This document shows positions 1-64,000 of a stretch of DNA of 64,000 bases, in pieces. The notes under the pieces are model-generated. The model did not search any database and was not told the origin of the DNA. It was given only the letters and a program-made list of their open reading frames with translations. Source of the stretch: Plantibacter sp. VKM Ac-2880. GTDB taxonomy: Bacteria > Actinomycetota > Actinomycetes > Actinomycetales > Microbacteriaceae. The stretch covers positions 1,753,668 through 1,817,667 of the forward strand of contig NZ_JADKSJ010000001.1 in assembly GCF_015351235.1 (NCBI RefSeq), read 5' to 3'. Within the stretch, counting starts at the first letter, position 1, and every line of letters starts with the position of its first letter. Position numbers and translations under genes: made by a program.

Positions 1-256
1 CCGCGGAGCGACGGAGCTTCGTGCGGTGGTCCCGACCCCACACGAACGCCGTCCTCGTGAGCACCGGCGCATGGATCGAGAGGATGTCCAGGCCGGTCTC
101 GTCAGCCAGCGACCGGAGCGCGACCGCGTCCTGCGTCATCCGGTCCTCGGTCACCATGACCTCGACGCCGTCGTAGCCGGCTTCCGCGGCGAGTTCGAAG
201 GCGCGCCGGGTGCCGGAGGGGTACACGCAGGAGGTGCTCATGCCATGGCGGATCAT
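1..256 (-). CDS. Sugar phosphate isomerase/epimerase, N-terminal part (runs off the left edge)
   Basis: Reading the reverse strand from 256 gives an open frame to the window edge with no stop (about 85 codons). The peptide contains TSCVYPSGTRRAFELAAEAG, then GYDGVEVMV and later LSIHAPVLT. This is the first strand and helix pattern of the xylose-isomerase-like TIM barrel (AP endonuclease 2 superfamily), typical of actinobacterial sugar phosphate isomerases/epimerases. In-frame ATGs lie at 268, 256 and 241. I chose 256 because a TATGCT -10-like hexamer sits 7 nt before it, the leaderless spacing seen elsewhere in the window. It is divergent from otsA. The substrate cannot be inferred from this fragment. 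Confidence 0.72.
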   Translation of the reverse strand, partial: MIRHGMSTSCVYPSGTRRAFELAAEAGYDGVEVMVTEDRMTQDAVALRSLADETGLDILSIHAPVLTRTAFVWGRDHRTKLRRSA

Positions 257-298
257 CAGCGCAAGCATATGCTCGCCGTCTGAACACGCGGTTTCGCC

Positions 299-1882
299 GT
301 GCGGAACGCTGCTAGCCTGAAGGGCGAACCCGAGCAACCCGGGAGGGTCATCATCACCAGATATTCCGCGCCTGACGGCGGATCAGCGTCGACCTTCGAC
401 TTCATCGTGGTCTCCAACCGACTGCCGGTCGACCGTGTCGTCGATGCAGACGGTGCCGAGAGCTGGAGGACCTCTCCCGGCGGCCTCGTCACCGCCCTCG
501 AACCCGTCATGCGCGGCGCGGACGGTGCCTGGATCGGGTGGGCCGGGTCGGCCGACCTCGAGATCGAGCCGTTCGACAACGACGACATGTGGATCATCCC
601 GGTGCCGCTGTCGGAGGAGGAGATCGCCCGCTACTACGAGGGCTTCTCGAACGACACGATCTGGCCGCTCTACCACGACGTCATCGCGCCGCCGAGCTAC
701 CACCGCGAATGGTGGGACTCCTACGTGGCCGTCAACCGCCGCTTCGCCCAGGCCGCAGCGGCCGCAGCATCCGATGGAGCGACCGTGTGGGTGCAGGACT
801 ACCAGCTGCAGCTCGTGCCGAAGATCCTCCGCGAGCTCCGTCCCGACCTCACGATCGGGTTCTTCAACCACATCCCGTTCCCGGCCTACGGGATCTACTC
901 CCAGCTCCCGTGGCGCCGCCAGATCATCGAAGGACTGCTCGGCGCGGACGTCATCGGGTTCCAGCGCGTGGCAGACGCCGGGAACTTCTCCCGGGCGGTC
1001 CGCCGCCTGTTCGGGTACGAGACGAAGGGTGCCGCGATCCAGGTCCCGCTCGACGCCGCGCTCGTGTCCGTCACGACGGACGCCGCGCCGGCCGCGTCGA
1101 AGCGAGGCGCTCCGTACCGCACGGTCATCGCGAGGCACTTCCCGATCTCGATCGACAGCCAGGGCTACCAGGCGCTCGCCCAGCGCCCGGAGATCATCGC
1201 GAGGGCCAAGCAGATCCGTGAGGAGCTGGGCAACCCGGAGACGATCATGCTCGGCGTCGACCGGCTCGACTACACGAAGGGCATCGGCCACCGCCTGAAG
1301 GCCTTCGGCGAACTCCTCGAGCAGGGCAAGCTCGCCGTCGAGGACGTCACGCTGGTCCAGGTCGCGAGCCCCAGCCGTGAGCGGGTCGAGACCTACCGCC
1401 AGCTGCGCGACGACATCGAGCAGACGGTGGGCCGGATCAACGGCGACTTCGGTACGATCGGCCACACCGCGATCCAGTACCTCCACCACGGGTACCCGCG
1501 CGAGGAGATGGCCGCCCTCTACCTCGCCGCCGACGTCATGCTGGTGACGGCTCTGCGCGACGGGATGAACCTCGTCGCCAAGGAGTACGTCGCGGCACGC
1601 TACGACAACGACGGTGTCCTCGTGTTGAGCGAGTTCGCCGGGGCATCCGACGAGCTGAAGCAGGCGTTGAAGATCAACCCGCACGACATCGAGGGACTCA
1701 AGTCCGCGATCCTGCAGGCGGTCCACATGACGAAGGCGGAACGCGGCCGGAGGATGCGTGCGTTGCGTAAGCGCGTGATGGAGTACGACGTCGCCCGCTG
1801 GTCCGCGTCCTTCCTCGACGAGCTGCACCGCGTCCGCGACACGGCATCGACCACCGAGCAGGGGAGCACCACCCAGTCATGA
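299..1882 (+). CDS. otsA: Alpha,alpha-trehalose-phosphate synthase (UDP-/GDP-forming)
   Basis: GT20-family enzyme that joins UDP-glucose (or GDP-glucose) and glucose 6-phosphate to make trehalose 6-phosphate in the cytoplasm. Family motifs are in order: VVSNRLPVD near the N-terminus, WVQDYQLQLVP, GVDRLDYTKGI and ALRDGMNLVAKEYVA. The length fits the family once a short unaligned N-terminus is allowed for. otsB follows with an ATGA overlap, so the two are one operon. The start is uncertain. The only upstream in-frame start codon is GTG 299, but a TAGCCT -10-like element (313-318) lies just inside it. The best ribosome site, GGGAGG (341-346), stands 6 nt before an ATC codon at 353. The true N-terminus may therefore be 18 residues shorter with a non-standard start. 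Confidence 0.93.
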   Translation: MRNAASLKGEPEQPGRVIITRYSAPDGGSASTFDFIVVSNRLPVDRVVDADGAESWRTSPGGLVTALEPVMRGADGAWIGWAGSADLEIEPFDNDDMWIIPVPLSEEEIARYYEGFSNDTIWPLYHDVIAPPSYHREWWDSYVAVNRRFAQAAAAAASDGATVWVQDYQLQLVPKILRELRPDLTIGFFNHIPFPAYGIYSQLPWRRQIIEGLLGADVIGFQRVADAGNFSRAVRRLFGYETKGAAIQVPLDAALVSVTTDAAPAASKRGAPYRTVIARHFPISIDSQGYQALAQRPEIIARAKQIREELGNPETIMLGVDRLDYTKGIGHRLKAFGELLEQGKLAVEDVTLVQVASPSRERVETYRQLRDDIEQTVGRINGDFGTIGHTAIQYLHHGYPREEMAALYLAADVMLVTALRDGMNLVAKEYVAARYDNDGVLVLSEFAGASDELKQALKINPHDIEGLKSAILQAVHMTKAERGRRMRALRKRVMEYDVARWSASFLDELHRVRDTASTTEQGSTTQS

Positions 1883-2700
1883 GCACCACCGACGAGCCCA
1901 CCGACACCCTCGGAGGGCTTCCCCTCGGGTTGCGCGCGGAGTTGCGCCGCCTGGCCGACGTCCCGAGCCTCCTGGTCGCCCTCGACTTCGACGGCACCCT
2001 GGCGCCCGAGGTCGACGACCCGGATCAGGCCCGTGCCCTGCCGGCGGCACGCAAAGCCGTCCTCGCGCTCATGGACCTGCCAGGCACCCGGGTCGCGCTC
2101 GTGTCCGGGCGCGCCATCGACAGCCTCGTGGCGGTGGCGGAGCTGCCCGATCACGCGCTGTTCGCCGGCTCGCACGGCGTCGAGATCCGCCTCGACAACC
2201 CCGACGACGCGCTCGCCCTCGACGACGAGGAACGCGAGCAGCGGGAGACGCTGCAGCGGATCCTCCAGGACGTCGCCGGGGGTTACGATAATGTCTGGAT
2301 CGAGCGGAAGCCGGCAGGGTTCGCCCTGCACACCAGGCTCGCCAGTGAAGAAGACTCCAGGATCGCCCACCTCGAAGCACTCGCCCACACCAAGGACGAG
2401 TTCGGCGCCCTGACGGTTCGCGAGGGCAAGAACGTCCTCGAGTTCTCGCTCAGGAGCGCGACCAAGGGCGAAGCCGTCGAACACCTCCGGCGGTACACCA
2501 AAGCAGACGCCGTGTTCTATGCGGGCGACGACGTCACGGATGAGGACGCGTTCGGTGCGCTCGGCCCGGGAGACCTCGGGGTGAAGAGCGGCACCGGCGT
2601 GACCGCCGCGGATTTCCGGGTTGAAGGACCATCGGAGATAGCGCGAGTCCTCGGCATGCTCGCGGAATATCGAAGCAACAAGGAAGCCGTAGACTCTTAA
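1879..2700 (+). CDS. otsB: Trehalose-6-phosphate phosphatase
   Basis: HAD-superfamily phosphatase (273 aa) that dephosphorylates trehalose 6-phosphate to trehalose, completing the OtsAB route. The catalytic DFDGTL motif is at residues 36-41, with the nucleophile Asp first and the general acid Asp third. VALVSGRA is motif II and GDDVTDED near residue 214 is the metal-binding motif IV. The start ATG overlaps the otsA stop by four bases. The last 20 codons use unusual triplets (ATA, CGA, TAT, GTA, TCT, stop TAA), probably because they also carry the ilvD promoter. ilvD begins 1 nt after the stop. Confidence 0.93.
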
Positions 2701-2701
2701 A
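2690..2701 (+). promoter_or_regulatory. Likely -10 element of a leaderless ilvD transcript
   Basis: TAGACT (2690-2695) followed by 6 nt and the ilvD ATG at 2702, inside the end of otsB. The -35 region is not recognisable. The spacing matches the TANNNT-6/8-start pattern seen before many genes here, so ilvD probably has its own promoter in addition to any read-through from otsAB. Confidence 0.5.
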
Positions 2702-4396
2702 ATGCCAGAGATCGACATCAAACCACGCAGCCGTGCCGTCACCGACGGGATCGAGGCGACCACCTCGCGCGGCATGCTCCGCGCCGTCGGCATGGGCGAC
2801 GAGGACTGGGACAAGCCCCAGATCGGCATCGCGAGCTCGTGGAACGAGATCACGCCCTGCAACCTCTCGCTCGACCGGCTGGCCCAGGGCGCCAAGGAAG
2901 GCGTCCACTCCGGTGGCGGGTACCCGCTCCAGTTCGGCACGATCTCCGTCTCCGACGGCATCTCGATGGGGCATGAGGGCATGCACTTCTCGCTCGTGTC
3001 GCGAGAGGTCATCGCCGACAGCGTCGAGACCGTCGTCATGGCCGAGCGCCTGGACGGCACCGTCCTGCTCGCGGGCTGCGACAAGTCGCTGCCGGGCATG
3101 CTCATGGCGGCCGCCCGTCTCGACCTCTCCTCGGTGTTCCTCTACGCCGGCTCGATCGCTCCGGGGTGGGTCAAGCTCACCGACGGCACGGAGAAGGAGG
3201 TCACGATCATCGACTCCTTCGAGGCCGTCGGGGCCTGCAAAGCCGGGAACATGAGCGAAGAAGACCTCAAGCGCATCGAGTGCGCCATCGCCCCGGGCGA
3301 GGGCGCCTGTGGCGGGATGTACACGGCCAACACCATGGCCTCGGTCGCCGAGGCGCTCGGGATGAGCCTTCCCGGTTCGGCGTCCCCGCCCTCGGCCGAT
3401 CGCCGCCGCGACTACTTCGCTCACCGTTCGGGTGAAGCCGTCGTCAACATGCTCCGTCTCGGCATCACCGCCCGCGACATCCTCACCAAGGAGGCGTTCG
3501 AGAACGCCATCGCCGTCGCGATGGCCTTCGGCGGCTCGACGAACGTGGTCCTGCACCTGCTGGCGATCGCCCGTGAGGCCGAGGTCGACCTCACGCTCGA
3601 CGACTTCAACCGCATCGGTGACAAGGTCCCGCACATCGGCGACCTCAAGCCGTTCGGCCAGTACGTCATGAACGACGTCGACCGTCACGGCGGCGTCCCC
3701 GTCGTCATGAAGGCCCTGCTCGACGCCGGACTCCTGCACGGCGACTGCCTCACGGTCACCGGCAAGACGGTCGCCGAGAACCTCGCCGACATCAACCCGG
3801 ACCCGATCGACGGCACGGTCATCCGCACGCTGGACAACCCGATCCACGCGACCGGCGGCATCACCATCCTCAAGGGCTCGTTCGCCCCTGAGGGAGCCGT
3901 CGTCAAGACCGCCGGCTTCGACGCCGAGGTCTTCGAAGGACCCGCGCGGGTCTTCGAACGTGAACGCGGTGCCATGGACGCGCTCACCGAGGGCAAGATC
4001 AACAAGGGCGACGTCGTCATCATCCGCTACGAGGGCCCGAAGGGTGGGCCGGGAATGCGCGAGATGCTCGCGATCACGGCCGCCATCAAGGGCGCGGGGC
4101 TCGGCAAAGATGTACTACTCTTGACGGACGGTCGATTCTCAGGCGGCACAACCGGACTGTGCATCGGCCACATAGCACCCGAAGCGGTGGACGCAGGTCC
4201 AATCGCCTTCGTGCGCGATGGTGATCTGATACGGGTCGATATCGCTGGCCGCTCGCTCGACCTACTCGTCGACGACGCAGAGCTGGAAGCCCGCCGCGAA
4301 GGCTGGGCGCCTCTTCCCCCGCGCTATACCCGTGGCGTTCTCGCAAAGTACTCTCGTCTCGTGCACTCCGCAGCGGAGGGCGCGATCACGGGGTAA
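2702..4396 (+). CDS. ilvD: Dihydroxy-acid dehydratase
   Basis: Iron-sulfur dehydratase (564 aa) that turns 2,3-dihydroxy-3-methylbutanoate or -pentanoate into the 2-keto acids for valine, leucine and isoleucine. The three cluster cysteines of the IlvD/EDD family are present at about C53 (TPCNLSL), C126 (GCDKSLPG) and C203 ([12 protein letters not shown]). The length is normal. There is no Shine-Dalgarno sequence before the ATG, which fits leaderless initiation. It is the first gene of ilvD-ilvB-ilvH-ilvC. From about 4106 to the stop, codon choice changes sharply to GTA, CTA, ATA, GCA, CGA, GAT and TCT, although the protein stays family-like. This suggests a patch of different origin (see findings). 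Confidence 0.97.
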
Positions 4397-4438
4397 CCGA
4401 GCATCTCGTTCGTGCATCTCATCGCTGAAGGAATCATC

Positions 4439-6244
4439 ATGCCCACGGAGTCCCAACCCGTGCCTCACCCCAGAACACCGGCGGCTGCGGCTGCCCCGGA
4501 GATCCTGACCGGAGCGCAGGCGATCGTCCGATCGCTCGAGCTGCTCGGGGTCACCGACATCTTCGGTCTGCCCGGCGGAGCGATCCTGCCGACGTACGAC
4601 CCGCTGATGGACTCGACGAAACTCCGCCACATCCTCGTCCGGCACGAGCAGGGCGCCGGGCACGCGGCCGAGGGCTACGCAGCGGCCGGTGGCGGGATCG
4701 GCGTCTGCATCGCGACGTCCGGTCCTGGCGCGACGAACCTCGTCACGGCCATCGCCGACGCCTACATGGACTCGGTGCCCATGGTCGCGATCACCGGACA
4801 GGTCTTCTCGACCCTCATGGGCACGGACGCGTTCCAGGAGGCGGACATCGTCGGCATCACCATGCCGATCACGAAGCACTCCTTCCTCGTGAAGACGCCG
4901 GAGGACGTTCCGGCCGCCATCGCGGCGGCGTACGAGATCGCCGGGACGGGCCGTCCCGGTCCGGTGCTCGTCGACATCACCAAGGACGCCCAGCAGGCCG
5001 AGGCACCGTTCATCTGGCCGCCGAAGATCGACCTGCCGGGCTACCGTCCGGTGACGAAGGCGCACGGCAAGCAGATCCAGGCAGCAGCACAGCTACTGGT
5101 GAACGCGAAGAAGCCCGTCCTCTACGTCGGTGGCGGCGTCATCCGGTCGAAGGCCTCGGAGGAACTGCTCGCCCTGGCCGAAGCCGTCGGCGCGCCGGTC
5201 GTCACCACCCTCATGGCCCGCGGAGCGTTCCCGGACTCCCACCAGCAGCACCTCGGCATGCCCGGCATGCACGGCACCGTCCCCGCCGTGCTCGCCCTGC
5301 AGGAGTCCGACCTGCTCGTGTCCCTCGGCGCCCGCTTCGATGACCGCGTGACCGGGAAGGCGTCGCTGTTCGCACCGAACGCGAAGGTCGTCCACGTCGA
5401 CGTCGACCCCGCCGAGATCTCGAAGATCCGCATCGCCGACGTCCCGATCGTCGGCGACGCGAAGGACGTCATCGTCGATCTGCAGTCGGCCTTCGAGGCG
5501 GCGGCCCGAGAAGTCACGCCCGACATCACCGAGTGGTGGGCGTACCTCGACGGCCTCCGCGAGGAGTTCCCGCTCGGTTACGCCGCACCCACCGACGGCC
5601 TGCTGGCTCCGCAGCACGTGATCTCGCGCATCGGTGAGCTCACCGGGCCGGAGGGCGTGTTCGCATCCGGTGTGGGGCAACACCAGATGTGGGCCGCCCA
5701 GTTCATCAAGTACGAGCGCCCGAACTCCTGGCTGAACTCCGGCGGTGCCGGAACCATGGGGTACTCGGTCCCGGCCGCCATGGGCGCCAAGGTGGCCCAG
5801 CCCGACCGCCACGTGTGGGCGATCGACGGCGACGGCTGCTTCCAGATGACGAACCAGGAACTCGCGACCTGCACGATCAACAACATCCCGATCAAGGTCG
5901 CGATCATCAACAACTCCTCGCTCGGTATGGTCCGCCAGTGGCAGACGCTCTTCTACGACGGCCGGTACTCCAACACCGACCTCAACACCGGACACGACAC
6001 CATCCGCATCCCCGATTTCGTCAAGCTCGCGGAGGCCTACGGCTGCCTCGCGATCCGCGTGACGAAGGAGGAGGAGGTCGACGCGGCCATCAAGCTCGCG
6101 CTCGAGACCAACGACCGCCCGGTCGTGATCGACTTCGTCGTGAGTGCCGACGCGATGGTGTGGCCGATGGTGCCGCAGGGCGTCAGCAACAGCTACGTCC
6201 AGTACGCCAAGGATCACAGTCCGTCGTTCGATGAGGAGGCCTGA
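4439..6244 (+). CDS. ilvB: Acetolactate synthase, large (catalytic) subunit
   Basis: ThDP-dependent enzyme (601 aa) making acetolactate or acetohydroxybutyrate from pyruvate and 2-ketobutyrate, the first common step to the branched-chain amino acids. Seen: GLPGGAILP and the activating Glu in the [13 protein letters not shown] segment of the Pyr domain, a central FAD/Rossmann-like domain, and the ThDP-binding GDG...NN segment of the PP domain ([14 protein letters not shown], then [13 protein letters not shown]). Start ATG 4439 is preceded by GAAGGA at 4427-4432. An in-frame GTG at 4412 has no such site. ilvH begins 2 nt after the stop, so the two subunits are co-translated. Confidence 0.96.
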
Positions 6245-6246
6245 GC

Positions 6247-6756
6247 ATGAGCAGCCACGTCCTGAGCCTCCTCGTCGAGGACAAGCCCGGTCTGCTGACC
6301 CGCGTCGCCGGGTTGTTCGCCCGCCGGGGCTTCAACATCGAGAGCCTCGCGGTCGGCCACAGCGAGATCGAGGGTCTGTCCAGGATCACGGTCGTCGTCG
6401 ACGTCGAGGAGCTCCCGCTCGAACAGGTGACGAAGCAGCTGAACAAGCTCATCAACGTCATCAAGATCGTGGAACTCGATCCGGCGCAGTCGGTCCAGCG
6501 CGAGCACCTGCTCATCAAGGTCCGTGTCGACAACTCCACCCGTTCCCAGGTGCTCGAGGCCGTCAACCTGTTCCGCGCCCGCGTCGTCGACGTGGCCACG
6601 GATGCGCTCGTCATCGAGGTCACGGGTGACTCGGGGAAGACGACGGCCTTCCTCAAGGTGCTCGAGCCCTACGGCATCAAGGAGATCGCCCAGTCGGGCC
6701 TCCTCGCCATCGGGCGCGGGTCCAAGTCCATCACCGAACGCGTCTTCAAGAACTAG
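6247..6756 (+). CDS. ilvH: Acetolactate synthase, small (regulatory) subunit
   Basis: Regulatory subunit (169 aa) that binds IlvB, raises its activity and confers valine feedback inhibition. The N-terminal ACT domain starts with HVLSLLVEDKPGLLTRVAGL and continues with RRGFNIESLAVG, the usual signature. The C-terminal half matches the IlvN/IlvH C-terminal domain and ends with the typical GRGSKSITERVF segment. It lies 2 nt after ilvB and 48 nt before ilvC. The ilvC Shine-Dalgarno sequence is in that gap. Confidence 0.96.
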   Translation: MSSHVLSLLVEDKPGLLTRVAGLFARRGFNIESLAVGHSEIEGLSRITVVVDVEELPLEQVTKQLNKLINVIKIVELDPAQSVQREHLLIKVRVDNSTRSQVLEAVNLFRARVVDVATDALVIEVTGDSGKTTAFLKVLEPYGIKEIAQSGLLAIGRGSKSITERVFKN

Positions 6757-7833
<1,077 letters not shown>

Positions 7834-7867
7834 TCAGTAGGATCGGCCGTCCGACGGCATCGATCAG

Positions 7868-7899
7868 AACGCCCGCCCCGTGATCACGGGGCGGGCGTT
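7868..7899. terminator. Perfect palindromic terminator between ilvC and the fucosidase gene
   Basis: Thirty-two bases form an exact palindrome: a GC-rich arm AACGCCCGCCCCG, central TGATCA, and the complementary arm. Being symmetric and between convergent genes, it can stop transcription from both sides. There is no clear U-tract, as is common in actinobacteria. Confidence 0.85.
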
Positions 7900-7916
7900 C
7901 CGTCGTCATCGGAGGT

Positions 7917-9239
7917 TCAGCCAGGCAGCTGCTCGCCGTCGCGTGGTTCGAGGAAGATCTCGATGACGGGGATCGGCGTGGCGGGTTCGCCGATCGGCAG
8001 ATGCAGCGTCACCGTGTCAGGACCGAGCCCCTTCGGCTGGGTGTGCTGATTCGGTAGGTCGTGCTCCGGTCGATGCACCTGGAACGGGACCTCGGAGCCG
8101 TCCGACAGGAGTTGCGCGTAGCGCACCCTGCCGCCGAGTCCCGGCAGGTGCAGATGCACGAACGGCCAGGCGAAGACGTGCACGTAGAGGCGGTCGCCGC
8201 GCTGGGTGTACCGGACATCAGACGGGCTCGCGAACTCGGACGGACCGCACCCACGGATCGCACGTTCATGCAGCGCGAACCAGTCGGCCAGCACCTCCAG
8301 GCGTTCGACGGCCCGAGGATCGATCGTCCCGCGGGCCGTCGGTCCGATGTTCAGGAGCATGTTGCCGTTCTTCGACACGGAGTCGATGAGCATCCGCAGG
8401 AGGAGTTCCGGTGACTTGTAGTCGAGGTTGTCCCGGTCGTACCCCCAGCTCCCGTTCAACGTCTGGCAGGCCTCCCAGCGGAGCGGTCCGCCGTCCGCGT
8501 CGACCGGTGTCTCGACGGGTTGGTACTGCTCCGGCGTCGTGATGTCGCCCGGGAGCTCCAGTCGGTCGTTGATGAGGATGTCCGGCTGCAGCTCGCGGAT
8601 CATCGAGACGAGTTCCTCGGATCCCCAGTCCGCCGCACCCTTGCCCGGCAGCCCCTCGATGCCCTGCGAGTAACTGAAGTCGAAGAACAGGTAGTCGACC
8701 GTGCCGTACCCGGTGAGGAGTTCGCGCACCTGACCGTGGAGGTAGTCGCGGTAGCGGTCCCACTCGCGGTCCGCGTTGGCGACGAGCGCCTCAGTGTCGT
8801 TGCGCAGCGGGTGGATCCCATCGACGGTGAAGTCGGGGTGATGCCAGTCGATCAGCGAGTGGTAGAAACCGATCCGCAGCCCCTCGGCGCGGAAGGCCTC
8901 CACGAACTCGGCCACGAGGTCACGGCCGGCCGGCGTGTTCATCGAGGTGAAGTCGGTGAGCGCCGAGTCCCAGAGGCAGAAGCCGTCGTGGTGCTTCGTC
9001 GTGAGGACGGCGTATCGGAAGCCGGCGGCCTTCGCCTGCCTGGCCCAGGCGTGCGGGTCGAACCGGTCAGGGTCGAAGTGCTCGCGGTAGCGCTCGTAGT
9101 GCGCGGCGGACTGGTGTTCCCGCGTCTGTACCCATTCGTGCCGGGCGGGGAGCGCGTACAGGCCCCAGTGCAGGAAGAGTCCGAATCTCGCCTCGTCGAA
9201 CCAGGCGGCGTCGGGTCTGGGGGTGGTGGTCTCGGTCAC
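7917..9239 (-). CDS. Alpha-L-fucosidase, GH29 family
   Basis: Glycoside hydrolase (440 aa) expected to release terminal L-fucose with retention of configuration. Seen: FGLFLHWGLYALP near residues 19-31, the TKHHDGFCLWDS block at 81-92, and VDYLFFDFSY with the probable nucleophile Asp at about 187. All are characteristic of GH29. There is no signal peptide, so it should act inside the cell on imported oligosaccharide. Start GTG 9239 has AAAGG 5 nt upstream; an upstream in-frame GTG at 9269 has none. It sits downstream of the dehydrogenase/kinase pair but has its own promoter-like TAGCCT (9282-9287). Exact linkage specificity is unknown. Confidence 0.88.
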   Translation of the reverse strand: MTETTTPRPDAAWFDEARFGLFLHWGLYALPARHEWVQTREHQSAAHYERYREHFDPDRFDPHAWARQAKAAGFRYAVLTTKHHDGFCLWDSALTDFTSMNTPAGRDLVAEFVEAFRAEGLRIGFYHSLIDWHHPDFTVDGIHPLRNDTEALVANADREWDRYRDYLHGQVRELLTGYGTVDYLFFDFSYSQGIEGLPGKGAADWGSEELVSMIRELQPDILINDRLELPGDITTPEQYQPVETPVDADGGPLRWEACQTLNGSWGYDRDNLDYKSPELLLRMLIDSVSKNGNMLLNIGPTARGTIDPRAVERLEVLADWFALHERAIRGCGPSEFASPSDVRYTQRGDRLYVHVFAWPFVHLHLPGLGGRVRYAQLLSDGSEVPFQVHRPEHDLPNQHTQPKGLGPDTVTLHLPIGEPATPIPVIEIFLEPRDGEQLPG

Positions 9240-9244
9240 AGCGG

Positions 9245-9297
9245 CCTTTCGATCGTCGAGCGGGTTCACGGTGATGCGGGCAGGCTAACACGAAAGG
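9245..9297 (-). promoter_or_regulatory. Fucosidase promoter region flanked by CCTTTCG/CGAAAGG arms
   Basis: Reverse-strand -10-like TAGCCT occupies 9287-9282, about 43 nt before the GTG at 9239. It lies between two inverted heptamers, CCTTTCG (9245-9251) and CGAAAGG (9291-9297). Together with CGAAAC/GTTTCG in the kinase-rpiR divergent region they could be half-sites of a local regulator. This is inference from symmetry only. Confidence 0.35.
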
Positions 9298-9360
9298 TCG
9301 GATGTCTGGCCGAATGGGACGGTGCCGGCGGCACCACCCGAACGCCATCCCGCGATCGGT

Positions 9361-10362
9361 TCAGTTGCCGCCGGCCTCGACGAGCTGCACCGGTGTCCCG
9401 GTATCCAATGAGGTCTTCGCCGCGAGAGCGACGGTGAGCGCCGCGATTGCGCTCGGACCGGTCACCCGCACCGGTTCGACGTCTCGCTCGACGCAGTCGA
9501 GGAACGCGGCCATCTGTCGCTGATAGGGGTCGGTCTCGTCGAGCTCGTACGGCCGACTGGGCGTCGCGGAGCCGAGCGCCTCGATCGAGAGGGGCGCGCG
9601 ATGCGTCGGGGACGCGCCGACGAAGCGGTGCGCGAGGAGGCCGGTGCTGCCGAGCACTTCGATGGCCGAGCTGAACCCGAAGGCCGGCGGGAGCTCCATC
9701 GACGTCAGAACGCGCCCGATGCCGCCCTCGGCGTAGTCGACGGTCGTCTCGATCGGTCTGCCTGCGCCGGTCCGGCGGCTCGAGACGGCCCGCGGCGCGC
9801 CGAGGAGCCGGTTCAGCTGGTCGAAGTCGTGGATCGCGAAGTCCACCAACGGGCCACCGGAGCGCCGCTCGTCCTGCCACCACGGGGACGGGGGAGCGGG
9901 GGCGCTCAACCGTTCGGCCGTGACCGCGAGCGGCGTGCCGACGGCGCCGGCGCGCACGGCGTCGTCGATCGCCTCGTACCCGCCGAAGAACCTGACGACG
10001 TGCGCGACCATGAGGATGCGTCGGGCGTCCTCGGCGGCACGGAGGATCGCGTGGGCGTCGGCGAGCTCGAGGGCGATGGGTTTCTCCAGCAGCACGTGCT
10101 TGCCGGCTCCGAGCGCGCCGACCGCGAGGTCCCGGTGGGTGTCGGTCGGCGTGCAGATCACGACGATGCCGACCGAGGCGTCGTGCAGCACCTCGTCCAC
10201 GGAGGTCGTCAGCCGCGCACGTGGTGCCTCCGGCATCGGTCTCGGCGAGCGCGCCGAGCACAGGTACGCGATCCGGTCCGCTGCGCCGAGTCCGGCGATG
10301 GCGCGGACGTGCGCCTGCCCCATGGCACCGGTGCCGATGACGGCGATGCGCCGCGGCGTCAT
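9361..10362 (-). CDS. Gfo/Idh/MocA family oxidoreductase
   Basis: NAD(P)-dependent sugar dehydrogenase or related oxidoreductase (333 aa). The N-terminal Rossmann fold begins IAVIGTGAMGQAHVRAI. The family EKP motif appears as LLEKPIALE, with the catalytic-type Lys. The C-terminal alpha/beta domain carries HDFDQLNRLLG. Its start overlaps the stop of the upstream kinase gene by 4 nt, so the two are co-translated. Neighbours point to oxidation of an amino sugar or fucose-type sugar, but the substrate cannot be read from the sequence. Confidence 0.85.
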   Translation of the reverse strand: MTPRRIAVIGTGAMGQAHVRAIAGLGAADRIAYLCSARSPRPMPEAPRARLTTSVDEVLHDASVGIVVICTPTDTHRDLAVGALGAGKHVLLEKPIALELADAHAILRAAEDARRILMVAHVVRFFGGYEAIDDAVRAGAVGTPLAVTAERLSAPAPPSPWWQDERRSGGPLVDFAIHDFDQLNRLLGAPRAVSSRRTGAGRPIETTVDYAEGGIGRVLTSMELPPAFGFSSAIEVLGSTGLLAHRFVGASPTHRAPLSIEALGSATPSRPYELDETDPYQRQMAAFLDCVERDVEPVRVTGPSAIAALTVALAAKTSLDTGTPVQLVEAGGN

Positions 10363-11393
10363 CGGGTCGCACCTGCCGCCAGGTCGCGCCGCAGCCGGCC
10401 CAGCGTCGCGTCGTCGACATCCTCGCCGAGCATCCTGAGGCCGAGCGCCGCGGCACCGACGAGGCCGTCGGCGACCGGGACGAGTCGGGCTCCCGCGGCC
10501 GCGGCCGACAGCCGCTCCCTGGCCGAACAGACGGCCGGGAGCAGGCCGTTCACGAGCACGCTCCCTCCGACGACGAGCGTGGCGTCGCGGTCGTCCGAAT
10601 CCAGACCCGTGACGCGCTCCACGAGGAGCGCCAACCGGTCCACCGCGGCGTCGAGGATCGCCAGCGCGACCTCGTCGTCAATGGCCAGGAAGGCGAGTGG
10701 CGCGAGGCGCGCGATGGCGATGGGCGGACCGTCGTTCACGGACCGGATGAGTGCGTCGAGCGCCGACGATCGGCGACGGTGCGCCTGGTCGGACGTCGTC
10801 TCCGGTGTGGTGCCGATCATCTGACAGAGCAACGGGGTGAGCGCAGTTCTCGGACCGATGTCGTCCAGGTCGGCGGCGACCGCGCGGACCACCCGACGGG
10901 CGATCCAGAACCCGGAACCGCCGTCACCGAGGAGCCATCCGGCGCCACCGACCTCGCGGACGACCCGGCGGTCCCTGATCCGGCCGGCGACGCTCCCGGT
11001 TCCCGCGACGAGCACGATGCCGTCGGGTGACGCCGAGCCCGATCCGTACATCCCCAGCAGGTCCGGCTCGATCACGACCGGTCCGAGTCCGAGCGGACGG
11101 AGGTGTGCATCGAGGGCGCGCCGGTAGGCGTCGGAGACCAGTCCCGCCTGCGTGATCACCACGGGTGACCCCGCTGCGACGGCCGGGCCGCCGGGCGTGT
11201 TCCCGGCCTGGTCGAGCGCGGCACGCGCGGCGAGGGCGATCTGCGTTGCAGCGGCGTCGACGCCCGATGAGGTCGGATTCCCGCCGCCCGCGCGGCCGGA
11301 GCCGAGTCGCCGCGCCGAGGCGTCGACGAGCGCCGCGCGGGACGAGGTGCCGCCGGCATCGACCGCCAGTGTTGTTTTCATCATCGTCATCAT
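10359..11393 (-). CDS. BadF/BadG/BcrA-type ATPase, probable N-acetylglucosamine kinase
   Basis: ASKHA-fold kinase (about 344 aa). The phosphate-1 motif is TLAVDAGGTSSRAALVD at the start. An adenosine/phosphate-2 region follows with VLVAGTGSVAG and GWLLGDGGSGFWIAR, the pattern of GlcNAc kinases such as mammalian NAGK. Divergent from an RpiR regulator and an NgcEFG-like importer, so cytoplasmic phosphorylation of incoming GlcNAc is the likely job. Five close in-frame codons (ATG ATG ACG ATG ATG, 11393-11379) make the start ambiguous. I took the outermost, which leaves a leader of about 24 nt from a TACAGT -10. Confidence 0.8.
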   Translation of the reverse strand: MMTMMKTTLAVDAGGTSSRAALVDASARRLGSGRAGGGNPTSSGVDAAATQIALAARAALDQAGNTPGGPAVAAGSPVVITQAGLVSDAYRRALDAHLRPLGLGPVVIEPDLLGMYGSGSASPDGIVLVAGTGSVAGRIRDRRVVREVGGAGWLLGDGGSGFWIARRVVRAVAADLDDIGPRTALTPLLCQMIGTTPETTSDQAHRRRSSALDALIRSVNDGPPIAIARLAPLAFLAIDDEVALAILDAAVDRLALLVERVTGLDSDDRDATLVVGGSVLVNGLLPAVCSARERLSAAAAGARLVPVADGLVGAAALGLRMLGEDVDDATLGRLRRDLAAGATR

Positions 11394-11395
11394 CT

Positions 11396-11442
11396 CGAAA
11401 CATGTTGCCGTGGGCCACAACGTACTGTAAGAATCAGTTTCG
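11396..11442. promoter_or_regulatory. Back-to-back promoters of the kinase and rpiR genes
   Basis: Forward: TTGCCG (11405-11410), 17 nt, TAAGAA (11428-11433), for rpiR. Reverse: TACAGT (11429-11424), for the kinase gene. The two -10 elements overlap. The region is bracketed by CGAAAC (11396-11401) and GTTTCG (11437-11442), an inverted pair that may bind the RpiR protein. The promoters are visible; the operator role is inferred. Confidence 0.5.
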
Positions 11443-11474
11443 CGTCCCTCCAATGAAGGAGAAAAGGAATTTCC

Positions 11475-12422
11475 ATGACTGTTTCCGTCCGCACCGACCC
11501 ACCGGTCGAGCACGCCACCGGCGTGACCAACCGGATTCGGTCGCGGATGCCGGAGATGTCCGGGGTCATGCTGCGGATCGCGGACTACCTCCTGGAGAAG
11601 CCCGACGCCCCCCTCACCCTCACGATCGGTGAACTCGCCGCCGATTCCGGTGTCTCCGCGGCCACGATCACCCGCTTCTGCCGCATCATCGGGTACACGG
11701 GCTACGCGCCGTTCCGGGTCGACCTCGCGAAGGACTTCGGACGCAGCACGGCCCGTGACTCGTGGCGCACCGACATCGGGCGGGCCTTCGGTCCCGACGA
11801 CTCGGCGCCGGACGTCCTGAGCACGCTGCTCAACGCGCACACGCGGACGCTCCGAGAGACCGCCGAGGTGATCGACCTCGACGTCATGCTCGAGATCGCG
11901 GGAGCGATCGCGCGGAGCCGGAACGTCGACATCTACGGAGTCGGCGGGAGTGCGATGCTCGCCGACGAGATGCAGGCGAGGCTCTACCGGATCGGCATCA
12001 GTACGCACGCCTGGTCCGAGGTGCACGCCGGCCTCACGAGCGCGGCGATCCAGGGACCAGACACCGTCGCCCTGGGCATCAGCAACACCGGCCGCACCGA
12101 GGAGACCATCCAGATGCTCCGCCAGGCCGGCCGCTCCGGCGCGCTCACCGTGGCGATCAGCAACAACCCGGACTCCCCGCTCGTCGCCGAGTCGACCCTG
12201 GCCATCATCACCTCGGCCCACGAACGGTTCCTCCAGCCGGACGACCTCTCCGCCAAGCACGGCCAGCTGTTCGTCCTCGACCTCCTCTACCTCTTCGTCG
12301 CCCAGCAGAACTTCGAACGCACGACCAAGCGCCTGGCGGCCTCCGCACTCGCCGTCGCCCCGCACCGCCGACCGACGAGGGCGGGAGCCCTCTCCGAGAC
12401 CCCGTCGCCCGTTGGCGTCTGA
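11475..12422 (+). CDS. MurR/RpiR family transcriptional regulator
   Basis: Regulator (315 aa) with an N-terminal HTH_6 domain (residues about 15-90, with LTIGELAADSGVSAATITRF as the recognition helix region) and a C-terminal SIS domain that senses phosphosugars (NVDIYGVGGSAMLADEMQ, then ALGISNTGRTEETIQMLRQA). Such proteins control amino-sugar and hexose catabolism. Start ATG 11475 follows a strong AAGGAG-containing site. The kinase gene is divergent and a SIS protein plus an importer lie downstream, so it is the likely local regulator responding to GlcNAc-6-phosphate or a related compound. Confidence 0.9.
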   Translation: MTVSVRTDPPVEHATGVTNRIRSRMPEMSGVMLRIADYLLEKPDAPLTLTIGELAADSGVSAATITRFCRIIGYTGYAPFRVDLAKDFGRSTARDSWRTDIGRAFGPDDSAPDVLSTLLNAHTRTLRETAEVIDLDVMLEIAGAIARSRNVDIYGVGGSAMLADEMQARLYRIGISTHAWSEVHAGLTSAAIQGPDTVALGISNTGRTEETIQMLRQAGRSGALTVAISNNPDSPLVAESTLAIITSAHERFLQPDDLSAKHGQLFVLDLLYLFVAQQNFERTTKRLAASALAVAPHRRPTRAGALSETPSPVGV

Positions 12423-12432
12423 GAGGAACCGC

Positions 12433-13212
12433 ATGAGCACCGCATCCACCACGAGCTGGACGGATCACCTCGACCGCTACACCGAGGAGGTCACCTCCCG
12501 CCTGGCCGACATCACCCGGGCGGCGCGGTCCGGCGAGCTCGACCCTGCGATCGATCTCCTGGTCACGGCGCTCGACCAGGGCGCGGTCATCCAGGCGTTC
12601 GGGACCGGCCACTCCGAGGCCTTCGCGATGGAGATCGCCGGTCGTGCCGGCGGGCTGATCCCCACGAACAAGATCGCCCTGCGCGACGTCGTCCTTCGCG
12701 GCGGACGGTCGGTGGACGATCTGGGCGGTGCCGCGTTGGAGCGTAGCGGTGACGTCGCGGCGGAACTGTTCGCGATCTCCCCGGTCGGGCCGGGCGACGT
12801 GTTCATCATCGCCTCGAACTCGGGTGTCAACGGGTCGATCGTGGGGCTCGCGCTGCTCGCGAAGGAGCACGGACACTCCGTCATCGCCGTCACCTCGCTC
12901 GAGCACACCTCCCGGGTCGAGCCGAAGCACCCGAGCGGCCTCCGGCTCTCCGAGGTCGCCGACGTCGTCCTCGACAACCGCGCCCCCTTCGGCGACGCGA
13001 CCATCGAGGTCCAGGACGGCGTCCCCGTCGGCGCGGTCTCCTCGATCACGGCCGCGTACCTCGCGCAGCTCCTCACCATCGGCGTCGCGGCCAGGATCGC
13101 GGCGACCGGCGAGACCCCACCGCTCTACATCTCGGCCAACATCCCGGGCGGCGACGAGCACAACGGTGTGCTCGAGGACCGCTACCGAGGCCGGATCCGA
13201 CGTGACGCCTGA
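12433..13212 (+). CDS. SIS-domain protein, UPF0309 family
   Basis: Cytoplasmic protein of 259 aa with one SIS (sugar isomerase) domain. Seen: VIQAFGTGHSEAFAMEIAGR and IIASNSGVNGSIVGLALLAK, the two phosphosugar-binding Ser/Thr-Gly loops. It resembles the UPF0309 group, which often sits next to sugar ABC transporters and GlcNAc kinases. An isomerase, deaminase or etherase role on an amino-sugar phosphate is plausible but unproven. It is 10 nt after rpiR, with GAGAGGAA before the ATG, so the two are one operon. Confidence 0.78.
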   Translation: MSTASTTSWTDHLDRYTEEVTSRLADITRAARSGELDPAIDLLVTALDQGAVIQAFGTGHSEAFAMEIAGRAGGLIPTNKIALRDVVLRGGRSVDDLGGAALERSGDVAAELFAISPVGPGDVFIIASNSGVNGSIVGLALLAKEHGHSVIAVTSLEHTSRVEPKHPSGLRLSEVADVVLDNRAPFGDATIEVQDGVPVGAVSSITAAYLAQLLTIGVAARIAATGETPPLYISANIPGGDEHNGVLEDRYRGRIRRDA

Positions 13213-13307
13213 GCCCCAGGCGTCGCAGCACCAGCACCACACACCCGACCGCACCACCCCGACAGCACCACACCCGGGCAAGACACGAATCACTGGAAGG
13301 TAGACCG

Positions 13308-14714
13308 ATGGACAAGCAGCCAGCAACGCTCCAACGCCGCGATTTCCTCCGAGGGGCACTCGCTACCGCGATCCTCCTCCCGCTCGGCGGGACGCTCGCG
13401 TCCTGTGTCGGCGGTGGAGGCGGCGCGACCACCACCGGCGGACCGGTCTCGGCCGACAACCCGTTCGGCATGGCAGCCAACTCGACGGTCGACGCCGTCA
13501 TCTTCAAGGGTGGCTACGGCATCGAGTACACCGAGTTCGCCGGCAAGCTCGTCGAGAAGCAGCAGAAGGGATCGACCGTCAAGGTCACCGCAGCGACGAA
13601 CATCGCCCAGACCCTCCAGCCGCGGTTCGTGGCCGGCAACCCGCCGGACGTCATCGACAACAGCGGTGCGGGCCTCATCGGCATCAACACCATCCGCGAG
13701 CAGCTCGCCGACCTGACGGACGTCATCGAGGCGAAGAACTACGAGGGCAAGGTCATCAAGGACACCCTCTACCCGGGCGTCGTCGAGCCGGGCACCTTCG
13801 ACGGCAAGTTCGTCCAGCTGAACTACGTGCTGACCGTCTACGCGGTCTGGTACTCCGCGGCGCTCTTCGAGGCCAACGGCTGGACCCCGCCGAAGACGTG
13901 GGCTGAGGCCCTCGACCTCGGTGCGAAGGCCAAGGAGCAGGGCAAGTACCTGTTCGGTTGGGGCACCGAGGCGGCCACCTACTACCTGACGATGGCCATC
14001 GCCTCGGCGATCAAGGAGGGTGGCGACGAGGTTCGTCTGGCGCTCGAGAACCTCGAGGCGGACTGCTGGTCGAAGCCGGCCGTCCAGGACGTGCTCAAGG
14101 GACTCAAAGCGATCATCGACGCCGGGTACGTCAAGCCCGGTGGCGCCGGAACGCAGTTCACCGCTGCGCAGGCGCAATGGAGCAACTCCGAGGACTTCAT
14201 CCTCTACCCCTCGGGTGGCTGGATCGAGAACGAGATGAAGACCCAGACGAAGGACGGTTTCAAGATGACCGGCGCGCCCGAGCCGACGGTCTCCGCCGAC
14301 TCCGCTCTGCCGTACTCGGCGCTGCACAGCACCGCCGGTGAAGGGTTCATCGTCCCGTCGCAGGGCAAGAACGTCGGCGGCGGCAAGGAGTTCCTGCGGG
14401 CCATGCTGTCGAACGACGCCGCAGTCAACTTCGCGAAGACGACCTTCTCGTCCACCATCGTGAAGGACACGATCCCGGAGGACGGCTTCGGTTCGACGGC
14501 GCTCGTGTCGCAGGTCAAGATGCTGGGCGACGCCGGGACCGACGTGTTCTCGTGGAACTTCATCGACCTGTACGGCCTCAACACGGATCTCCTCGTGCTG
14601 TGGAACACGTTCCTGCAGGGTGGCTCCGATGTCGCCACGCTCACCAAGGGCATGCAGGACATCTCCGACAAGGTCCGCAACGACGACTCCGTGGACAAGG
14701 TCACCGTCAAATGA
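13308..14714 (+). CDS. ngcE: Sugar ABC transporter substrate-binding lipoprotein, NgcE-like
   Basis: Extracellular solute-binding protein (468 aa) of the N-acetylglucosamine/diacetylchitobiose class. The N-terminus has a twin-arginine motif (RRDFLRG) and a lipobox ending LASC, so it is probably Tat-exported and lipid-anchored. VIFKGGYGIEY, ETLQPRF-like TLQPRFVAGNPPDVIDNSGA, PGVVEPGTFDGK and TVYAVWYSAALFE resemble NgcE as I recall it. The ATG is preceded by GGAAGG. Its stop overlaps the first permease start (ATGA). A gap of 95 nt without a visible promoter separates it from the SIS gene. Confidence 0.78.
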   Translation: MDKQPATLQRRDFLRGALATAILLPLGGTLASCVGGGGGATTTGGPVSADNPFGMAANSTVDAVIFKGGYGIEYTEFAGKLVEKQQKGSTVKVTAATNIAQTLQPRFVAGNPPDVIDNSGAGLIGINTIREQLADLTDVIEAKNYEGKVIKDTLYPGVVEPGTFDGKFVQLNYVLTVYAVWYSAALFEANGWTPPKTWAEALDLGAKAKEQGKYLFGWGTEAATYYLTMAIASAIKEGGDEVRLALENLEADCWSKPAVQDVLKGLKAIIDAGYVKPGGAGTQFTAAQAQWSNSEDFILYPSGGWIENEMKTQTKDGFKMTGAPEPTVSADSALPYSALHSTAGEGFIVPSQGKNVGGGKEFLRAMLSNDAAVNFAKTTFSSTIVKDTIPEDGFGSTALVSQVKMLGDAGTDVFSWNFIDLYGLNTDLLVLWNTFLQGGSDVATLTKGMQDISDKVRNDDSVDKVTVK

Positions 14715-15715
14715 CGGCGGTCGGCACGCCGATCGGGAAGGTGGGAGGGGCCACCCCTCCCGCCGCCCGGCGGCTGCGCCGCCGGGACTTCACGTTCGAC
14801 CGGGTCTCGTTCTTCCTGGTCTTCCTGATCGTGCCGGTGGTGGGGTACGTCGTCTTCGTGGTCTCACCGTTCGCGCAAGCGGCGTACTACTCGTTGACGA
14901 ACTGGTCCGGGTTCTCCCCGGGCATGGACTTCGTCGGGTTGTCGAACTACACGAAGCTCTTCCAGGACCAGACCTTCCTCCAGTCCATGGGCAACAGCGT
15001 CGCGCTCGCGATCGTCCTGCCGCTCGTGACCCTCGGGATCGCGTTCCTCTTCGCCTCCCTCATCACGATCGGCGGACCGAGCAACGGACCGATCCGCGGC
15101 TTGCGCAACTCCAGCGTGTACCGCGTGATCACCTTCTTCCCGTACGTCGTGCCGGCCATCGTCATCGGCCTTATCTGGAAGCAGATCTACGACCCGTCGT
15201 CCGGGCTGCTGAACGGCTTCCTGACCGGCATCGGTCTCGACCAGTTCGCCTCGTTCGCCTGGCTCGGTTCACCGGACACGGCGATGATCGCCACCATGTT
15301 CGTCATCGTCTGGGGACTCATCGGGTTCTACACGGTGCTCTTCATCGCGGCGATCAAGGGTGTGCCGGCCGAGGTGTACGAGGCGGCACGGATCGACGGC
15401 GCGGGTCGCTTGCGGACCGCGCTCACGATCACGATCCCGTTGATCCGGGACAACATCCAGACCGCGTACATCTACATGGGCATCCTCGCCCTCGACGCGT
15501 TCGTGTACATGGCCGCGTTGAACCCGGGCGGCGGCCCGTCGAACACCACGCTCGTGATGTCGCAGCAGCTGTTCACGACGGCGTTCACCAAGGGCCAGTT
15601 CGGCTACGCCTGCGCCATGGGGGTCGTGCTCGCGCTCGTCACCCTGATGTTCGCCGGCGTCGTCTTCCTGGTCAGCCGGCTCACCGGCGGCAACGATGAA
15701 GGGGTGGCGGAATGA
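14711..15715 (+). CDS. Carbohydrate ABC transporter permease, NgcF-like
   Basis: Inner-membrane permease (334 aa) with about six membrane spans, starting with FFLVFLIVPVVGYVVFVV after a basic cytoplasmic N-terminus. The EAA loop that docks the ATPase is visible near residue 230 (VYEAARIDGAGRLRTALTI). MalF-type partner of the next gene. ATG 14711 overlaps the ngcE stop, and its own stop overlaps the next start, so the three are tightly coupled. No ATPase gene is nearby; a shared MsiK-type ATPase elsewhere is expected, as for other actinobacterial oligosaccharide importers. Confidence 0.88.
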   Translation: MTAVGTPIGKVGGATPPAARRLRRRDFTFDRVSFFLVFLIVPVVGYVVFVVSPFAQAAYYSLTNWSGFSPGMDFVGLSNYTKLFQDQTFLQSMGNSVALAIVLPLVTLGIAFLFASLITIGGPSNGPIRGLRNSSVYRVITFFPYVVPAIVIGLIWKQIYDPSSGLLNGFLTGIGLDQFASFAWLGSPDTAMIATMFVIVWGLIGFYTVLFIAAIKGVPAEVYEAARIDGAGRLRTALTITIPLIRDNIQTAYIYMGILALDAFVYMAALNPGGGPSNTTLVMSQQLFTTAFTKGQFGYACAMGVVLALVTLMFAGVVFLVSRLTGGNDEGVAE

Positions 15716-16626
15716 CCGTCCAGACCACGGCGACGACCGCGAACCCGGCGGTCGTCGGGAAGCCCGGTACGCGCACACCGGCCAGCCGCAAACCGACCAC
15801 GGGCGACCGCGTCGTCGGGACGGCATCCCACACGGTGCTGATCATCTGGTCCATCGTGGTGGTGGTGCCGCTGCTCTGGACCGTCATGTCGTCGTTCAAG
15901 ACCAGCTCGGAGATCTTCGCCTCGCCGTTCTCCCTGCCGTCGAACTGGAACTTCGACAACTACGTGAACGCGTGGACGACCGCCGGCATCGGGAGCTTCT
16001 TCCTCAACTCGATCGTGGTGGTGTTCGGCGCGCTCATCGTGACCATGCTGTTCGGTTCGATGTGCGCGTACGTGTTGGCCCGGTTCCGGTTCTTCGGCAG
16101 CCGAGCGATCTACTACCTCATGCTCGCGGGTCTCACCTTCCCGGTGTTCCTCGCGATCGTGCCGTTGTTCTTCGTGCTGCAGAGCCTCGGACTGTTGAAC
16201 TCACTTCCGGGGCTCATCCTGACCTATGCGGCGTTCGCCTTTCCGTTCACCGTGTTCTTCCTCTTCTCCTTCTTCAAGTCGCTGCCGGTCTCCATCGCCG
16301 AGGCTGCGGCAATCGACGGGGCCGGGGAGTGGAGGACGTTCTTCCAGGTGATGCTCCCGATGGCCCGCCCGGGGCTCGCGACCGTCGCGATCCTCAACTT
16401 CGTCGGCCTGTGGAACCAGTTCCTCCTTCCGGTGGCACTCAACTCGAACCCGCAGAACTACGTCCTCACGCAGGGGATGGCGTCGTTCGCGGCGCAGGCT
16501 GGGTATTCGGTCGACTTCGGCGCGCTCTTCGCGGCCTCCGTCATCACCGTCGTCCCCGTGCTCATCGTGTATCTGATCTTCCAGCGTCAGCTGCAGGGTT
16601 CGGTTTCGCAGGGCACGGACAAGTAG
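15712..16626 (+). CDS. Carbohydrate ABC transporter permease, NgcG-like
   Basis: MalG-type permease (304 aa) with six predicted membrane spans, the first being LIIWSIVVVVPLLWTVMSSF. The EAA motif region reads SIAEAAAIDGAGEWRTFFQV. It starts with an ATGA overlap on the preceding permease and completes the importer. A weak hairpin (16629-16645) follows; cutC starts 53 nt downstream and probably has its own promoter. Confidence 0.88.
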   Translation: MTVQTTATTANPAVVGKPGTRTPASRKPTTGDRVVGTASHTVLIIWSIVVVVPLLWTVMSSFKTSSEIFASPFSLPSNWNFDNYVNAWTTAGIGSFFLNSIVVVFGALIVTMLFGSMCAYVLARFRFFGSRAIYYLMLAGLTFPVFLAIVPLFFVLQSLGLLNSLPGLILTYAAFAFPFTVFFLFSFFKSLPVSIAEAAAIDGAGEWRTFFQVMLPMARPGLATVAILNFVGLWNQFLLPVALNSNPQNYVLTQGMASFAAQAGYSVDFGALFAASVITVVPVLIVYLIFQRQLQGSVSQGTDK

Positions 16627-16679
16627 CGCGTCGGCGTGCGCGACGTGCCACCGAGGGGAACCCTGGAACAATGGTCCGA

Positions 16680-17435
16680 ATGAGCTCCCAGTCGCCAATC
16701 GCCGTCGAGATCGCCGTCCAGGACCTCGAGGGGGTCCGCATCGCCATCCGTGAGGGTGCACAGCGGGTCGAACTCTGCCAGGCCCTCGGGTCGGGCGGAC
16801 TCACCCCGTCCATCGGCCTCGTCATGGCCGCGGTCCGTGCGGCGGACGAGGCCGGGCTCGGTGATTTCGTCCACGTCCTGGTCCGGCCTCGTGAGGGCGG
16901 TTTCGTCTACACGCCGGCCGAGATCGAGGTCATGTCGGGCGACATCCTCGCGCTGGAGGCGGCGGGTGCCGCAGGGATCGTCGTCGGCGCCCTCCGGGCC
17001 GATCGCACGATCGACACGGAGGCGCTGGCGCAACTGCGACAGGCCGCCGGTTCGCTGGCCGTGACCTTCCACCGTGCCGTCGACGCGACGCTCGACCCGG
17101 TCCGCGCCGCAGACGAGCTCCGCGCCGCCGGGGTGGACCGTCTGTTGACGTCGGGTGGCGCGCGCGCGAGCATCGACGGCGCAGAGAAGCTCGCGGCCAT
17201 GGCGTCGAACGGTGACGGCTCGATGGAGATCATGGCCGGCGGGGGAGTGACGATCGACGCGATCCCGACGCTCGCCAGAGCCGGTGTCGACGCGGTGCAC
17301 CTCTCCGCCCGACGCCGGGCCGGGCGAGTCACGGAGACGGGTCCGGGCGGCGGATCTCCGAGCTACGACATCACCGACGCGACGACGGTCGCCCGAGCCG
17401 TCGCAGCGGTCCGCCGCGCCGCCGTCGCGGTGTGA
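16680..17435 (+). CDS. cutC: Copper homeostasis protein CutC
   Basis: TIM-barrel protein (about 251 aa) of the CutC family, linked to copper tolerance in E. coli though its exact activity is unsettled. Family motifs: EGAQRVELCQALGSGGLTPS near residue 25, HVLVRPREGGFVYT, VTFHRAVDAT, DRLLTSGG and MAGGGVTIDAI. Start: ATG 16680 follows AACAAT by 7 nt (leaderless pattern). An in-frame ATG at 16671 is the alternative and would add three residues. No metal-handling neighbour is seen. Confidence 0.9.
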   Translation: MSSQSPIAVEIAVQDLEGVRIAIREGAQRVELCQALGSGGLTPSIGLVMAAVRAADEAGLGDFVHVLVRPREGGFVYTPAEIEVMSGDILALEAAGAAGIVVGALRADRTIDTEALAQLRQAAGSLAVTFHRAVDATLDPVRAADELRAAGVDRLLTSGGARASIDGAEKLAAMASNGDGSMEIMAGGGVTIDAIPTLARAGVDAVHLSARRRAGRVTETGPGGGSPSYDITDATTVARAVAAVRRAAVAV

Positions 17436-17480
17436 CGGTCGCCGGTCGTCGGCCGGCTGGAGCGTGATCGGTCCTGGTCG

Positions 17481-17867
17481 TCAGAGCGCCACGGCGACGA
17501 GCGCGGCGATCAGCACGAGCTGACCGATCAGCCGCGGCACGAGCGGGACCGCGAGGCGACCGAACCGGGCGGGCTGTCGGGCGGCGGCGGCGTTGGCCGG
17601 GAAGACGGCGACGAGGAACACGACCAGGCAGTAGACGGCCGCGATCCTCGTCGGCGGGATCAGCAGGCCGAGACCGCCGGCGATCTCGCAGACGCCGGTG
17701 AAGACGACGAGCACCCGCGGGGTGACGGTGGTGCCGCGAAGGCGGTCGGGGATCATCGCGGCCATGGTCCTCGCCGGGCCGGGGAGGAAGTGGAGCGCCC
17801 CCATCCCGATGAACACGAGCGCGAGGACGATCGTCAGGACGGACTGCAGGATGGAGAACGGGTTCAC
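17481..17867 (-). CDS. DoxX-family membrane protein
   Basis: Small integral membrane protein (128 aa) with four predicted spans and the DoxX/SURF4-like core (IFIGMGALHFL-type helix, FTGVCEIAGGLGLLIP, then VFLVAVFPANA). Function in the membrane is not known; family members have been tied to redox balance. GTG start 17867 lies 6 nt after CACAAT, the leaderless arrangement. It is convergent with cutC (45 nt apart, only a weak hairpin between them) and divergent from the next gene. Confidence 0.78.
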   Translation of the reverse strand: MNPFSILQSVLTIVLALVFIGMGALHFLPGPARTMAAMIPDRLRGTTVTPRVLVVFTGVCEIAGGLGLLIPPTRIAAVYCLVVFLVAVFPANAAAARQPARFGRLAVPLVPRLIGQLVLIAALVAVAL

Positions 17868-17937
17868 CGTGCCATTGTGCTCCGTCGTGCGCCGGTCACC
17901 GCACCTGAGGATGCTTCGGCGACGATAGGCTGACGGC

Positions 17938-18492
17938 ATGACGGAGCAGCGGGACGACGACGCGCTGAGCTGGGCCGGAGACGACGATCCGACGCTCGAC
18001 CCCTCAGCGTCAGGTGAACGGCGCCGAACGGCAGCGCCCTCGGGCCAGACGCTCGAGACACCTGCTGCATCCGCACGGCTCGACAAGCCGGCCACGCCCG
18101 CCCCCGCGTCGGCGACCCCCGTGGAGGCCGAGACACGGTCCGAGCCGGACGAGGTGGCTGCAGCCGACCGGACGTCGGCCGGGCCGGTCGTCGCTGAGCG
18201 CGAGCAGATGAGCTCGGTCATGCTCGTGACCCTCGGGATCTTCGGCGGTGTGTTCCTGCTCTACAGCGTCGGTTGGCTCATCTCGGCGTTCCGACCGGAC
18301 GCCGCACCCCCGAGCGACGCGGTCGGCCGCTTCATGTTCGACCTCGGGCAGGGATTGGCCGTCGCCGCCGGACCGGTCTGGATGGCCGCGACCCTCTGGC
18401 TGACACGTGGCGGCAAGCCGCTCGTCCGGATCGCCATGCTCCTCCTCGGCGTCCTGCTCATCCTGCCCTGGCCGTTCCTCCGAGGAGTGTGA
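17938..18492 (+). CDS. Hypothetical membrane protein with disordered acidic N-terminus
   Basis: Protein of 184 aa not assigned to a function. Residues 1-85 are low-complexity, rich in Asp, Pro, Ala and Thr (starting MTEQRDDDALSWAGDDDPTL). Two or three hydrophobic segments follow (VMLVTLGIFGGVFLLYSVGW, an amphipathic stretch, then MLLLGVLLILPWPFL). It starts 7 nt after TAGGCT (17925-17930), so the transcript is probably leaderless. The next small membrane gene begins 5 nt after its stop, suggesting that they work together at the membrane. Confidence 0.72.
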   Translation: MTEQRDDDALSWAGDDDPTLDPSASGERRRTAAPSGQTLETPAASARLDKPATPAPASATPVEAETRSEPDEVAAADRTSAGPVVAEREQMSSVMLVTLGIFGGVFLLYSVGWLISAFRPDAAPPSDAVGRFMFDLGQGLAVAAGPVWMAATLWLTRGGKPLVRIAMLLLGVLLILPWPFLRGV

Positions 18493-18497
18493 TCGCG

Positions 18498-18869
18498 ATG
18501 CCCTCGACCCGTGCGGACACCGCCCCACAGCCCACCGCCCCTCGCCCCTCCTGGCTCAGCTGGTGCATCGCCGTGCTGTTCGGCCTGTTCTTCGCCTACG
18601 ACGTCTTCGAAGGTGTCGGCAACCTCGTCGGCATCCTCGGAACGGCGGACGGCCTCGGCGTTCCGGTCCTCCCGCTCGGCTGGGTGGTCCTCATCGGCGG
18701 CCTCCTCCTGCCGATCGTGGCCTTCGCGATCGCGTACCGGACGGGTCGCGGGCGCTCACTGGGGGAGCAGGCGGTCAGATACCTCGTCGCGCTTTGCGTG
18801 GTCGCGGCCGTCTCACTGTCCATCCTCGCGATGTTCGGCGCCCAGCAGCTCATCGACCTCTCCGCCTGA
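18498..18869 (+). CDS. Small hypothetical membrane protein
   Basis: Protein of 123 aa with three predicted membrane helices: WCIAVLFGLFFAYDVFEGVG, VVLIGGLLLPIVAFAIAY and LVALCVVAAVSLSILAMFG. No known domain was recognised. ATG 18498 was chosen; GTG 18489 is a possible alternative overlapping the previous stop. It is 5 nt after the preceding membrane-protein gene and ends before the serA promoter, so the pair forms its own operon. Confidence 0.7.
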   Translation: MPSTRADTAPQPTAPRPSWLSWCIAVLFGLFFAYDVFEGVGNLVGILGTADGLGVPVLPLGWVVLIGGLLLPIVAFAIAYRTGRGRSLGEQAVRYLVALCVVAAVSLSILAMFGAQQLIDLSA

Positions 18870-18984
18870 GCCACCGGCGGCGGCGTCACACGACGAACCG
18901 CGGAGTGCGCCTCCGATAGGCTTGCGACGGCCGCCGGACACCGACGCGCTGCCCACCCCACTGCTACTGCGAAGGAACCGTTCC

Positions 18985-20577
18985 GTGTCGAAACCGGTCG
19001 TACTGATCGCCGAAGAACTCTCACCAGCCACCGTCGACGCCCTCGGGCCCGACTTCGAGGTGCGCTCCGTCGACGGGACGGACCGCCCTGCGCTGCTCGA
19101 CGCCATCGCCGATGCGGACGCGATCCTCGTGCGATCCGCCACCAAGGTGGACGAGGAGGCGATTCAGGCAGCGACCCGTCTCAAGGTCATCGCCCGCGCC
19201 GGCGTCGGTCTCGACAACGTCGACATCAAGGCGGCGACGACTGCCGGTGTGATGGTCGTCAACGCGCCGACGTCGAACATCATCTCCGCGGCCGAACTCA
19301 CCGTGGGTCACATCCTCAGCCTCGCACGCCACATTCCGGCGGCCCACGCGGCCCTCGCCCAGGGCCAGTGGAAGCGCTCCAAGTACACCGGTACCGAGCT
19401 CTACGAGAAGACGATCGGCATCATCGGTCTCGGTCGGATCGGTGCGCTGATCACCGCCCGGCTCCAGGCGTTCGGCACGAACGTCATCGCCTACGACCCC
19501 TACGTCACGTCCGCTCGTGCCCAGCAGCTCGGCGTGCAGCTGGTCACGCTGGACGAACTGCTCGCGCAGTCCGACTTCATCACGATCCACATGCCGAAGA
19601 CGCCGGAGACGACGGGCATGATCGCCGGCCCGCAGTTCGCGCTCATGAAGCCGACGGCCTACGTGGTGAACGTCGCCCGCGGCGGACTGATCGACGAGGA
19701 CGCGCTCTACGAGGCGCTCTCGAACGACATCATCGCCGGTGCCGGTCTCGACGTCTTCGTCACCGAGCCGCCCACGGACACGAAGCTGCTCGGCCTCGAG
19801 AACGTCATCGTCACGCCGCACCTCGGCGCTTCGACGGACGAAGCGCAGGAGAAGGCCGGCGTCTCGGTCGCCAAGTCGGTGCGGCTCGCCCTCGGTGGCG
19901 AACTCGTCCCGGACGCGGTCAACGTCGCGGGTGGCGTCATCGACCCGTACGTCCGTCCCGGCATCCCCCTCGTGGAGAAGCTCGGACAGGTGTTCGCATC
20001 GCTGTCGACCTCGTCACTGACCAGCGTCGACGTCGAGGTGCACGGCGAGCTCAGCGGCTACGACGTCAGCGTCCTCAAGCTCGCCGCCCTCAAGGGGATC
20101 TTCACGAACATCGTCAGCGAGACGGTGTCCTACGTGAACGCGCCCCTGCTGGCCGAGCAGCGCGGCGTCGTCGCCCGACTGATCACCGACGAGGTGAGCG
20201 AGGAGTACCGGAACGTCATCACGCTCCGCGGTGCCCTGAGTGACGGATCGCAGATCTCCGTCTCCGGCACCCTGACCGGGACGAAGCAGATCGAGAAGAT
20301 CGTCGAGATCAACGGGTACGACGTCGAGGTCCCGTTCGCCAAGCACCACATCGTCATGGTCTACACGGACCGTCCGGGCATCGTGGCCATCTACGGCCAG
20401 CGGTTCGGCGAGGCCGGCATCAACATCGCCGGCATGCAGATCGCCCGTCACGAGGCCGGTGGCCCGGCGCTCAGCGTGCTGACGGTCGACTCACCCGTCG
20501 CAGACGACGTGCTCGAGGTCATCCGCGAGACGATCGACGCGACGCTCCTGCGCGAGATCGACATCACCGAGCAGTAG
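18985..20577 (+). CDS. serA: D-3-phosphoglycerate dehydrogenase
   Basis: First enzyme of serine synthesis, oxidising 3-phosphoglycerate to 3-phosphohydroxypyruvate with NAD+. The 530-aa length marks the long actinobacterial type: substrate and NAD domains (IGIIGLGRIGALI, VVNVARGGLIDEDAL, TPHLGAST), an intervening ASB domain, and a C-terminal ACT domain (HHIVMVYTDRPGIVAIYGQR) for serine feedback. GTG start 18985 has GAAGGA 8 nt upstream. A TAGGCT -10 at 18917-18922 gives a leader of about 56 nt. It is followed by a strong terminator. Confidence 0.96.
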   Translation: MSKPVVLIAEELSPATVDALGPDFEVRSVDGTDRPALLDAIADADAILVRSATKVDEEAIQAATRLKVIARAGVGLDNVDIKAATTAGVMVVNAPTSNIISAAELTVGHILSLARHIPAAHAALAQGQWKRSKYTGTELYEKTIGIIGLGRIGALITARLQAFGTNVIAYDPYVTSARAQQLGVQLVTLDELLAQSDFITIHMPKTPETTGMIAGPQFALMKPTAYVVNVARGGLIDEDALYEALSNDIIAGAGLDVFVTEPPTDTKLLGLENVIVTPHLGASTDEAQEKAGVSVAKSVRLALGGELVPDAVNVAGGVIDPYVRPGIPLVEKLGQVFASLSTSSLTSVDVEVHGELSGYDVSVLKLAALKGIFTNIVSETVSYVNAPLLAEQRGVVARLITDEVSEEYRNVITLRGALSDGSQISVSGTLTGTKQIEKIVEINGYDVEVPFAKHHIVMVYTDRPGIVAIYGQRFGEAGINIAGMQIARHEAGGPALSVLTVDSPVADDVLEVIRETIDATLLREIDITEQ

Positions 20578-20591
20578 CCACCCACGGACGA

Positions 20592-20625
20592 ACGCCCCAC
20601 CCCGGTCGGCACCGGGGTGGGGCGT
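20592..20625. terminator. Bidirectional terminator between serA and the tetR gene
   Basis: Perfect 15-bp stem (ACGCCCCACCCCGGT and its complement) with a CGGC tetraloop, between convergent genes. Confidence 0.88.
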
Positions 20626-20641
20626 CGTCGTCTGCGGACGG

Positions 20642-21199
20642 TCAGCGGGAGGATGCGGGCAGGAGTCGCGCGATCACGGCCAGTAGCCGTTCGATCGATT
20701 CGTCGCTGCCCTCGTCGGGGTCGCTGACCCCCATACCGAGTTGTGCCGTGTTGGCGTAGAGGCCGTCCGACATCAGCACGATCGCGCGGGCGGTGTCGGG
20801 ATCGCCGACGGCGTCCTCCACGGTGCGCAGCCAGCTCCGCCGGATGTCGGCCATCGCCTCGCTCGCCTGCGCGTGCTGTCCCTGCGCCAGCCGCGCGACG
20901 GCGATGATCGTCCGGTCGAACGGGGTGCCACAGTCGACGGAGGTCCGCACGAAGTACGCGACGACACCCTCGGGGGCCTCGAGCATCCGAGCGGTATCGG
21001 CCTCGCTGAGCTCCTGGAGGCGGGCGATGAGCCCGTCGACGAGGGCGTCCTTGCTGCCGAAGTGGTAGAGGAGCCCGCCTTTGGAGACGCCGGCCGCAGC
21101 GGCGACGGCGTCGAGGGTGGCTGCGCGCTCGCCCTGCTCGATGAGCAGGTCGGCGAAGGCGTCGAGCACGCGTTCTCGGGCTGCGGTCTGCTTCGCCAT
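20642..21199 (-). CDS. TetR family transcriptional repressor
   Basis: DNA-binding repressor (185 aa). The N-terminal TetR_N helix-turn-helix is clear: [15 protein letters not shown], then [29 protein letters not shown]. The all-helical C-terminal half is the ligand-binding and dimer domain. It is divergent from an MFS exporter, with a 24-bp palindrome between them, so it very probably represses the exporter and perhaps itself until a substrate of the pump binds. ATG 21199 is 6 nt after TACGAT on the reverse strand. Confidence 0.92.
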
Positions 21200-21233
21200 G
21201 GCTCCATCGTATTCGGCTGATCGGGTCGACGGA

Positions 21234-21262
21234 TTGATACTATACCGGCTGGACGGTATAGT
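21234..21262 (+). promoter_or_regulatory. MFS-gene promoter with overlapping TetR operator
   Basis: TTGATA (21234-21239), exactly 17 nt, TATAGT (21257-21262). The palindrome ACTATACCG-N6-CGGTATAGT (21239-21262, perfect 9-bp arms) covers the spacer and the whole -10. A repressor bound there would block polymerase directly. Confidence 0.88.
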
Positions 21263-21315
21263 CGAGCGGGCGGCGCCCGACCGGCGCCGTTCTCCATGCT
21301 CCGAAAGAGGTCATC

Positions 21316-22839
21316 GTGTCCACCGCAACCGAACCCACCGCCGTCCTCGCCCCGCGCGCCGGCCGACGAGCCTGGTTCGCACTCGCCGTCCTCATGCTCC
21401 CCGTGCTCCTGGTGTCGGTGGACAACACGGTCCTGAACTTCGCGTTGCCCGCGATCTCGAGCGCACTCACGCCGTCGGGAACCCAGCTGCTCTGGATCGT
21501 CGACGTCTACCCGCTCGTCCTCGCCGGCCTGCTCGTGTCGATGGGCAGCCTCGGAGACCGGATCGGTCGCCGTCGGCTCCTCCTCATCGGTTCGATCGGC
21601 TTCGGCGTCGTCTCCGTCGCTGCCGCCTTCGCGCCCAGCGCGGAGCTCCTGATCGCGGCTCGGGCGGCCCTCGGGTTCTTCGGCGCGATGCTGATGCCAT
21701 CCACGCTCTCGCTCCTGCGGAACATCTTCCTCGACCGCGACCAGCGACGGTTCGCGATCGCCGTGTGGGCGAGCGGGTTCGCCGCCGGCAGCGCGCTCGG
21801 CCCGATCGTCGGTGGTGTCATCCTCGAGCACTTCGCCTGGGGAGCGGTGTTCCTGCTGGCGGTGCCGGTGCTGTTGCCCCTCGTGGTGCTCGCGCCGTTC
21901 CTCATCCCCGAGTCCAAGGACCCCGATCCGGGTCGTATCGACGTCCCGAGCATCGTGCTCATCCTCTTGACGATGACCCCGCTCGTCTTCGGCGTCAAGC
22001 ACCTCGCCGAGGCCGGATTCGACGTCGTCACCGTCGTCTCGATGGTCGTCGGCGTCGTGAGCGGCATCCTGTTCATCCGTCGGCAGCTCCGGCTCGAGCA
22101 CCCGCTGTTGGATCTGAGCCTCTTCCGGCGTGCCTCCTTCAGTGGCGCGGTGGTCATCAACCTGCTGAGCGTGACCGCGCTCGTCGGTGGTCTGTTCTTC
22201 GTGTCGCAGCACCTGCAGCTGGTCCTCGGTCTGGCCCCGCTCGACGCCGGCCTGGTCCTGCTGCCCGGTCTCATCGTGATGATCGTCGCCGGCCTCGTGA
22301 TCGTTCCCATCTCGAAGCGGGTCCGGCCGGGGATCGTCGTCCCCGTCGCCCTCGTCGTCTCGGCCGTCGGGTACGCGTCCATCGCGATCACCGGTGGCGA
22401 CGTCTCGGCGTTCGGGATCGGACTCGCGTTCGTCGCGCTGGGGCTCGGCATCGGATCCGCCGAGACGGTGTCCAACGAACTCGTCATCGCGAGCGCGCCG
22501 CCCGAGAAGGCCGGTGCGGCCTCCGGTGTCTCCGAGACCGCCTACGAACTCGGTGCGGTCCTCGGCACGGCGACGCTCGGGACGGTGCTCACCGCGTCCT
22601 ACCGCTCCTCGGTGGTGTTGCCGGACGGGCTCACCGCCGTTCAGCAACAGGCCGCGGGGGAGACCCTCGGTGGAGCGGCGACCGTCGCCGAGCAGCTCCC
22701 GGGCGACCTCGCGGGTGCGCTCATGGAGTCCGCTCGGCACGCCTTCGACAGTGGCGTCGGCGTCGCGGCCTGGATCGGGGTCGGCCTCATCGTCGCCGCC
22801 ATGCTCGTCGCGGCGATCGGTCTCCGCCGCGTCCGATAG
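21316..22839 (+). CDS. MFS drug exporter, DHA2 (14-TMS, QacA/SmvA-like) family
   Basis: Proton-driven multidrug exporter of 507 aa in the cytoplasmic membrane. The first helix carries [14 protein letters not shown], the motif of DHA2 pumps, followed by motif A ([20 protein letters not shown]) and motif C-like [20 protein letters not shown] in helix 5. About 14 hydrophobic spans are visible. GTG 21316 is preceded by AGAGG. Controlled by the divergent TetR gene through the operator at 21239-21262. The substrate is unknown; cationic biocides or dyes are usual for the family. Confidence 0.92.
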
Positions 22840-22849
22840 GTCGCTCGCC

Positions 22850-22881
22850 GGTCGTGCCACCCGGGCTCGGGTGGCACGACC
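22850..22881 (+). terminator. Terminator after the MFS gene
   Basis: Perfect 13-bp stem GGTCGTGCCACCC / GGGTGGCACGACC with loop GGGCTC, starting 10 nt after the stop codon. Confidence 0.87.
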
Positions 22882-22940
22882 GCGTCGTGGTGCCAGGCGT
22901 TAAGCTGGGCGCACACCGTCGTCGCACCCTCAGGAGTCCC

Positions 22941-23996
22941 ATGTCCCGCACCGTCAAGCTCGCAGTCATCCCCGGCGACGGGATCGGTCCCGAGGTCGTG
23001 GGTGAGGCGCTCAAGGTGCTGGACGTCGCGGTCGAGGGCGGCGACGCACGATTCGAGCAGACCCCGTTCTCCCTCGGTGCCGCCCGGTTCCTCGAGACGG
23101 GCGACGTGCTGACCGAAGCAGACCTCGCTGCGATCGCCTCGCACGACGCCATCCTGCTCGGCGCCGTCGGTGGCGTTCCAGGCGACCCCCGGCTCGCGAA
23201 CGCGAACATCGAACGGGGACTGCTCCTGAAGCTCCGCTTCAGCCTCGACCACTACGTCAACCTGCGGCCGACCGTCGTGTACCCGGGGGTGCCCAGCCCG
23301 CTGCGCGAGCCGGGAGCGGTCGACTTCGTCGTCGTCCGCGAGGGGACCGAAGGCCCCTACGTCGGCAACGGCGGGACGATCCGCCCCGGGACGCCGCACG
23401 AGGTCGCGAACGAGGTCTCGGTGAACACGGCCTACGGCGTGGAGCGTGTGGTGCGCTACGCGTTCGCCGCCGCGGCCGCTCGCCGGAGCAAGCTGACCCT
23501 CGTGCACAAGACCAACGTCCTGGTCTTCGCCGGTTCGCTCTGGAAGCGCATCGTCGATGCTGTGTCCGTCGAGTTCCCCGACGTCGCGGTCGACTACCTC
23601 CACGTCGACGCCGCCACGATCTTCCTCGTCACCGATCCTGCTAGGTTTGACGTCATCGTCACGGACAACCTCTTCGGCGACATCCTCACCGATCTGGCCG
23701 GCGCGATCAGCGGCGGCATCGGTCTCGCGGCCTCGGGAAACATCAACCCGGACGGCACGTACCCGAGCATGTTCGAGCCCGTCCACGGATCGGCGCCCGA
23801 CATCGCCGGGAAGCAGCTGGCCGACCCGACCGCCGCCATCCTCTCCGTCTCCCTGATGCTGTCGCATCTCGGCTTCGAGACGGAGGCGGCACGAGTGGCC
23901 ACTGCCGTCACCGCCGACATCGCCGCCCGGACGGGCGCAGCGCGCTCGACGACCGAGGTCGGCGACGCCATCGCCGCCCTCGCGGCGAAGCGGTAG
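22941..23996 (+). CDS. leuB: 3-isopropylmalate dehydrogenase
   Basis: Leucine-pathway dehydrogenase (351 aa) that oxidises and decarboxylates 3-isopropylmalate with NAD+. Seen: [20 protein letters not shown] at the N-terminus, the substrate-binding arginines around [20 protein letters not shown], catalytic Lys in [11 protein letters not shown], the metal-binding Asp segment [20 protein letters not shown] and [15 protein letters not shown] 22941 follows AGGAG by 5 nt. A TAAGCT -10-like element is at 22901-22906. ilvE follows after 43 nt, so the two are probably co-transcribed; leuCD lie 24 kb away. Confidence 0.96.
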
Positions 23997-24039
23997 ACGA
24001 CGCCCACCTGACACGCAGATCCAGACGGAAGACACCATC

Positions 24040-25173
24040 ATGACGATCAACCTCCCCATGGCGCGGCGCGAACTCGCCTTCACCGTGACCCCGAACGAGC
24101 AGCCCGTGCCGGCTGCCGAGCGCGACGCGATCCTCGCCGCCCCCGGGTTCGGTCAGCACTTCACCGACCACATGGTCGACATCTGCTGGTCCGAGCACGG
24201 CGGTTGGCACCGGCCTCGCGTCCAGCCCTACGGTCCGATCTCGCTCGACCCGGCCGCCGCGGTCCTGCACTACGCCCAGGAGATCTTCGAAGGGCTGAAG
24301 GCCTACCGTCACGCCGACGGGTCCATCTGGTCGTTCCGGCCGGACGCCAACGGCCGACGCCTGCAGCGCTCAGCCAAGCGACTCGCGCTGCCGGAGCTTC
24401 CCGTCGAGTACTTCGTCGAGTCGATCAGGCAGCTCATCGCCGTCGACGGCTCGTGGGTGCCGTCCGCACCGGAGACCAGCCTGTACCTGCGGCCCTTCAT
24501 GTTCGCGAAGGAGGCCTTCCTCGGCGTCCGCCCCGCGAAGAAGGTGAACTACTACGTCATCGCCAGCCCGGCCGGCGCCTACTTCACCGGAGGCGTGACG
24601 CCCGTGTCGATCTGGCTGTCGACGGACTACAGTCGCGCCGGGAAGGGGGGCACCGGGGCGGCGAAGACCGGCGGGAACTACGCGTCGTCGTTGCTGCCGC
24701 AGGCTGAGGCCTACGAGCAGGGCTGCGCTCAGGTCCTCTTCCTCGACGCGCAGGAGGCGACCTACATCGAGGAGCTCGGCGGGATGAACGTCGTGCTCGT
24801 CAAGAAGGACGGAACGCTCGTCACCCCGGAGTCCGACTCGATCCTCGAGGGCATCACCCGCGACAGCATCCTCCAGCTCGCGGAGGACCGCGGGCACCGG
24901 GTGGAGCGCCGTCGGGTCACGATCGACGAATGGCGGGAGGGTGTCGAGAGCGGCGACATCGTCGAGGTCTTCGCCTGTGGTACCGCCGCGGTCGTCACCC
25001 CGATCGCGCAGCTGAAGGCCAGGGACTTCACCGTCGGAGACGCGGACGCAGCCGCCGGCGAGCTGACGATGTCCCTGCGGCAGGAACTGACGGACATCCA
25101 GTACGGACGCCTGCCGGACCGCCACGGGTGGATGACCCGACTCGACGCCGAGCCGTCCTCGAGCGCCGAGTAG
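24040..25173 (+). CDS. ilvE: Branched-chain amino acid aminotransferase
   Basis: PLP enzyme (377 aa), fold type IV, that transaminates the 2-keto acids to valine, leucine and isoleucine. It has the long actinobacterial BCAT-type N-terminus, EIFEGLKAYRHADGSIWSFRPD, the PLP-lysine region AAKTGGNYASSLLPQAEA, and EELGGMNVVLVKKDG. ATG 24040 follows GGAAG. It ends the leuB-ilvE unit and is followed by a perfect hairpin terminator. Confidence 0.95.
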   Translation: MTINLPMARRELAFTVTPNEQPVPAAERDAILAAPGFGQHFTDHMVDICWSEHGGWHRPRVQPYGPISLDPAAAVLHYAQEIFEGLKAYRHADGSIWSFRPDANGRRLQRSAKRLALPELPVEYFVESIRQLIAVDGSWVPSAPETSLYLRPFMFAKEAFLGVRPAKKVNYYVIASPAGAYFTGGVTPVSIWLSTDYSRAGKGGTGAAKTGGNYASSLLPQAEAYEQGCAQVLFLDAQEATYIEELGGMNVVLVKKDGTLVTPESDSILEGITRDSILQLAEDRGHRVERRRVTIDEWREGVESGDIVEVFACGTAAVVTPIAQLKARDFTVGDADAAAGELTMSLRQELTDIQYGRLPDRHGWMTRLDAEPSSSAE

Positions 25174-25188
25174 GCTCCGAGCACCCTG

Positions 25189-25217
25189 GGAAGCCCCGCA
25201 CCTCGTGCGGGGCTTCC
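25189..25217 (+). terminator. Terminator after ilvE
   Basis: Perfect 13-bp stem GGAAGCCCCGCAC / GTGCGGGGCTTCC with loop CTC, 16 nt after the stop. Confidence 0.88.
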
Positions 25218-25251
25218 GTGTCGTCCACGTGGCTCGGGATAGGCTGGCCTG

Positions 25252-26016
25252 GTGAAAATCGCTCGCTTCAGTCACGATCAGGCCATCCGTTACGGCATCA
25301 TCGACGATGCGGACCTCGTCGTCCTCGACGGCGATCCGCTCTACTCGGGCTTCGAACCGACGGGGGAGCGCGTCCCGCTCGCGGATGCGGTCCTGCTCGC
25401 GCCGGTCATCCCTCGTTCCAAGGTCGTCGCCGTCGGCAAGAACTACCGCGACCACGCAGCTGAGATGGGTGGGGAGGCTCCGGACGAGCCGTTGCTCTTC
25501 CTGAAGCCGAACACCTCGGTGGTCGGCCCTGGCGACGCGGTCGTCTTCCCCAAGCAGTCCGAGCGCATCGACTTCGAGGGTGAGCTCGCCATCGTCATCG
25601 GCGGTGTCGCGAAGAACGTGAGCGCCGAGCGTGCCGACGAGGTCATCTTCGGCTACACGATCGCCAACGACGTCACGGCACGCGACCTGCAGGAGACCGA
25701 CGGTCAGTGGGCCCGGGCGAAGGGCTTCGACACCTTCTGCCCGCTCGGTCCCTACATCGAGACGGAGTTCTCCTTCGACGGCGCGACCATCGAGACGCGG
25801 GTCGACGGCGAGGTCCGCCAGCACGCACCGCTGTCCGACATGGTCCACTCGATCGGTGCGATCGTCGAGTACGCCTCGTCCGTCTGGACGCTCCTGCCGG
25901 GCGACGTCATCCTCACCGGGACACCGGCAGGCGTCGGAGAGTTCACCGACGGCCAGGTCGTGGAGATCGAGGTCTCCGGCATCGGGATCCTGCGGAACAC
26001 CGGCCGCCGCCCCTAG
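25252..26016 (+). CDS. Fumarylacetoacetate hydrolase (FAH) family protein
   Basis: Metal-dependent hydrolase, isomerase or decarboxylase of the FAH/HpcE fold (254 aa). The conserved set is present: KNYRDHAAEMGG (catalytic His), LFLKPNTSVVGPGD, FEGELAIVIGG with metal-binding Glu, GYTIANDVTARDLQ with metal-binding Asp, and TGTPAGVG near the end. The substrate is open; actinobacterial members of this length include oxaloacetate decarboxylase/acylpyruvase types. GTG start 25252 lies 6 nt after TAGGCT, leaderless style. Its stop shares CTAG with the stop of the convergent aminotransferase gene. Confidence 0.88.
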   Translation: MKIARFSHDQAIRYGIIDDADLVVLDGDPLYSGFEPTGERVPLADAVLLAPVIPRSKVVAVGKNYRDHAAEMGGEAPDEPLLFLKPNTSVVGPGDAVVFPKQSERIDFEGELAIVIGGVAKNVSAERADEVIFGYTIANDVTARDLQETDGQWARAKGFDTFCPLGPYIETEFSFDGATIETRVDGEVRQHAPLSDMVHSIGAIVEYASSVWTLLPGDVILTGTPAGVGEFTDGQVVEIEVSGIGILRNTGRRP

Positions 26017-27098
26017 AGCATCCGGGCCGGCCGGGTCTCCAGCGCCTCGAGCACCGCGGCGACATCGTCGTCGGTGTTCCAGAGGTGGAACGCGACCCTG
26101 GCCCGGCCGGCCCGGCCGGAGGCGGAGATCCCCGCCGCCTGCATGGCGCGCAGATCCTCGCCAGCCGGGTCCAGCCAGGTCACGATGGCCGAGGGCGTGC
26201 CGGTGCGGAGCGGTCGGCGATCGCCGATGCCCGATCGGAGCGTCGCTGCGAGCCCGGTGTCGTGCGAGTACACGGCCGTCGCGTCGAGCGCGGCGAACAG
26301 GGCGATGGCCGGCGCGGCGCCGACCCAGGCCTGCCACGCGGGTGAGACGTCGAAGCGCCGTGCGCTGTCGGCGAGATGCAGTGATGGGCCGTAACACGAG
26401 GACCAGACGTCCTCGCCCGAGTACCAGCCGGCCTGGCTGGGTCGCAGGCGGTCGACGACGGCGTCGCGCACGGTCAGGAACGCCACCCCTCGGGGGGAGC
26501 ACAGCCACTTGTAGGCGTGGCACACCGTGATGTCGTCGGCGGCGGCGTCGACGGGGAGCCAGCCGGCGGCCTGCGTGAGGTCATTGAGCGTCAGGGTGCC
26601 GTGTGCCCGTGCGGCTGCTCGGATGGCCGTCGCATCCGCGACCGCCCCGGTCGCGGACTGGACCGCGGAGTAGGCGACGAGCCAGGTCGACGCGTCGACG
26701 TGGTCCGCGAGCTCGGCGAGGGGTGCGTGACGCACCCTGACGCCTCGGTGTGCCTGCATGAGGAACGGCGCGACGAGTGAGCTGAAGTCGCCTTCGACGC
26801 AGAGGATCTCGGCGCCGTCGGGGACGGACGCCGCGATCATCGCGACCATCGCGGAGGTCTGGGAACCGATCGCGACGTCGCGCACGGAGGCACCGACGAG
26901 GTCTGCATACGACCGGCGAACACCTTCGACGACCGCGCCGTAGGAGGCGGCGTCCGTGCGGGTCTCCTGCCAGGCTGCCAGGTCGGCGGAGAGGGCCTCG
27001 ACGGTCCCGGTCGTCGGCAGCCCGAGCGTGCAGGCGGCCAGGTAGCCGGAGACCGCGGGGAAGGATGCCCGCGCTTCATCGAAGGTCAGGGTGGCCAT
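26013..27098 (-). CDS. Class V aminotransferase-like PLP enzyme
   Basis: Fold-type I PLP enzyme (361 aa) related to cysteine desulfurases and class V aminotransferases. The PLP-binding Lys is about K197 in CHAYKWLCSPRGVAFL. The cofactor Asp/Gln pocket is LTLNDLTQAAGWLPVD. The Ser/Thr region is AIGSQTSAMVAMIA. There is no catalytic Cys loop like that of IscS, so sulfur transfer is unlikely. Start ATG 27098 was chosen; the open frame extends upstream to 27167 without a plausible site. It is divergent from a LysR gene that probably controls it. The substrate is unknown. Confidence 0.8.
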   Translation of the reverse strand: MATLTFDEARASFPAVSGYLAACTLGLPTTGTVEALSADLAAWQETRTDAASYGAVVEGVRRSYADLVGASVRDVAIGSQTSAMVAMIAASVPDGAEILCVEGDFSSLVAPFLMQAHRGVRVRHAPLAELADHVDASTWLVAYSAVQSATGAVADATAIRAAARAHGTLTLNDLTQAAGWLPVDAAADDITVCHAYKWLCSPRGVAFLTVRDAVVDRLRPSQAGWYSGEDVWSSCYGPSLHLADSARRFDVSPAWQAWVGAAPAIALFAALDATAVYSHDTGLAATLRSGIGDRRPLRTGTPSAIVTWLDPAGEDLRAMQAAGISASGRAGRARVAFHLWNTDDDVAAVLEALETRPARML

Positions 27099-27155
27099 GG
27101 CTCCAGTCTCTTCGGCGGCTATCCATAGGACAAGAGCAGGTTCCCGATGGAATTG

Positions 27156-27170
27156 ATAACGCTGCATTAT
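27156..27170. promoter_or_regulatory. Candidate LysR-type operator (T-N11-A)
   Basis: ATAA-N7-TTAT between the divergent aminotransferase and LysR genes, fitting the T-N11-A rule with T at 27157 and A at 27169. It overlaps a TATGCT hexamer (27168-27173) placed 6 nt before the LysR ATG, so binding would also give autorepression. The motif is visible; the function is inferred. Confidence 0.5.
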
Positions 27171-27179
27171 GCTTCTTCC

Positions 27180-28142
27180 ATGTCGGCCCTCGCCCCGCTC
27201 CCTGCCTCAGCATCGCTGGACGCGGGTTCCCTGCTCGTCGTCGGGGCCATCGCCTCGACCGGCTCGATCACGGCGGCCGCCCACCAGCTCGGATCGAGCC
27301 AACCGGCCGTGAGTCAGCACCTCCGTCGGCTCGAGCAACGGCTCGGCATGCCGGTCGTCGAGCGCATCGGTCGTGGGGTCCGCCTGACCGATGCGGGCCG
27401 GATCCTCGCCGAGCACGCCGAAGCGGTGGATCGCGCGCTCCGGGCGGCCACGGAGGAGGTGGCGGCGCTCGCCGGACTGCGGAGTGGGCGGGTGCGCCTC
27501 GTGGCCTTCCCCTCGGCCTCCTCCATGCTCGTCCCGCGGTTGCTCGCGCGCGTGTCGGAGGACGTTCCGGGTCTGGGCGTCTCCTTCGTCGAGGCCGAGC
27601 CCCCGGAAGCCGTGGCGGCGGTCCGCGCCGGCGAGGCCGACGTGGCGATCACCTTCAGCTATCCGGGCGATCCCGACGATCCACACCGCGCCAGTGCCGC
27701 CGGCCTGCAGGTGCACCGCCTCGGCACCGATCCGATGCGTCTCGTGCTGCCGACCGGCCACCCGAGGGCGGACGACGAGCAGGTCGACCTCGCGGCACTC
27801 GCCGCTGAGCGGTGGATCGCCGGTTGCCCGCGGTGTCGTGGTCACCTTTTGGGGCTCTGTCGGTCCAGCGGCTTCGAACCCGACATCTCCCACGAGACCG
27901 ACAACGTGATCGCCGTCACCGCGCTGGTCGCGGCCGGCCTCGGCGTCGCACTGCTCCCGTCGCTCGCCCTCTCGGCGGCCCGACTCCCCGACGGCGTCGT
28001 CGTCCGGCCGACCGGGAACGCCGACGATCGTGCCCTGCACCTCGTGAGTGCGGCGCACGCGGACCGCATCCCGGCGGTCGCGGCGCTCCTGCGGATCGCC
28101 GCGTCCGTGGGTGTCCCGAGTAGGATGACAGTCGATGTCTGA
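27180..28142 (+). CDS. LysR family transcriptional regulator
   Basis: Regulator (320 aa) with an N-terminal winged HTH ([20 protein letters not shown], then [18 protein letters not shown]) and a periplasmic-binding-like effector domain (from [20 protein letters not shown] onward). It contains a CPRC pair near residue 221 in the effector domain. ATG 27180 follows TATGCT by 6 nt; ATG 27147 would add 11 residues. Probably regulates the divergent aminotransferase gene. Its last 8 nt overlap gltX, whose -10 lies inside this gene. Confidence 0.9.
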
Positions 28143-29655
28143 CACGATTACGCACCCCTTCTCCACGGCTTCCGGTTCCGACGTCCGCGTCCGGTTCTGC
28201 CCGTCGCCGACCGGCACGCCGCACGTCGGCCTCGTCCGCACGGCCCTGTTCAACTGGGCCTACGCCCGGCACACGGGCGGCAAGCTCGTCTTCCGGATCG
28301 AGGACACCGACGCTGCCCGCGACAGCGAGGAGAGCTACGAACAGCTCGTCGACGCGCTGACCTGGCTGCGGCTCGACTGGGACGAGGGTGTCGGTGTCGG
28401 CGGGCCCCACGCGCCGTACCGGCAGTCCGAGCGGAGCGACATCTACACCGACGTCATCGCGCGACTCACCGCGGCCGGGCACCTCTACGAGAGCTTCTCG
28501 ACCGCCGAGGAGATCGACGCACGCAACGAGGCGGCCGGGCGACCGAAGCAGTTCGGCTACGACAACTTCGACCGCGACCTCACCGACGAGCAGCGTGCGG
28601 CCTTCCGAGCCGAGGGGCGCGAGCCCGCGCTCCGCCTCCGGGTACCGGACGACGACCTCAGCTTCGACGACCTCGTCCGCGGCGAGATCACCTTCCCGGC
28701 CGGCTCGTTCACGGACTTCGTCCTCGTGCGTCCGAACGGCAAGCCGCTCTACACACTCGTGAACCCCGTCGACGACGCCATCATGCAGATCACCCACGTG
28801 CTCCGCGGTGAGGACCTGCTGCCGTCGACGCCTCGTCAGATCGCGCTGTACCACGCGCTCATCGACATCGGCCTCACCACCTTCGTCCCGAGATTCGGAC
28901 ACCTGCCCTACGTCATGGGGGAGGGGAACAAGAAGCTCTCGAAGCGCGATCCCGAGGCGAACCTCTTCCACCACCGGGACCGCGGGTTCGTGCCGGAGGG
29001 GCTCATCAACTACCTCGCGCTGCTGGGATGGTCGCTGAGCGGCGACCGCGACGTCTTCTCGATCGAGGAGATGATCGCAGCCTTCGACGTCGTCGACGTG
29101 AATCCGAACCCGGCCCGATTCGACCTCAAGAAGGCGGAGTCGATCAACGGGGACCACATCCGGTTGCTGGAACCGGCCGACTTCCTCGGCCGCATCGTCC
29201 CCTACCTGGTGAAGGCCGGTGTGGTGAGCGAGCCCGTTGCAGACGCTCATCAGGCGATCCTCGAACAAGCCGCACCGCTCGTGCAGGAGCGGATCGCGCT
29301 GCTGGGCGAGGTTCCGGCGCTCCTCGGGTTCCTGTTCGTGGGCGCTGCCGAGCTCGACTACCAGGACGACGCGTTACGCGGTCTCCCGGCGAACGCGGGT
29401 GAGGTCCTCGCGGCCTCCATCGGTGCGCTCGAGCTCATCCCCGAGGCCGAGTGGACCGCGGCCTCGATCCAGGAGGCGCTCGCCGGCGCGCTCATCGAGG
29501 GGCTCGGCCTGAAGCCCCGGATCGCCTACGGTCCGCTTCGTGTCGCGGCATCCGGTCGCCGGATCTCGCCACCGCTCTTCGAATCCCTCGAGATTCTCGG
29601 GAAGACGGAATCGATCGCGCGACTGGATCGGCTCTCCGCGCACCTCGCGTCATGA
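28135..29655 (+). CDS. gltX: Glutamate-tRNA ligase
   Basis: Class I aminoacyl-tRNA synthetase (506 aa). The HIGH signature is present as [15 protein letters not shown] and the KMSKS motif as [12 protein letters not shown]. In actinobacteria, which generally lack GlnRS, GluRS also mischarges tRNA-Gln for GatCAB to amidate; a tRNA-Gln gene lies 1 kb downstream. ATG 28135 starts 8 nt after TAGGAT (28121-28126), inside the end of the LysR gene, with no Shine-Dalgarno sequence. The stop overlaps the next gene by ATGA. Confidence 0.97.
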
Positions 29656-30572
29656 GTGACGCCTACGACGTCGTCGTGATCGGCGGAGGCCCGGCAGGGC
29701 TCTCGGCCGCATTGAACCTCGCTCGGGCGCGGCGTCGGGTCCTCGTGCTCGACGGCAACCGGCCGCGCCACGCGGCGACGCTCCGCTCCCACGGCTTCCT
29801 GACGCGCGACGGTATCCCGCCGCTCGATCTGCGGCGCCTGGGGCGTGAAGAGGTCGCGAACTACGCGAACGCCGAGATCCAGTTCGCGTCGGTCCAGTCC
29901 GTCGAGGCGGCGCCTGACGGCTTCCGAGTCGTCGCCCAAGGCGTTCGCGGCGAGCCGGACCGTGACGTCGTGACGCGCACCGTCGTCGTGGCCAGCGGGC
30001 TCACGGAGACGCTGCCGAAGGTCGGGAACATGCGGGCGTTCTACGGGACGGACCTGCACAGCTGCGTCGAGTGCGACGGGTTCGAGAAGGCGGACGCGCC
30101 GCTCGCCCTGATCGGAGAGTCAGCGGACCTGGCGGAATGGGCGATCCTCATCGCGCAGTGGTCGTCCGATCTCATCGTCTTCACCAACGGGGCCGACACC
30201 GTCACCGAGCCGGAGGAGGCCGCGCTGGCGTCCGCAGGCATCCGGGTCGAGCGGGGTGCGCTCGCGGAGCTGGCCGGCGGTCGGGACGGATTCTCCGGCG
30301 TCATGCTCGCGGACGGCACGCTCGTCGAGCGGTCCGGCGGGTTCGTGCGGCCGGAGTGGTCCGCTCCGCTCGAGTACCTGCTGCCGCTCGCGCTCGACCG
30401 CGACACCGACGACTATGTGGTCGTCGACGCTTGGGGCCGCACGACCGTGCCCGGGGTGTACGCCGCGGGCGACATCACACCGCCCGGCCCGCAACAGCTC
30501 ATCGTGGCAGCCGGGAACGGTGCGCGGGTGGCTCGGGCGCTCAACCGGGACCTCGCTGGCGTCCCCAGCTGA
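29652..30572 (+). CDS. Thioredoxin-reductase-like NAD(P)/FAD oxidoreductase
   Basis: Two-dinucleotide-binding flavoprotein (306 aa). The FAD motif is [18 protein letters not shown] at the N-terminus, the disulfide centre is SCVECDGFE (C138, C141), and the C-terminal FAD motif is [15 protein letters not shown]. The usual second GxGxxA (NADPH) motif is weak: [13 protein letters not shown] replaces GGGDSA. It could be a low-Mr thioredoxin-reductase relative, possibly a dithiol oxidase or ferredoxin-type reductase; the true TrxB is expected elsewhere. Co-translated with gltX (4-nt overlap), though no functional link is obvious. Confidence 0.82.
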
Positions 30573-30603
30573 GGTCGTCGCGACGCGCCCGAGGTGTGCC
30601 GAT

Positions 30604-30632
30604 TTGAGACGATCGGCTCCGTAGGCTAGTGT
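30604..30632 (+). promoter_or_regulatory. tRNA-Gln promoter
   Basis: TTGAGA (30604-30609), 17 nt, TAGTGT (30627-30632), about 31 nt before the tRNA. The -35 lies in an 11-mer GTGCCGATTTG (30596-30606) that is repeated exactly at the tRNA-Glu promoter. Confidence 0.65.
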
Positions 30633-30663
30633 TGTTCTTCGGTCGGGGCTTCGGTTCAGACAG

Positions 30664-30735
30664 TGGGGTATGGTGTAATTGGCAACACGACTGATTCTGG
30701 TTCAGTTGTTCTTGGTTCGAGTCCAGGTACCCCAG
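30664..30735 (+). tRNA. tRNA-Gln(CTG)
   Basis: 72-nt cloverleaf. Acceptor TGGGGTA pairs with TACCCCA, discriminator G. The anticodon stem ACTGA/TCAGT holds loop TTCTGGT with anticodon CTG, which reads CAG. The T arm is CTTGG-TTCGAGT-CCAGG. The 3' CCA is not encoded. A terminator follows 17 nt downstream. Confidence 0.95.
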
Positions 30736-30751
30736 CAAGACAGCATCATCA

Positions 30752-30786
30752 CGACGAAGGCCCGCGATCATCGCGGGCCTTCGTCG
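30752..30786. terminator. Terminator after tRNA-Gln and after the convergent GntR operon
   Basis: Stem of 16 bp (CGACGAAGGCCCGCGA and its complement) with a TCA loop. It closes the tRNA transcript and also lies at the 3' end of the reverse-strand operon. Confidence 0.88.
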
Positions 30787-30812
30787 TTGGACCGGGTGGC
30801 GGCCAGGGCGGA

Positions 30813-31526
30813 TCAGGCCGGCTCGACACGATCCGGGCGCTCCTCGTCCGGAGCGGCCGATTCCGCGTCCGACCAGCTCGCGCGGATCGCTTCGGAGAGT
30901 CGACGCAGGAACTCCGCGGCGTGGTCGCTCATCATCTTGGCGTCGTCGTCGAGGAGCGCCTGCAGAACCGCTTGCACGGCTCCGATCCCGCCGGCGTCGA
31001 TGAGGACCTCCGGTCGCTGCACCGCGTACCGGACCAGCGCGATGATCGCCGACCTGATGACGGAGGGGATGAGTTCGAGGTCGTCGAGCATCCGTTCGCC
31101 GAAGCCCAACAACAGACCCACCGCCCGCGTCGTCTCCTCGACCGGCAGCCGAGCGATCCGTCGCTCGAGGTACTCCGCCTCGAGGAGGGTGTCGTCATCG
31201 AGTCGTTCCGCGATGCGTCGCACCAGCAGGGGGACGAGGGCGTCCAGCAGGTCGATCACCTCGAACAGCGTCCCGCTGGCGAGCGGCGCCACGCGCGTGA
31301 ACCGATTGGGAGCCGTCTGGACGAGGCCGAGCCCATCGAGCCGGGCCAGGGCTTCCCGGAGCGGCGTCCTCGACACACCGAGCAGCGCAGTGAGCTCGTC
31401 GTCCCGGAGGCGGCGTCCCGGCGCCAGTCGGCCGTCGATGATCTCCGCCAGGAGACGCTCGAAGACGTTCTGGCGCAGCAGCCGGCGATCCGAGACCGGA
31501 TCAGACCGGACGGACTGGACGTTCAT
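30813..31526 (-). CDS. GntR family transcriptional regulator
   Basis: Regulator of 237 aa. The N-terminal GntR winged HTH is clear (FERLLAEIIDGRLAPGRRLRDD, then ALLGVSRTPLREALARLDGLG). The C-terminal domain is all-helical and FadR/FCD-like in size but lacks an obvious set of metal-binding His residues. Its ATG overlaps the stop of the phosphatase gene by 4 nt. It is the third gene of an operon with a tyrosine autokinase and a tyrosine phosphatase, so its target may be exopolysaccharide or cell-envelope genes; this is inferred from context. Confidence 0.88.
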   Translation of the reverse strand: MNVQSVRSDPVSDRRLLRQNVFERLLAEIIDGRLAPGRRLRDDELTALLGVSRTPLREALARLDGLGLVQTAPNRFTRVAPLASGTLFEVIDLLDALVPLLVRRIAERLDDDTLLEAEYLERRIARLPVEETTRAVGLLLGFGERMLDDLELIPSVIRSAIIALVRYAVQRPEVLIDAGGIGAVQAVLQALLDDDAKMMSDHAAEFLRRLSEAIRASWSDAESAAPDEERPDRVEPA

Positions 31527-32137
31527 CGGGGACCCCGCTCGGCGAGGTCGGCGGCGGTGTGCTCGAAGGCGATGATGCGCTCCGTCGCCGGCGCGATCTG
31601 CCGGGCCATCTCCCGGAAGGCTGCTTCGCCCTGACCGTAAGGGTCGATGACGTCGTCGTCTGCCGGGTCCGGGATGCGTGCGCTCGTCCGGTTCGCCGCC
31701 AGTTCGGGGAGCAGCCGTCCCCATCGTTCCGTGCGGTCGCGGGGGAGTCCGGCGACCTCCACGGTGTCGAGGAGCCGGCCGAACTCCCGCAGAGTGAAGG
31801 TCCTCCGCAGCGCATCGGGCCGGAGGCGGAGGACGGCGCCGCGCTGCTCCCTCGTCATCGTCAGGACGGCGTCCTGGCGCCCGATCATCTCCGCGGTCAG
31901 CTGTGTCGCGACGAACCCACCGGTCGCGGCGGCAAGTGGTCCGAGGAGGGCCATGCTCGACGCGTCGATCGGTTGCCCGCCCAGCGCCCTCGTCCCCGCA
32001 CTCCGCACCTCGAAGCCGGATGCGTCGATGTCGCGAAGCCCTCCGGCGAGCAGGAACCCGGCGTACGGTGAACGACAGATATTGCCGGTGCAGACCATGA
32101 GGATCCGAGTCGGTGTCGACTCCGGCGTCGCCCTCAT
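31523..32137 (-). CDS. Low-molecular-weight protein-tyrosine phosphatase
   Basis: LMW-PTP (204 aa). The P-loop CTGNICRS is at residues 16-23 (Cys16 nucleophile, Arg22). The general-acid Asp is in the DPYGQG segment near residue 166. It is longer than the usual 150 aa because of extra sequence in the middle and C-terminus. The start overlaps the stop of the tyrosine autokinase gene by 4 nt; the autokinase is its likely substrate, as in Wzb/Wzc pairs. Confidence 0.9.
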   Translation of the reverse strand: MRATPESTPTRILMVCTGNICRSPYAGFLLAGGLRDIDASGFEVRSAGTRALGGQPIDASSMALLGPLAAATGGFVATQLTAEMIGRQDAVLTMTREQRGAVLRLRPDALRRTFTLREFGRLLDTVEVAGLPRDRTERWGRLLPELAANRTSARIPDPADDDVIDPYGQGEAAFREMARQIAPATERIIAFEHTAADLAERGPR

Positions 32138-33705
32138 GCCCGTGTCCGTCGTGATCGACGAGTCGACGAGCTGTCCACCGCAGGGGTCCTTCCGGGACGT
32201 TCGCGCTGGGCCTGCTGCTGTTCGGGCGCTCGCCGGAGGGTCGGCGCCGCGGCGGGGCGCCGGGTGTCGGGAGCATCGGTCGGTGCGATGTTCCGGCGGC
32301 TGCGGCGCTTCACGGTGGTCTTCCCGGGTTCCGGGATCCGGTCGTAGTAGGAGTACGAGTACGACTGCTCGCCACGCGTCGCCTCGACACGATTGAGGAC
32401 GACGCCGAGCAGCTTGGCCTGGACGAAGCTCAGGTTCTCGAGGGATTGGCGGAGCTGGTCGCGATGCAGACGTCCGTCGGCGGAAGCCACGAGCAGGACA
32501 CCGCTCGCGAGCGTCGACAGCGCGGTGGGGTCGGATACGTTCACGAGTGGAGGGGTGTCGACGACGACCACGTCGAAGGTGCGCTCCATCTCGGTCAGGG
32601 CCCGTTCCATGGCGGCCGATCCGAGGAGTTCGCTGGGGTTGGGTGGGAGCTCGCCCGAGGTGAGGACGGCGAGGCGTCCCGCACCGTTGACGGATTGCGC
32701 CGCCTCGTCGAGGCTGATCCGACCGGTGAGGACCGTCGTCAGCCCGACCGAGCCCTCCAGTCCGAACAGCTCGTGCTGGCGGGGGCGCCGCAGATCTGCA
32801 TCGACGAGGAGGACCGAGTTCCCTGCCTCCGCGAGGACGAGAGCGAGGTTCGCCGCCGTGGTGGTCTTCCCCTCGCCGGGGATCGAGGACGTGACCATCA
32901 CGCTTCGGAGCCCGCCGTCGATGGAGGCGAACTGCAAGTGGGTCCGGAGCTGACGGAAGCTCTCGGCGCGACGGCTGTAACTCTCCGTCGAGCCGAGGAT
33001 GAGCTGCGGCGAATCGGCGGGCTCGGCCGTGAAGGTTCCGAGGATGCTGGTGTCCGTGAGTTTCTCGATCGCGGCTCGGCCGCGCAGCCGGGTGTCCAGG
33101 ACCTCGATGAGGAGAGCGGTTCCCACGCCGAGGGCGAGACCGATGAACACGCCGACCGCGAGGTTCTGGAGGGGGTTGGGCGCGACGGGGGACCAGGGCG
33201 GCGACGCCTGCTCGACGATCGTGAGTCCGACCGGGGTCGCACCTCCGGTCGCGTCCGTCGACGATGCGGCGTCCGTACTCTCGACGTCGTCGACCAGGTC
33301 GACGAGGACTTCGGAGGCGGTGTTGGCGATGCGAGCTGCCGCCACCGGGTCGCTGTGCAGGGCTGAGATGTTGATCAGCACCGACTGGGCGGGGTTGGTG
33401 GCGGCGATGGTGCCGACCAGGGTGGCGGGCTCGAGGTCGAGTCGTTCAGCGACCATGGTGCGTACCGTGGAGCCGGTCGCCAGGATGACGTAGGACGAGA
33501 CACGGCTCTGCGCGAAGGTGTTGCCCTGGTTGAGTTCACCCACCGAGTCGCCGCTCTTGACTGCGACGAACAGCTGAGCCGTCGACTGGTAGACGGGCTC
33601 GGTGACCAGGGTGTACCCGTGGGCCAGTGCGGTGATCCCGGCCGTGATGGCGACGATGAGCAGCCATCGGTGGCGGAAGATGCGCAGATAGTCCTTGAGA
33701 TCCAT
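32134..33705 (-). CDS. Polysaccharide biosynthesis tyrosine autokinase (Wzz-BY-kinase fusion)
   Basis: Membrane protein (523 aa) of the BY-kinase class that controls exopolysaccharide chain length or export. It has an N-terminal Wzz domain with TM1 at about 15-33 and TM2 at about 184-202. The cytoplasmic kinase has Walker A at 273-282 (SSIPGEGKTT, K280), Walker A' at 299-308 (LLVDADLRRP) and Walker B at 379-386 (VVVDTPPL). A tyrosine cluster YSYSYY (449-454) is the probable autophosphorylation site, followed by a basic, Pro-rich tail. ATG 33705 is 6 nt after TAATAT, so probably leaderless. No glycosyltransferase or flippase genes are nearby. Confidence 0.92.
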   Translation of the reverse strand: MDLKDYLRIFRHRWLLIVAITAGITALAHGYTLVTEPVYQSTAQLFVAVKSGDSVGELNQGNTFAQSRVSSYVILATGSTVRTMVAERLDLEPATLVGTIAATNPAQSVLINISALHSDPVAAARIANTASEVLVDLVDDVESTDAASSTDATGGATPVGLTIVEQASPPWSPVAPNPLQNLAVGVFIGLALGVGTALLIEVLDTRLRGRAAIEKLTDTSILGTFTAEPADSPQLILGSTESYSRRAESFRQLRTHLQFASIDGGLRSVMVTSSIPGEGKTTTAANLALVLAEAGNSVLLVDADLRRPRQHELFGLEGSVGLTTVLTGRISLDEAAQSVNGAGRLAVLTSGELPPNPSELLGSAAMERALTEMERTFDVVVVDTPPLVNVSDPTALSTLASGVLLVASADGRLHRDQLRQSLENLSFVQAKLLGVVLNRVEATRGEQSYSYSYYDRIPEPGKTTVKRRSRRNIAPTDAPDTRRPAAAPTLRRAPEQQQAQRERPGRTPAVDSSSTRRSRRTRA

Positions 33706-33753
33706 GCTGGTATATTAGCATATCGCGCACATGGTGTTGGGTGCTACAGCGAC

Positions 33754-33786
33754 GAAGGGCCCGGACTCATCGAGTCCGGGCCCTTC
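33754..33786 (-). terminator. Terminator between the hexapeptide protein and the autokinase operon
   Basis: Perfect 15-bp stem GAAGGGCCCGGACTC / GAGTCCGGGCCCTTC with loop ATC, 20 nt after the stop of the reverse-strand hexapeptide gene and upstream of the autokinase promoter. Confidence 0.88.
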
Positions 33787-33806
33787 ACATGGTGTGGAAC
33801 GAGTGC

Positions 33807-34283
33807 TCAGGCTGCCTTGCCGAACCGGTCGGTGCCGCTCGCGCGAGGCCGACGTGGCGCACGGTTCGTCTGCCGGACGGTCGGTTCCGTCATGACAGGA
33901 CGTTCTGCGCCGACGAGGGCGCTATCGGCCACCCGAGCGTCTCGATCGACGCTGGCGCCGTGCGCGACGTGGACGTCGGCTCCCAGACGCGCATCGCTTC
34001 CGACCCTGGCACCGCGACCGATGACGCAGCGTTCGCCGATGTGGACGTTCGCACCGATGAAGGCGCCTTCACCGATCACTGCGGACCGATCGATCCACGT
34101 TCCGGCACCGATCCAGGCGTTGGCGCGGATGTCCGCGTCCGCCTCGACGAACGTCGTCCGTTCGATGAACGCCGTCGGATCGATCAGTGCACGAGCTGCG
34201 ACCATGCCCTTGCCGTTCGGGTGGTGGCGGTATCGCTCCACCTCACCGGTGCGGCCTTCGATCTCTTCGTACACTCTCGCCAT
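33807..34283 (-). CDS. Hexapeptide-repeat (left-handed beta-helix) protein
   Basis: Protein of 158 aa whose middle (about residues 30-125) is a run of imperfect hexapeptides of the [LIV]-G-x4 type: ALIDPTAFIERTTFVEADAD, then IRANAWIGAGTWID, VIGEGAFIGANVHIG, VIGRGARVGSDARLG. This is the LbH fold of acyltransferases and gamma-carbonic anhydrases. No catalytic His context of an acetyltransferase and no carbonic anhydrase metal triad stands out, so the activity is open. The C-terminus is basic and Pro-rich. ATG 34283 has GAAGGGGG upstream. It lies 154 nt after dnaE2 on the same strand. Confidence 0.72.
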   Translation of the reverse strand: MARVYEEIEGRTGEVERYRHHPNGKGMVAARALIDPTAFIERTTFVEADADIRANAWIGAGTWIDRSAVIGEGAFIGANVHIGERCVIGRGARVGSDARLGADVHVAHGASVDRDARVADSALVGAERPVMTEPTVRQTNRAPRRPRASGTDRFGKAA

Positions 34284-34437
34284 GGGTGACCCCCTTCTGG
34301 TCTACTCGACACTCGGGATAACGCCCGGAAGCTCCCGGTCATTCCTTCCCCGGCCGTGCCTGGGAATCCCATGAGTCTCGTCTTCTGCTGTAGGAGGAGT
34401 TCGGAATCCCACCGGGATGTGGATTGGTCGGAACCGC

Positions 34438-37400
34438 TCACTGGAAGTCTCGCGAGCGGGTGTTCGCCCCGATCCGGAGAGCCTCGAGGCGATCCGCCAC
34501 CAGGTTGACGATCCCTTCCGGTGAGCGCTCCAACATGCCCCTGACCACCATGGCCGGTGCCTCCCGCGCCACCCGGCGATACCGGTTCCAGACGCCGACG
34601 CTGCAGATCACGTTGACGAGCCCGGCCTCGTCCTCGAGGTTCATGAAGGTGATCCCGCTCGCTGTCGCCGGTCGCTGCCGATGCGTCACGATGCCCCCCA
34701 CCTCCACCCGACGGTCCGTCTGCGCCGTCTGGAGTTCGTCGGATCGCAACGCGCCTCGACGCTGCAGCTCCGTCCGCACATGGCGGATGGGATGGTCGTC
34801 GGTCGACATCCCGGTCGCCCAGATGTCGGAGATGAGCTGCTCGGCCGGTGTCGGGACCGGCAGCAGCGGCGGTTGCACCGTCGTGAACGTCCCTTCGAGC
34901 TGGTCGGGCCGGTGCCTGCTCGCCTGGGCCGCACCCCACATCGCCTCGCGACGCGTGAGGCCGAACCCCTCGAAGGCACCGGCCGCGGACAGCGCCTCCA
35001 ACTGGGATGAGCTGAGGCCGATCCGCCTCGCCAGATCGGCTTGGCTGGAGAAGAGCCCGCCGCGCTCCCGTTCGGCGACGATGCGCTCCGCGAGTGCTTC
35101 GCCGATCCCCTGGACGGAGGAGAGCCCCAGACGGACGGCGAGTCCACCGTCGCGCCGGTGGCCGGCGGAGTCGTCCGGAAGGTGCGGGTCGAAGTCACCC
35201 GTCGGTCCCTGCTCCTGCTCGAGACAGCGAGGACGACCCCCGGGGGCGATCGGTGTGCCCGGGGCCGCGTCCGGATCGACCGCCTCGAGGCCAGGCTGAG
35301 CCCCTGAGCGGTGCAGGTCGGGGCGAAGGACCGAGACGCCGTGTCGTCGGGCATCGGCGACGAGGGTCATGGGCGAATAGAACCCCATCGGCTGCGCTCG
35401 GAGCAGGGCGGCCAGGAAGGCGCCGGGGTAGTGCAGTCGCAACCACGCGCTCACGTAGACGAGCAGGGCGAAACTCAACGAGTGGCTCTCCGCGAACCCG
35501 AAGTTCGCGAACGCCTGGATCTTCGCGTACACGGTATCGGCGTCCGCGCCGACGATACCGTTGCCGGCCATGCCCAGGTACAGCGTCTCCTTGAGACTCC
35601 CGATCTTCTCTTCGCCCCGCTTGGATCCCATCGCCCGCCGGAGGAGGTCGGCGTCCTCGGCGGAACACCCGCCGACGGCCATCGCCATCTGCATCAGCTG
35701 CTCCTGGAACAAGGGGACGCCGAGGGTGCGTTCGAGGACCGGCTCGAGGCTCGGATGGAGGTAGGTGATGGGTTCCTGGCCGGTCTTCCGTCGCAGGTAG
35801 GGGTGCACGGCACCGCCCTGGATCGGGCCGGGGCGGATCATGGCCACCTCGATGACCAGATCGTAGAACCGTCGGGGGAGGAGTCGCGGCAGCATCCCCA
35901 TCTGTGCACGGCTCTCCACCTGGAACACGCCGATGGTGTCGGCCCGGCAGAGCTGATCGTAGACACCCGCCTCGTCCTTCGGGATGGTCTCCAATGTCCA
36001 GCGCTCTCCAGTGTGCTCGGCGACGAGGTCGAAGCAGTACTGGATGGCCGACAACATGCCGAGGCCCAGGAGATCGAACTTCACGAGCCCCATCCAGGCG
36101 CAGTCGTCCTTGTCCCATTGGAGGACCGTACGGCCGTCCATCCGACCGTGTTCGATCGGGCACACCTCACCGACCGGTCGGTCGGTCAGCACCATGCCGC
36201 CGGAGTGGATGCCGAGATGCCGAGGCAGGGTCAGCATCTCCTGGGCGAGTCCGACGACGCGATCCGGGATGTCGTGGTCGGTGCTCGACATCACACCACC
36301 CCAGCGCTCCACCTGCTTCGACCAGGCGTCCTGTTGGCCGGGGCTGTAGCCGAGGGCCTTCGCCGTGTCCCGGACGGCGAACTTCGGCCGGTAGCTGATG
36401 ACGTTGGCGACCTGGGCGGCGTTGCGGCGTCCGTAGGTCTCGTACACGTACTGGATGGCCTCTTCGCGGCGGTCCGAGTCGAAGTCGACATCGATGTCGG
36501 GCTCCTCCTCGCGCATGCTGGAGAGGAACCGCTCGAACGGCAACTCGTAGAAGATCGAGTCGACGGCGGTGATCCCGAGCAGGTAGCAGACGGCCGAGTT
36601 CGCGGCCGAGCCGCGGCCCTGGCAGAGGATGCCACGGCCTCGGGCGAAGCTCACGATGTCGTGCACGATCAGGAAGTACCCGGGGAAGTCCTTCTGCTCG
36701 ATGACCTCGAGTTCGCGGTCGATGCGTCGGAGGTGCTCCGGTGTGGCGTTCGGGTACTTGTCGGGCACGGCTTCGAGGACGAGGTGCCGCAACCAACTCA
36801 TCGGGGTGTGCCCCTCCGGGACGCGTTGGCGGGGGAGTTTCGGGCGGACGGCCCGCAGACTGAACGCGAGGTCGTCGGCCAGTTCGACGCTTCGTGCCAC
36901 CGCCCCGGGGTATCGCGCGAACCGCGACGCCATCTCCTCACCGCTCCGGAGATGAGCGGCCCCGGCGGCGGGCAGCCAACCGTCGAGCTCCTCGAGACTC
37001 CGACGGGCTCTGACGGCGGCCAGCGCGGTCTGCAGTCGATGCTGATCAGGGGTCGCGTAGTGGACGTTCCCGGTCGCCACGACGGTGAGGTCGAGCAGGG
37101 CGGCGATCTCGGCGAGTGCGTCGTTCTCCGCCGAGTCCTCCGGATGACCGTGGTCGCTCAGTTCCACGACGACGTGCTCCGGACCGAACAGCGCGACGAG
37201 TCGGTCGACCGCGGCGGCCGCGGCCTCCATACCCTGTTCGCGCAATGCCGTGCGGACGAATCCCTTCCGGCATCCGGTGAGGACGGTCACGAAGCCCGCG
37301 ACGGACGCGGCGAGCCGCTCGAGGTCGTAGATCGGATGCCCCTTCTCGGCGCCCTCGGCGAGCTGCGCGTCCGTGATCGCGCTGGCGAGGCGGTGATAGC

Positions 37401-37860
37401 CCTCGGCCCGACGGGCGAGCAGGAGCAGATGATGACCCACGGGATCCGGGACGCCGTTCTGCGGTCGGTCGAGTCCGATGGACAGCTCCGCGCCGTAGAC
37501 GGTCCGGAGATCGGGGAACCGTTCCGCCGCCTCGGCCATGCGGACGACCCCGTAGAACCCGTCGTGATCGGTGAGGGCGAGGGCGTGCAGCCCGAGTGCG
37601 GCGGCCTCCTCGACGAGACGTTCCGGGGGGCTCGCGCCGTCGAGGAAGCTGAAGCTCGAGTGCGCGTGGAGTTCCGCGTATGGGACGGTCGTCGGCGCCA
37701 CCCGAGGCTTGGATGGCTCCGGGGCGTACGGCTCCCGCTTCCGCGACCAGGCCGGGCTGTCGCCACCGTCGGCCCCCAGCGGGAGGGCGGCCGGCCGGCT
37801 CGCGTCGGACAGGCGACGCTCGAACTCCGACCACGACACCGGGGGATTGTTCCATCCCAT
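34438..37860 (-). CDS. dnaE2: Error-prone DNA polymerase III alpha-type subunit
   Basis: C-family translesion polymerase (1140 aa) of the ImuA-ImuB-DnaE2 mutasome. It has an N-terminal PHP domain (AELHAHSSFSFLDGASPPER, ALTDHDGFYG). The polymerase active-site acidic motif is PDIDVDFDSDRREEA. The helix-hairpin-helix region and the OB domain near the C-terminus (VEVGGIVTHRQRP) follow. The length is that of DnaE2 rather than the replicative DnaE1, and linkage to imuB supports this. Start ATG 37860 follows GAGAGGAA by 5 nt; ATG 37878 is an alternative. DNA damage induction is expected through LexA upstream of imuA. Confidence 0.93.
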   Translation of the reverse strand: MGWNNPPVSWSEFERRLSDASRPAALPLGADGGDSPAWSRKREPYAPEPSKPRVAPTTVPYAELHAHSSFSFLDGASPPERLVEEAAALGLHALALTDHDGFYGVVRMAEAAERFPDLRTVYGAELSIGLDRPQNGVPDPVGHHLLLLARRAEGYHRLASAITDAQLAEGAEKGHPIYDLERLAASVAGFVTVLTGCRKGFVRTALREQGMEAAAAAVDRLVALFGPEHVVVELSDHGHPEDSAENDALAEIAALLDLTVVATGNVHYATPDQHRLQTALAAVRARRSLEELDGWLPAAGAAHLRSGEEMASRFARYPGAVARSVELADDLAFSLRAVRPKLPRQRVPEGHTPMSWLRHLVLEAVPDKYPNATPEHLRRIDRELEVIEQKDFPGYFLIVHDIVSFARGRGILCQGRGSAANSAVCYLLGITAVDSIFYELPFERFLSSMREEEPDIDVDFDSDRREEAIQYVYETYGRRNAAQVANVISYRPKFAVRDTAKALGYSPGQQDAWSKQVERWGGVMSSTDHDIPDRVVGLAQEMLTLPRHLGIHSGGMVLTDRPVGEVCPIEHGRMDGRTVLQWDKDDCAWMGLVKFDLLGLGMLSAIQYCFDLVAEHTGERWTLETIPKDEAGVYDQLCRADTIGVFQVESRAQMGMLPRLLPRRFYDLVIEVAMIRPGPIQGGAVHPYLRRKTGQEPITYLHPSLEPVLERTLGVPLFQEQLMQMAMAVGGCSAEDADLLRRAMGSKRGEEKIGSLKETLYLGMAGNGIVGADADTVYAKIQAFANFGFAESHSLSFALLVYVSAWLRLHYPGAFLAALLRAQPMGFYSPMTLVADARRHGVSVLRPDLHRSGAQPGLEAVDPDAAPGTPIAPGGRPRCLEQEQGPTGDFDPHLPDDSAGHRRDGGLAVRLGLSSVQGIGEALAERIVAERERGGLFSSQADLARRIGLSSSQLEALSAAGAFEGFGLTRREAMWGAAQASRHRPDQLEGTFTTVQPPLLPVPTPAEQLISDIWATGMSTDDHPIRHVRTELQRRGALRSDELQTAQTDRRVEVGGIVTHRQRPATASGITFMNLEDEAGLVNVICSVGVWNRYRRVAREAPAMVVRGMLERSPEGIVNLVADRLEALRIGANTRSRDFQ

Positions 37861-37904
37861 GGGGGTTCCTCTCGTCATGCTGCTGGGGTGTTGGCTGGAT
37901 GTGG

Positions 37905-39500
37905 TCAGTCGTAGCGGGCTTCGGCCCTCCAGTGCTGCTCCTCCAGGAGGAGCAGCCAGGCGTCGCCTTCGTCGTCCACCACCTGGAGGCGATGGACGTG
38001 TCGGTGGGCGTCGTCGTCCCACCATCGTTCGTCGATGCTCCAGGGGCCGGCCCAACCGTCGACGGCGTGCCAGTGGGAGAAAGCGGAGAACCGTGCGGGT
38101 GGTGCGCTCAGCGTCCCGCGCTCGCCGACCTCCACCGTCTGGCCCGTCGCATCCACCACCTCGACCGGAACCGCGATGTCGAACACGGTCGTGGGAGCTG
38201 CTCCGGGGATGGTCCCGGGCCACGGCCGGCTCCGACGTTCGGCCACGGCGGTCCCGCCACCCGGCGGGACGCTGCCCCAAGGGACGAGGATCCGGCGGTC
38301 GAGGAGGAGACGTCCACCGGACGGCACCGCCGTCAGGACACCGTCGTGACCGAGCATGCTCTGGACGCGGGCGAGCCCGCTGTGGATGCGTTCGTCCGGA
38401 CCGCTGCCCCAGAGTCCCTCCTCGTGTTCCGCAGCATCGTCGAGGGTCTCCGGGACGACCTCGACGAGCTCGACGGGCGAGGCGAGTCCGTGGTCGATGT
38501 TCGATGAGCCCTGCAGCTGCCAGCGCACCCGGTCGAGGACATCACCGGCGGTGAACCACCGCGGGTGCAACCAGGTGCGGGTGGAGCGTTCGCCACGTTC
38601 GCTGCGCATGCTGATCGTGATCGCGGTGGTCACGAGTTCAGCCGCGGTCAATCCGGCGATGAACCGCTCCGCGGACTGCCGGAACCCGAAGGTGAGCTGA
38701 TCGATGCGGTCGAGCGGGGGTTCGAAGGAGATGGCGACGGTCAGCTCGCTGGGCGGGATGCGGGGGACGACGCTCCTGGCGTCTGCGCCGGTGGCGAGAC
38801 GGTGCGCACGGGCGCCGTCGACGCCGAAGCGGTCGCGGACCTCGGTCGCGGGCAGCGACCCGAATGCTCCCAGGGTGCTGATCCCGAGTCGGTGCAGCAG
38901 GGTGCTGAGTTCGGGGCGTCCGAGTGTCGTCAACGGCAGTGGGGCGAGGAAGGCTGAGGAGGCTCCCGGCGGGATGATCAGGATCCGGGAGTCGTCCTGC
39001 AGGACCACGGTGGACCGCGCCGCCTGTTCTGCGGCGAACGGGCCGTCGGCGATACCGATCCGGGCGTCGGGCACGCCGAGGTCGTCGAGGCAGGCGCGGA
39101 GGACATCCGCCGCAGCCGACTCGCCGCCGTAGTAGCGGCTCGGGCCTCTGGAGCGGATGGCGCAGAGCCCGGCGCGGTAGGGCTGGACACCCGGCATGAG
39201 TGCTTCGATGCCGAGCAGGATCGGTTCGAACGCCCGGGCGTCGATGACCGGGTCGTAGTCGGCGGTGACCAAGTCCGGGCACCGGGCCTCCGCCTCGCGG
39301 ATGCGCAGCCCCCTCCGGACTCCGGCTCGGCGCGCGATGGCGTCGCAGGCGAGGACCTCTCCGTGCTCCACCAGTGCGAGGGGACCGTCGGCGGTGTCCG
39401 GAGGCAGGGTCCCGGAGAGTCTTGCCGCCACGATCGGCCAGTCGGGGCACCAGAGCACCATCGTGCGCTCGACGGGTCCTGCCGGTGCTTCGACGGTCAT
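37905..39500 (-). CDS. imuB: Y-family polymerase-like mutasome protein ImuB
   Basis: Adaptor protein of 531 aa. It has the Y-polymerase fold outline, but the catalytic acidic residues are missing: the usual DMDxFF start is LWCPDWPIVAARL and the SxDE site is replaced by SRYYGGE (121-127). This is typical of ImuB, which is catalytically dead. A beta-clamp-type motif resembling QLPLWG is visible as EHEEGLWG (358-365). It links ImuA, DnaE2 and the sliding clamp during error-prone repair. ATG 39500 overlaps the imuA stop by 4 nt; dnaE2 follows after 44 nt. Confidence 0.92.
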   Translation of the reverse strand: MTVEAPAGPVERTMVLWCPDWPIVAARLSGTLPPDTADGPLALVEHGEVLACDAIARRAGVRRGLRIREAEARCPDLVTADYDPVIDARAFEPILLGIEALMPGVQPYRAGLCAIRSRGPSRYYGGESAAADVLRACLDDLGVPDARIGIADGPFAAEQAARSTVVLQDDSRILIIPPGASSAFLAPLPLTTLGRPELSTLLHRLGISTLGAFGSLPATEVRDRFGVDGARAHRLATGADARSVVPRIPPSELTVAISFEPPLDRIDQLTFGFRQSAERFIAGLTAAELVTTAITISMRSERGERSTRTWLHPRWFTAGDVLDRVRWQLQGSSNIDHGLASPVELVEVVPETLDDAAEHEEGLWGSGPDERIHSGLARVQSMLGHDGVLTAVPSGGRLLLDRRILVPWGSVPPGGGTAVAERRSRPWPGTIPGAAPTTVFDIAVPVEVVDATGQTVEVGERGTLSAPPARFSAFSHWHAVDGWAGPWSIDERWWDDDAHRHVHRLQVVDDEGDAWLLLLEEQHWRAEARYD

Positions 39501-40234
39501 CGGTTCACCACCATGGGGAGCCGGGCCACCGTGTCGTCGTCGGCGAGCCCGGTGCGGGAGGGCTGCACGGTCCGGTCGTCGGGCAGCCCCAGGGGCAGGG
39601 TGAGATGCGCGGTGCGAGGCCTGCCGACCCCGCCCTGCCCGAGCATCGAGCTGACCGTGAGTCGTCGACGCAGGAGATGCCCGTGACCCGTGCCGAGGCC
39701 GCTCCAGGAACTCTCGGTCACGCGGAGCGTCGCGTCGCTCTGCGGCCAGGAGCCGAGGACGATGAGTGCCGCCTCGCGTTGGCGGAGCCGGGCGGCGAGT
39801 CGTGCCGCGTCGCTCGGTGCGATCCGCCCGGGGGGAGCCGTGATGAGCACCCCGGCGACGTCGGCCATGGCGGCGGTGACCGTGAGCCAGTCGGGCCCGG
39901 GGCGGGGGACGAGGACGAGCCGCTCGAGGTCGATCCCCGAGGAGGCCGCGGCTTCGATCCCGAACGCCGGAAGGCCGATGACGGCACACCAGGTGCCGGC
40001 CGCGGACGGTCCGGCCATGAGGGACATGGCGAGTGCCGTGGAACCGAGGACCGAGTAGCTCCCGCCGGCCTGGAGCGCACCCCCGGGAAGGAGTCGGGAG
40101 AGTTCCGGGGCGGTCGGCAGGGACCTGGTGTCGAGTCGTGTCCCCTGCATCCGCTTGATGCGGCCCTGGAGTTCGTGCAGCTCCGTCGCGGTGTCCGCCC
40201 TGACGGGGGAGTCGACGAGTGCGTGGAGGGCCAT
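39497..40234 (-). CDS. imuA: RecA-like mutasome protein ImuA (ImuA')
   Basis: Protein of 245 aa with a degenerate RecA fold. LLPGGALQAGGSYSVLGSTA occupies the Walker A position but lacks the GKT triad, as in actinobacterial ImuA'. It recruits ImuB and helps DnaE2-dependent mutagenesis. First gene of imuA-imuB-dnaE2. ATG 40234 is 6 nt after GAATAT on the reverse strand, and a LexA-like box lies directly upstream. Divergent from an SRAP-family gene. Confidence 0.85.
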   Translation of the reverse strand: MALHALVDSPVRADTATELHELQGRIKRMQGTRLDTRSLPTAPELSRLLPGGALQAGGSYSVLGSTALAMSLMAGPSAAGTWCAVIGLPAFGIEAAASSGIDLERLVLVPRPGPDWLTVTAAMADVAGVLITAPPGRIAPSDAARLAARLRQREAALIVLGSWPQSDATLRVTESSWSGLGTGHGHLLRRRLTVSSMLGQGGVGRPRTAHLTLPLGLPDDRTVQPSRTGLADDDTVARLPMVVNR

Positions 40235-40245
40235 GGCTCAATATT

Positions 40246-40259
40246 CGAACATATCTTCG
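40246..40259. promoter_or_regulatory. LexA-like SOS box upstream of imuA
   Basis: CGAAC-ATAT-CTTCG fits the actinobacterial LexA site CGAAC-N4-GTTCG with one mismatch in the second arm. It abuts the imuA -10 (GAATAT), 12 nt upstream of the imuA start, so bound LexA would block that promoter. It is about 105 nt from the SRAP promoter. Confidence 0.72.
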
Positions 40260-40375
40260 AACAAGTCAACCGGGTCGATCCGGGTCGCCGTCGGATGTCG
40301 CTCGGTCGGACCATGGTCCCCGACGCCACCGACACGCGGCCGTGGTGTGTCGCCGGTGGCCGGTACGCTGGGCCC

Positions 40376-41077
40376 ATGTGCGGACGTTTCGTCGTGACCG
40401 AATCCACCGAAGAGCTGATCGAGCTCTTCGACATCGACCATGCGGCTGCCGAGCTGCCCGGGCCCTCGTACAACGTGCGCCCGACGGAGCAGATCCCGAT
40501 CATCCTCGACTCCGTGAAGACGGAGCCGGCGGTCCGGCGTCTCGAATCCGCACGATGGTCGCTCGTGCCGGCGTTCGCCACGGAGCTGAAGAGCCAGTAC
40601 CCGACCTTCAACGCCCGCTCGGAGGAGATCACCACGAAGCCCACCTTCGCGGACTCGGTCAAGCGGCGTCGTGCGCTCATCCCCGCCGCCGGGTACTACG
40701 AATGGCACACCGAGGGGACGGACAAGACGCCGTACTACGTGCGGACGGCCGGCGGCGAGCCGATCGTCTTCGCCGGACTCTACTCGTGGTGGCGGGACCG
40801 CTCGCTCCCGGACGACGATCCGAGGCGATGGGTGCTGAGTGCGACCATCCTCACCCGCCCGGCGGTCGGCTCGTTGCAGGGGTTGCACCCGCGGACGCCC
40901 GTGACCCTGCCTCCGGAGTGCTGGGACGAATGGCTCGACCCGCACCATGAGGCGGATCAGGACGAGGTCGACGAGATGGTGCTCGCCGCGACCGACGTCG
41001 CGGAGCAACTCGTGTTCCACCGTGTCGCCCCGCTGCAGGGCGATGGGCCCGAGCTCATCGTCCCCGTCCAGGACTGA
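40376..41077 (+). CDS. SOS response-associated peptidase (SRAP, YedK/HMCES family)
   Basis: Protein of 233 aa that caps abasic sites in single-stranded DNA by a thiazolidine crosslink through Cys2. All key residues are present: Cys2 (MCGRFV), Asn33 in YNVRPT, Glu109 in GYYEW and His171 in GLHPRTPV. The N-terminal Met must be removed to expose Cys2. ATG 40376 is 6 nt after TACGCT (40364-40369), leaderless style. Divergent from the mutasome operon, giving a DNA-damage tolerance locus. Confidence 0.95.
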   Translation: MCGRFVVTESTEELIELFDIDHAAAELPGPSYNVRPTEQIPIILDSVKTEPAVRRLESARWSLVPAFATELKSQYPTFNARSEEITTKPTFADSVKRRRALIPAAGYYEWHTEGTDKTPYYVRTAGGEPIVFAGLYSWWRDRSLPDDDPRRWVLSATILTRPAVGSLQGLHPRTPVTLPPECWDEWLDPHHEADQDEVDEMVLAATDVAEQLVFHRVAPLQGDGPELIVPVQD

Positions 41078-41178
41078 CCGCTCCTTCGCGAACCGGGCCC
41101 GCGCTCCGATCCGGGTCGGAGCTGTCGGTGTCCGGGCAGCGGTGGACCACCTTGCGGCGGCTTGTGCCGGGGAAACAC

Positions 41179-41214
41179 AGAACCGCCCCTGACGCGAACG
41201 TCAGGGGCGGTTCT
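41179..41214. terminator. Terminator between the SRAP gene and the cold-shock gene
   Basis: Perfect 16-bp stem beginning AGAACCGCCCCTGACG, loop CGAA. It serves both convergent genes. Confidence 0.88.
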
Positions 41215-41281
41215 CGGTGTCTCAGACGCGAGGGCTGGAAAGACCGGCCGCTCGGATCGTCAGCTCCGACTGATCAGAGAA

Positions 41282-41485
41282 TCAGAGGGGGCGGATGTTC
41301 TCAGCCTGCAGGCCCTTGGGGCCCTGGTTGGTCTCGAACTCGACCTTCTGGTTCTCCTCGAGCGAGCGGTAGCCGCTCGTCGCGATGGCGGAGAAGTGTG
41401 CGAAGACGTCGGCGCTGCCGTCGTCAGGGGTGATGAATCCGAAGCCCTTTTCGGCGTTGAACCACTTCACAGTTCCAGTTGACAT
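41282..41485 (-). CDS. Cold-shock protein (CspA family)
   Basis: Single-stranded nucleic-acid-binding OB-fold protein of 67 aa. RNP1 is KGFGFITP and RNP2 is VFAHFSAI; the N-terminus is the usual [14 protein letters not shown]. It acts as an RNA chaperone. ATG 41485 has AAAGAGGAAA before it. A TACGCT -10-like element at 41572-41567 gives a leader of about 75 nt with a small hairpin (41513-41527), in keeping with post-transcriptional control of csp genes. Divergent from a fatty acid desaturase. Confidence 0.96.
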
Positions 41486-41860
41486 GTATTTCCTCTTTCA
41501 TGAGTGACCGTTCCCGACTTTCGGGACCGTTCGTCGCGGTGTTCTTTGCTCGCTCCTCAGAAAAGCAGCGTATCCATCGGTGGAAACGCGGCTTGAAATA
41601 CCTGCGCAACACAACAACTTCGATCCACGTTAGCCCATGTGGGCACGCAAGGGGAACTCAAACAGGTAACGGATTGACGAATTCTGCGACTTTTCCCCGG
41701 ATCGCCCGTCTTGAGCCGGAGAACCTGTGCGGATCCCGAGATGTGAGGTGATTCCCCAGCCGCCGACCCTAGGCTGATGCCATCTGCAGAGCTTCCGCTC
41801 GACCGAGCGTCCGCTCATCGCCCCCGGCTGGGAAGTCGACACGATTCCTCCGGAGTGCCC
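41486..41860. promoter_or_regulatory. 375-bp divergent control region, cold-shock gene / desaturase
   Basis: No convincing gene. Reverse side: TACGCT (41572-41567) and a leader with hairpin TCCCGA-CTT-TCGGGA (41513-41527). Forward side: TAGGCT (41770-41775) and a leader of about 80 nt with a 5-bp hairpin CGCTC-GACC-GAGCG (41796-41809) before the desaturase Shine-Dalgarno CGGAG. The middle (about 41580-41760) is AT-richer than its surroundings and holds nothing else that I could identify. Confidence 0.55.
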
Positions 41861-42955
41861 ATGTCAACTGAAGCCGTCCTCGGCCCGGTTCGTGCCACGA
41901 GCCCCCGCAAGCCAGGCGCCGCGAACGTCACCAGCTCCTACTCGTCGCTATTGAAGACGGTTCGTGAAGCGGGGCTGCTGCGCCGCCACCGCATGTTCTA
42001 CATCCTCACGTTCTCGTTCCTCGTGATCGCGCTCCTCGGCTGCGTGACCGGGTTCGTCCTGCTACGCGAGTCCTGGTTCCAGCTCCTCATCGCCGGAGCG
42101 CTCGGCATCATCCTGACCCAGTTCGCGTTCCTCGCCCATGAGGCTTCGCACCGTCAGGTGTTCGAGTCCGGTCGTGCGAACGACCGCGCCGGCCGCTTCC
42201 TCGCCGCCGGGATCGTCGGCATCAGCTACTCGTGGTGGATGACGAAGCACACGCGTCACCACGCCAACCCGAACCAGGTCACCAAGGACCCCGACATCGA
42301 GATCGACACGATCTCCTTCATCGAGGAGGATGCGGCGAAGGCCAAGGGCCTCCAGGCGCTCATCACCCGGAAGCAGGGGTACCTCTTCTTCCCGCTCCTC
42401 ATGCTCGAGGGTATCAACCTGCACGCGCTGTCCTTCAAGACCCTCTTCGGGCCGGGCAAGGTCGACGGTCGCATCGCGGAGATCAGCATGATCGTGGCTC
42501 GCGTCGGCCTGTACCTGGCAGCGATCTTCCTCTTCCTGCCGCTGGGCATGGCGTTCGCGTTCCTCGGTGTCCAGCTCGCCGTCTTCGGCGTCTACATGGG
42601 AGCGTCCTTCGCCCCGAACCACAAGGGCATGCCGATCATCCCGGCCGACATGAAGCTCGACTTCCTCCGCAAGCAGGTGTTGACCTCGCGCAACGTCCGC
42701 GGCTTCGGCATGGCCACCTTCATGGGCGGCCTCAACTACCAGATCGAGCACCACCTGTTCCCGAGCATGCCCCGACCGGCTCTCGCCCGTGCCCGCGTCA
42801 TCGTGCGGGAGCACTGCGAGACCCAGCAGGTCCCGTACACCGAGACCACGCTGTTGCAGTCGTACGCCATCGTCATCGAGTACTTGAACCGCGTCGGCCT
42901 CTCGGCCCGCGACCCGTTCGACTGCCCGGCGGCGGCGAACTTCCGCCGCCGGTAG
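41861..42955 (+). CDS. Membrane fatty acid desaturase
   Basis: Di-iron integral membrane desaturase (364 aa). The three histidine boxes are HEASH (93-97), HTRHH (130-134) and QIEHH (294-298), separated by two hydrophobic pairs. The QxxHH third box is usual for front-end or acyl-lipid desaturases. It introduces double bonds into membrane fatty acids, a common response to cold. ATG 41861 follows CGGAG; an upstream ATG at 41777 would overlap the promoter. Divergent from a cold-shock protein gene. Confidence 0.92.
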   Translation: MSTEAVLGPVRATSPRKPGAANVTSSYSSLLKTVREAGLLRRHRMFYILTFSFLVIALLGCVTGFVLLRESWFQLLIAGALGIILTQFAFLAHEASHRQVFESGRANDRAGRFLAAGIVGISYSWWMTKHTRHHANPNQVTKDPDIEIDTISFIEEDAAKAKGLQALITRKQGYLFFPLLMLEGINLHALSFKTLFGPGKVDGRIAEISMIVARVGLYLAAIFLFLPLGMAFAFLGVQLAVFGVYMGASFAPNHKGMPIIPADMKLDFLRKQVLTSRNVRGFGMATFMGGLNYQIEHHLFPSMPRPALARARVIVREHCETQQVPYTETTLLQSYAIVIEYLNRVGLSARDPFDCPAAANFRRR

Positions 42956-42965
42956 TCGACACCGG

Positions 42966-43604
42966 TCAGATCTCGAGGGTGTCGAGCGGGGCGAGCGCGA
43001 AGTAGCTTCCGCCGCCCTGCTCGGTCGCCCATCGCAGGCGATCGTGCGACATGTTCTGCCCCGGCCCGGACAACACCATCTCGTGCGTCCCGAACGCCCG
43101 CTTCGGCGCGACGGCCGTGACGAAGTCCATCCCCTCGGAGATCTTCATCCAGGGGGCCCCGGCCGGTGCGGCGAGGACGTCGACCTCGACCCCCTCCGGC
43201 ACGGCGAAGGAGTCCCCGGGGTAGTACACCCGGTCGTTGATGAGGACGCCGACGTTGTCGATGACCGGGATCGACGGGTGGATGACCGCGTGGGTGCCGC
43301 CGAAGAACCGGAGCACGAACGGTCCGACCTCGACCCGGTCGCCCGGTGCGACGACGGTGACGTCGTATCCCTCTGCTGCGGCGGCCACACCGGCAGGACC
43401 GTAGACGACGGCCTCGGGACTCGCCGCGAGGATGCGGTCGAGGTGCTCTCCGGTCCAGTGGTCGGGGTGGAGGTGCGTGATCAGGACCGCCACGACGTGC
43501 TCGACGTCCGCGATCGGCGCCGTGAACGACCCGGGGTCCACGACGAGCTTGACGCCGTCGGTCTCGAGGAGGAATGCTGCGTGTTCGAACTTCGTCAGTC
43601 TCAT
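42966..43604 (-). CDS. MBL-fold metallo-hydrolase
   Basis: Metallo-beta-lactamase-fold protein (212 aa) of the UlaG-like/YtnP-like small group. The metal motif THLHPDHW (H44, H46, D48, H49) and the downstream GGTHAVIHP, YYPGDSF and GTHE histidine/aspartate sites are present. The substrate is unknown. Start ATG 43604 gives the compact N-terminus MRLTKFEHAAFLLE; a longer GTG/ATG extension to 43649 is unlikely. Convergent with the desaturase (10 nt between stops) and divergent from the DAG-kinase-like gene. Confidence 0.87.
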   Translation of the reverse strand: MRLTKFEHAAFLLETDGVKLVVDPGSFTAPIADVEHVVAVLITHLHPDHWTGEHLDRILAASPEAVVYGPAGVAAAAEGYDVTVVAPGDRVEVGPFVLRFFGGTHAVIHPSIPVIDNVGVLINDRVYYPGDSFAVPEGVEVDVLAAPAGAPWMKISEGMDFVTAVAPKRAFGTHEMVLSGPGQNMSHDRLRWATEQGGGSYFALAPLDTLEI

Positions 43605-43687
43605 AGGACGAGTGAATACCGTGCCGGCGTCCAGGGCAACCCGGTCCATCGGGCCTCGCTCGGCCTCGCTCCTGTCAGAATCGGCAC

Positions 43688-44590
43688 GTGACCACGCAGC
43701 AACGACGCATCGGCGTCGCCATCAACCCGTCCGCGTCCTTCGGCAAGACCCGAGCGGTCGGCCCGATGGTGCTCGACGCGCTCCGTGCCGCCGGCCACCG
43801 GACGGTCCACCTGCAGGAGGACGACGTCGAGGGGCTCCGGGTGTCGGTGCGTGCCGCGATCGACGCGGGCCTGGACGCGCTCGTCGTCGTCGGAGGCGAC
43901 GGGATGGTGAGCCTGGCGGTCGAGGCGGTGCAGGACTCCGGGTTGCCGTTCGGCGTCGTCCCCTCCGGTACGGGGAACGACATCGCCAGAGGCCTCGGCA
44001 TCCCCTTGGACGACCCCGCGGCGGCCATCGACCTGGTGGTGGGGGCTTTGGAACGCGAGCCGCGCACCATCGACGCGGGCACCGCGACGGTCGGTGATCG
44101 CACGACCTGGTTCGTCGGAGCCGTGTCCGCAGGGTTCGACGCGCTGGTGAACGAGCGGGCGAACCGGATGCGGCGTCCGCGCGGTCGCAGCCGCTACACT
44201 ATCGCGATCCTCCGTGAACTCATCGCCCTGCGTCCCCGGCGGTACGACCTGGTGGTCGACGGTGTGGCGGAGTCGGTGGAGGCGGTGCTCCTCGCGGTCG
44301 CGAACAACACCTCGATCGGGGGCGGCATGCTGATCGCCCCGCAGGCCGACCTCGCCGACGGGCGGTTCGACCTGTTCGTCGTCGCGCCGGTGTCGCGGTC
44401 GCGGTTCCTCCGGCTGTTCCCGAAGGTGTTCTCCGGGGCGCACACCGAACTCGACATCGTCCGCCTGTCGCGGGTCCGCTCCGTGTCGATCGCAGCGGCG
44501 GACATCTCGGCGTACGCCGACGGGGAACGGATAGGACCCCTCCCGGTGACGGTCGAGGTGGTGGCGGGGGTGCTCCGAGTCCTCGCCTGA
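43688..44590 (+). CDS. Diacylglycerol/lipid kinase family protein
   Basis: Cytoplasmic or membrane-associated kinase of the DAGK_cat (YegS/DgkB) family, 300 aa. The glycine-rich nucleotide site is VVVGGDGMVSLAVEAV and the second motif is PFGVVPSGTGNDIARGLGIP. The C-terminal domain ends with the typical ADGERIGPLPVTVEVV. Diacylglycerol or a related lipid is the likely acceptor. GTG 43688 is 6 nt after CAGAAT, leaderless style. tRNA-Glu follows 108 nt downstream. Confidence 0.92.
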   Translation: MTTQQRRIGVAINPSASFGKTRAVGPMVLDALRAAGHRTVHLQEDDVEGLRVSVRAAIDAGLDALVVVGGDGMVSLAVEAVQDSGLPFGVVPSGTGNDIARGLGIPLDDPAAAIDLVVGALEREPRTIDAGTATVGDRTTWFVGAVSAGFDALVNERANRMRRPRGRSRYTIAILRELIALRPRRYDLVVDGVAESVEAVLLAVANNTSIGGGMLIAPQADLADGRFDLFVVAPVSRSRFLRLFPKVFSGAHTELDIVRLSRVRSVSIAAADISAYADGERIGPLPVTVEVVAGVLRVLA

Positions 44591-44653
44591 GGCCGGTCGA
44601 CCGTGCCGGGAGGGGTGTCGACACGCCCGCCGGAGGCCTGTCAGGGTGCCGAT

Positions 44654-44682
44654 TTGTACGGCTCGAAATCGTATGGCATACT
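44654..44682 (+). promoter_or_regulatory. tRNA-Glu promoter
   Basis: TTGTAC (44654-44659), 17 nt, CATACT (44677-44682), 16 nt before the tRNA. The -35 sits in the same GTGCCGATTTG 11-mer (44646-44656) as at the tRNA-Gln promoter. Confidence 0.72.
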
Positions 44683-44698
44683 CATATCCGTTGCTTAC

Positions 44699-44771
44699 GG
44701 CCCCATCGTTTAGCGGCCTAGGACACCGCCCTCTCACGGCGGCAGCACGGGTTCAAATCCCGTTGGGGTCA
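44699..44771 (+). tRNA. tRNA-Glu(CTC)
   Basis: 73-nt cloverleaf. Acceptor GGCCCCA pairs with TGGGGTC (one G-T pair), discriminator A. The anticodon stem CCGCC/GGCGG holds loop CTCTCAC with anticodon CTC, reading GAG. The T arm is ACGGG-TTCAAAT-CCCGT. The 3' CCA is not encoded. Confidence 0.95.
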
Positions 44772-44781
44772 CAACACCGAA

Positions 44782-44824
44782 AAGAAGCCCCGTTTCCCTG
44801 CGTCTACAGGGAGCGGGGCTTCTT
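44782..44824 (+). terminator. Terminator after tRNA-Glu
   Basis: AAGAAGCCCCG (44782-44792) pairs with CGGGGCTTCTT (44814-44824); an inner TCCCTG/CAGGGA stem extends it after a small internal loop. It is followed by T-rich sequence. Confidence 0.85.
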
Positions 44825-44954
44825 CGTCGTGGGGTCGAGGCCTCTCTCGCGATGCCGGGTTCGCGGCGAGGTCGTCCGCCGTTCGGGGAGATGCGAGCCG
44901 GCAGCAGGGTTCGCACCGATCTCCGCGGACGTCACTGCGTGCTAGCTTGGCCGG

Positions 44955-46010
44955 GTGATCGTGAAGCAGAAGCGCCGCGCTCCGGCGACAGCCGCCGTCC
45001 TGATCCTCGCCGCCCTGCTGACGGGATGTTCCATCCCGGTCACGGGGGAGCCCGTCGCAGGCGAGGCCGGCCCCGTCATCGACGTCGCGGGCGGGACGGA
45101 CGACACCCTGCGCAAGGACTTCGACGCGAGCCCGCAGGAGGTCAACGATTATTGGACCGACGACAAGTTCGGTGGCGCGACGGCCCCCGACCTGAAGCCG
45201 GGCGAGGACACCCTCACGGGCGACCAGGCCACCGGCGTGGTCGTGCACCCGAGCACCGGGGTCGGCCCTGACGTCGACGTCAAGGCCATCGCGCCGACCG
45301 CCGCCGGCGATCCCTACCCGGCGACGGGGCTCGCCGCAGCGACGCAGGGGCGCCTCTACTTCTCCATCGGTGGTGCCACCTACGTCTGCTCCGCGAGCGT
45401 CGTCAACGCGCCGACCATGGACCTCGTGCTGACCGCGGGCCACTGCGTGTGGGACACCTACGGCAAGCAGCTCGCCGAGAACATCATCTTCATCCCGGCC
45501 GACGCAGCCAATGGTCAGACCCAGCCGTACGGCCAGTGGGCGGGTGTCAGCACCTACGTCCCCGACGAGTTCACCAGTGAGGCGACCTCCGACGCCAGCG
45601 GCGCGACGAGCGGGAACGGCTGGGCGTACGACTTCGCCTTCATCCGGCTCGCTCCGAACGCGTCGGGTCAGAAGATCCAGGAGGTCACCGGCGGTCAGGG
45701 CATCTCCTTCGGAACCCCGCCGGAAGGCATCACCGTGATCGGGTACCCGTCCGCCGCTCCGTTCGACGGCCAGTCGCAGCGGTACTGCGCGAGCCAGGCG
45801 GCCACCAAGGGCTACTCGGGCTACCGGGTCGACTGCCTCATGACGCCGGGATGTTCGGGTGGCGGCTGGCTCACCAGGCTCGACCCCGCCACCGGCGCCG
45901 GGTACGTCACCTCCGTCACCTCCCGCGGCGACGGATCCTGGCTCGAGGGCCCGGTCCTCGGCCAGCGGGCGCTCACGCTCTACAATGACGCGCTGGCGGA
46001 GGGATCGTGA
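44955..46010 (+). CDS. Secreted trypsin-like serine protease, lipoprotein
   Basis: Chymotrypsin-fold protease (351 aa). The signal peptide has the lipobox LLTGC (Cys25), so it is probably anchored outside the cell. About 100 residues of linker or pro-region follow. The catalytic triad is His163 (LTAGHC), Asp226 (AYDFAFIRL) and Ser301 (PGCSGGGW). Cys145-Cys164 and the CASQ.../DC pair could form disulfides. It resembles the secreted glutamyl-endopeptidase-like group of actinobacteria. GTG 44955 is 6 nt after TAGCTT. A lipoprotein and a DUF4333 protein follow with 4-nt overlaps. Confidence 0.88.
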   Translation: MIVKQKRRAPATAAVLILAALLTGCSIPVTGEPVAGEAGPVIDVAGGTDDTLRKDFDASPQEVNDYWTDDKFGGATAPDLKPGEDTLTGDQATGVVVHPSTGVGPDVDVKAIAPTAAGDPYPATGLAAATQGRLYFSIGGATYVCSASVVNAPTMDLVLTAGHCVWDTYGKQLAENIIFIPADAANGQTQPYGQWAGVSTYVPDEFTSEATSDASGATSGNGWAYDFAFIRLAPNASGQKIQEVTGGQGISFGTPPEGITVIGYPSAAPFDGQSQRYCASQAATKGYSGYRVDCLMTPGCSGGGWLTRLDPATGAGYVTSVTSRGDGSWLEGPVLGQRALTLYNDALAEGS

Positions 46011-46933
46011 CCGCCCACCTGCGGACGACGCGACGCGCCGGGGTGATCCGCCTCCTCGTCATCGCCGGCGGGGCCGCACTCGCTTTGACCGCGTGCACGA
46101 CGCCAGGCTCGGCGTTCCCCGACGCCGCCGCCCAACAGAGCTACATGCAGGATCTCGCCGAGGCCAGGTTCGAACTCCTCGCCGCCCAGATCGGCCAGGC
46201 GCCGGACGTCATCGGGTCTGCATACGTGCACGCCGTCTCCGGCGACCTCGAGTCGCACGAGAACGACTCGGTGGTCCTGTTCGGTGACCCGACCGCCTCG
46301 TTCAGCCAGGACAAGGGTTCGGCCGACGGAAACACGGTCGACATCTACCACCCGGCGGGCGTGGACTACGACCTGCTCCTCCTGGGTGGCGAGCTCAAAG
46401 AACTCGCCCCGACGGAGTGGGTGGCCGTCGAGACGCAGTACGCGGCGGACGAGGACACGGAGGATTCGCTCGGGCCCGCGTGCGTCTTCCCCGGGATATC
46501 GATCGCGTGCGACATCTACACGGCGGTCGAAGCGACCCGCAGCGCCGAAGAGGGGGTGCCCAGCAGCGTCGTCGTCTCGATGCGCAACGACGGGTCCTCC
46601 CAGATCTCGACGAGCGCGACCCTCGAGAGCGTGCTCGCGGTCGGGACGCTCTTCGACCTGCCGGACGATGTCGTCTCCTCGTTCAGCGAGGACGAGCTGG
46701 CGACGCAGTTGCCGGTCACGATCTTCCAGAACGCGGAGGGAGGGCTCGTGAAGATGGAGCTGAGCGGAACGGTCGACGGTGACACCCCGCTGCAGCTGCA
46801 AGCCGGCTTCGAGGTGTCGGGGACGTCGACCCTCGAAGACGTGCCGACATCACCATCAGGATTCGACACGACGGTGATCCCGGCGGCCGAGCAGGCCGCG
46901 TTCTGGGATCGGATCGAGGAGTTGCGGAAATGA
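46007..46933 (+). CDS. Hypothetical lipoprotein
   Basis: Exported protein of 308 aa with a lipoprotein signal ending LALTAC (Cys30). No known domain was recognised. The mature part is acidic and beta-rich in appearance, with few charged repeats and a Cys pair (PACVFPGISIACDIY). It is translationally coupled to the protease gene upstream (GTGA) and to the DUF4333 gene downstream (ATGA), so it may be a partner, substrate or inhibitor of the protease. That role is inferred only from operon position. Confidence 0.78.
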   Translation: MTAHLRTTRRAGVIRLLVIAGGAALALTACTTPGSAFPDAAAQQSYMQDLAEARFELLAAQIGQAPDVIGSAYVHAVSGDLESHENDSVVLFGDPTASFSQDKGSADGNTVDIYHPAGVDYDLLLLGGELKELAPTEWVAVETQYAADEDTEDSLGPACVFPGISIACDIYTAVEATRSAEEGVPSSVVVSMRNDGSSQISTSATLESVLAVGTLFDLPDDVVSSFSEDELATQLPVTIFQNAEGGLVKMELSGTVDGDTPLQLQAGFEVSGTSTLEDVPTSPSGFDTTVIPAAEQAAFWDRIEELRK

Positions 46934-48090
46934 CCGACGACCAGAAGCCCGAGAACCTCGGAAGACCCCCGGTCGGCGGACCGCTGCGACCGGACCAGCA
47001 GCCACCCGGGTTCCCCGACCCGAACGCACAGCGTCTGGAGTTCGGACCGGGAAGCCCGCAGCTGCGGACGCCGCCGACGAACGGCGCCGCGCAGAATGGC
47101 CAGCCCGGCCAGAACGGCCAGCACGGTCCGTCCCAGGCCGGACCCACGCAGAACGGTCAGGGCGGTCCGTCCCAGGGCGGCCCCGCCCAGAACGGCAGGC
47201 CCGGGAACAGCTCGGCGTCCGGATCGCAGTCGTACCCGAACGGGCGGCCGAACGACGCCCCGGGGCAGCAGCCCGCCGGTTCCCCGCAGACGAACCAGGG
47301 TCAGCAGGCCGCACCCGACGCGGGCGGGCGGCCGTGGCCTCAGCAGGGGCCGCCGTCGGGCGCGCCCACTGGTCGGCCGCCGGCTCGGGGACAGCAGCAG
47401 GGCCCGGACGGATTCCGTCCTCCGGCGCCCTACGGTCAGTCCGGCCAGGGCCAGCAGCCGTCGCAGTCCAACCAGCCGCACGGGGGACCGCAGGCCCGTC
47501 CGACGGGTGCGCCGAACGGCCAGCAGGGCAACCAGCCGTTCGGTCAGGGGCGTCCTCCGGGACCCCAGCCCTTCGGGCCGGGACAGGCCCAGCACCCGGG
47601 CGCTCCGTTCCCGGCAGGGCAGCCGCAGGGTCCGCAGCAGCAGGGGCCGTCTCAGCGACCCGGGCAGCAGCAGCCCGGTCCGTCCACGGGCCCGTTCCGT
47701 CCGGGGCCAGAGTACGGCGGCCCGGTCCAGCAGTCCGCCTCGACGCCGAAGGCGCCGCGCAAGCCGCTCGGCCGCAAACTCTGGACCGGTGTCGTCATCG
47801 GTGCCGTGGCGGCGTCACTCATCGCGGTGCCGCTCACCCTGCTGTCGGTCGGACGCCTGTTCACCCCGATGCTCGACCGCGGGGCGGTGCAGACCGGCGT
47901 GGCGGAGGTGCTCAAGCAGGACTTCGGGTTGGCCGACGTCGAGAAGGTGGAGTGCCCGAGCGACCAGCCGGCCACGACCGGGACGCAGTTCGAGTGCACC
48001 TTCTCCTACAACGCGAAGAGCTACCCGGTGGCCGTCGAGGTCATCAACGATCAGGGGCAGTACCGCGTCGGGGTCGACGCGCCGAAGTAG
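46930..48090 (+). CDS. DUF4333 membrane protein with long Pro/Gln/Gly-rich N-terminus
   Basis: Protein of 386 aa. Residues 1 to about 275 are low complexity, dominated by Gln, Gly, Pro and Asn with repeating units such as QNGQPGQNGQHGPSQ and GPAQNGRPG. One membrane helix (about 286-308, VVIGAVAASLIAVPLTLLSV) follows a basic segment. The exported C-terminal DUF4333 domain (about 310-386) has two cysteines (VECPSDQ, FECTFSY) that could pair. The layout is a cytoplasmic disordered tail and a small extracellular domain. Third gene of the protease operon; its molecular role is unknown. Confidence 0.85.
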   Translation: MTDDQKPENLGRPPVGGPLRPDQQPPGFPDPNAQRLEFGPGSPQLRTPPTNGAAQNGQPGQNGQHGPSQAGPTQNGQGGPSQGGPAQNGRPGNSSASGSQSYPNGRPNDAPGQQPAGSPQTNQGQQAAPDAGGRPWPQQGPPSGAPTGRPPARGQQQGPDGFRPPAPYGQSGQGQQPSQSNQPHGGPQARPTGAPNGQQGNQPFGQGRPPGPQPFGPGQAQHPGAPFPAGQPQGPQQQGPSQRPGQQQPGPSTGPFRPGPEYGGPVQQSASTPKAPRKPLGRKLWTGVVIGAVAASLIAVPLTLLSVGRLFTPMLDRGAVQTGVAEVLKQDFGLADVEKVECPSDQPATTGTQFECTFSYNAKSYPVAVEVINDQGQYRVGVDAPK

Positions 48091-48108
48091 GGGATCGGGG
48101 CGTCGGTG

Positions 48109-48133
48109 GCCCGGCTCCAGGGCCAGGCCGGGC
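48109..48133 (+). terminator. Candidate terminator after the DUF4333 gene
   Basis: GCCCGGC (48109-48115) pairs with GCCGGGC (48127-48133), loop of 11 nt. It lies just before the leucine-leader promoter and would insulate leuCD from the protease operon. Confidence 0.55.
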
Positions 48134-48146
48134 GTGTCCGGGGTGG

Positions 48147-48152
48147 TACGCT
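48147..48152 (+). promoter_or_regulatory. -10 element of the leucine leader transcript
   Basis: TACGCT, then 6 nt (GGGCCC), then the leader ATG. The 17-mer GGTACGCTGGGCCCATG is identical to the SRAP-gene start region (40362-40378). No clear -35 is visible. Confidence 0.6.
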
Positions 48153-48158
48153 GGGCCC

Positions 48159-48203
48159 ATGCTGTCCGGGCTGCTCCTCCTTCCGTGCCGCGACGAGGCC
48201 TAG
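48159..48203 (+). CDS. leuL: Leucine operon leader peptide (14 aa)
   Basis: A tiny open frame, MLSGLLLLPCRDEA then TAG, starts 6 nt after TACGCT and lies 67 nt upstream of leuC. It has four Leu codons in a row (CTG CTC CTC CTT, 48171-48182) out of five in total, and its last codons run into an 11-bp hairpin. A short leaderless peptide rich in the end product of the downstream pathway is the hallmark of ribosome-mediated attenuation. Stalling at the Leu codons when Leu-tRNA is short would cover the 5' arm of the hairpin and keep leuCD expressed. Peptide and hairpin are seen; the mechanism is inferred. Confidence 0.82.
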   Translation: MLSGLLLLPCRDEA

Positions 48204-48224
48204 ACCCAGGCTCCCTCGTCGCGG
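48188..48224 (+). promoter_or_regulatory. leuCD attenuator hairpin
   Basis: CCGCGACGAGG (48188-48198) pairs perfectly with CCTCGTCGCGG (48214-48224); GCCT/AGGC inside can extend it. The 5' arm is formed by leader-peptide codons 10-14 and the stop TAG is in the loop. There is no U-tract. TCCTTC inside the Leu codons (48178-48183) is complementary to the leuC Shine-Dalgarno GAAGGA (48255-48260), so control at translation is also possible. Confidence 0.75.
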
Positions 48225-48270
48225 AGGTCGCTGACGCCTGTCCACTCATCGTTTGAAGGAATTCCACGAC

Positions 48271-49766
<1,496 letters not shown>

Positions 49767-49767
<1 letters not shown>

Positions 49768-50363
49768 TGGACAAGTTCACGACCGTCACCGGCGTCGCAG
49801 CGCCGTTGCGCCGCTCCAACGTCGACACCGACCAGATCATCCCCGCCGTCTACCTGAAGCGCGTCACGAAGACGGGCTTCGAGGACGCACTCTTCGCCGG
49901 GTGGCGTCAGGACCCGGACTTCGTGCTCAACCAGCCGGCCTACCAGGGCGCGAGCATCCTCGTCGCCGGACACGACTTCGGGACGGGCTCCTCGCGCGAG
50001 CACGCCGTGTGGGCGCTCCGCGACTTCGGGTTCGCCGTCGTCGTGTCGTCCCGCTTCGGTGACATCTTCCGCGGCAACTCGGGGAAGCAGGGGCTGCTTG
50101 CGGCTCAGGTCACCGAGGAGGAGCTGGAACAGCTCTGGGCGGCGATCGAGGCGGCACCGGGCTCGGACACCGTCGTCAACCTCATCGACCGCACGATCAC
50201 GGTCGGCGATCTCACGGTTTCGTTCGAGGTCGACGATTACACTCGGTGGCGGCTCATCGAAGGACTCGATGACATCGGGTTGACGCTCCGTAGCGAGGAG
50301 CAGATCACCGCATTCGAAGCCCGGCGGCCCAATTGGCTGCCCCGCACCATTCCCGTCAAGTAG
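49767..50363 (+). CDS. leuD: 3-isopropylmalate dehydratase, small subunit
   Basis: Small subunit (198 aa) carrying the mobile domain of the LeuCD enzyme. Seen: [19 protein letters not shown] at the N-terminus and [22 protein letters not shown], the substrate-recognition loop. The C-terminus [16 protein letters not shown] is normal. Translationally coupled to leuC; murA follows after 19 nt on the same strand. Confidence 0.96.
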
Positions 50364-50382
50364 CAAGGCAGTAGGTACCGGT

Positions 50383-51753
50383 TTGAATTCACTCGTCCAG
50401 GCGTCACAGGCGGCAGGCTCGTCGGTCGGACTCGATGTCGACCGCATCACGATCAACGGCGGCATCCCGCTCACCGGCCGGATCGAGGTCAAGGGTGCCA
50501 AGAACCTCGTCACCAAGGCCATGGTGGCGTCGCTGCTCGGGGAGAACGTCAGCGTCCTGCGCAACGTGCCGAACATCAGCGACGTCCGGGTCGTCCGGTC
50601 GCTGCTCGAGATCCACGGCGTCGACGTCACGGAGGGGGAGAACCCCAACGAGCTCCGCCTCGACCCGACGAACGTCGAGTCCGCGCACATGGAGGAGATC
50701 GACGCACACGCCGGCTTCTCGCGGATCCCGATCCTGTTCTGCGGCCCGCTGCTGCACCGCCTCGGCGCGGCCTTCATCCCGGATCTCGGTGGCTGCCGCA
50801 TCGGCGACCGTCCGATCGACTTCCACCTCGACGCGCTCCGGAAGTTCGGCGCGGTCGTCGAGAAGCTCCCGCAGGGCATCCGGCTCTCGGCACCCAACGG
50901 TCTCCACGGCACGACGGTGCACCTGCCGTACCCGAGCGTCGGCGCGACGGAGCAGGTGCTCCTCACCGCTGTCCGGGCGAAGGGCACGACGGAGCTCAAG
51001 GGCGCCGCGATCGAACCCGAGATCATGGATCTCATCGCAGTCCTCCAGAAGATGGGCGCGATCATCTCCTACGAGCCCAACCGCGTCATCCTCATCGAGG
51101 GCGTGGACAGGCTCGAGGGTTACGACCACACCGCCATCGGCGACCGCAACGAGGCCGCGAGCTGGGCGTCGGCGGCGCTGGCCACCGACGGTGACGTGTT
51201 CGTCGGCGGGGCGAAGCAGCAGGACATGATGACGTTCCTGAACATCTTCCGGAAGGCGGGCGGCGGGTTCGACATCACCGATGACGGCATCCGCTTCTAC
51301 CGCAAGGAGGAGTTGAAGCCCGTCGTCATCGAGACCGATGTGCACCCCGGCTTCATGACGGACTGGCAGCAGCCCCTGATCGTGGCGCTGACGCAGGCCA
51401 AGGGTGAGTCCATCGTCCACGAGACCGTGTACGAGAACCGCTTCGGCTTCACGGACGCGCTCAACACGATGGGCGCGAACATCGTCGTGCACCCGAACGG
51501 ACTGTCCGGCACGCCCCGTCGGGTGCCTCGTCGCAACCTCGAGCAGGCCGCCGTCATCAACGGACCGACGCCGCTGCACGGCGCCGACATCGAGGTCCCC
51601 GACCTCCGTGGTGGCTTCAGCCACCTCATCGCGGCGTTGACGGCGGAGGGCAAGTCCACGGTCAGCAACGTCGGCATCATCAGCCGTGGGTACGAGAACT
51701 TCATCGTCAAGCTCCAGCAGCTCGGTGCTGACTTCGTCCTCGAAACGAAGTAG
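50383..51753 (+). CDS. murA: UDP-N-acetylglucosamine 1-carboxyvinyltransferase
   Basis: First committed enzyme of peptidoglycan precursor synthesis (456 aa), transferring enolpyruvate from PEP to UDP-GlcNAc. The Lys-Asn pair is in VKGAKNLVTKAM (K40, N41). The reactive Cys is C138 in LGGCRIGDRPIDFHL, so fosfomycin sensitivity at this residue is expected. The TTG start at 50383 has only a weak ribosome site and adds about 18 residues before the conserved DRITINGG; a shorter form is possible. Downstream of leuD with plsC 6 nt after its stop. Confidence 0.95.
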   Translation: MNSLVQASQAAGSSVGLDVDRITINGGIPLTGRIEVKGAKNLVTKAMVASLLGENVSVLRNVPNISDVRVVRSLLEIHGVDVTEGENPNELRLDPTNVESAHMEEIDAHAGFSRIPILFCGPLLHRLGAAFIPDLGGCRIGDRPIDFHLDALRKFGAVVEKLPQGIRLSAPNGLHGTTVHLPYPSVGATEQVLLTAVRAKGTTELKGAAIEPEIMDLIAVLQKMGAIISYEPNRVILIEGVDRLEGYDHTAIGDRNEAASWASAALATDGDVFVGGAKQQDMMTFLNIFRKAGGGFDITDDGIRFYRKEELKPVVIETDVHPGFMTDWQQPLIVALTQAKGESIVHETVYENRFGFTDALNTMGANIVVHPNGLSGTPRRVPRRNLEQAAVINGPTPLHGADIEVPDLRGGFSHLIAALTAEGKSTVSNVGIISRGYENFIVKLQQLGADFVLETK

Positions 51754-51759
51754 TCCGCT

Positions 51760-52500
51760 GTGGGGGTGGAGCGGTCGAGACCGTCGATCTACTGGCTGTT
51801 GTCGTCGATAGCGATCCCGCCGTTCAGTGCCCTCGTCAAGCTGCGGATCCGGCACGGGGAACGACTGCCGCAGGAGGGCGCTTTCATCCTGGCGCCCAAC
51901 CACGACAGCGAGTTCGACCCGTTGATCATGGGTGCCGCCGTCTGGCGGCTCGGCAGGCAGCCCCGCTTCATGGCCAAGGGCAGCTTGTTCCGCGTGCCGG
52001 TCGTCGGCTGGCTCCTCAGCCGCTCGGGGCAGATCCCGGTGGAACGCGAAGGTTCGGCCAGGGGCATGGATCCGGTGAGCGCCGCAGCGCACCTCGCCCG
52101 TCGCGGTCAAGGCGTCGTCGTGTACCCGGAGGGCTCGCTCACCCGCGACCCGGGGCTGTGGCCCATGCGCGGACGCACGGGCGCTGCGCGGATCGCCCTC
52201 ACCCACGGGCTGCCGATCATCCCCGCGGCGCACTGGGGTACGCAGGAGGTCATGCCGCGGTACGGCAAGCTGCGGGTGTTCCCGCTGCGGAAGCGCGTCG
52301 ACGTCGCCATCGGTGAGCCGGTGGACCTCTCGGCGTTCGCGGGCCGGCCGCTAGACTCGAAGACGCTGAACGAGGCGACCGAGGTCGTCATGCAGGCCAT
52401 CACCGCCCTCTGCGAGGAACTCCGCGGTGCCCAGGCTCCCACGGAGCGCTGGGACCCCTCCAAACACCAGCAGAAGGAGACGGGCCGCTTTGAGTCCTAG
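51760..52500 (+). CDS. 1-acyl-sn-glycerol-3-phosphate acyltransferase (PlsC-like)
   Basis: Membrane-bound acyltransferase (246 aa) of phospholipid synthesis that acylates lysophosphatidate. The catalytic HX4D motif is APNHDSEFDPL. The second and third motifs appear as GWLLSRSGQIPVERE and VVYPEGSLTRD. One N-terminal hydrophobic segment is visible. GTG 51760. Its end overlaps the gpsA start by 11 nt. With gpsA next to it, the pair covers glycerol-3-phosphate supply and its acylation. Confidence 0.92.
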   Translation: MGVERSRPSIYWLLSSIAIPPFSALVKLRIRHGERLPQEGAFILAPNHDSEFDPLIMGAAVWRLGRQPRFMAKGSLFRVPVVGWLLSRSGQIPVEREGSARGMDPVSAAAHLARRGQGVVVYPEGSLTRDPGLWPMRGRTGAARIALTHGLPIIPAAHWGTQEVMPRYGKLRVFPLRKRVDVAIGEPVDLSAFAGRPLDSKTLNEATEVVMQAITALCEELRGAQAPTERWDPSKHQQKETGRFES

Positions 52501-53635
52501 GAACGTTCCGGCGACGCCGGCCGCCACGAAGGTCGCGGTCCTCGGAGCGGGCAGCTGGGGCACGACATTCGGCAAGATCCTCGCGGACGGCGGTTCCGAC
52601 GTGGTCATGTGGGCGAGGCGACCCGAACTCGCCCGTGAGATCACCGAGGCGAAGCGCAACAGCGACTACCTGCCCGGCATCAACCTGCCGATGCGGATGA
52701 CGGCCACGGCGAGCATGGTCGACGCCGTGCGCGGGGCCGCGGTCGTGTTCCTGTCTGTTCCGAGTCAGTCCCTGCGGGACAACCTCATCGCGCTGCGCCC
52801 GCACCTCGAGGAGGGCACGATCGTGGTGTCCCTCATGAAGGGGGTGGAGCGTCGCAGCGGCTCGCGCATGAGCGAGGTCATCCGGGAGACGCTCGACATC
52901 GATCCCTCGCGCATCGCCGTCGCCTCCGGCCCCAACCTCGCCCTCGAGATCGCCCGCGAGCAGCCGACCGCGGCGGTCATCTCCTCGGAGAGCCTCGAGA
53001 CCGCCCACACGGTCGCACTGTTGGCGCGCAACCGCTACTTCCGCAGCTTCGTCAACACCGACGTGATCGGGACCGAGTTCGGCGGGGTCCTGAAGAACCT
53101 CATCGCCGTGGCGATCGGCATCGTCGACGGCGTCGGCTACGGCGAGAACACGAAGGCGTCCATCATCACGCGAGGGTTGGTGGAGATGACCGACTTCGCG
53201 GTCGCCCACGGCGCCCAGCCCGAGACCCTGTCGGGCCTGGCCGGGCTCGGTGACCTCATCGCCACCTGCCAGTCCCCGTTGTCCCGCAACAACACGGCGG
53301 GCCGACTGCTCGGGCAGGGGTATCAGTTCGACGACGTCGTCAAGCAGATGCAGCAGACGGCCGAGGGCCTCGCCTCCGTCGCCCCGGTCCTCGAGCTGGC
53401 CCGCGCGAAGGGTGTGGCGATGCCCATCGTCGAACAGGTCAAGCAGGTGCTCGACGGCACGCTCGACCCGAAGGACATCGCTCCACACTTGACGACCGAC
53501 GACGACGAACCCCAGGGGGAGAGAAGCAACGATGACGCACAAGACCGGAGTGGTGGTGCTCTTTGGAGGCCGTTCAAGCGAGCACTCGATCAGCTGCGCA
53601 ACGGCGGGCGGCGTCCTCGCGGCGATCGACCGTGA
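52490..53635 (+). CDS. gpsA: Glycerol-3-phosphate dehydrogenase [NAD(P)+], with a C-terminal tail overlapping ddl
   Basis: Makes sn-glycerol 3-phosphate from dihydroxyacetone phosphate for lipid synthesis. The Rossmann motif is VAVLGAGSWGTTFGKIL. The catalytic Lys region is SLMKGVERRSG. EFGGVLKNLIAVAIGIVDG and GLAGLGDLIATC are family motifs. The TTG start at 52490 has GAAGGAG 12 nt upstream. The family core ends around DPKDIAPHL, but the frame continues to 53635, adding about 50 residues and overlapping ddl by 104 nt in another frame. Length is 381 aa against about 340 usual. Confidence 0.92.
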   Translation: MSPRNVPATPAATKVAVLGAGSWGTTFGKILADGGSDVVMWARRPELAREITEAKRNSDYLPGINLPMRMTATASMVDAVRGAAVVFLSVPSQSLRDNLIALRPHLEEGTIVVSLMKGVERRSGSRMSEVIRETLDIDPSRIAVASGPNLALEIAREQPTAAVISSESLETAHTVALLARNRYFRSFVNTDVIGTEFGGVLKNLIAVAIGIVDGVGYGENTKASIITRGLVEMTDFAVAHGAQPETLSGLAGLGDLIATCQSPLSRNNTAGRLLGQGYQFDDVVKQMQQTAEGLASVAPVLELARAKGVAMPIVEQVKQVLDGTLDPKDIAPHLTTDDDEPQGERSNDDAQDRSGGALWRPFKRALDQLRNGGRRPRGDRP

Positions 53636-54623
53636 ACGATACGACGTCTACCCGGTCGGCATAGCCCACGACGGGTCCTACGTCCTCGAGGTCGACGACC
53701 CGAGCCGGTACGCGCTCGATCCCGAGCACCTCCCGGAGGTCGACGCCTCGCGTCCCGCCGTGCGGTGGCCTGATCGGATCGGCTCCCGCGAGCTGACCGT
53801 GGTCGGCCCCGATGGTGTCGAGTCGACGCTCGGACCGATCGACATCGTCTTCCCGATCCTCCACGGCCGGTTCGGCGAGGACGGGACCGTGCAGGGGATG
53901 CTGGAGCTCGTCGACCTGCCGTACGTCGGGTCGGGGGTGTTGGCGTCGTCGCTCGGGATGGACAAGCACTTCACGAAGACCGTGCTCGAAGCCGCGGGGA
54001 TCGCCGTCGCCCCCTGGGTCCGGTTCTCCGCCTATGAGTGGGCGTCCGCACCGGAGCAGGTCCTGTCCTCACTCGGTTCGCTGGGGCTTCCGGCCTTCGT
54101 GAAGCCGGCTCGCGCCGGATCGAGTGTCGGTGTCTCGAAGGTGTCCTCGCCCGAGGCGTTCGCCGCCGCGATCGAGGTCGCCCTCGCCGAGGACTCGACG
54201 GTGCTCGTCGAGACCGGCCTCGTCGGGCGAGAGGTCGAGTGCGCCGTCCTCGAGTCGCTGCCCGGCACTGCTCCGCGGGTGTCCGTGGCCGGCGAGGTCG
54301 TCATCACCGGACGTGACTTCTACGACTTCGCAGCCAAGTACCTGGACGCCCCCGGCATCGAGCTGGTCTGCCCCGCCGACATCCCCGACGCGCAGCTCGC
54401 CGAGATGCAGGACCTCGCGCGGCGGTCGTTCGACGCCCTCGGGTGCGCGGGGCTCGCGCGGGTCGACTTCTTCCTGACCGCCGACGGCTTCGTCGTCAAC
54501 GAGGTGAACACCATGCCCGGCTTCACGCCGATCTCGATGTTCCCCAGTTGCTGGCTCGCCTCGGGGCTCAGCTATCCGGAACTCATCACCGAGTTGATCG
54601 AGGTCGCGCGCGCCCGGTCGTGA
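53532..54623 (+). CDS. ddl: D-alanine-D-alanine ligase
   Basis: ATP-grasp ligase (363 aa) that makes D-Ala-D-Ala for peptidoglycan. Seen: VVLFGGRSSEHSISCATA at the N-terminus, FPILHGRFGEDGTVQGMLEL, FVKPARAGSSVGVSKV (ATP loop), and the metal-binding FVVNEVNTMPGFTP near the end. ATG 53532 follows a GGGGAGAG site by 8 nt. It starts inside the gpsA frame, so the two ends share 104 nt. Confidence 0.95.
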   Translation: MTHKTGVVVLFGGRSSEHSISCATAGGVLAAIDRERYDVYPVGIAHDGSYVLEVDDPSRYALDPEHLPEVDASRPAVRWPDRIGSRELTVVGPDGVESTLGPIDIVFPILHGRFGEDGTVQGMLELVDLPYVGSGVLASSLGMDKHFTKTVLEAAGIAVAPWVRFSAYEWASAPEQVLSSLGSLGLPAFVKPARAGSSVGVSKVSSPEAFAAAIEVALAEDSTVLVETGLVGREVECAVLESLPGTAPRVSVAGEVVITGRDFYDFAAKYLDAPGIELVCPADIPDAQLAEMQDLARRSFDALGCAGLARVDFFLTADGFVVNEVNTMPGFTPISMFPSCWLASGLSYPELITELIEVARARS

Positions 54624-54624
54624 C

Positions 54625-54638
54625 CGGGCGGGTGCCCG
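54625..54638. terminator. Weak hairpin between ddl and the DUF3515 gene
   Basis: CGGGC-GGGT-GCCCG right after the ddl stop, between convergent genes. Short, so low confidence. Confidence 0.35.
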
Positions 54639-54657
54639 CAGGCGTCAGTCGTCGGTG

Positions 54658-55149
54658 TCAGCCGTCAGTGGGGATCGGCAGCTCGGCGTCGCCGAGGGCC
54701 GTGCACTTACCCGTGATGGGCAGGACCGAGACGGCCGGCGCGAGGTCGGCGAGCACGGTGCTGCTGGCGACGGCGTCTCCGTCGAGCACGATCTCGACCG
54801 CGGGGGTGCGGCCGAAGGTCGTGAAGCGGTAGCGCGGCGCGTCGCTGTCGTCGATGATCCAGTCGACCCCGTTCACCGACTGGCATTGCTGGGTGGTGGG
54901 GCCGGGGACGGCGACGCCGCAGTGCAGGAGGACGGCTGACGGGTCGCCCCAGGCGCCGGTGGCCTGTGCGTCGGTCGTGCGCTCCGGGAGCTCGGCCACC
55001 ACGTCGGGGAGGCGCACCGTCACCTCGGCGCACTGCGGGTTGTTCGCGTCGTCGGCTGGTTCGAGTGCGACGGCGGGGGCACAGCCGGCGAGGGCGAGGG
55101 CGGGGACCGCAGCGAGGGCGGCGGCCAGGAGGGCGCGGGTCGGGGACAT
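54658..55149 (-). CDS. DUF3515-family lipoprotein
   Basis: Exported protein of 163 aa. The lipoprotein signal ends ALALAGC; after it come CAPAVAL and the DUF3515 core (ATGAWGDPSAVLLHCGV, VNGVDWI, YRFTTFGRTPAVEIV). The role is unknown; actinobacterial DUF3515 genes often stand near ddl and thiL, as here. ATG 55149 lies 8 nt after TAGCCT on the reverse strand, and that -10 overlaps the one of thiL on the other strand. Confidence 0.87.
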   Translation of the reverse strand: MSPTRALLAAALAAVPALALAGCAPAVALEPADDANNPQCAEVTVRLPDVVAELPERTTDAQATGAWGDPSAVLLHCGVAVPGPTTQQCQSVNGVDWIIDDSDAPRYRFTTFGRTPAVEIVLDGDAVASSTVLADLAPAVSVLPITGKCTALGDAELPIPTDG

Positions 55150-55174
55150 CGCACACCAGGCTACCGTTGATCCC

Positions 55175-56191
55175 ATGAACGAGTCTGGGAGTGCCTCCGG
55201 CGCTGGTGCGATGCACGGGACGTCCGTCGGTGACCTGGCCGAGGGGGAGCTGCTGGAACGGATCTTCCCCCGCCTACCGCACGCGGAGGCCGAACTCCTC
55301 GGGCCAGGCGATGACGCAGCGGTCGTGCAGGCGCCGGACGGTCGGTTCGTCGTGACGACGGACACGATGATCCACGGCCCGGACTTCCGGCTGGCGTGGT
55401 CGAGCGGCCACGACCTGGGCTGGAAGGCCGCGGCCAGCAACCTCGCCGATGTCGCCGCCATGGGTGCCAGGCCCACGGCCCTCGTGGTGGCGTTGGCGAT
55501 GCCGAAGCACCTGCCGGTCGCCGTCCTCGACGGGTTCGCCGAGGGCCTCCGCGACGCCTGCTCCGCCCTCGCGCCGGGATGTGGCGTCGTCGGTGGTGAT
55601 CTGGCCGTCTCGGACGTGTTCATGATCGCGGTGACGGCGTTCGGGGACCTGGAGGGGCGAGCGCCCGTCCGACGCGATGGCGCTCAGGTCGGTGACACCG
55701 TCGCGGTCGCCGGGGAGCTGGGAGCGGCGGCGGCCGGCCTCCGGCTGCTGTTCGACCGGGCGGTCGACGAGGCCGGAGTCCCGTCGGCGGAGGCTGCGGC
55801 AGCGCTGCGCGTGGAGCATCAGGCCCTCGTCGAGGCGCAGTTGGCGCCGCGCCCACCGATCGCCGCCGGCGTCGTCGCGGCCGTCGGGGGAGCCACGGCG
55901 ATGCTCGACCTCTCCGACGGCCTAGCGCTGGATGCCGGCCGTCTCGCTCGGGCGAGTGGTGTCGCGATCGACCTGCGGAGCGACGCGCTGGGCGCCGACG
56001 CCGCGCTCGCCCTCTCCGGCGGAGAGGATCACGCGCTGCTGGCGACCTTCCCCGCGTCGAGCGGTGTCCCTGCCGGGTTCCGCGCCATCGGCACGGTGCG
56101 GCCGGGTGCCGGTGTCCTCGTCGACGACAGGCTCTACGACGGCCATGCGGGATGGGACCCGTACCGCGACTGGGACGACGCCGCCGGCTGA
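55175..56191 (+). CDS. thiL: Thiamine-monophosphate kinase
   Basis: ATP-dependent kinase (338 aa) forming thiamine diphosphate, the cofactor of IlvB among others. AIRS-like fold: LLGPGDDAAVVQAPDGRFVV with metal-binding Asp, TTDTMIHGPDF, WKAAASNLADVAAMGA and GGDLAVS; DLSDGLALDAG later. ATG 55175 is 7 nt after TACCGT (55162-55167). Convergent with rsmD. Confidence 0.95.
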   Translation: MNESGSASGAGAMHGTSVGDLAEGELLERIFPRLPHAEAELLGPGDDAAVVQAPDGRFVVTTDTMIHGPDFRLAWSSGHDLGWKAAASNLADVAAMGARPTALVVALAMPKHLPVAVLDGFAEGLRDACSALAPGCGVVGGDLAVSDVFMIAVTAFGDLEGRAPVRRDGAQVGDTVAVAGELGAAAAGLRLLFDRAVDEAGVPSAEAAAALRVEHQALVEAQLAPRPPIAAGVVAAVGGATAMLDLSDGLALDAGRLARASGVAIDLRSDALGADAALALSGGEDHALLATFPASSGVPAGFRAIGTVRPGAGVLVDDRLYDGHAGWDPYRDWDDAAG

Positions 56192-56222
56192 GGCGCGGCG
56201 TCGACGGCCCCGGTGGGACGGA

Positions 56223-56795
56223 TCAGACCGGAGCGATCCACCAGATGAGGGTCTCGCCGTAGGTGCTCTTCCGCAACACCTCGAGCTCGGCGGGGAGCGT
56301 GGGTTCCGGCGACCGGGAGCTGCGTTCCACGAGGATCAGACCGTCCTCTGCCACGAGGCCGACGAGTGCCGCCAGGTTGGCGGTGAGCTCGGCCTCGGGC
56401 AGGTCGTAGGGCGGATCGATGAACACGAGGTCGGACGGGACCGTCGCCCCCGCCAGGTAGCCGCCGACCGACTTCGCCTGCACCGTGATCCGTGGAGCCG
56501 TGCCTCGAGGGGCCGCCGACGTCACGATCTTGGCGTTGTCGCGGCACAGCTTCGCGGCTTCCGACGACCGGTCGACCAAGGTCACCACGGTCGCGCCCCG
56601 ACTCGCGCACTCGAGTCCGAGGGACCCGGATCCGGCGTAGAGGTCGAGCACCTCGGCCCCGGCGATGACGTCGCGGGCCTCCAGCGCTGAGAAGAGCGCT
56701 TCGCGCACGCGATCACTCGTGGGTCGTGTCCCGCTGCCCGGAACCCGGATCGTGCGTGATCCCGCGAACCCCGAGATGATCCTGATGCCGGCCAT
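56223..56795 (-). CDS. rsmD: 16S rRNA (guanine(966)-N(2))-methyltransferase
   Basis: SAM-dependent methyltransferase (190 aa) that modifies 16S rRNA during 30S assembly. Seen: RIISGFAGSRTIRVPGSGTRPTSDRVREALF-type N-terminus, SAM motif VLDLYAGSGSLGLEC and catalytic motif FIDPPYDLP. ATG 56795 follows GAGGATG. Divergent from recG with 72 nt between starts, as in many actinobacteria where rsmD, recG and coaD cluster. Confidence 0.93.
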   Translation of the reverse strand: MAGIRIISGFAGSRTIRVPGSGTRPTSDRVREALFSALEARDVIAGAEVLDLYAGSGSLGLECASRGATVVTLVDRSSEAAKLCRDNAKIVTSAAPRGTAPRITVQAKSVGGYLAGATVPSDLVFIDPPYDLPEAELTANLAALVGLVAEDGLILVERSSRSPEPTLPAELEVLRKSTYGETLIWWIAPV

Positions 56796-56867
56796 GGATC
56801 CATCCTCGCAGGCTGCACGGGACGAGGCGAACCGCCGGTGTCCGAGGTGCCGAATAGAATCGAGGGC

Positions 56868-59036
56868 ATGACGGGGATCGAGCTGAGTACGAAGCTCGGC
56901 GGCGTCCTCGGTGGGCGCACCGCGACGGCACTGCAGAAGGCGTTCGGCCTCGAGACCGTCGGTGACCTGCTCGAGCACTACCCCCGTCGCTACGCGAGAC
57001 GCGGCGAGCTGACGGCCATCGGGCAGCTGCCGTTGGGTGAGGACGTCACGATCGTCGCCGACGTGGTCGAGGTGCGCGACCGGGAGATGAAGCAGCGCAA
57101 GGGTTCCATCCTCGAGGTGGTCATCTCCGACGGCCAGGGCCGACTCAACCTCACCTTCTTCAACCAGAAGTGGCGGGCGAACGAGCTCCGACCGGGACTC
57201 CGTGGCATCTTCGCCGGCAAGGTCGGCGACTACCGCGGCAGCTACCAACTCGCGCACCCCCAGTACCAGCTCTTCCCCGACGACGCTGAAGCGCCGGCGC
57301 TCGCCGACGCGCAGGCCAAGGCGTGGTCAGAGGCACCCATCCCGATCTACCCGGCGACGAGCACCATCACGAGCTGGAACCTCAGACAGTCCGTCGAGCT
57401 CGTCCTCGACGCGTTGCCGCCTCAGGAAGACCCCGTGCCGTGGTCCGTCCGCTCGGCGAGGAGCGAGCTGTCCTTCGACGCCGCCATCCGTGCGGTGCAC
57501 CGTCCTGCCGTGGACCGCGACTGGCAGCGGGGGCGCCGCAGCCTCCGCTACCAGGAGGCGTATCTGCTGCAGACGGCCCTCCTCCAGCAACGTGCGGCGA
57601 CCAGAGCCCTCGCGGCCGAGCCGCGCACGCCCCGAGCCGGCGGGTATCTCACGCGGCTCGATGCGGCGCTGCCGTTCGAGCTGACCGGTGACCAACAGAC
57701 GGTCGGAGCGGAGATCGCCGCCGACCTGGCGCAGCCCAGCCCGATGAACCGCCTCGTCCAGGGCGAGGTGGGGTCGGGCAAGACCCTGGTCGCGCTGCGG
57801 GCCATGGCAGCGGTGGCCGACAGTGGCGGTCAATCCGTGCTCCTGGCGCCCACCGAGGTCCTGGCGGCCCAGCATCTGCGGTCGATCGTCCGATCCCTTG
57901 GCCCCGACCTCGCGGCGGAACTCATGCCGACCCTGCTCACCGGGCAGCTGCCGACGGCCGAGCGCAAACGAGCGCTGCTCCGTATCGTCGCCGGCCAGGC
58001 TCGCATCGTGATCGGGACGCACGCGCTGCTGGGCGACGCCGTCAGCTTCGCCGACCTGGGCTTGGTGGTCGTCGACGAGCAGCACCGATTCGGCGTGGAA
58101 CAACGCGATCAGCTCCGCCAGAAGGGCCGCACCCCACCGCACGTGCTCGTGCTCACGGCGACACCGATCCCGCGAACGGTCGCCATGACCGTCTTCGGCG
58201 ATCTCGACGTGAGCATGATCAAGGAGTTGCCGCAGGGGCGCCAGGGCATCGAGAGCTTCGTGGTGGCCCTGGCGGATCACCCACGGTGGATCTCGCGTGT
58301 GTGGGAGCGGCTGGCCGAGGAACTCGCCCAGGGGCGGCAGGGGTTCGTGGTGTGTCCGGCGATCGATGCCAAGGAGGTCGAGCCGGGGGAGGCCCTCGAG
58401 GAGGACGTCGATCCGGCACGCCCGGTCGCCTCCGTCCTGACGACGGTCGAGGAGCTCCGGCTGCACCCGCTGCTCGCCGCCCGACGGATCGAGGTCCTGC
58501 ACGGTCGCATGAGCGCCGAGGAGAAGGACCGGACGATGCGTGCCTTCGCGGCCGGAGACATCGACGTCCTGGTGGCGACCACTGTCATCGAGGTGGGCGT
58601 CGACGTCCCGAACGCCTCGACCATGGTCGTCCTCGACGCGGACCGCTTCGGCGTCTCCCAGCTGCACCAGCTCCGCGGACGCGTGGGGCGAGGTGGTGTT
58701 CCGGGACTCTGTCTGCTCGTCACTGCGGCCGAGATGGAGAGCACCGCCCGTGAGCGCGTCGACGCCGTGGCGGCGACGCTCGACGGCTTCGACCTCGCGC
58801 AGGTCGACCTCGAACTCCGTCGCGAGGGCGACGTCCTCGGCAGCACGCAGTCCGGCGGTCGGTCTTCGCTCAAGTTGCTGCGGGTGGTGCACGACAGCGA
58901 GGTCATCATCGAGGCTCGGGCGGACGCCGCCGAGCTCCTCGCCACGGATCCGGACCTCGTCGACCACCCCGCCCTGGCGGAGGCCCTGCAGCGCCGCCTC
59001 GACGAATCCGACCGCGCCGCCCTCGCCAAGAACTGA
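56868..59036 (+). CDS. recG: ATP-dependent DNA helicase RecG
   Basis: Fork-reversal helicase (722 aa). It has an N-terminal wedge/OB domain (about 50-160), then SF2 motor domains: Walker A GEVGSGKTLVALRA, DEQH-box VVVDEQHRFGVEQR, LTATPIPRT (motif III) and ATTVIEVGVDVPNAS with QLRGRVGRGG (motifs V and VI). The TRG region follows the motor. ATG 56868 is 7 nt after TAGAAT (56855-56860), with no Shine-Dalgarno. coaD starts 19 nt downstream. Confidence 0.96.
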   Translation: MTGIELSTKLGGVLGGRTATALQKAFGLETVGDLLEHYPRRYARRGELTAIGQLPLGEDVTIVADVVEVRDREMKQRKGSILEVVISDGQGRLNLTFFNQKWRANELRPGLRGIFAGKVGDYRGSYQLAHPQYQLFPDDAEAPALADAQAKAWSEAPIPIYPATSTITSWNLRQSVELVLDALPPQEDPVPWSVRSARSELSFDAAIRAVHRPAVDRDWQRGRRSLRYQEAYLLQTALLQQRAATRALAAEPRTPRAGGYLTRLDAALPFELTGDQQTVGAEIAADLAQPSPMNRLVQGEVGSGKTLVALRAMAAVADSGGQSVLLAPTEVLAAQHLRSIVRSLGPDLAAELMPTLLTGQLPTAERKRALLRIVAGQARIVIGTHALLGDAVSFADLGLVVVDEQHRFGVEQRDQLRQKGRTPPHVLVLTATPIPRTVAMTVFGDLDVSMIKELPQGRQGIESFVVALADHPRWISRVWERLAEELAQGRQGFVVCPAIDAKEVEPGEALEEDVDPARPVASVLTTVEELRLHPLLAARRIEVLHGRMSAEEKDRTMRAFAAGDIDVLVATTVIEVGVDVPNASTMVVLDADRFGVSQLHQLRGRVGRGGVPGLCLLVTAAEMESTARERVDAVAATLDGFDLAQVDLELRREGDVLGSTQSGGRSSLKLLRVVHDSEVIIEARADAAELLATDPDLVDHPALAEALQRRLDESDRAALAKN

Positions 59037-59055
59037 GCACGGCTAGGCTGGCTCC

Positions 59056-59538
59056 ATGAAGCGGATCGCCGTCGTCCCCGGATCGTTCGACCCCGTCACC
59101 CTGGGGCACCTGGATGTCATCGAGCGGGCGGCGCGGATCTTCGACGAACTCCACGTCCTCGTCGTGCACAACCCGGACAAGTCCGCACTGCTGCCCATGC
59201 CGCAGCGCGTGTCGCTCCTCGAACGCTCCATCACGGGTGGCGGCCTGCCGGACAACATCGTGGTGGCGCAGTGGAACGTCGGGCTGCTCGTCGACTACTG
59301 CACCGATGTGGGCGCGAGCGTGCTCGTCAAGGGCATCCGTTCGCAGGTCGACGTCGCCTACGAGACGCCCATGGCCATCATGAACCGCAGCCTCGCCGGC
59401 GTGGAGACGGTCTTCCTCCTCCCGGACCCGGCGCACGCCCACGTCTCGAGCTCGTTGGTCCGGCAGGTCGCCGCACTCGGCGGTGACGTCAGCCCGTACG
59501 TCCCGCCGGTCGTCGCCTCCTTCCTGCAGGAGGGCTAG
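59056..59538 (+). CDS. coaD: Phosphopantetheine adenylyltransferase
   Basis: Nucleotidyltransferase (160 aa) of coenzyme A synthesis. The [13 protein letters not shown] motif (T/HxGH) is at the N-terminus and [15 protein letters not shown] is the C-terminal signature. ATG 59056 is 6 nt after TAGGCT (59044-59049), so the mRNA is probably leaderless although it lies only 19 nt after recG. Confidence 0.96.
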
Positions 59539-59577
59539 GGCGTCCCATCCGTCCTGTTCGGCGTAGAATCGACGATC

Positions 59578-60162
59578 GTGGCTAGAAAGAGAACCAACAA
59601 CTCCCCGTTCAGCGTCAACGTACGCGATCTGGTGAACCGTCCTGGGGAGATGCGCGAGCACGATCTCGAGGTGGTGCTCGCCGAGCGCTGGGGCGAGGGT
59701 CTCGTCGCCGTCCAGGAGGGCACGACGCTCTCCGAGCAGGTCCGTCTCGAGTCCGTGCACGAGGGCATCCTCGTCTCCGTGGACGTCGACGCGACGGCGA
59801 CCGGCGAGTGCGGTCGGTGCCTCCGCGACATCGAACTGCCCGTCGAAGTCGAGATTCAGGAACTTTTCGCGTATCCTGATTCGGAAGCGTCTGACTTCGA
59901 GGTTCACGACGACCACGTGGATCTTGAACCTCTGGTCAGAGATGCGGTAGTTCTCGCATTACCGTTTCAGCCGGTGTGCCAGCCGGATTGCCCCGGACTC
60001 GATCCCGAGACCGGTGAGCGGCTGGCCGAACGTCCGGAACGACACCCCCAAGACGTCGCAGATCCTCGCTGGTCTGCGCTCGCGGGCTTGTCCTCAAACT
60101 CCGAACTTGACACAGACGCCAGCAGCGCCCCGGGCGCGGCTGCAGACACAGAAGAGAGATAG
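59578..60162 (+). CDS. DUF177 (YceD-like) protein
   Basis: Protein of 194 aa of the DUF177 family, almost always encoded just before rpmF and linked to 23S rRNA/50S maturation. Conserved cysteines are in GECGRCLRDI and CQPDCPGLDPETG, a likely metal site. The C-terminus is low complexity. GTG 59578 is 8 nt after TAGAAT (59564-59569). rpmF begins 3 nt after the stop. Confidence 0.92.
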   Translation: MARKRTNNSPFSVNVRDLVNRPGEMREHDLEVVLAERWGEGLVAVQEGTTLSEQVRLESVHEGILVSVDVDATATGECGRCLRDIELPVEVEIQELFAYPDSEASDFEVHDDHVDLEPLVRDAVVLALPFQPVCQPDCPGLDPETGERLAERPERHPQDVADPRWSALAGLSSNSELDTDASSAPGAAADTEER

Positions 60163-60165
60163 ATC

Positions 60166-60375
60166 ATGGCTGGAAACCCCCCGAAGCGGAAGGTCTCGCG
60201 CTCGAACACCCGCTCGCGTCGCTCGCAGTGGAAGGCCGCCGTGCCGACGCTCGTGAAGACGGTGGAGAACGGCCGCGTCACGTACAGCCTGCCGCACCGC
60301 GCCAAGGTCGTCGAGGACTCGCAGGGCACCGCCCTCTACCTCGAGTACAAGGGCCGCAAGGTCGCAGACGTCTGA
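60166..60375 (+). CDS. rpmF: 50S ribosomal protein L32
   Basis: Ribosomal protein of 69 aa. The N-terminus [20 protein letters not shown] is the L32 signature. The zinc-binding CxxC pairs of some L32 forms are absent, so this is the zinc-independent type. Co-translated with the DUF177 gene, Shine-Dalgarno GAGAGA. A hairpin follows before rnc. Confidence 0.96.
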
Positions 60376-60380
60376 TCGCT

Positions 60381-60405
60381 CTGTTGAACGTCCGCGTTCG
60401 AACAG
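60381..60405 (+). promoter_or_regulatory. Hairpin just before the rnc start codon
   Basis: CTGTTGAACG pairs with CGTTC-G-AACAG, a 10-bp stem with one bulged G (60400) and a TCCG tetraloop. It ends 1 nt before the rnc GTG and occupies the place of a Shine-Dalgarno. It may be an RNase III cleavage site for autoregulation or a control on rnc translation. Structure is seen; role is inferred. Confidence 0.6.
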
Positions 60406-60406
60406 C

Positions 60407-61144
60407 GTGAACACGAACCATTCCGACCACACCGGGGCCGGCTCCTTCTCGGAGTCCGACCCCGGTGTCGTCGCTTGTGCGCGGCAGCTGGGTGTCGACG
60501 TCTCGTACGAGCTCCTCGACCTCGCGCTGACGCACCGCTCGTACGCGTACGAGCACGGCGGGCTCCCGCACAACGAGCGCCTCGAGTTCCTCGGCGACTC
60601 CATCCTCGGGCAGGCCGTCACGGTGATGCTCTACCGCGATTTCCCGCACCTCGACGAAGGGCAGCTCGCGAAGCGACGGGCGAGCCTCGTGTCGACGATC
60701 GCCCTCGCCGAGGTCGCCCGCTCGATCGGGCTGGGCGAACGCATCAAGCTCGGTAAGGGCGAGGATCAGACCGGCGGCCGCGACAAGGCGTCCATCCTGG
60801 CCGACACGATGGAGGCCGTCATCGGCGCGACCTACCTGTCCGCCGGTCCCGACGCGGCCACCGAGCTCGTCCTGCGTCTGGTGACGCCGTTGCTCGAGAA
60901 CCCCGAGCGCTTCGGGGCCGCCATGGACCCGAAGACGAGCCTGCAGGAGGCCGCCGCGGCGATCGGTGCACCGGCACCCGTGTACGAGATCGCCAGCTCC
61001 GGTCCCGACCACAACCGTCGGTTCGTCGCGACGGTCACGGTGGGCACCGCCGTCACGGCGACGGGCTCCGGCACGAGCAAGAAGCACGCCGAGATGGCGG
61101 CCGCCTTGGAAGCTTGGTCGAGGATCAGTGCCGGAACTCCCTGA
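60407..61144 (+). CDS. rnc: Ribonuclease III
   Basis: Double-stranded-RNA endonuclease (245 aa) for rRNA and mRNA processing. The catalytic signature is NERLEFLGDSILGQAV. A C-terminal dsRNA-binding domain starts at about DPKTSLQEAAAAIG and ends with GSGTSKKHAEMAAALEAW. GTG 60407 has no Shine-Dalgarno; a stable hairpin sits there instead. The end overlaps mutM by 17 nt. Confidence 0.95.
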   Translation: MNTNHSDHTGAGSFSESDPGVVACARQLGVDVSYELLDLALTHRSYAYEHGGLPHNERLEFLGDSILGQAVTVMLYRDFPHLDEGQLAKRRASLVSTIALAEVARSIGLGERIKLGKGEDQTGGRDKASILADTMEAVIGATYLSAGPDAATELVLRLVTPLLENPERFGAAMDPKTSLQEAAAAIGAPAPVYEIASSGPDHNRRFVATVTVGTAVTATGSGTSKKHAEMAAALEAWSRISAGTP

Positions 61145-62018
61145 GGTCGAGGTCGTCCGCGCCGGCCTCGAGCCCGCCGTCAGCGGGGCGACCATCGCCG
61201 GTGTCGAGGTCTTCGACGAGCGCTCCCTGCGACGTCACGCGAGTGGTGTCGCCGACTTCACGGCGCGGCTGACGGGTCGGACGATCCGATCGGCCGTCCG
61301 GCGCGGGAAGTTCCTGTGGTTCCCCCTCGACGACGAGGAAGCCATCGTCGGCCACCTGGGGATGAGCGGGCAGATGCTGCTCCGATCCCCGGGAGACGAC
61401 GCGGACCGCCTCCTGCGGATCCGGCTGCAGTTGGAGCATCCCGAGCACGGCGACCTCCGGCTGCACTTCGTGGACCAGCGGATCTTCGGGTCCATGGCGT
61501 TGACCGCGCTCGTCCCCACGACGGACGGAGCCGCAGGCGGGTTCGGCGACGCCGTCGCGATGGTGCCCGATCAGGTCTCGCACATCGCCCGAGACCCGAT
61601 GGACCCCGCCTTCGACGACGCCGTCTTCCTCCGGCGGCTGCGCGAGAAACGGACCGGGGTGAAGCGGGCGCTGCTCGATCAGACCCTCGTCAGCGGGATC
61701 GGCAACATCTACGCGGACGAGTCGCTCTGGGCAGCGCGCATCCATCCCGAGCAGGAGACCGCCCGGTTGAGCCGTCCGCGCGCAGCGCGCCTGCTCGACG
61801 AGGTGCGGCAGGTCCTGGCGAAGGCGCTGGCGGAGGGCGGCACGAGCTTCGACGCCCAGTACGTGAACGTCAACGGGCAGGCCGGCTACTTCGCACACAG
61901 CCTCAACGCCTACGGCCGGCAGGGGAAGCCGTGCTCGCGCTGCGGGACGTTCATCGTGCGCGAGCAGTTCATGAACCGTGGCTCGCATCGCTGTCCCGGG
62001 TGCCAGCGCCGCACCTGA
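61128..62018 (+). CDS. mutM: Formamidopyrimidine-DNA glycosylase
   Basis: Base-excision repair glycosylase/AP lyase (296 aa) that removes 8-oxoguanine. After Met processing the catalytic PELPEVE N-terminus is exposed (Pro first, Glu second). The beta-lyase-type Lys is in RRGKFLWF. The helix-two-turn-helix is followed by the zinc finger CSRC...CPGC near the end. GTG 61128 lies inside rnc (17-nt overlap). Convergent with the GNAT gene, with only 3 nt between stops. Confidence 0.95.
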   Translation: MPELPEVEVVRAGLEPAVSGATIAGVEVFDERSLRRHASGVADFTARLTGRTIRSAVRRGKFLWFPLDDEEAIVGHLGMSGQMLLRSPGDDADRLLRIRLQLEHPEHGDLRLHFVDQRIFGSMALTALVPTTDGAAGGFGDAVAMVPDQVSHIARDPMDPAFDDAVFLRRLREKRTGVKRALLDQTLVSGIGNIYADESLWAARIHPEQETARLSRPRAARLLDEVRQVLAKALAEGGTSFDAQYVNVNGQAGYFAHSLNAYGRQGKPCSRCGTFIVREQFMNRGSHRCPGCQRRT

Positions 62019-62021
62019 CGA

Positions 62022-63113
62022 TCAGGAGCCGAGTCGTCGCTGCCATTCGGCCGAGTAGCCGATGATGCGGAATGCGAGTCGGTCGTTGATCGCGAGCATG
62101 TGGCCGTTCTCGTCCGCGTTCCAGGTGTAGACCCGCGACCGCTCCGGCGCCTGCTCGATCAGCGCCAGCAGGTTGGCAGCCTTCATCCACAGCCCGAGTC
62201 GGTGTCCACGGTGGGCCGAGCGGACGAGGGTGTCCCACTGCTCGGCGTGCTCCTTGCCCTCCGTCAGGACGAGCTCGCTGTACCCGGCCACCGATCCGCT
62301 GGCGCGGTGCACCGCTGCGACGACGAGGGCATGATCCCCGGCATCGGCCAACTGACGCTCGCGGGCTCGGATCCGTTCGGGTGTCCAGACCTCCGGATCG
62401 ATCTCGAGGTCCGCGGCGGGGACGTCGGTGGCCATGTGCTCTCGGGCCGTCGCCAGGGACGCGAGGAACTCGTCCGGGGTCCTGTCGATCCAGTGCACGA
62501 GTGCGTAGTCGGGCTCGGCCCGCGAGCGAGCCTCGTGGAGGATCGACGGGAGCTCGTCGGCGATGTCCGCCAACTCGCACCGGTTCGTGCGTTCCACCTG
62601 CCCGAGCTTGTACCCGCGCGCCACCGCGAAGCGGGTCGCCTCGGCGCGTGCTGGGACGACCCGATCGCCGACGCTCGCGCCGAGGAGTGGCTCGTCGAGG
62701 GGGATGTCCGCGAGGGCGTGCTGGGTGAACGTCGTCACGGTCGGACGTCCGGCAGAGGCCGCGCGCGCCTCGAGTTCGTCGAGGAGTGCCGTCCCGAGAC
62801 CGCGCCCCCGGGCACGCGGCAGCACACCGACACTGAGCGACGCGGTCGTCGCAGCCGGTTCGAGCCCGTAGCCCAGCCAGCCTCGACCGACGACCTCCCC
62901 GTCCAGTCGTGCAGCAAGGAGGACTCGGCGGTTGAACCGTTGGTCGAGGTACTCCGGCAGCACCATGGTCGGGGTCAGGGAGAAGTCGTCGTTCTTCCAG
63001 ACCTCGGCTTCGAGGGTGTTGGCGACCGCTTGGACGGCGTCGAACACGGCGCCGTCCGACCCCACCGACGCACCGGCCGTCGTGAGGTCCACCTCGTCGA
63101 TCTCGACCCGCAT
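62022..63113 (-). CDS. Double-domain GNAT N-acetyltransferase
   Basis: Protein of 363 aa with two GNAT domains. The first has the acetyl-CoA loop region [20 protein letters not shown]. The second has [19 protein letters not shown], then [19 protein letters not shown]. The tandem layout resembles mycothiol-synthase-like or aminoglycoside-type proteins, but the substrate is unknown. ATG 63113 follows GGGGAG by 7 nt; ATG 63143 would add 10 residues. It interrupts the mutM-smc order on the opposite strand. Confidence 0.85.
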
Positions 63114-63262
63114 GCCTGCTCCCCGTCCTCGGCCGACCGTCATTGGCTGTGGCGTCCATGCTACGACCGCCCCGGCGGGCCGACACAGCGTGGTGTCCCT
63201 GCCCTGGCCAGGGATTCGCTAGCGTAGTGGACAGCATCCGCGACGCGGGAGAGGAGGTGCGC

Positions 63263-64000
63263 GTGTACCTGAAGAGCCTGACGCTCAAAGGGTTCAAGTC
63301 CTTCGCGCACCCCACCACCTTCGCGTTCGAGCAGGGCGTCACCTGCGTCGTGGGTCCGAACGGCTCCGGCAAGTCGAACGTCGTCGACGCGCTCGCGTGG
63401 GTGATGGGGGAGCAGGGGGTGAAGACCCTCCGCGGCGGCAAGATGGAGGACGTCATCTTCGCCGGCACGTCGACGAGGGGGCCGCTCGGACGAGCCGAGG
63501 TCACGCTCACCATCGACAACAGCGACGGCGCCCTGCCCATCGAGTACACCGAGGTGACGATCAGCCGGACCCTGTTCCGGAACGGCGGTAGCGAGTACGC
63601 CATCAACGGAGACACCTGCCGGTTGCTGGACGTCCAAGAGTTGCTCAGCGACTCCGGCCTGGGCCGCGAGATGCACGTCATCGTCGGCCAAGGACAGCTC
63701 GACGCCGTGCTCCGCGCGACACCCGAGGAGCGGCGCGGTTTCATCGAGGAGGCGGCGGGGATCCTCAAGCATCGTCGCCGCAAGGAGAAGACCCTCCGGA
63801 AGCTCGAGGCGATGCAGACCAACCTGACGCGACTGAGCGACCTCGCGGGGGAGATCCGGCGGCAGCTGAAGCCGCTCGGACGCCAGGCGGAGATCGCCCG
63901 GGAAGCACAGACGATCGCTGCGGTCGTGCGCGACGCCCGCGCCAGGATCCTCGCCGACGACGTCGTCGGGCTCCGGCGCTCGCTCGACGAGCACAACCGG
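63263..64000 (+). CDS. smc: Chromosome segregation protein SMC, N-terminal part (runs off the right edge)
   Basis: The first 246 codons of SMC, which condenses and segregates chromosomes as an ATP-driven dimer with ScpAB. Seen: [15 protein letters not shown] at the start, Walker [16 protein letters not shown] near residue 35, the Q-loop region [12 protein letters not shown] and [16 protein letters not shown] leading into the first coiled coil. GTG 63263 has a strong GAGGAGG 5 nt upstream. A TAGCGT -10-like element is at 63220-63225. The frame is open to the window end. Confidence 0.95.

Follow-up and report, generated by a model that had tools for sequence, protein, structure and literature searches.

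The closest described relative of the leader analysed here is the LEU element, which was delineated before leuA, in genomes that include that of Leifsonia xyli, as an open reading frame (ORF) with a run of leucine codons, a pseudoknot, and a base stem formed between the Leu codons and the Shine-Dalgarno (SD) sequence (Seliverstov, Putzer, Gelfand and Lyubetsky, 2005; PMC1262725). As recounted in that paper, mutations in the leuA leader of S. coelicolor had some effect, in a manner inconsistent with classical attenuation; for this reason its authors regarded leader-peptide attenuation as unlikely and proposed a regulatory protein, and the mechanism of the element was left open. The leuL1-leuA leader of S. 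lividans, MRFGLLLLSCRGEGL, is transcribed leaderless and is reported to have no typical Rho-independent terminator (PMC8079986), and leuA of C. glutamicum is presumed to have a leader, with four Leu codons in a row (PMC4046766). The ilvB leaders of Mycobacterium and Corynebacterium likewise place a branched-chain leader peptide before a biosynthetic operon (PMC13236596; PMC1262725; PMC10272879); they are described with terminator hairpins and U-runs (PMC13236596; PMC1262725), which the leuC leader lacks. The mycobacterial polycysteine leaderless short ORFs (Canestrari et al., 2020, cited in PMC9094748) share with the LEU type a leaderless regulatory ORF, a run of the sensed amino acid and an actinobacterial host, but the amino acid sensed is cysteine; cysteine biosynthetic genes under translation attenuation are mentioned in PMC13236596.

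Set beside these systems, the design found upstream of leuC in Plantibacter sp. VKM Ac-2880 is not new; it is the LEU element of 2005, of which a second copy is now found at leuC. The upstream ORF with its leucine run is present as MLSGLLLLPCRDEA*; the base stem between Leu run and SD is represented by UCCUUC and GAAGGA, a pairing backed by a swap test although it is absent from the minimum-energy fold; a pseudoknot inside the base stem is supported at the level of sequence; and homology with the published leuA leaders is indicated by nine leuA loci, found by a covariance model, that encode the LeuL1 peptide of S. lividans. The genomic position differs, since the Plantibacter copy precedes leuC, whereas the S. 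lividans leader precedes leuA and the 2005 text deals with leuA operons and one transposase gene (PMC1262725). If structure is taken as defining, and the leuA position only as the way in which the element was found, the leuC leader is a member of the LEU elements. In the searched literature, which was mostly without subscription papers, no earlier report of the element at leuC or leuB was found, nor one at an MFS transporter in these searches aimed at leuC or leuB; the terms LEU element, leuA and pseudoknot coincided in PMC1262725 only, and leuB, leuC, leader peptide and pseudoknot nowhere together.

Layout of the leader upstream of leuC

The features of the element are collected in Table 1; positions are those of the window, the whole stretch of 64,000 nucleotides that was analysed. 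A preliminary description had recognised a leaderless 14-codon ORF with four consecutive Leu codons 6 nt after a TACGCT hexamer, and a perfect 11-bp hairpin overlapping the end of this ORF. Both are present in the sequence: GGGCCC (6 nt) separates the -10 hexamer from the leader ATG, and the arms CCGCGACGAGG and CCTCGTCGCGG form 11 perfect pairs. The hairpin, which had been taken for the whole attenuator, makes up only a part of an element that extends as far as the leuC SD; the pseudoknot and the SD helix had been missed.

Table 1. Features of the leader region and of the genes behind it, with the evidence for each.
Feature	Position	Strand	Basis
Extended -10, TGG-TACGCT (-10 TACGCT 48147-48152; TG 48144-48145)	48144..48152	+	sequence read
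Leaderless leader ORF MLSGLLLLPCRDEA*, 14 codons	48159..48203	+	sequence read; family frame conservation
Leu codons 5-8, CTG CTC CTC CTT, proposed sensor	48171..48182	+	sequence read
Anti-SD strand UCCUUC (Leu7, Leu8, base 1 of Pro9)	48178..48183	+	complementary to 48255-48260; family swap test
Hairpin 5' arm CCGCGACGAGG, within leader ORF end	48188..48198	+	family covariation
Pseudoknot strand 1, hairpin loop, CAGGC	48207..48211	+	swap test
Hairpin 3' arm CCTCGTCGCGG	48214..48224	+	family covariation
Pseudoknot strand 2, GCCTG	48236..48240	+	swap test
leuC Shine-Dalgarno GAAGGA, proposed regulated site	48255..48260	+	sequence read; swap test
leuC, 3-isopropylmalate dehydratase large subunit, ATG 48271	48271..49767	+	NCBIfam TIGR00170, E 2.1e-218, above cut-off
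Probable leuD, small subunit, overlaps leuC stop	49767..50363	+	open frame MDKFTTVT..., named by sequence and place

leuC starts at the ATG with its GAAGGA; the TTG at 48253, which the ORF list offers as a start of leuC, is unneeded. Searches of the leader region against Rfam 15 returned zero family matches at the gathering score and, at E up to 10, PYLIS_1 alone, with 12.2 bits against a cut-off of 70 bits.

Conservation, translation and structure

Conservation was assessed in 154 regions upstream of leuC from 149 genomes and 83 genera, drawn from seven genomes of the genus and from a family sample of 150, of which 146 have leuC; genome G106, which has a leuC match, was left out of this set. 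Hairpin candidates were present in 110 regions, of which 12 failed later steps; the 98 remaining leaders had entered by two conditions, a TANNNT hexamer 5-8 nt before the start and a short Leu run. A leuC start was assigned in 94 of the 98, and 92 of these 94 went into the swap and folding tests, two with a hairpin-to-start distance of 11 nt being omitted. The covariance model of the hairpin was built on an alignment of 84 of the 92 distinct leuC elements and one leuA element, the Plantibacter genome's own. The 80 best named relatives of Plantibacter LeuC, which overlap the 154-region set, belong mostly to Microbacterium, Agromyces, Cryobacterium, Herbiconiux, Leifsonia, Leucobacter, Curtobacterium and similar genera; since we take these genera to be Microbacteriaceae, the sampled family is read as this one.

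The covariance model had sense-strand matches in 101 of the 154 regions (73 of 92 plus 28 of 62), most of the matched sequences having trained the model; these matches come from 101 of the 149 genomes and represent 57 of the 83 genera. The preliminary description had proposed comparing the region across Microbacteriaceae for a conserved short Leu ORF and a covarying hairpin, and both were found. By the same model, 48 of the 149 genomes are without the element at leuC (for example L045, L048, L078, L080 and L081). Among the 80 best named relatives, 57 leuC loci match; two Rothia records, one Brachybacterium record and, at leuC, nine Curtobacterium records do not. The named carriers at leuC are Microbacteriaceae, except L370, which is named only as Actinomycetota. 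Presence can differ within a genus name: Frigoribacterium sp. PhB160 (L326) is without the element at leuC, and Frigoribacterium sp. JB110 (L347) has it.

Several properties of the leaders bear on their translation. The TANNNT hexamer stands 6 nt (74 leaders) or 7 nt (24) before the start in all 98, where 5-8 nt had been the entry condition; the starts are ATG (64) or GTG (34), and 91 of the 98 have the extended -10 arrangement, with TG one base ahead of TANNNT. When no ORF was required, 98 of 100 hairpin-bearing regions still had TANNNT 6-7 nt before an ATG or GTG, and all 98 starts defined in this way by the promoter fell into the Leu frame, which supports the leaderless ORF of the preliminary description as conserved in the family. 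The distances from start to hairpin are 29 (61 leaders), 26 (19), 32 (15), 23 (2) and 35 nt (1) and differ by multiples of three; the distances from hairpin to leuC use all three frames (38, 28 and 28 of 94). Leader stop codons interchange (TAG 50, TGA 32, TAA 16). All 98 leaders have a run of 2-4 Leu codons, where a short run had been an entry condition, and the final codon of the run is CTT in 87 of them. CTT, which fits the SD complement, makes up 57.5% of the leader-run Leu codons (184/320), and 1.4% of the Leu codons in five genes of the window (2/143); compared directly at 34 loci, its share is 53.6% (60/112) in leader runs against 2.4% (15/623) in 540 nt of leuC. The frame, the spacing, the codon-unit lengths and the interchange of stops would be accounted for most easily by selection for translation. 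At the level of sequence, the observation is confirmed as real: a conserved and selected leader that is more than a chance arrangement.

The hairpin covaries. Across 85 sequences, 95.4% of cells are paired, 5 of the 11 pairs have changed on both sides, and 42 cells show two-sided changes, a number reached in none of 500 shuffles; the other 6 pairs never vary, and hence are silent on covariation. Two further helices, the CAGGC-GCCTG pseudoknot and the UCCUUC-GAAGGA pairing, are supported by swap tests of duplex energy, which leave some relatedness among the sequences. For the Leu run and the SD, native pairs were better than swapped ones, with z -4.39 in the full set of 92 sequences and -3.36 among 72 representatives, and none of 500 swaps was as good in either set; for the pseudoknot, between the loop and the 3' flank, z was -3.07 and -2.61, and 1 and 3 of 500 swaps, respectively, matched the native pairs. 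Five control region pairs per set gave z from -0.07 to +1.45. At leuA, the Leu run and SD gave z -3.53 with 0 of 500 swaps as good (control z -0.65) in 38 of 55 loci, 15 loci being without a leader by the strict spacing rule and two having too short a spacing. We know of no LEU-type pseudoknot at the polycysteine short ORFs.

By folding energy alone, the RNA 48159-48300 does not stand out: 136 of 200 shuffles fold at least as well (z +0.56), and its minimum-energy structure contains no Leu:SD stem. The evidence for the element therefore comes from conservation and covariation.

LEU elements at other genes

The leuA gene of Plantibacter (TIGR00970, 1.5e-254) is preceded by the leader VFTGLLLLSCRDES* and the same hairpin. 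The covariance model has matches in 145 of 150 genomes of the family sample, 232 of 297 of the order sample and 53 of 396 of the phylum sample. Among 76 loci examined, 55 lie beside leuA, 14 beside leuC and 7 beside neither; four of the 55 leuA loci, at 56-58% identity, are probably second leuA copies, and leuB is present at three of the seven. All 14 leuC-adjacent loci belong to Microbacteriaceae. In the order sample, at least two matches were present in 22 of 23 family genomes listed; outside the family, 209 genomes matched, 19 of them at least twice. The check outside the family covered 29 matches from 15 of these 209 genomes (14 of the 19, plus G747): 15 at leuA, 5 at a second leuA, 5 at leuB, 2 at an MFS transporter, 2 with nothing recognised nearby, and none at leuC, a zero that is no proof of absence because the model is probably less sensitive there. 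The leuC copy looks like an addition in Microbacteriaceae. In other families, leuA leaders were found by the model at E of about 1e-10 to 1e-5. The strict leaderless spacing of 5-8 nt occurs at 40 of the 55 leuA loci; it was not found at the nine that encode the peptide identical to that of S. lividans leuL1 (L189-L194, L197, L199 and L200).

LEU-like elements stand ahead of related MFS transporters in three families, at L259 (G125), L292 (G788) and L295 (G803), with the leaders MIGRLLRCRSRS, MTEWLILRRRVRT and MPQQLLLCCRSRC, respectively; the L292 and L295 transporters share 79% and 77% identity with that of L259, and this transporter is a candidate for leucine regulation. Outside the family, LEU-like elements also lie upstream of leuB, at L240, L242, L244, L284, L285, L290, L291 and L293, where leuB was identified by an NF002898 match at L240 and by tblastn to L240 at the other seven; their leaders often mix Leu, Ile and Val codons (for example MQRQVLLIASRGGVR and MTQRVVILIRRGEFR), and the element starts about 330-500 nt from the leuB match. 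Second leuA genes with a LEU-like leader of their own, such as MQRTLLLRRHGGA, occur in other genomes (L248-L257, L261, L283 and L286-L289), and in several of these genomes TTGTCTGAGGAGTTGTG lies ahead of that leader; G000:C1:497266-498924 was grouped with the second-leuA loci. The second leuA-like gene of the Plantibacter genome has no LEU-type leader, though TTGTCTGACAAGTTGTG, which is similar to TTGTCTGAGGAGTTGTG, is present.

Two loci, L235 and L296, have leader-like ORFs and no recognised leu gene nearby; at L235 (G438), an element with the leader MSWQKLLVTRRSGV* precedes a 124-aa protein with zero Pfam matches at E 0.001. Nine further candidates (L236, L237, L247, L258, L260, L262-L264 and L294), with no leu gene nearby and E of about 1e-4 or worse, look like chance matches and were rejected as elements.

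Proposed control of leuCD and alternative readings

A LEU-type translational attenuator that controls leuCD is the best explanation of these features, and we consider it probable. In translational attenuators of the erm/cat type, translation of a leader frees a sequestered downstream SD, and the co-variation of Leu run and SD supports a sequestration of this kind at leuC. We infer that RNA polymerase starts at or beside the ATG of the 14-codon leaderless ORF. With ample leucine, ribosomes would pass the Leu codons and leave at the leader stop; the RNA would then form the hairpin and the pseudoknot, UCCUUC would pair with the GAAGGA of leuC, and translation of leuC would be low. A shortage of charged tRNA-Leu would stall a ribosome on codons 5-8; since the Leu codons themselves are the anti-SD strand, this ribosome would occupy the strand that hides the SD, together with the start of the hairpin arm, and release leuC translation, so that the control would lie at translation rather than at transcription. 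The suggestion in the preliminary description that the leader may act on translation is supported. Its simpler design, in which the hairpin alone would be the attenuator and a stalled ribosome would directly cover the hairpin arm, is not supported; by a footprint estimate, a ribosome on Leu8 would cover the entire SD-pairing strand but only about 5 bases of the 5' arm.

In a folding model that leaves out the pseudoknot, mean SD openness across 92 sequences was 0.25 in the free leader, 0.47 for a ribosome stalled at the final Leu codon and 0.33 for one at the stop; the stalled value exceeded the free value in 78 of the 92 and fell below it by more than 0.1 in 6. Scanned by ribosome position, openness showed no peak of the expected kind at the Leu codons; a plateau extended from four codons before to five after the last of them. 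Within this model, the plateau would speak for occlusion whenever a ribosome is on the region, and not for stalling specific to leucine; the leucine specificity is suggested by the codon run and by the pathway.

The same leader peptide and hairpin might instead set premature termination between the leader stop and leuC, at a Rho-dependent site or a terminator without a U-tract. This reading is rather unlikely, even though the hairpin is strong and conserved, leader-peptide attenuation via a transcription terminator is reported for M. tuberculosis ilvB1 (PMC13236596), and control linked to Rho has been suggested for those cys leaders of Actinobacteria that have no terminator (PMC1262725). As the preliminary description had observed, no U-tract follows the hairpin in the window, and at least six T occur in the 10 nt past the hairpin in only 3 of 98 leaders, so that the intrinsic terminator of a classical transcription attenuator is not seen; moreover, the pseudoknot strand and the SD pairing lie beyond the hairpin and would be needless for a terminator.

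Another possibility, which we hold to be improbable, is a pseudoknot that binds a protein or ligand, with leader translation irrelevant and the Leu codons a by-product of the anti-SD sequence. The pseudoknot itself is supported by the swap test, and the 2005 paper favours a protein, with orthologs of ML1624 as candidates, and reports that the S. coelicolor Leu-codon mutants were unlike classical attenuation (PMC1262725). Such a reading leaves aside the preserved promoter-to-start spacing, the frame kept in 98 of 98 leaders, the codon-unit lengths and the interchanging stops, for all of which selection for translation is the easiest account. That the leader is translated and leuC depends on it through coupling or re-initiation, not SD occlusion, is very improbable; the leader stop lies just 67 nt ahead of leuC, but leuC has its own SD, GAAGGA, and in 92 of 94 sequences the hairpin lies anywhere between 39 and 94 nt from leuC.

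Beyond this locus, it is slightly better than an even guess that the LEU element has spread from gene to gene in evolution as a regulatory cassette and defines one leucine regulon in Actinomycetes (leuA, second leuA, leuB, leuC in Microbacteriaceae, and the MFS transporter), in which the sensing codons would everywhere be the strand that masks the ribosome-binding site. A stalled ribosome would then open the gene directly, with neither an antiterminator nor a regulator protein involved. If sensing and SD pairing do share the same codons, altering them would strike sensing and structure at once, and could therefore explain the confusing result in S. coelicolor. In Plantibacter, the short leucine-rich leader probably acts as a switch through which low leucine opens leuC to ribosomes. 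The leuC copy, with its own covariation and clear marks of selection for translation, makes the LEU question directly testable; it adds the isomerase step to those with leader control, and the LEU-like elements point to a leucine-linked transporter.
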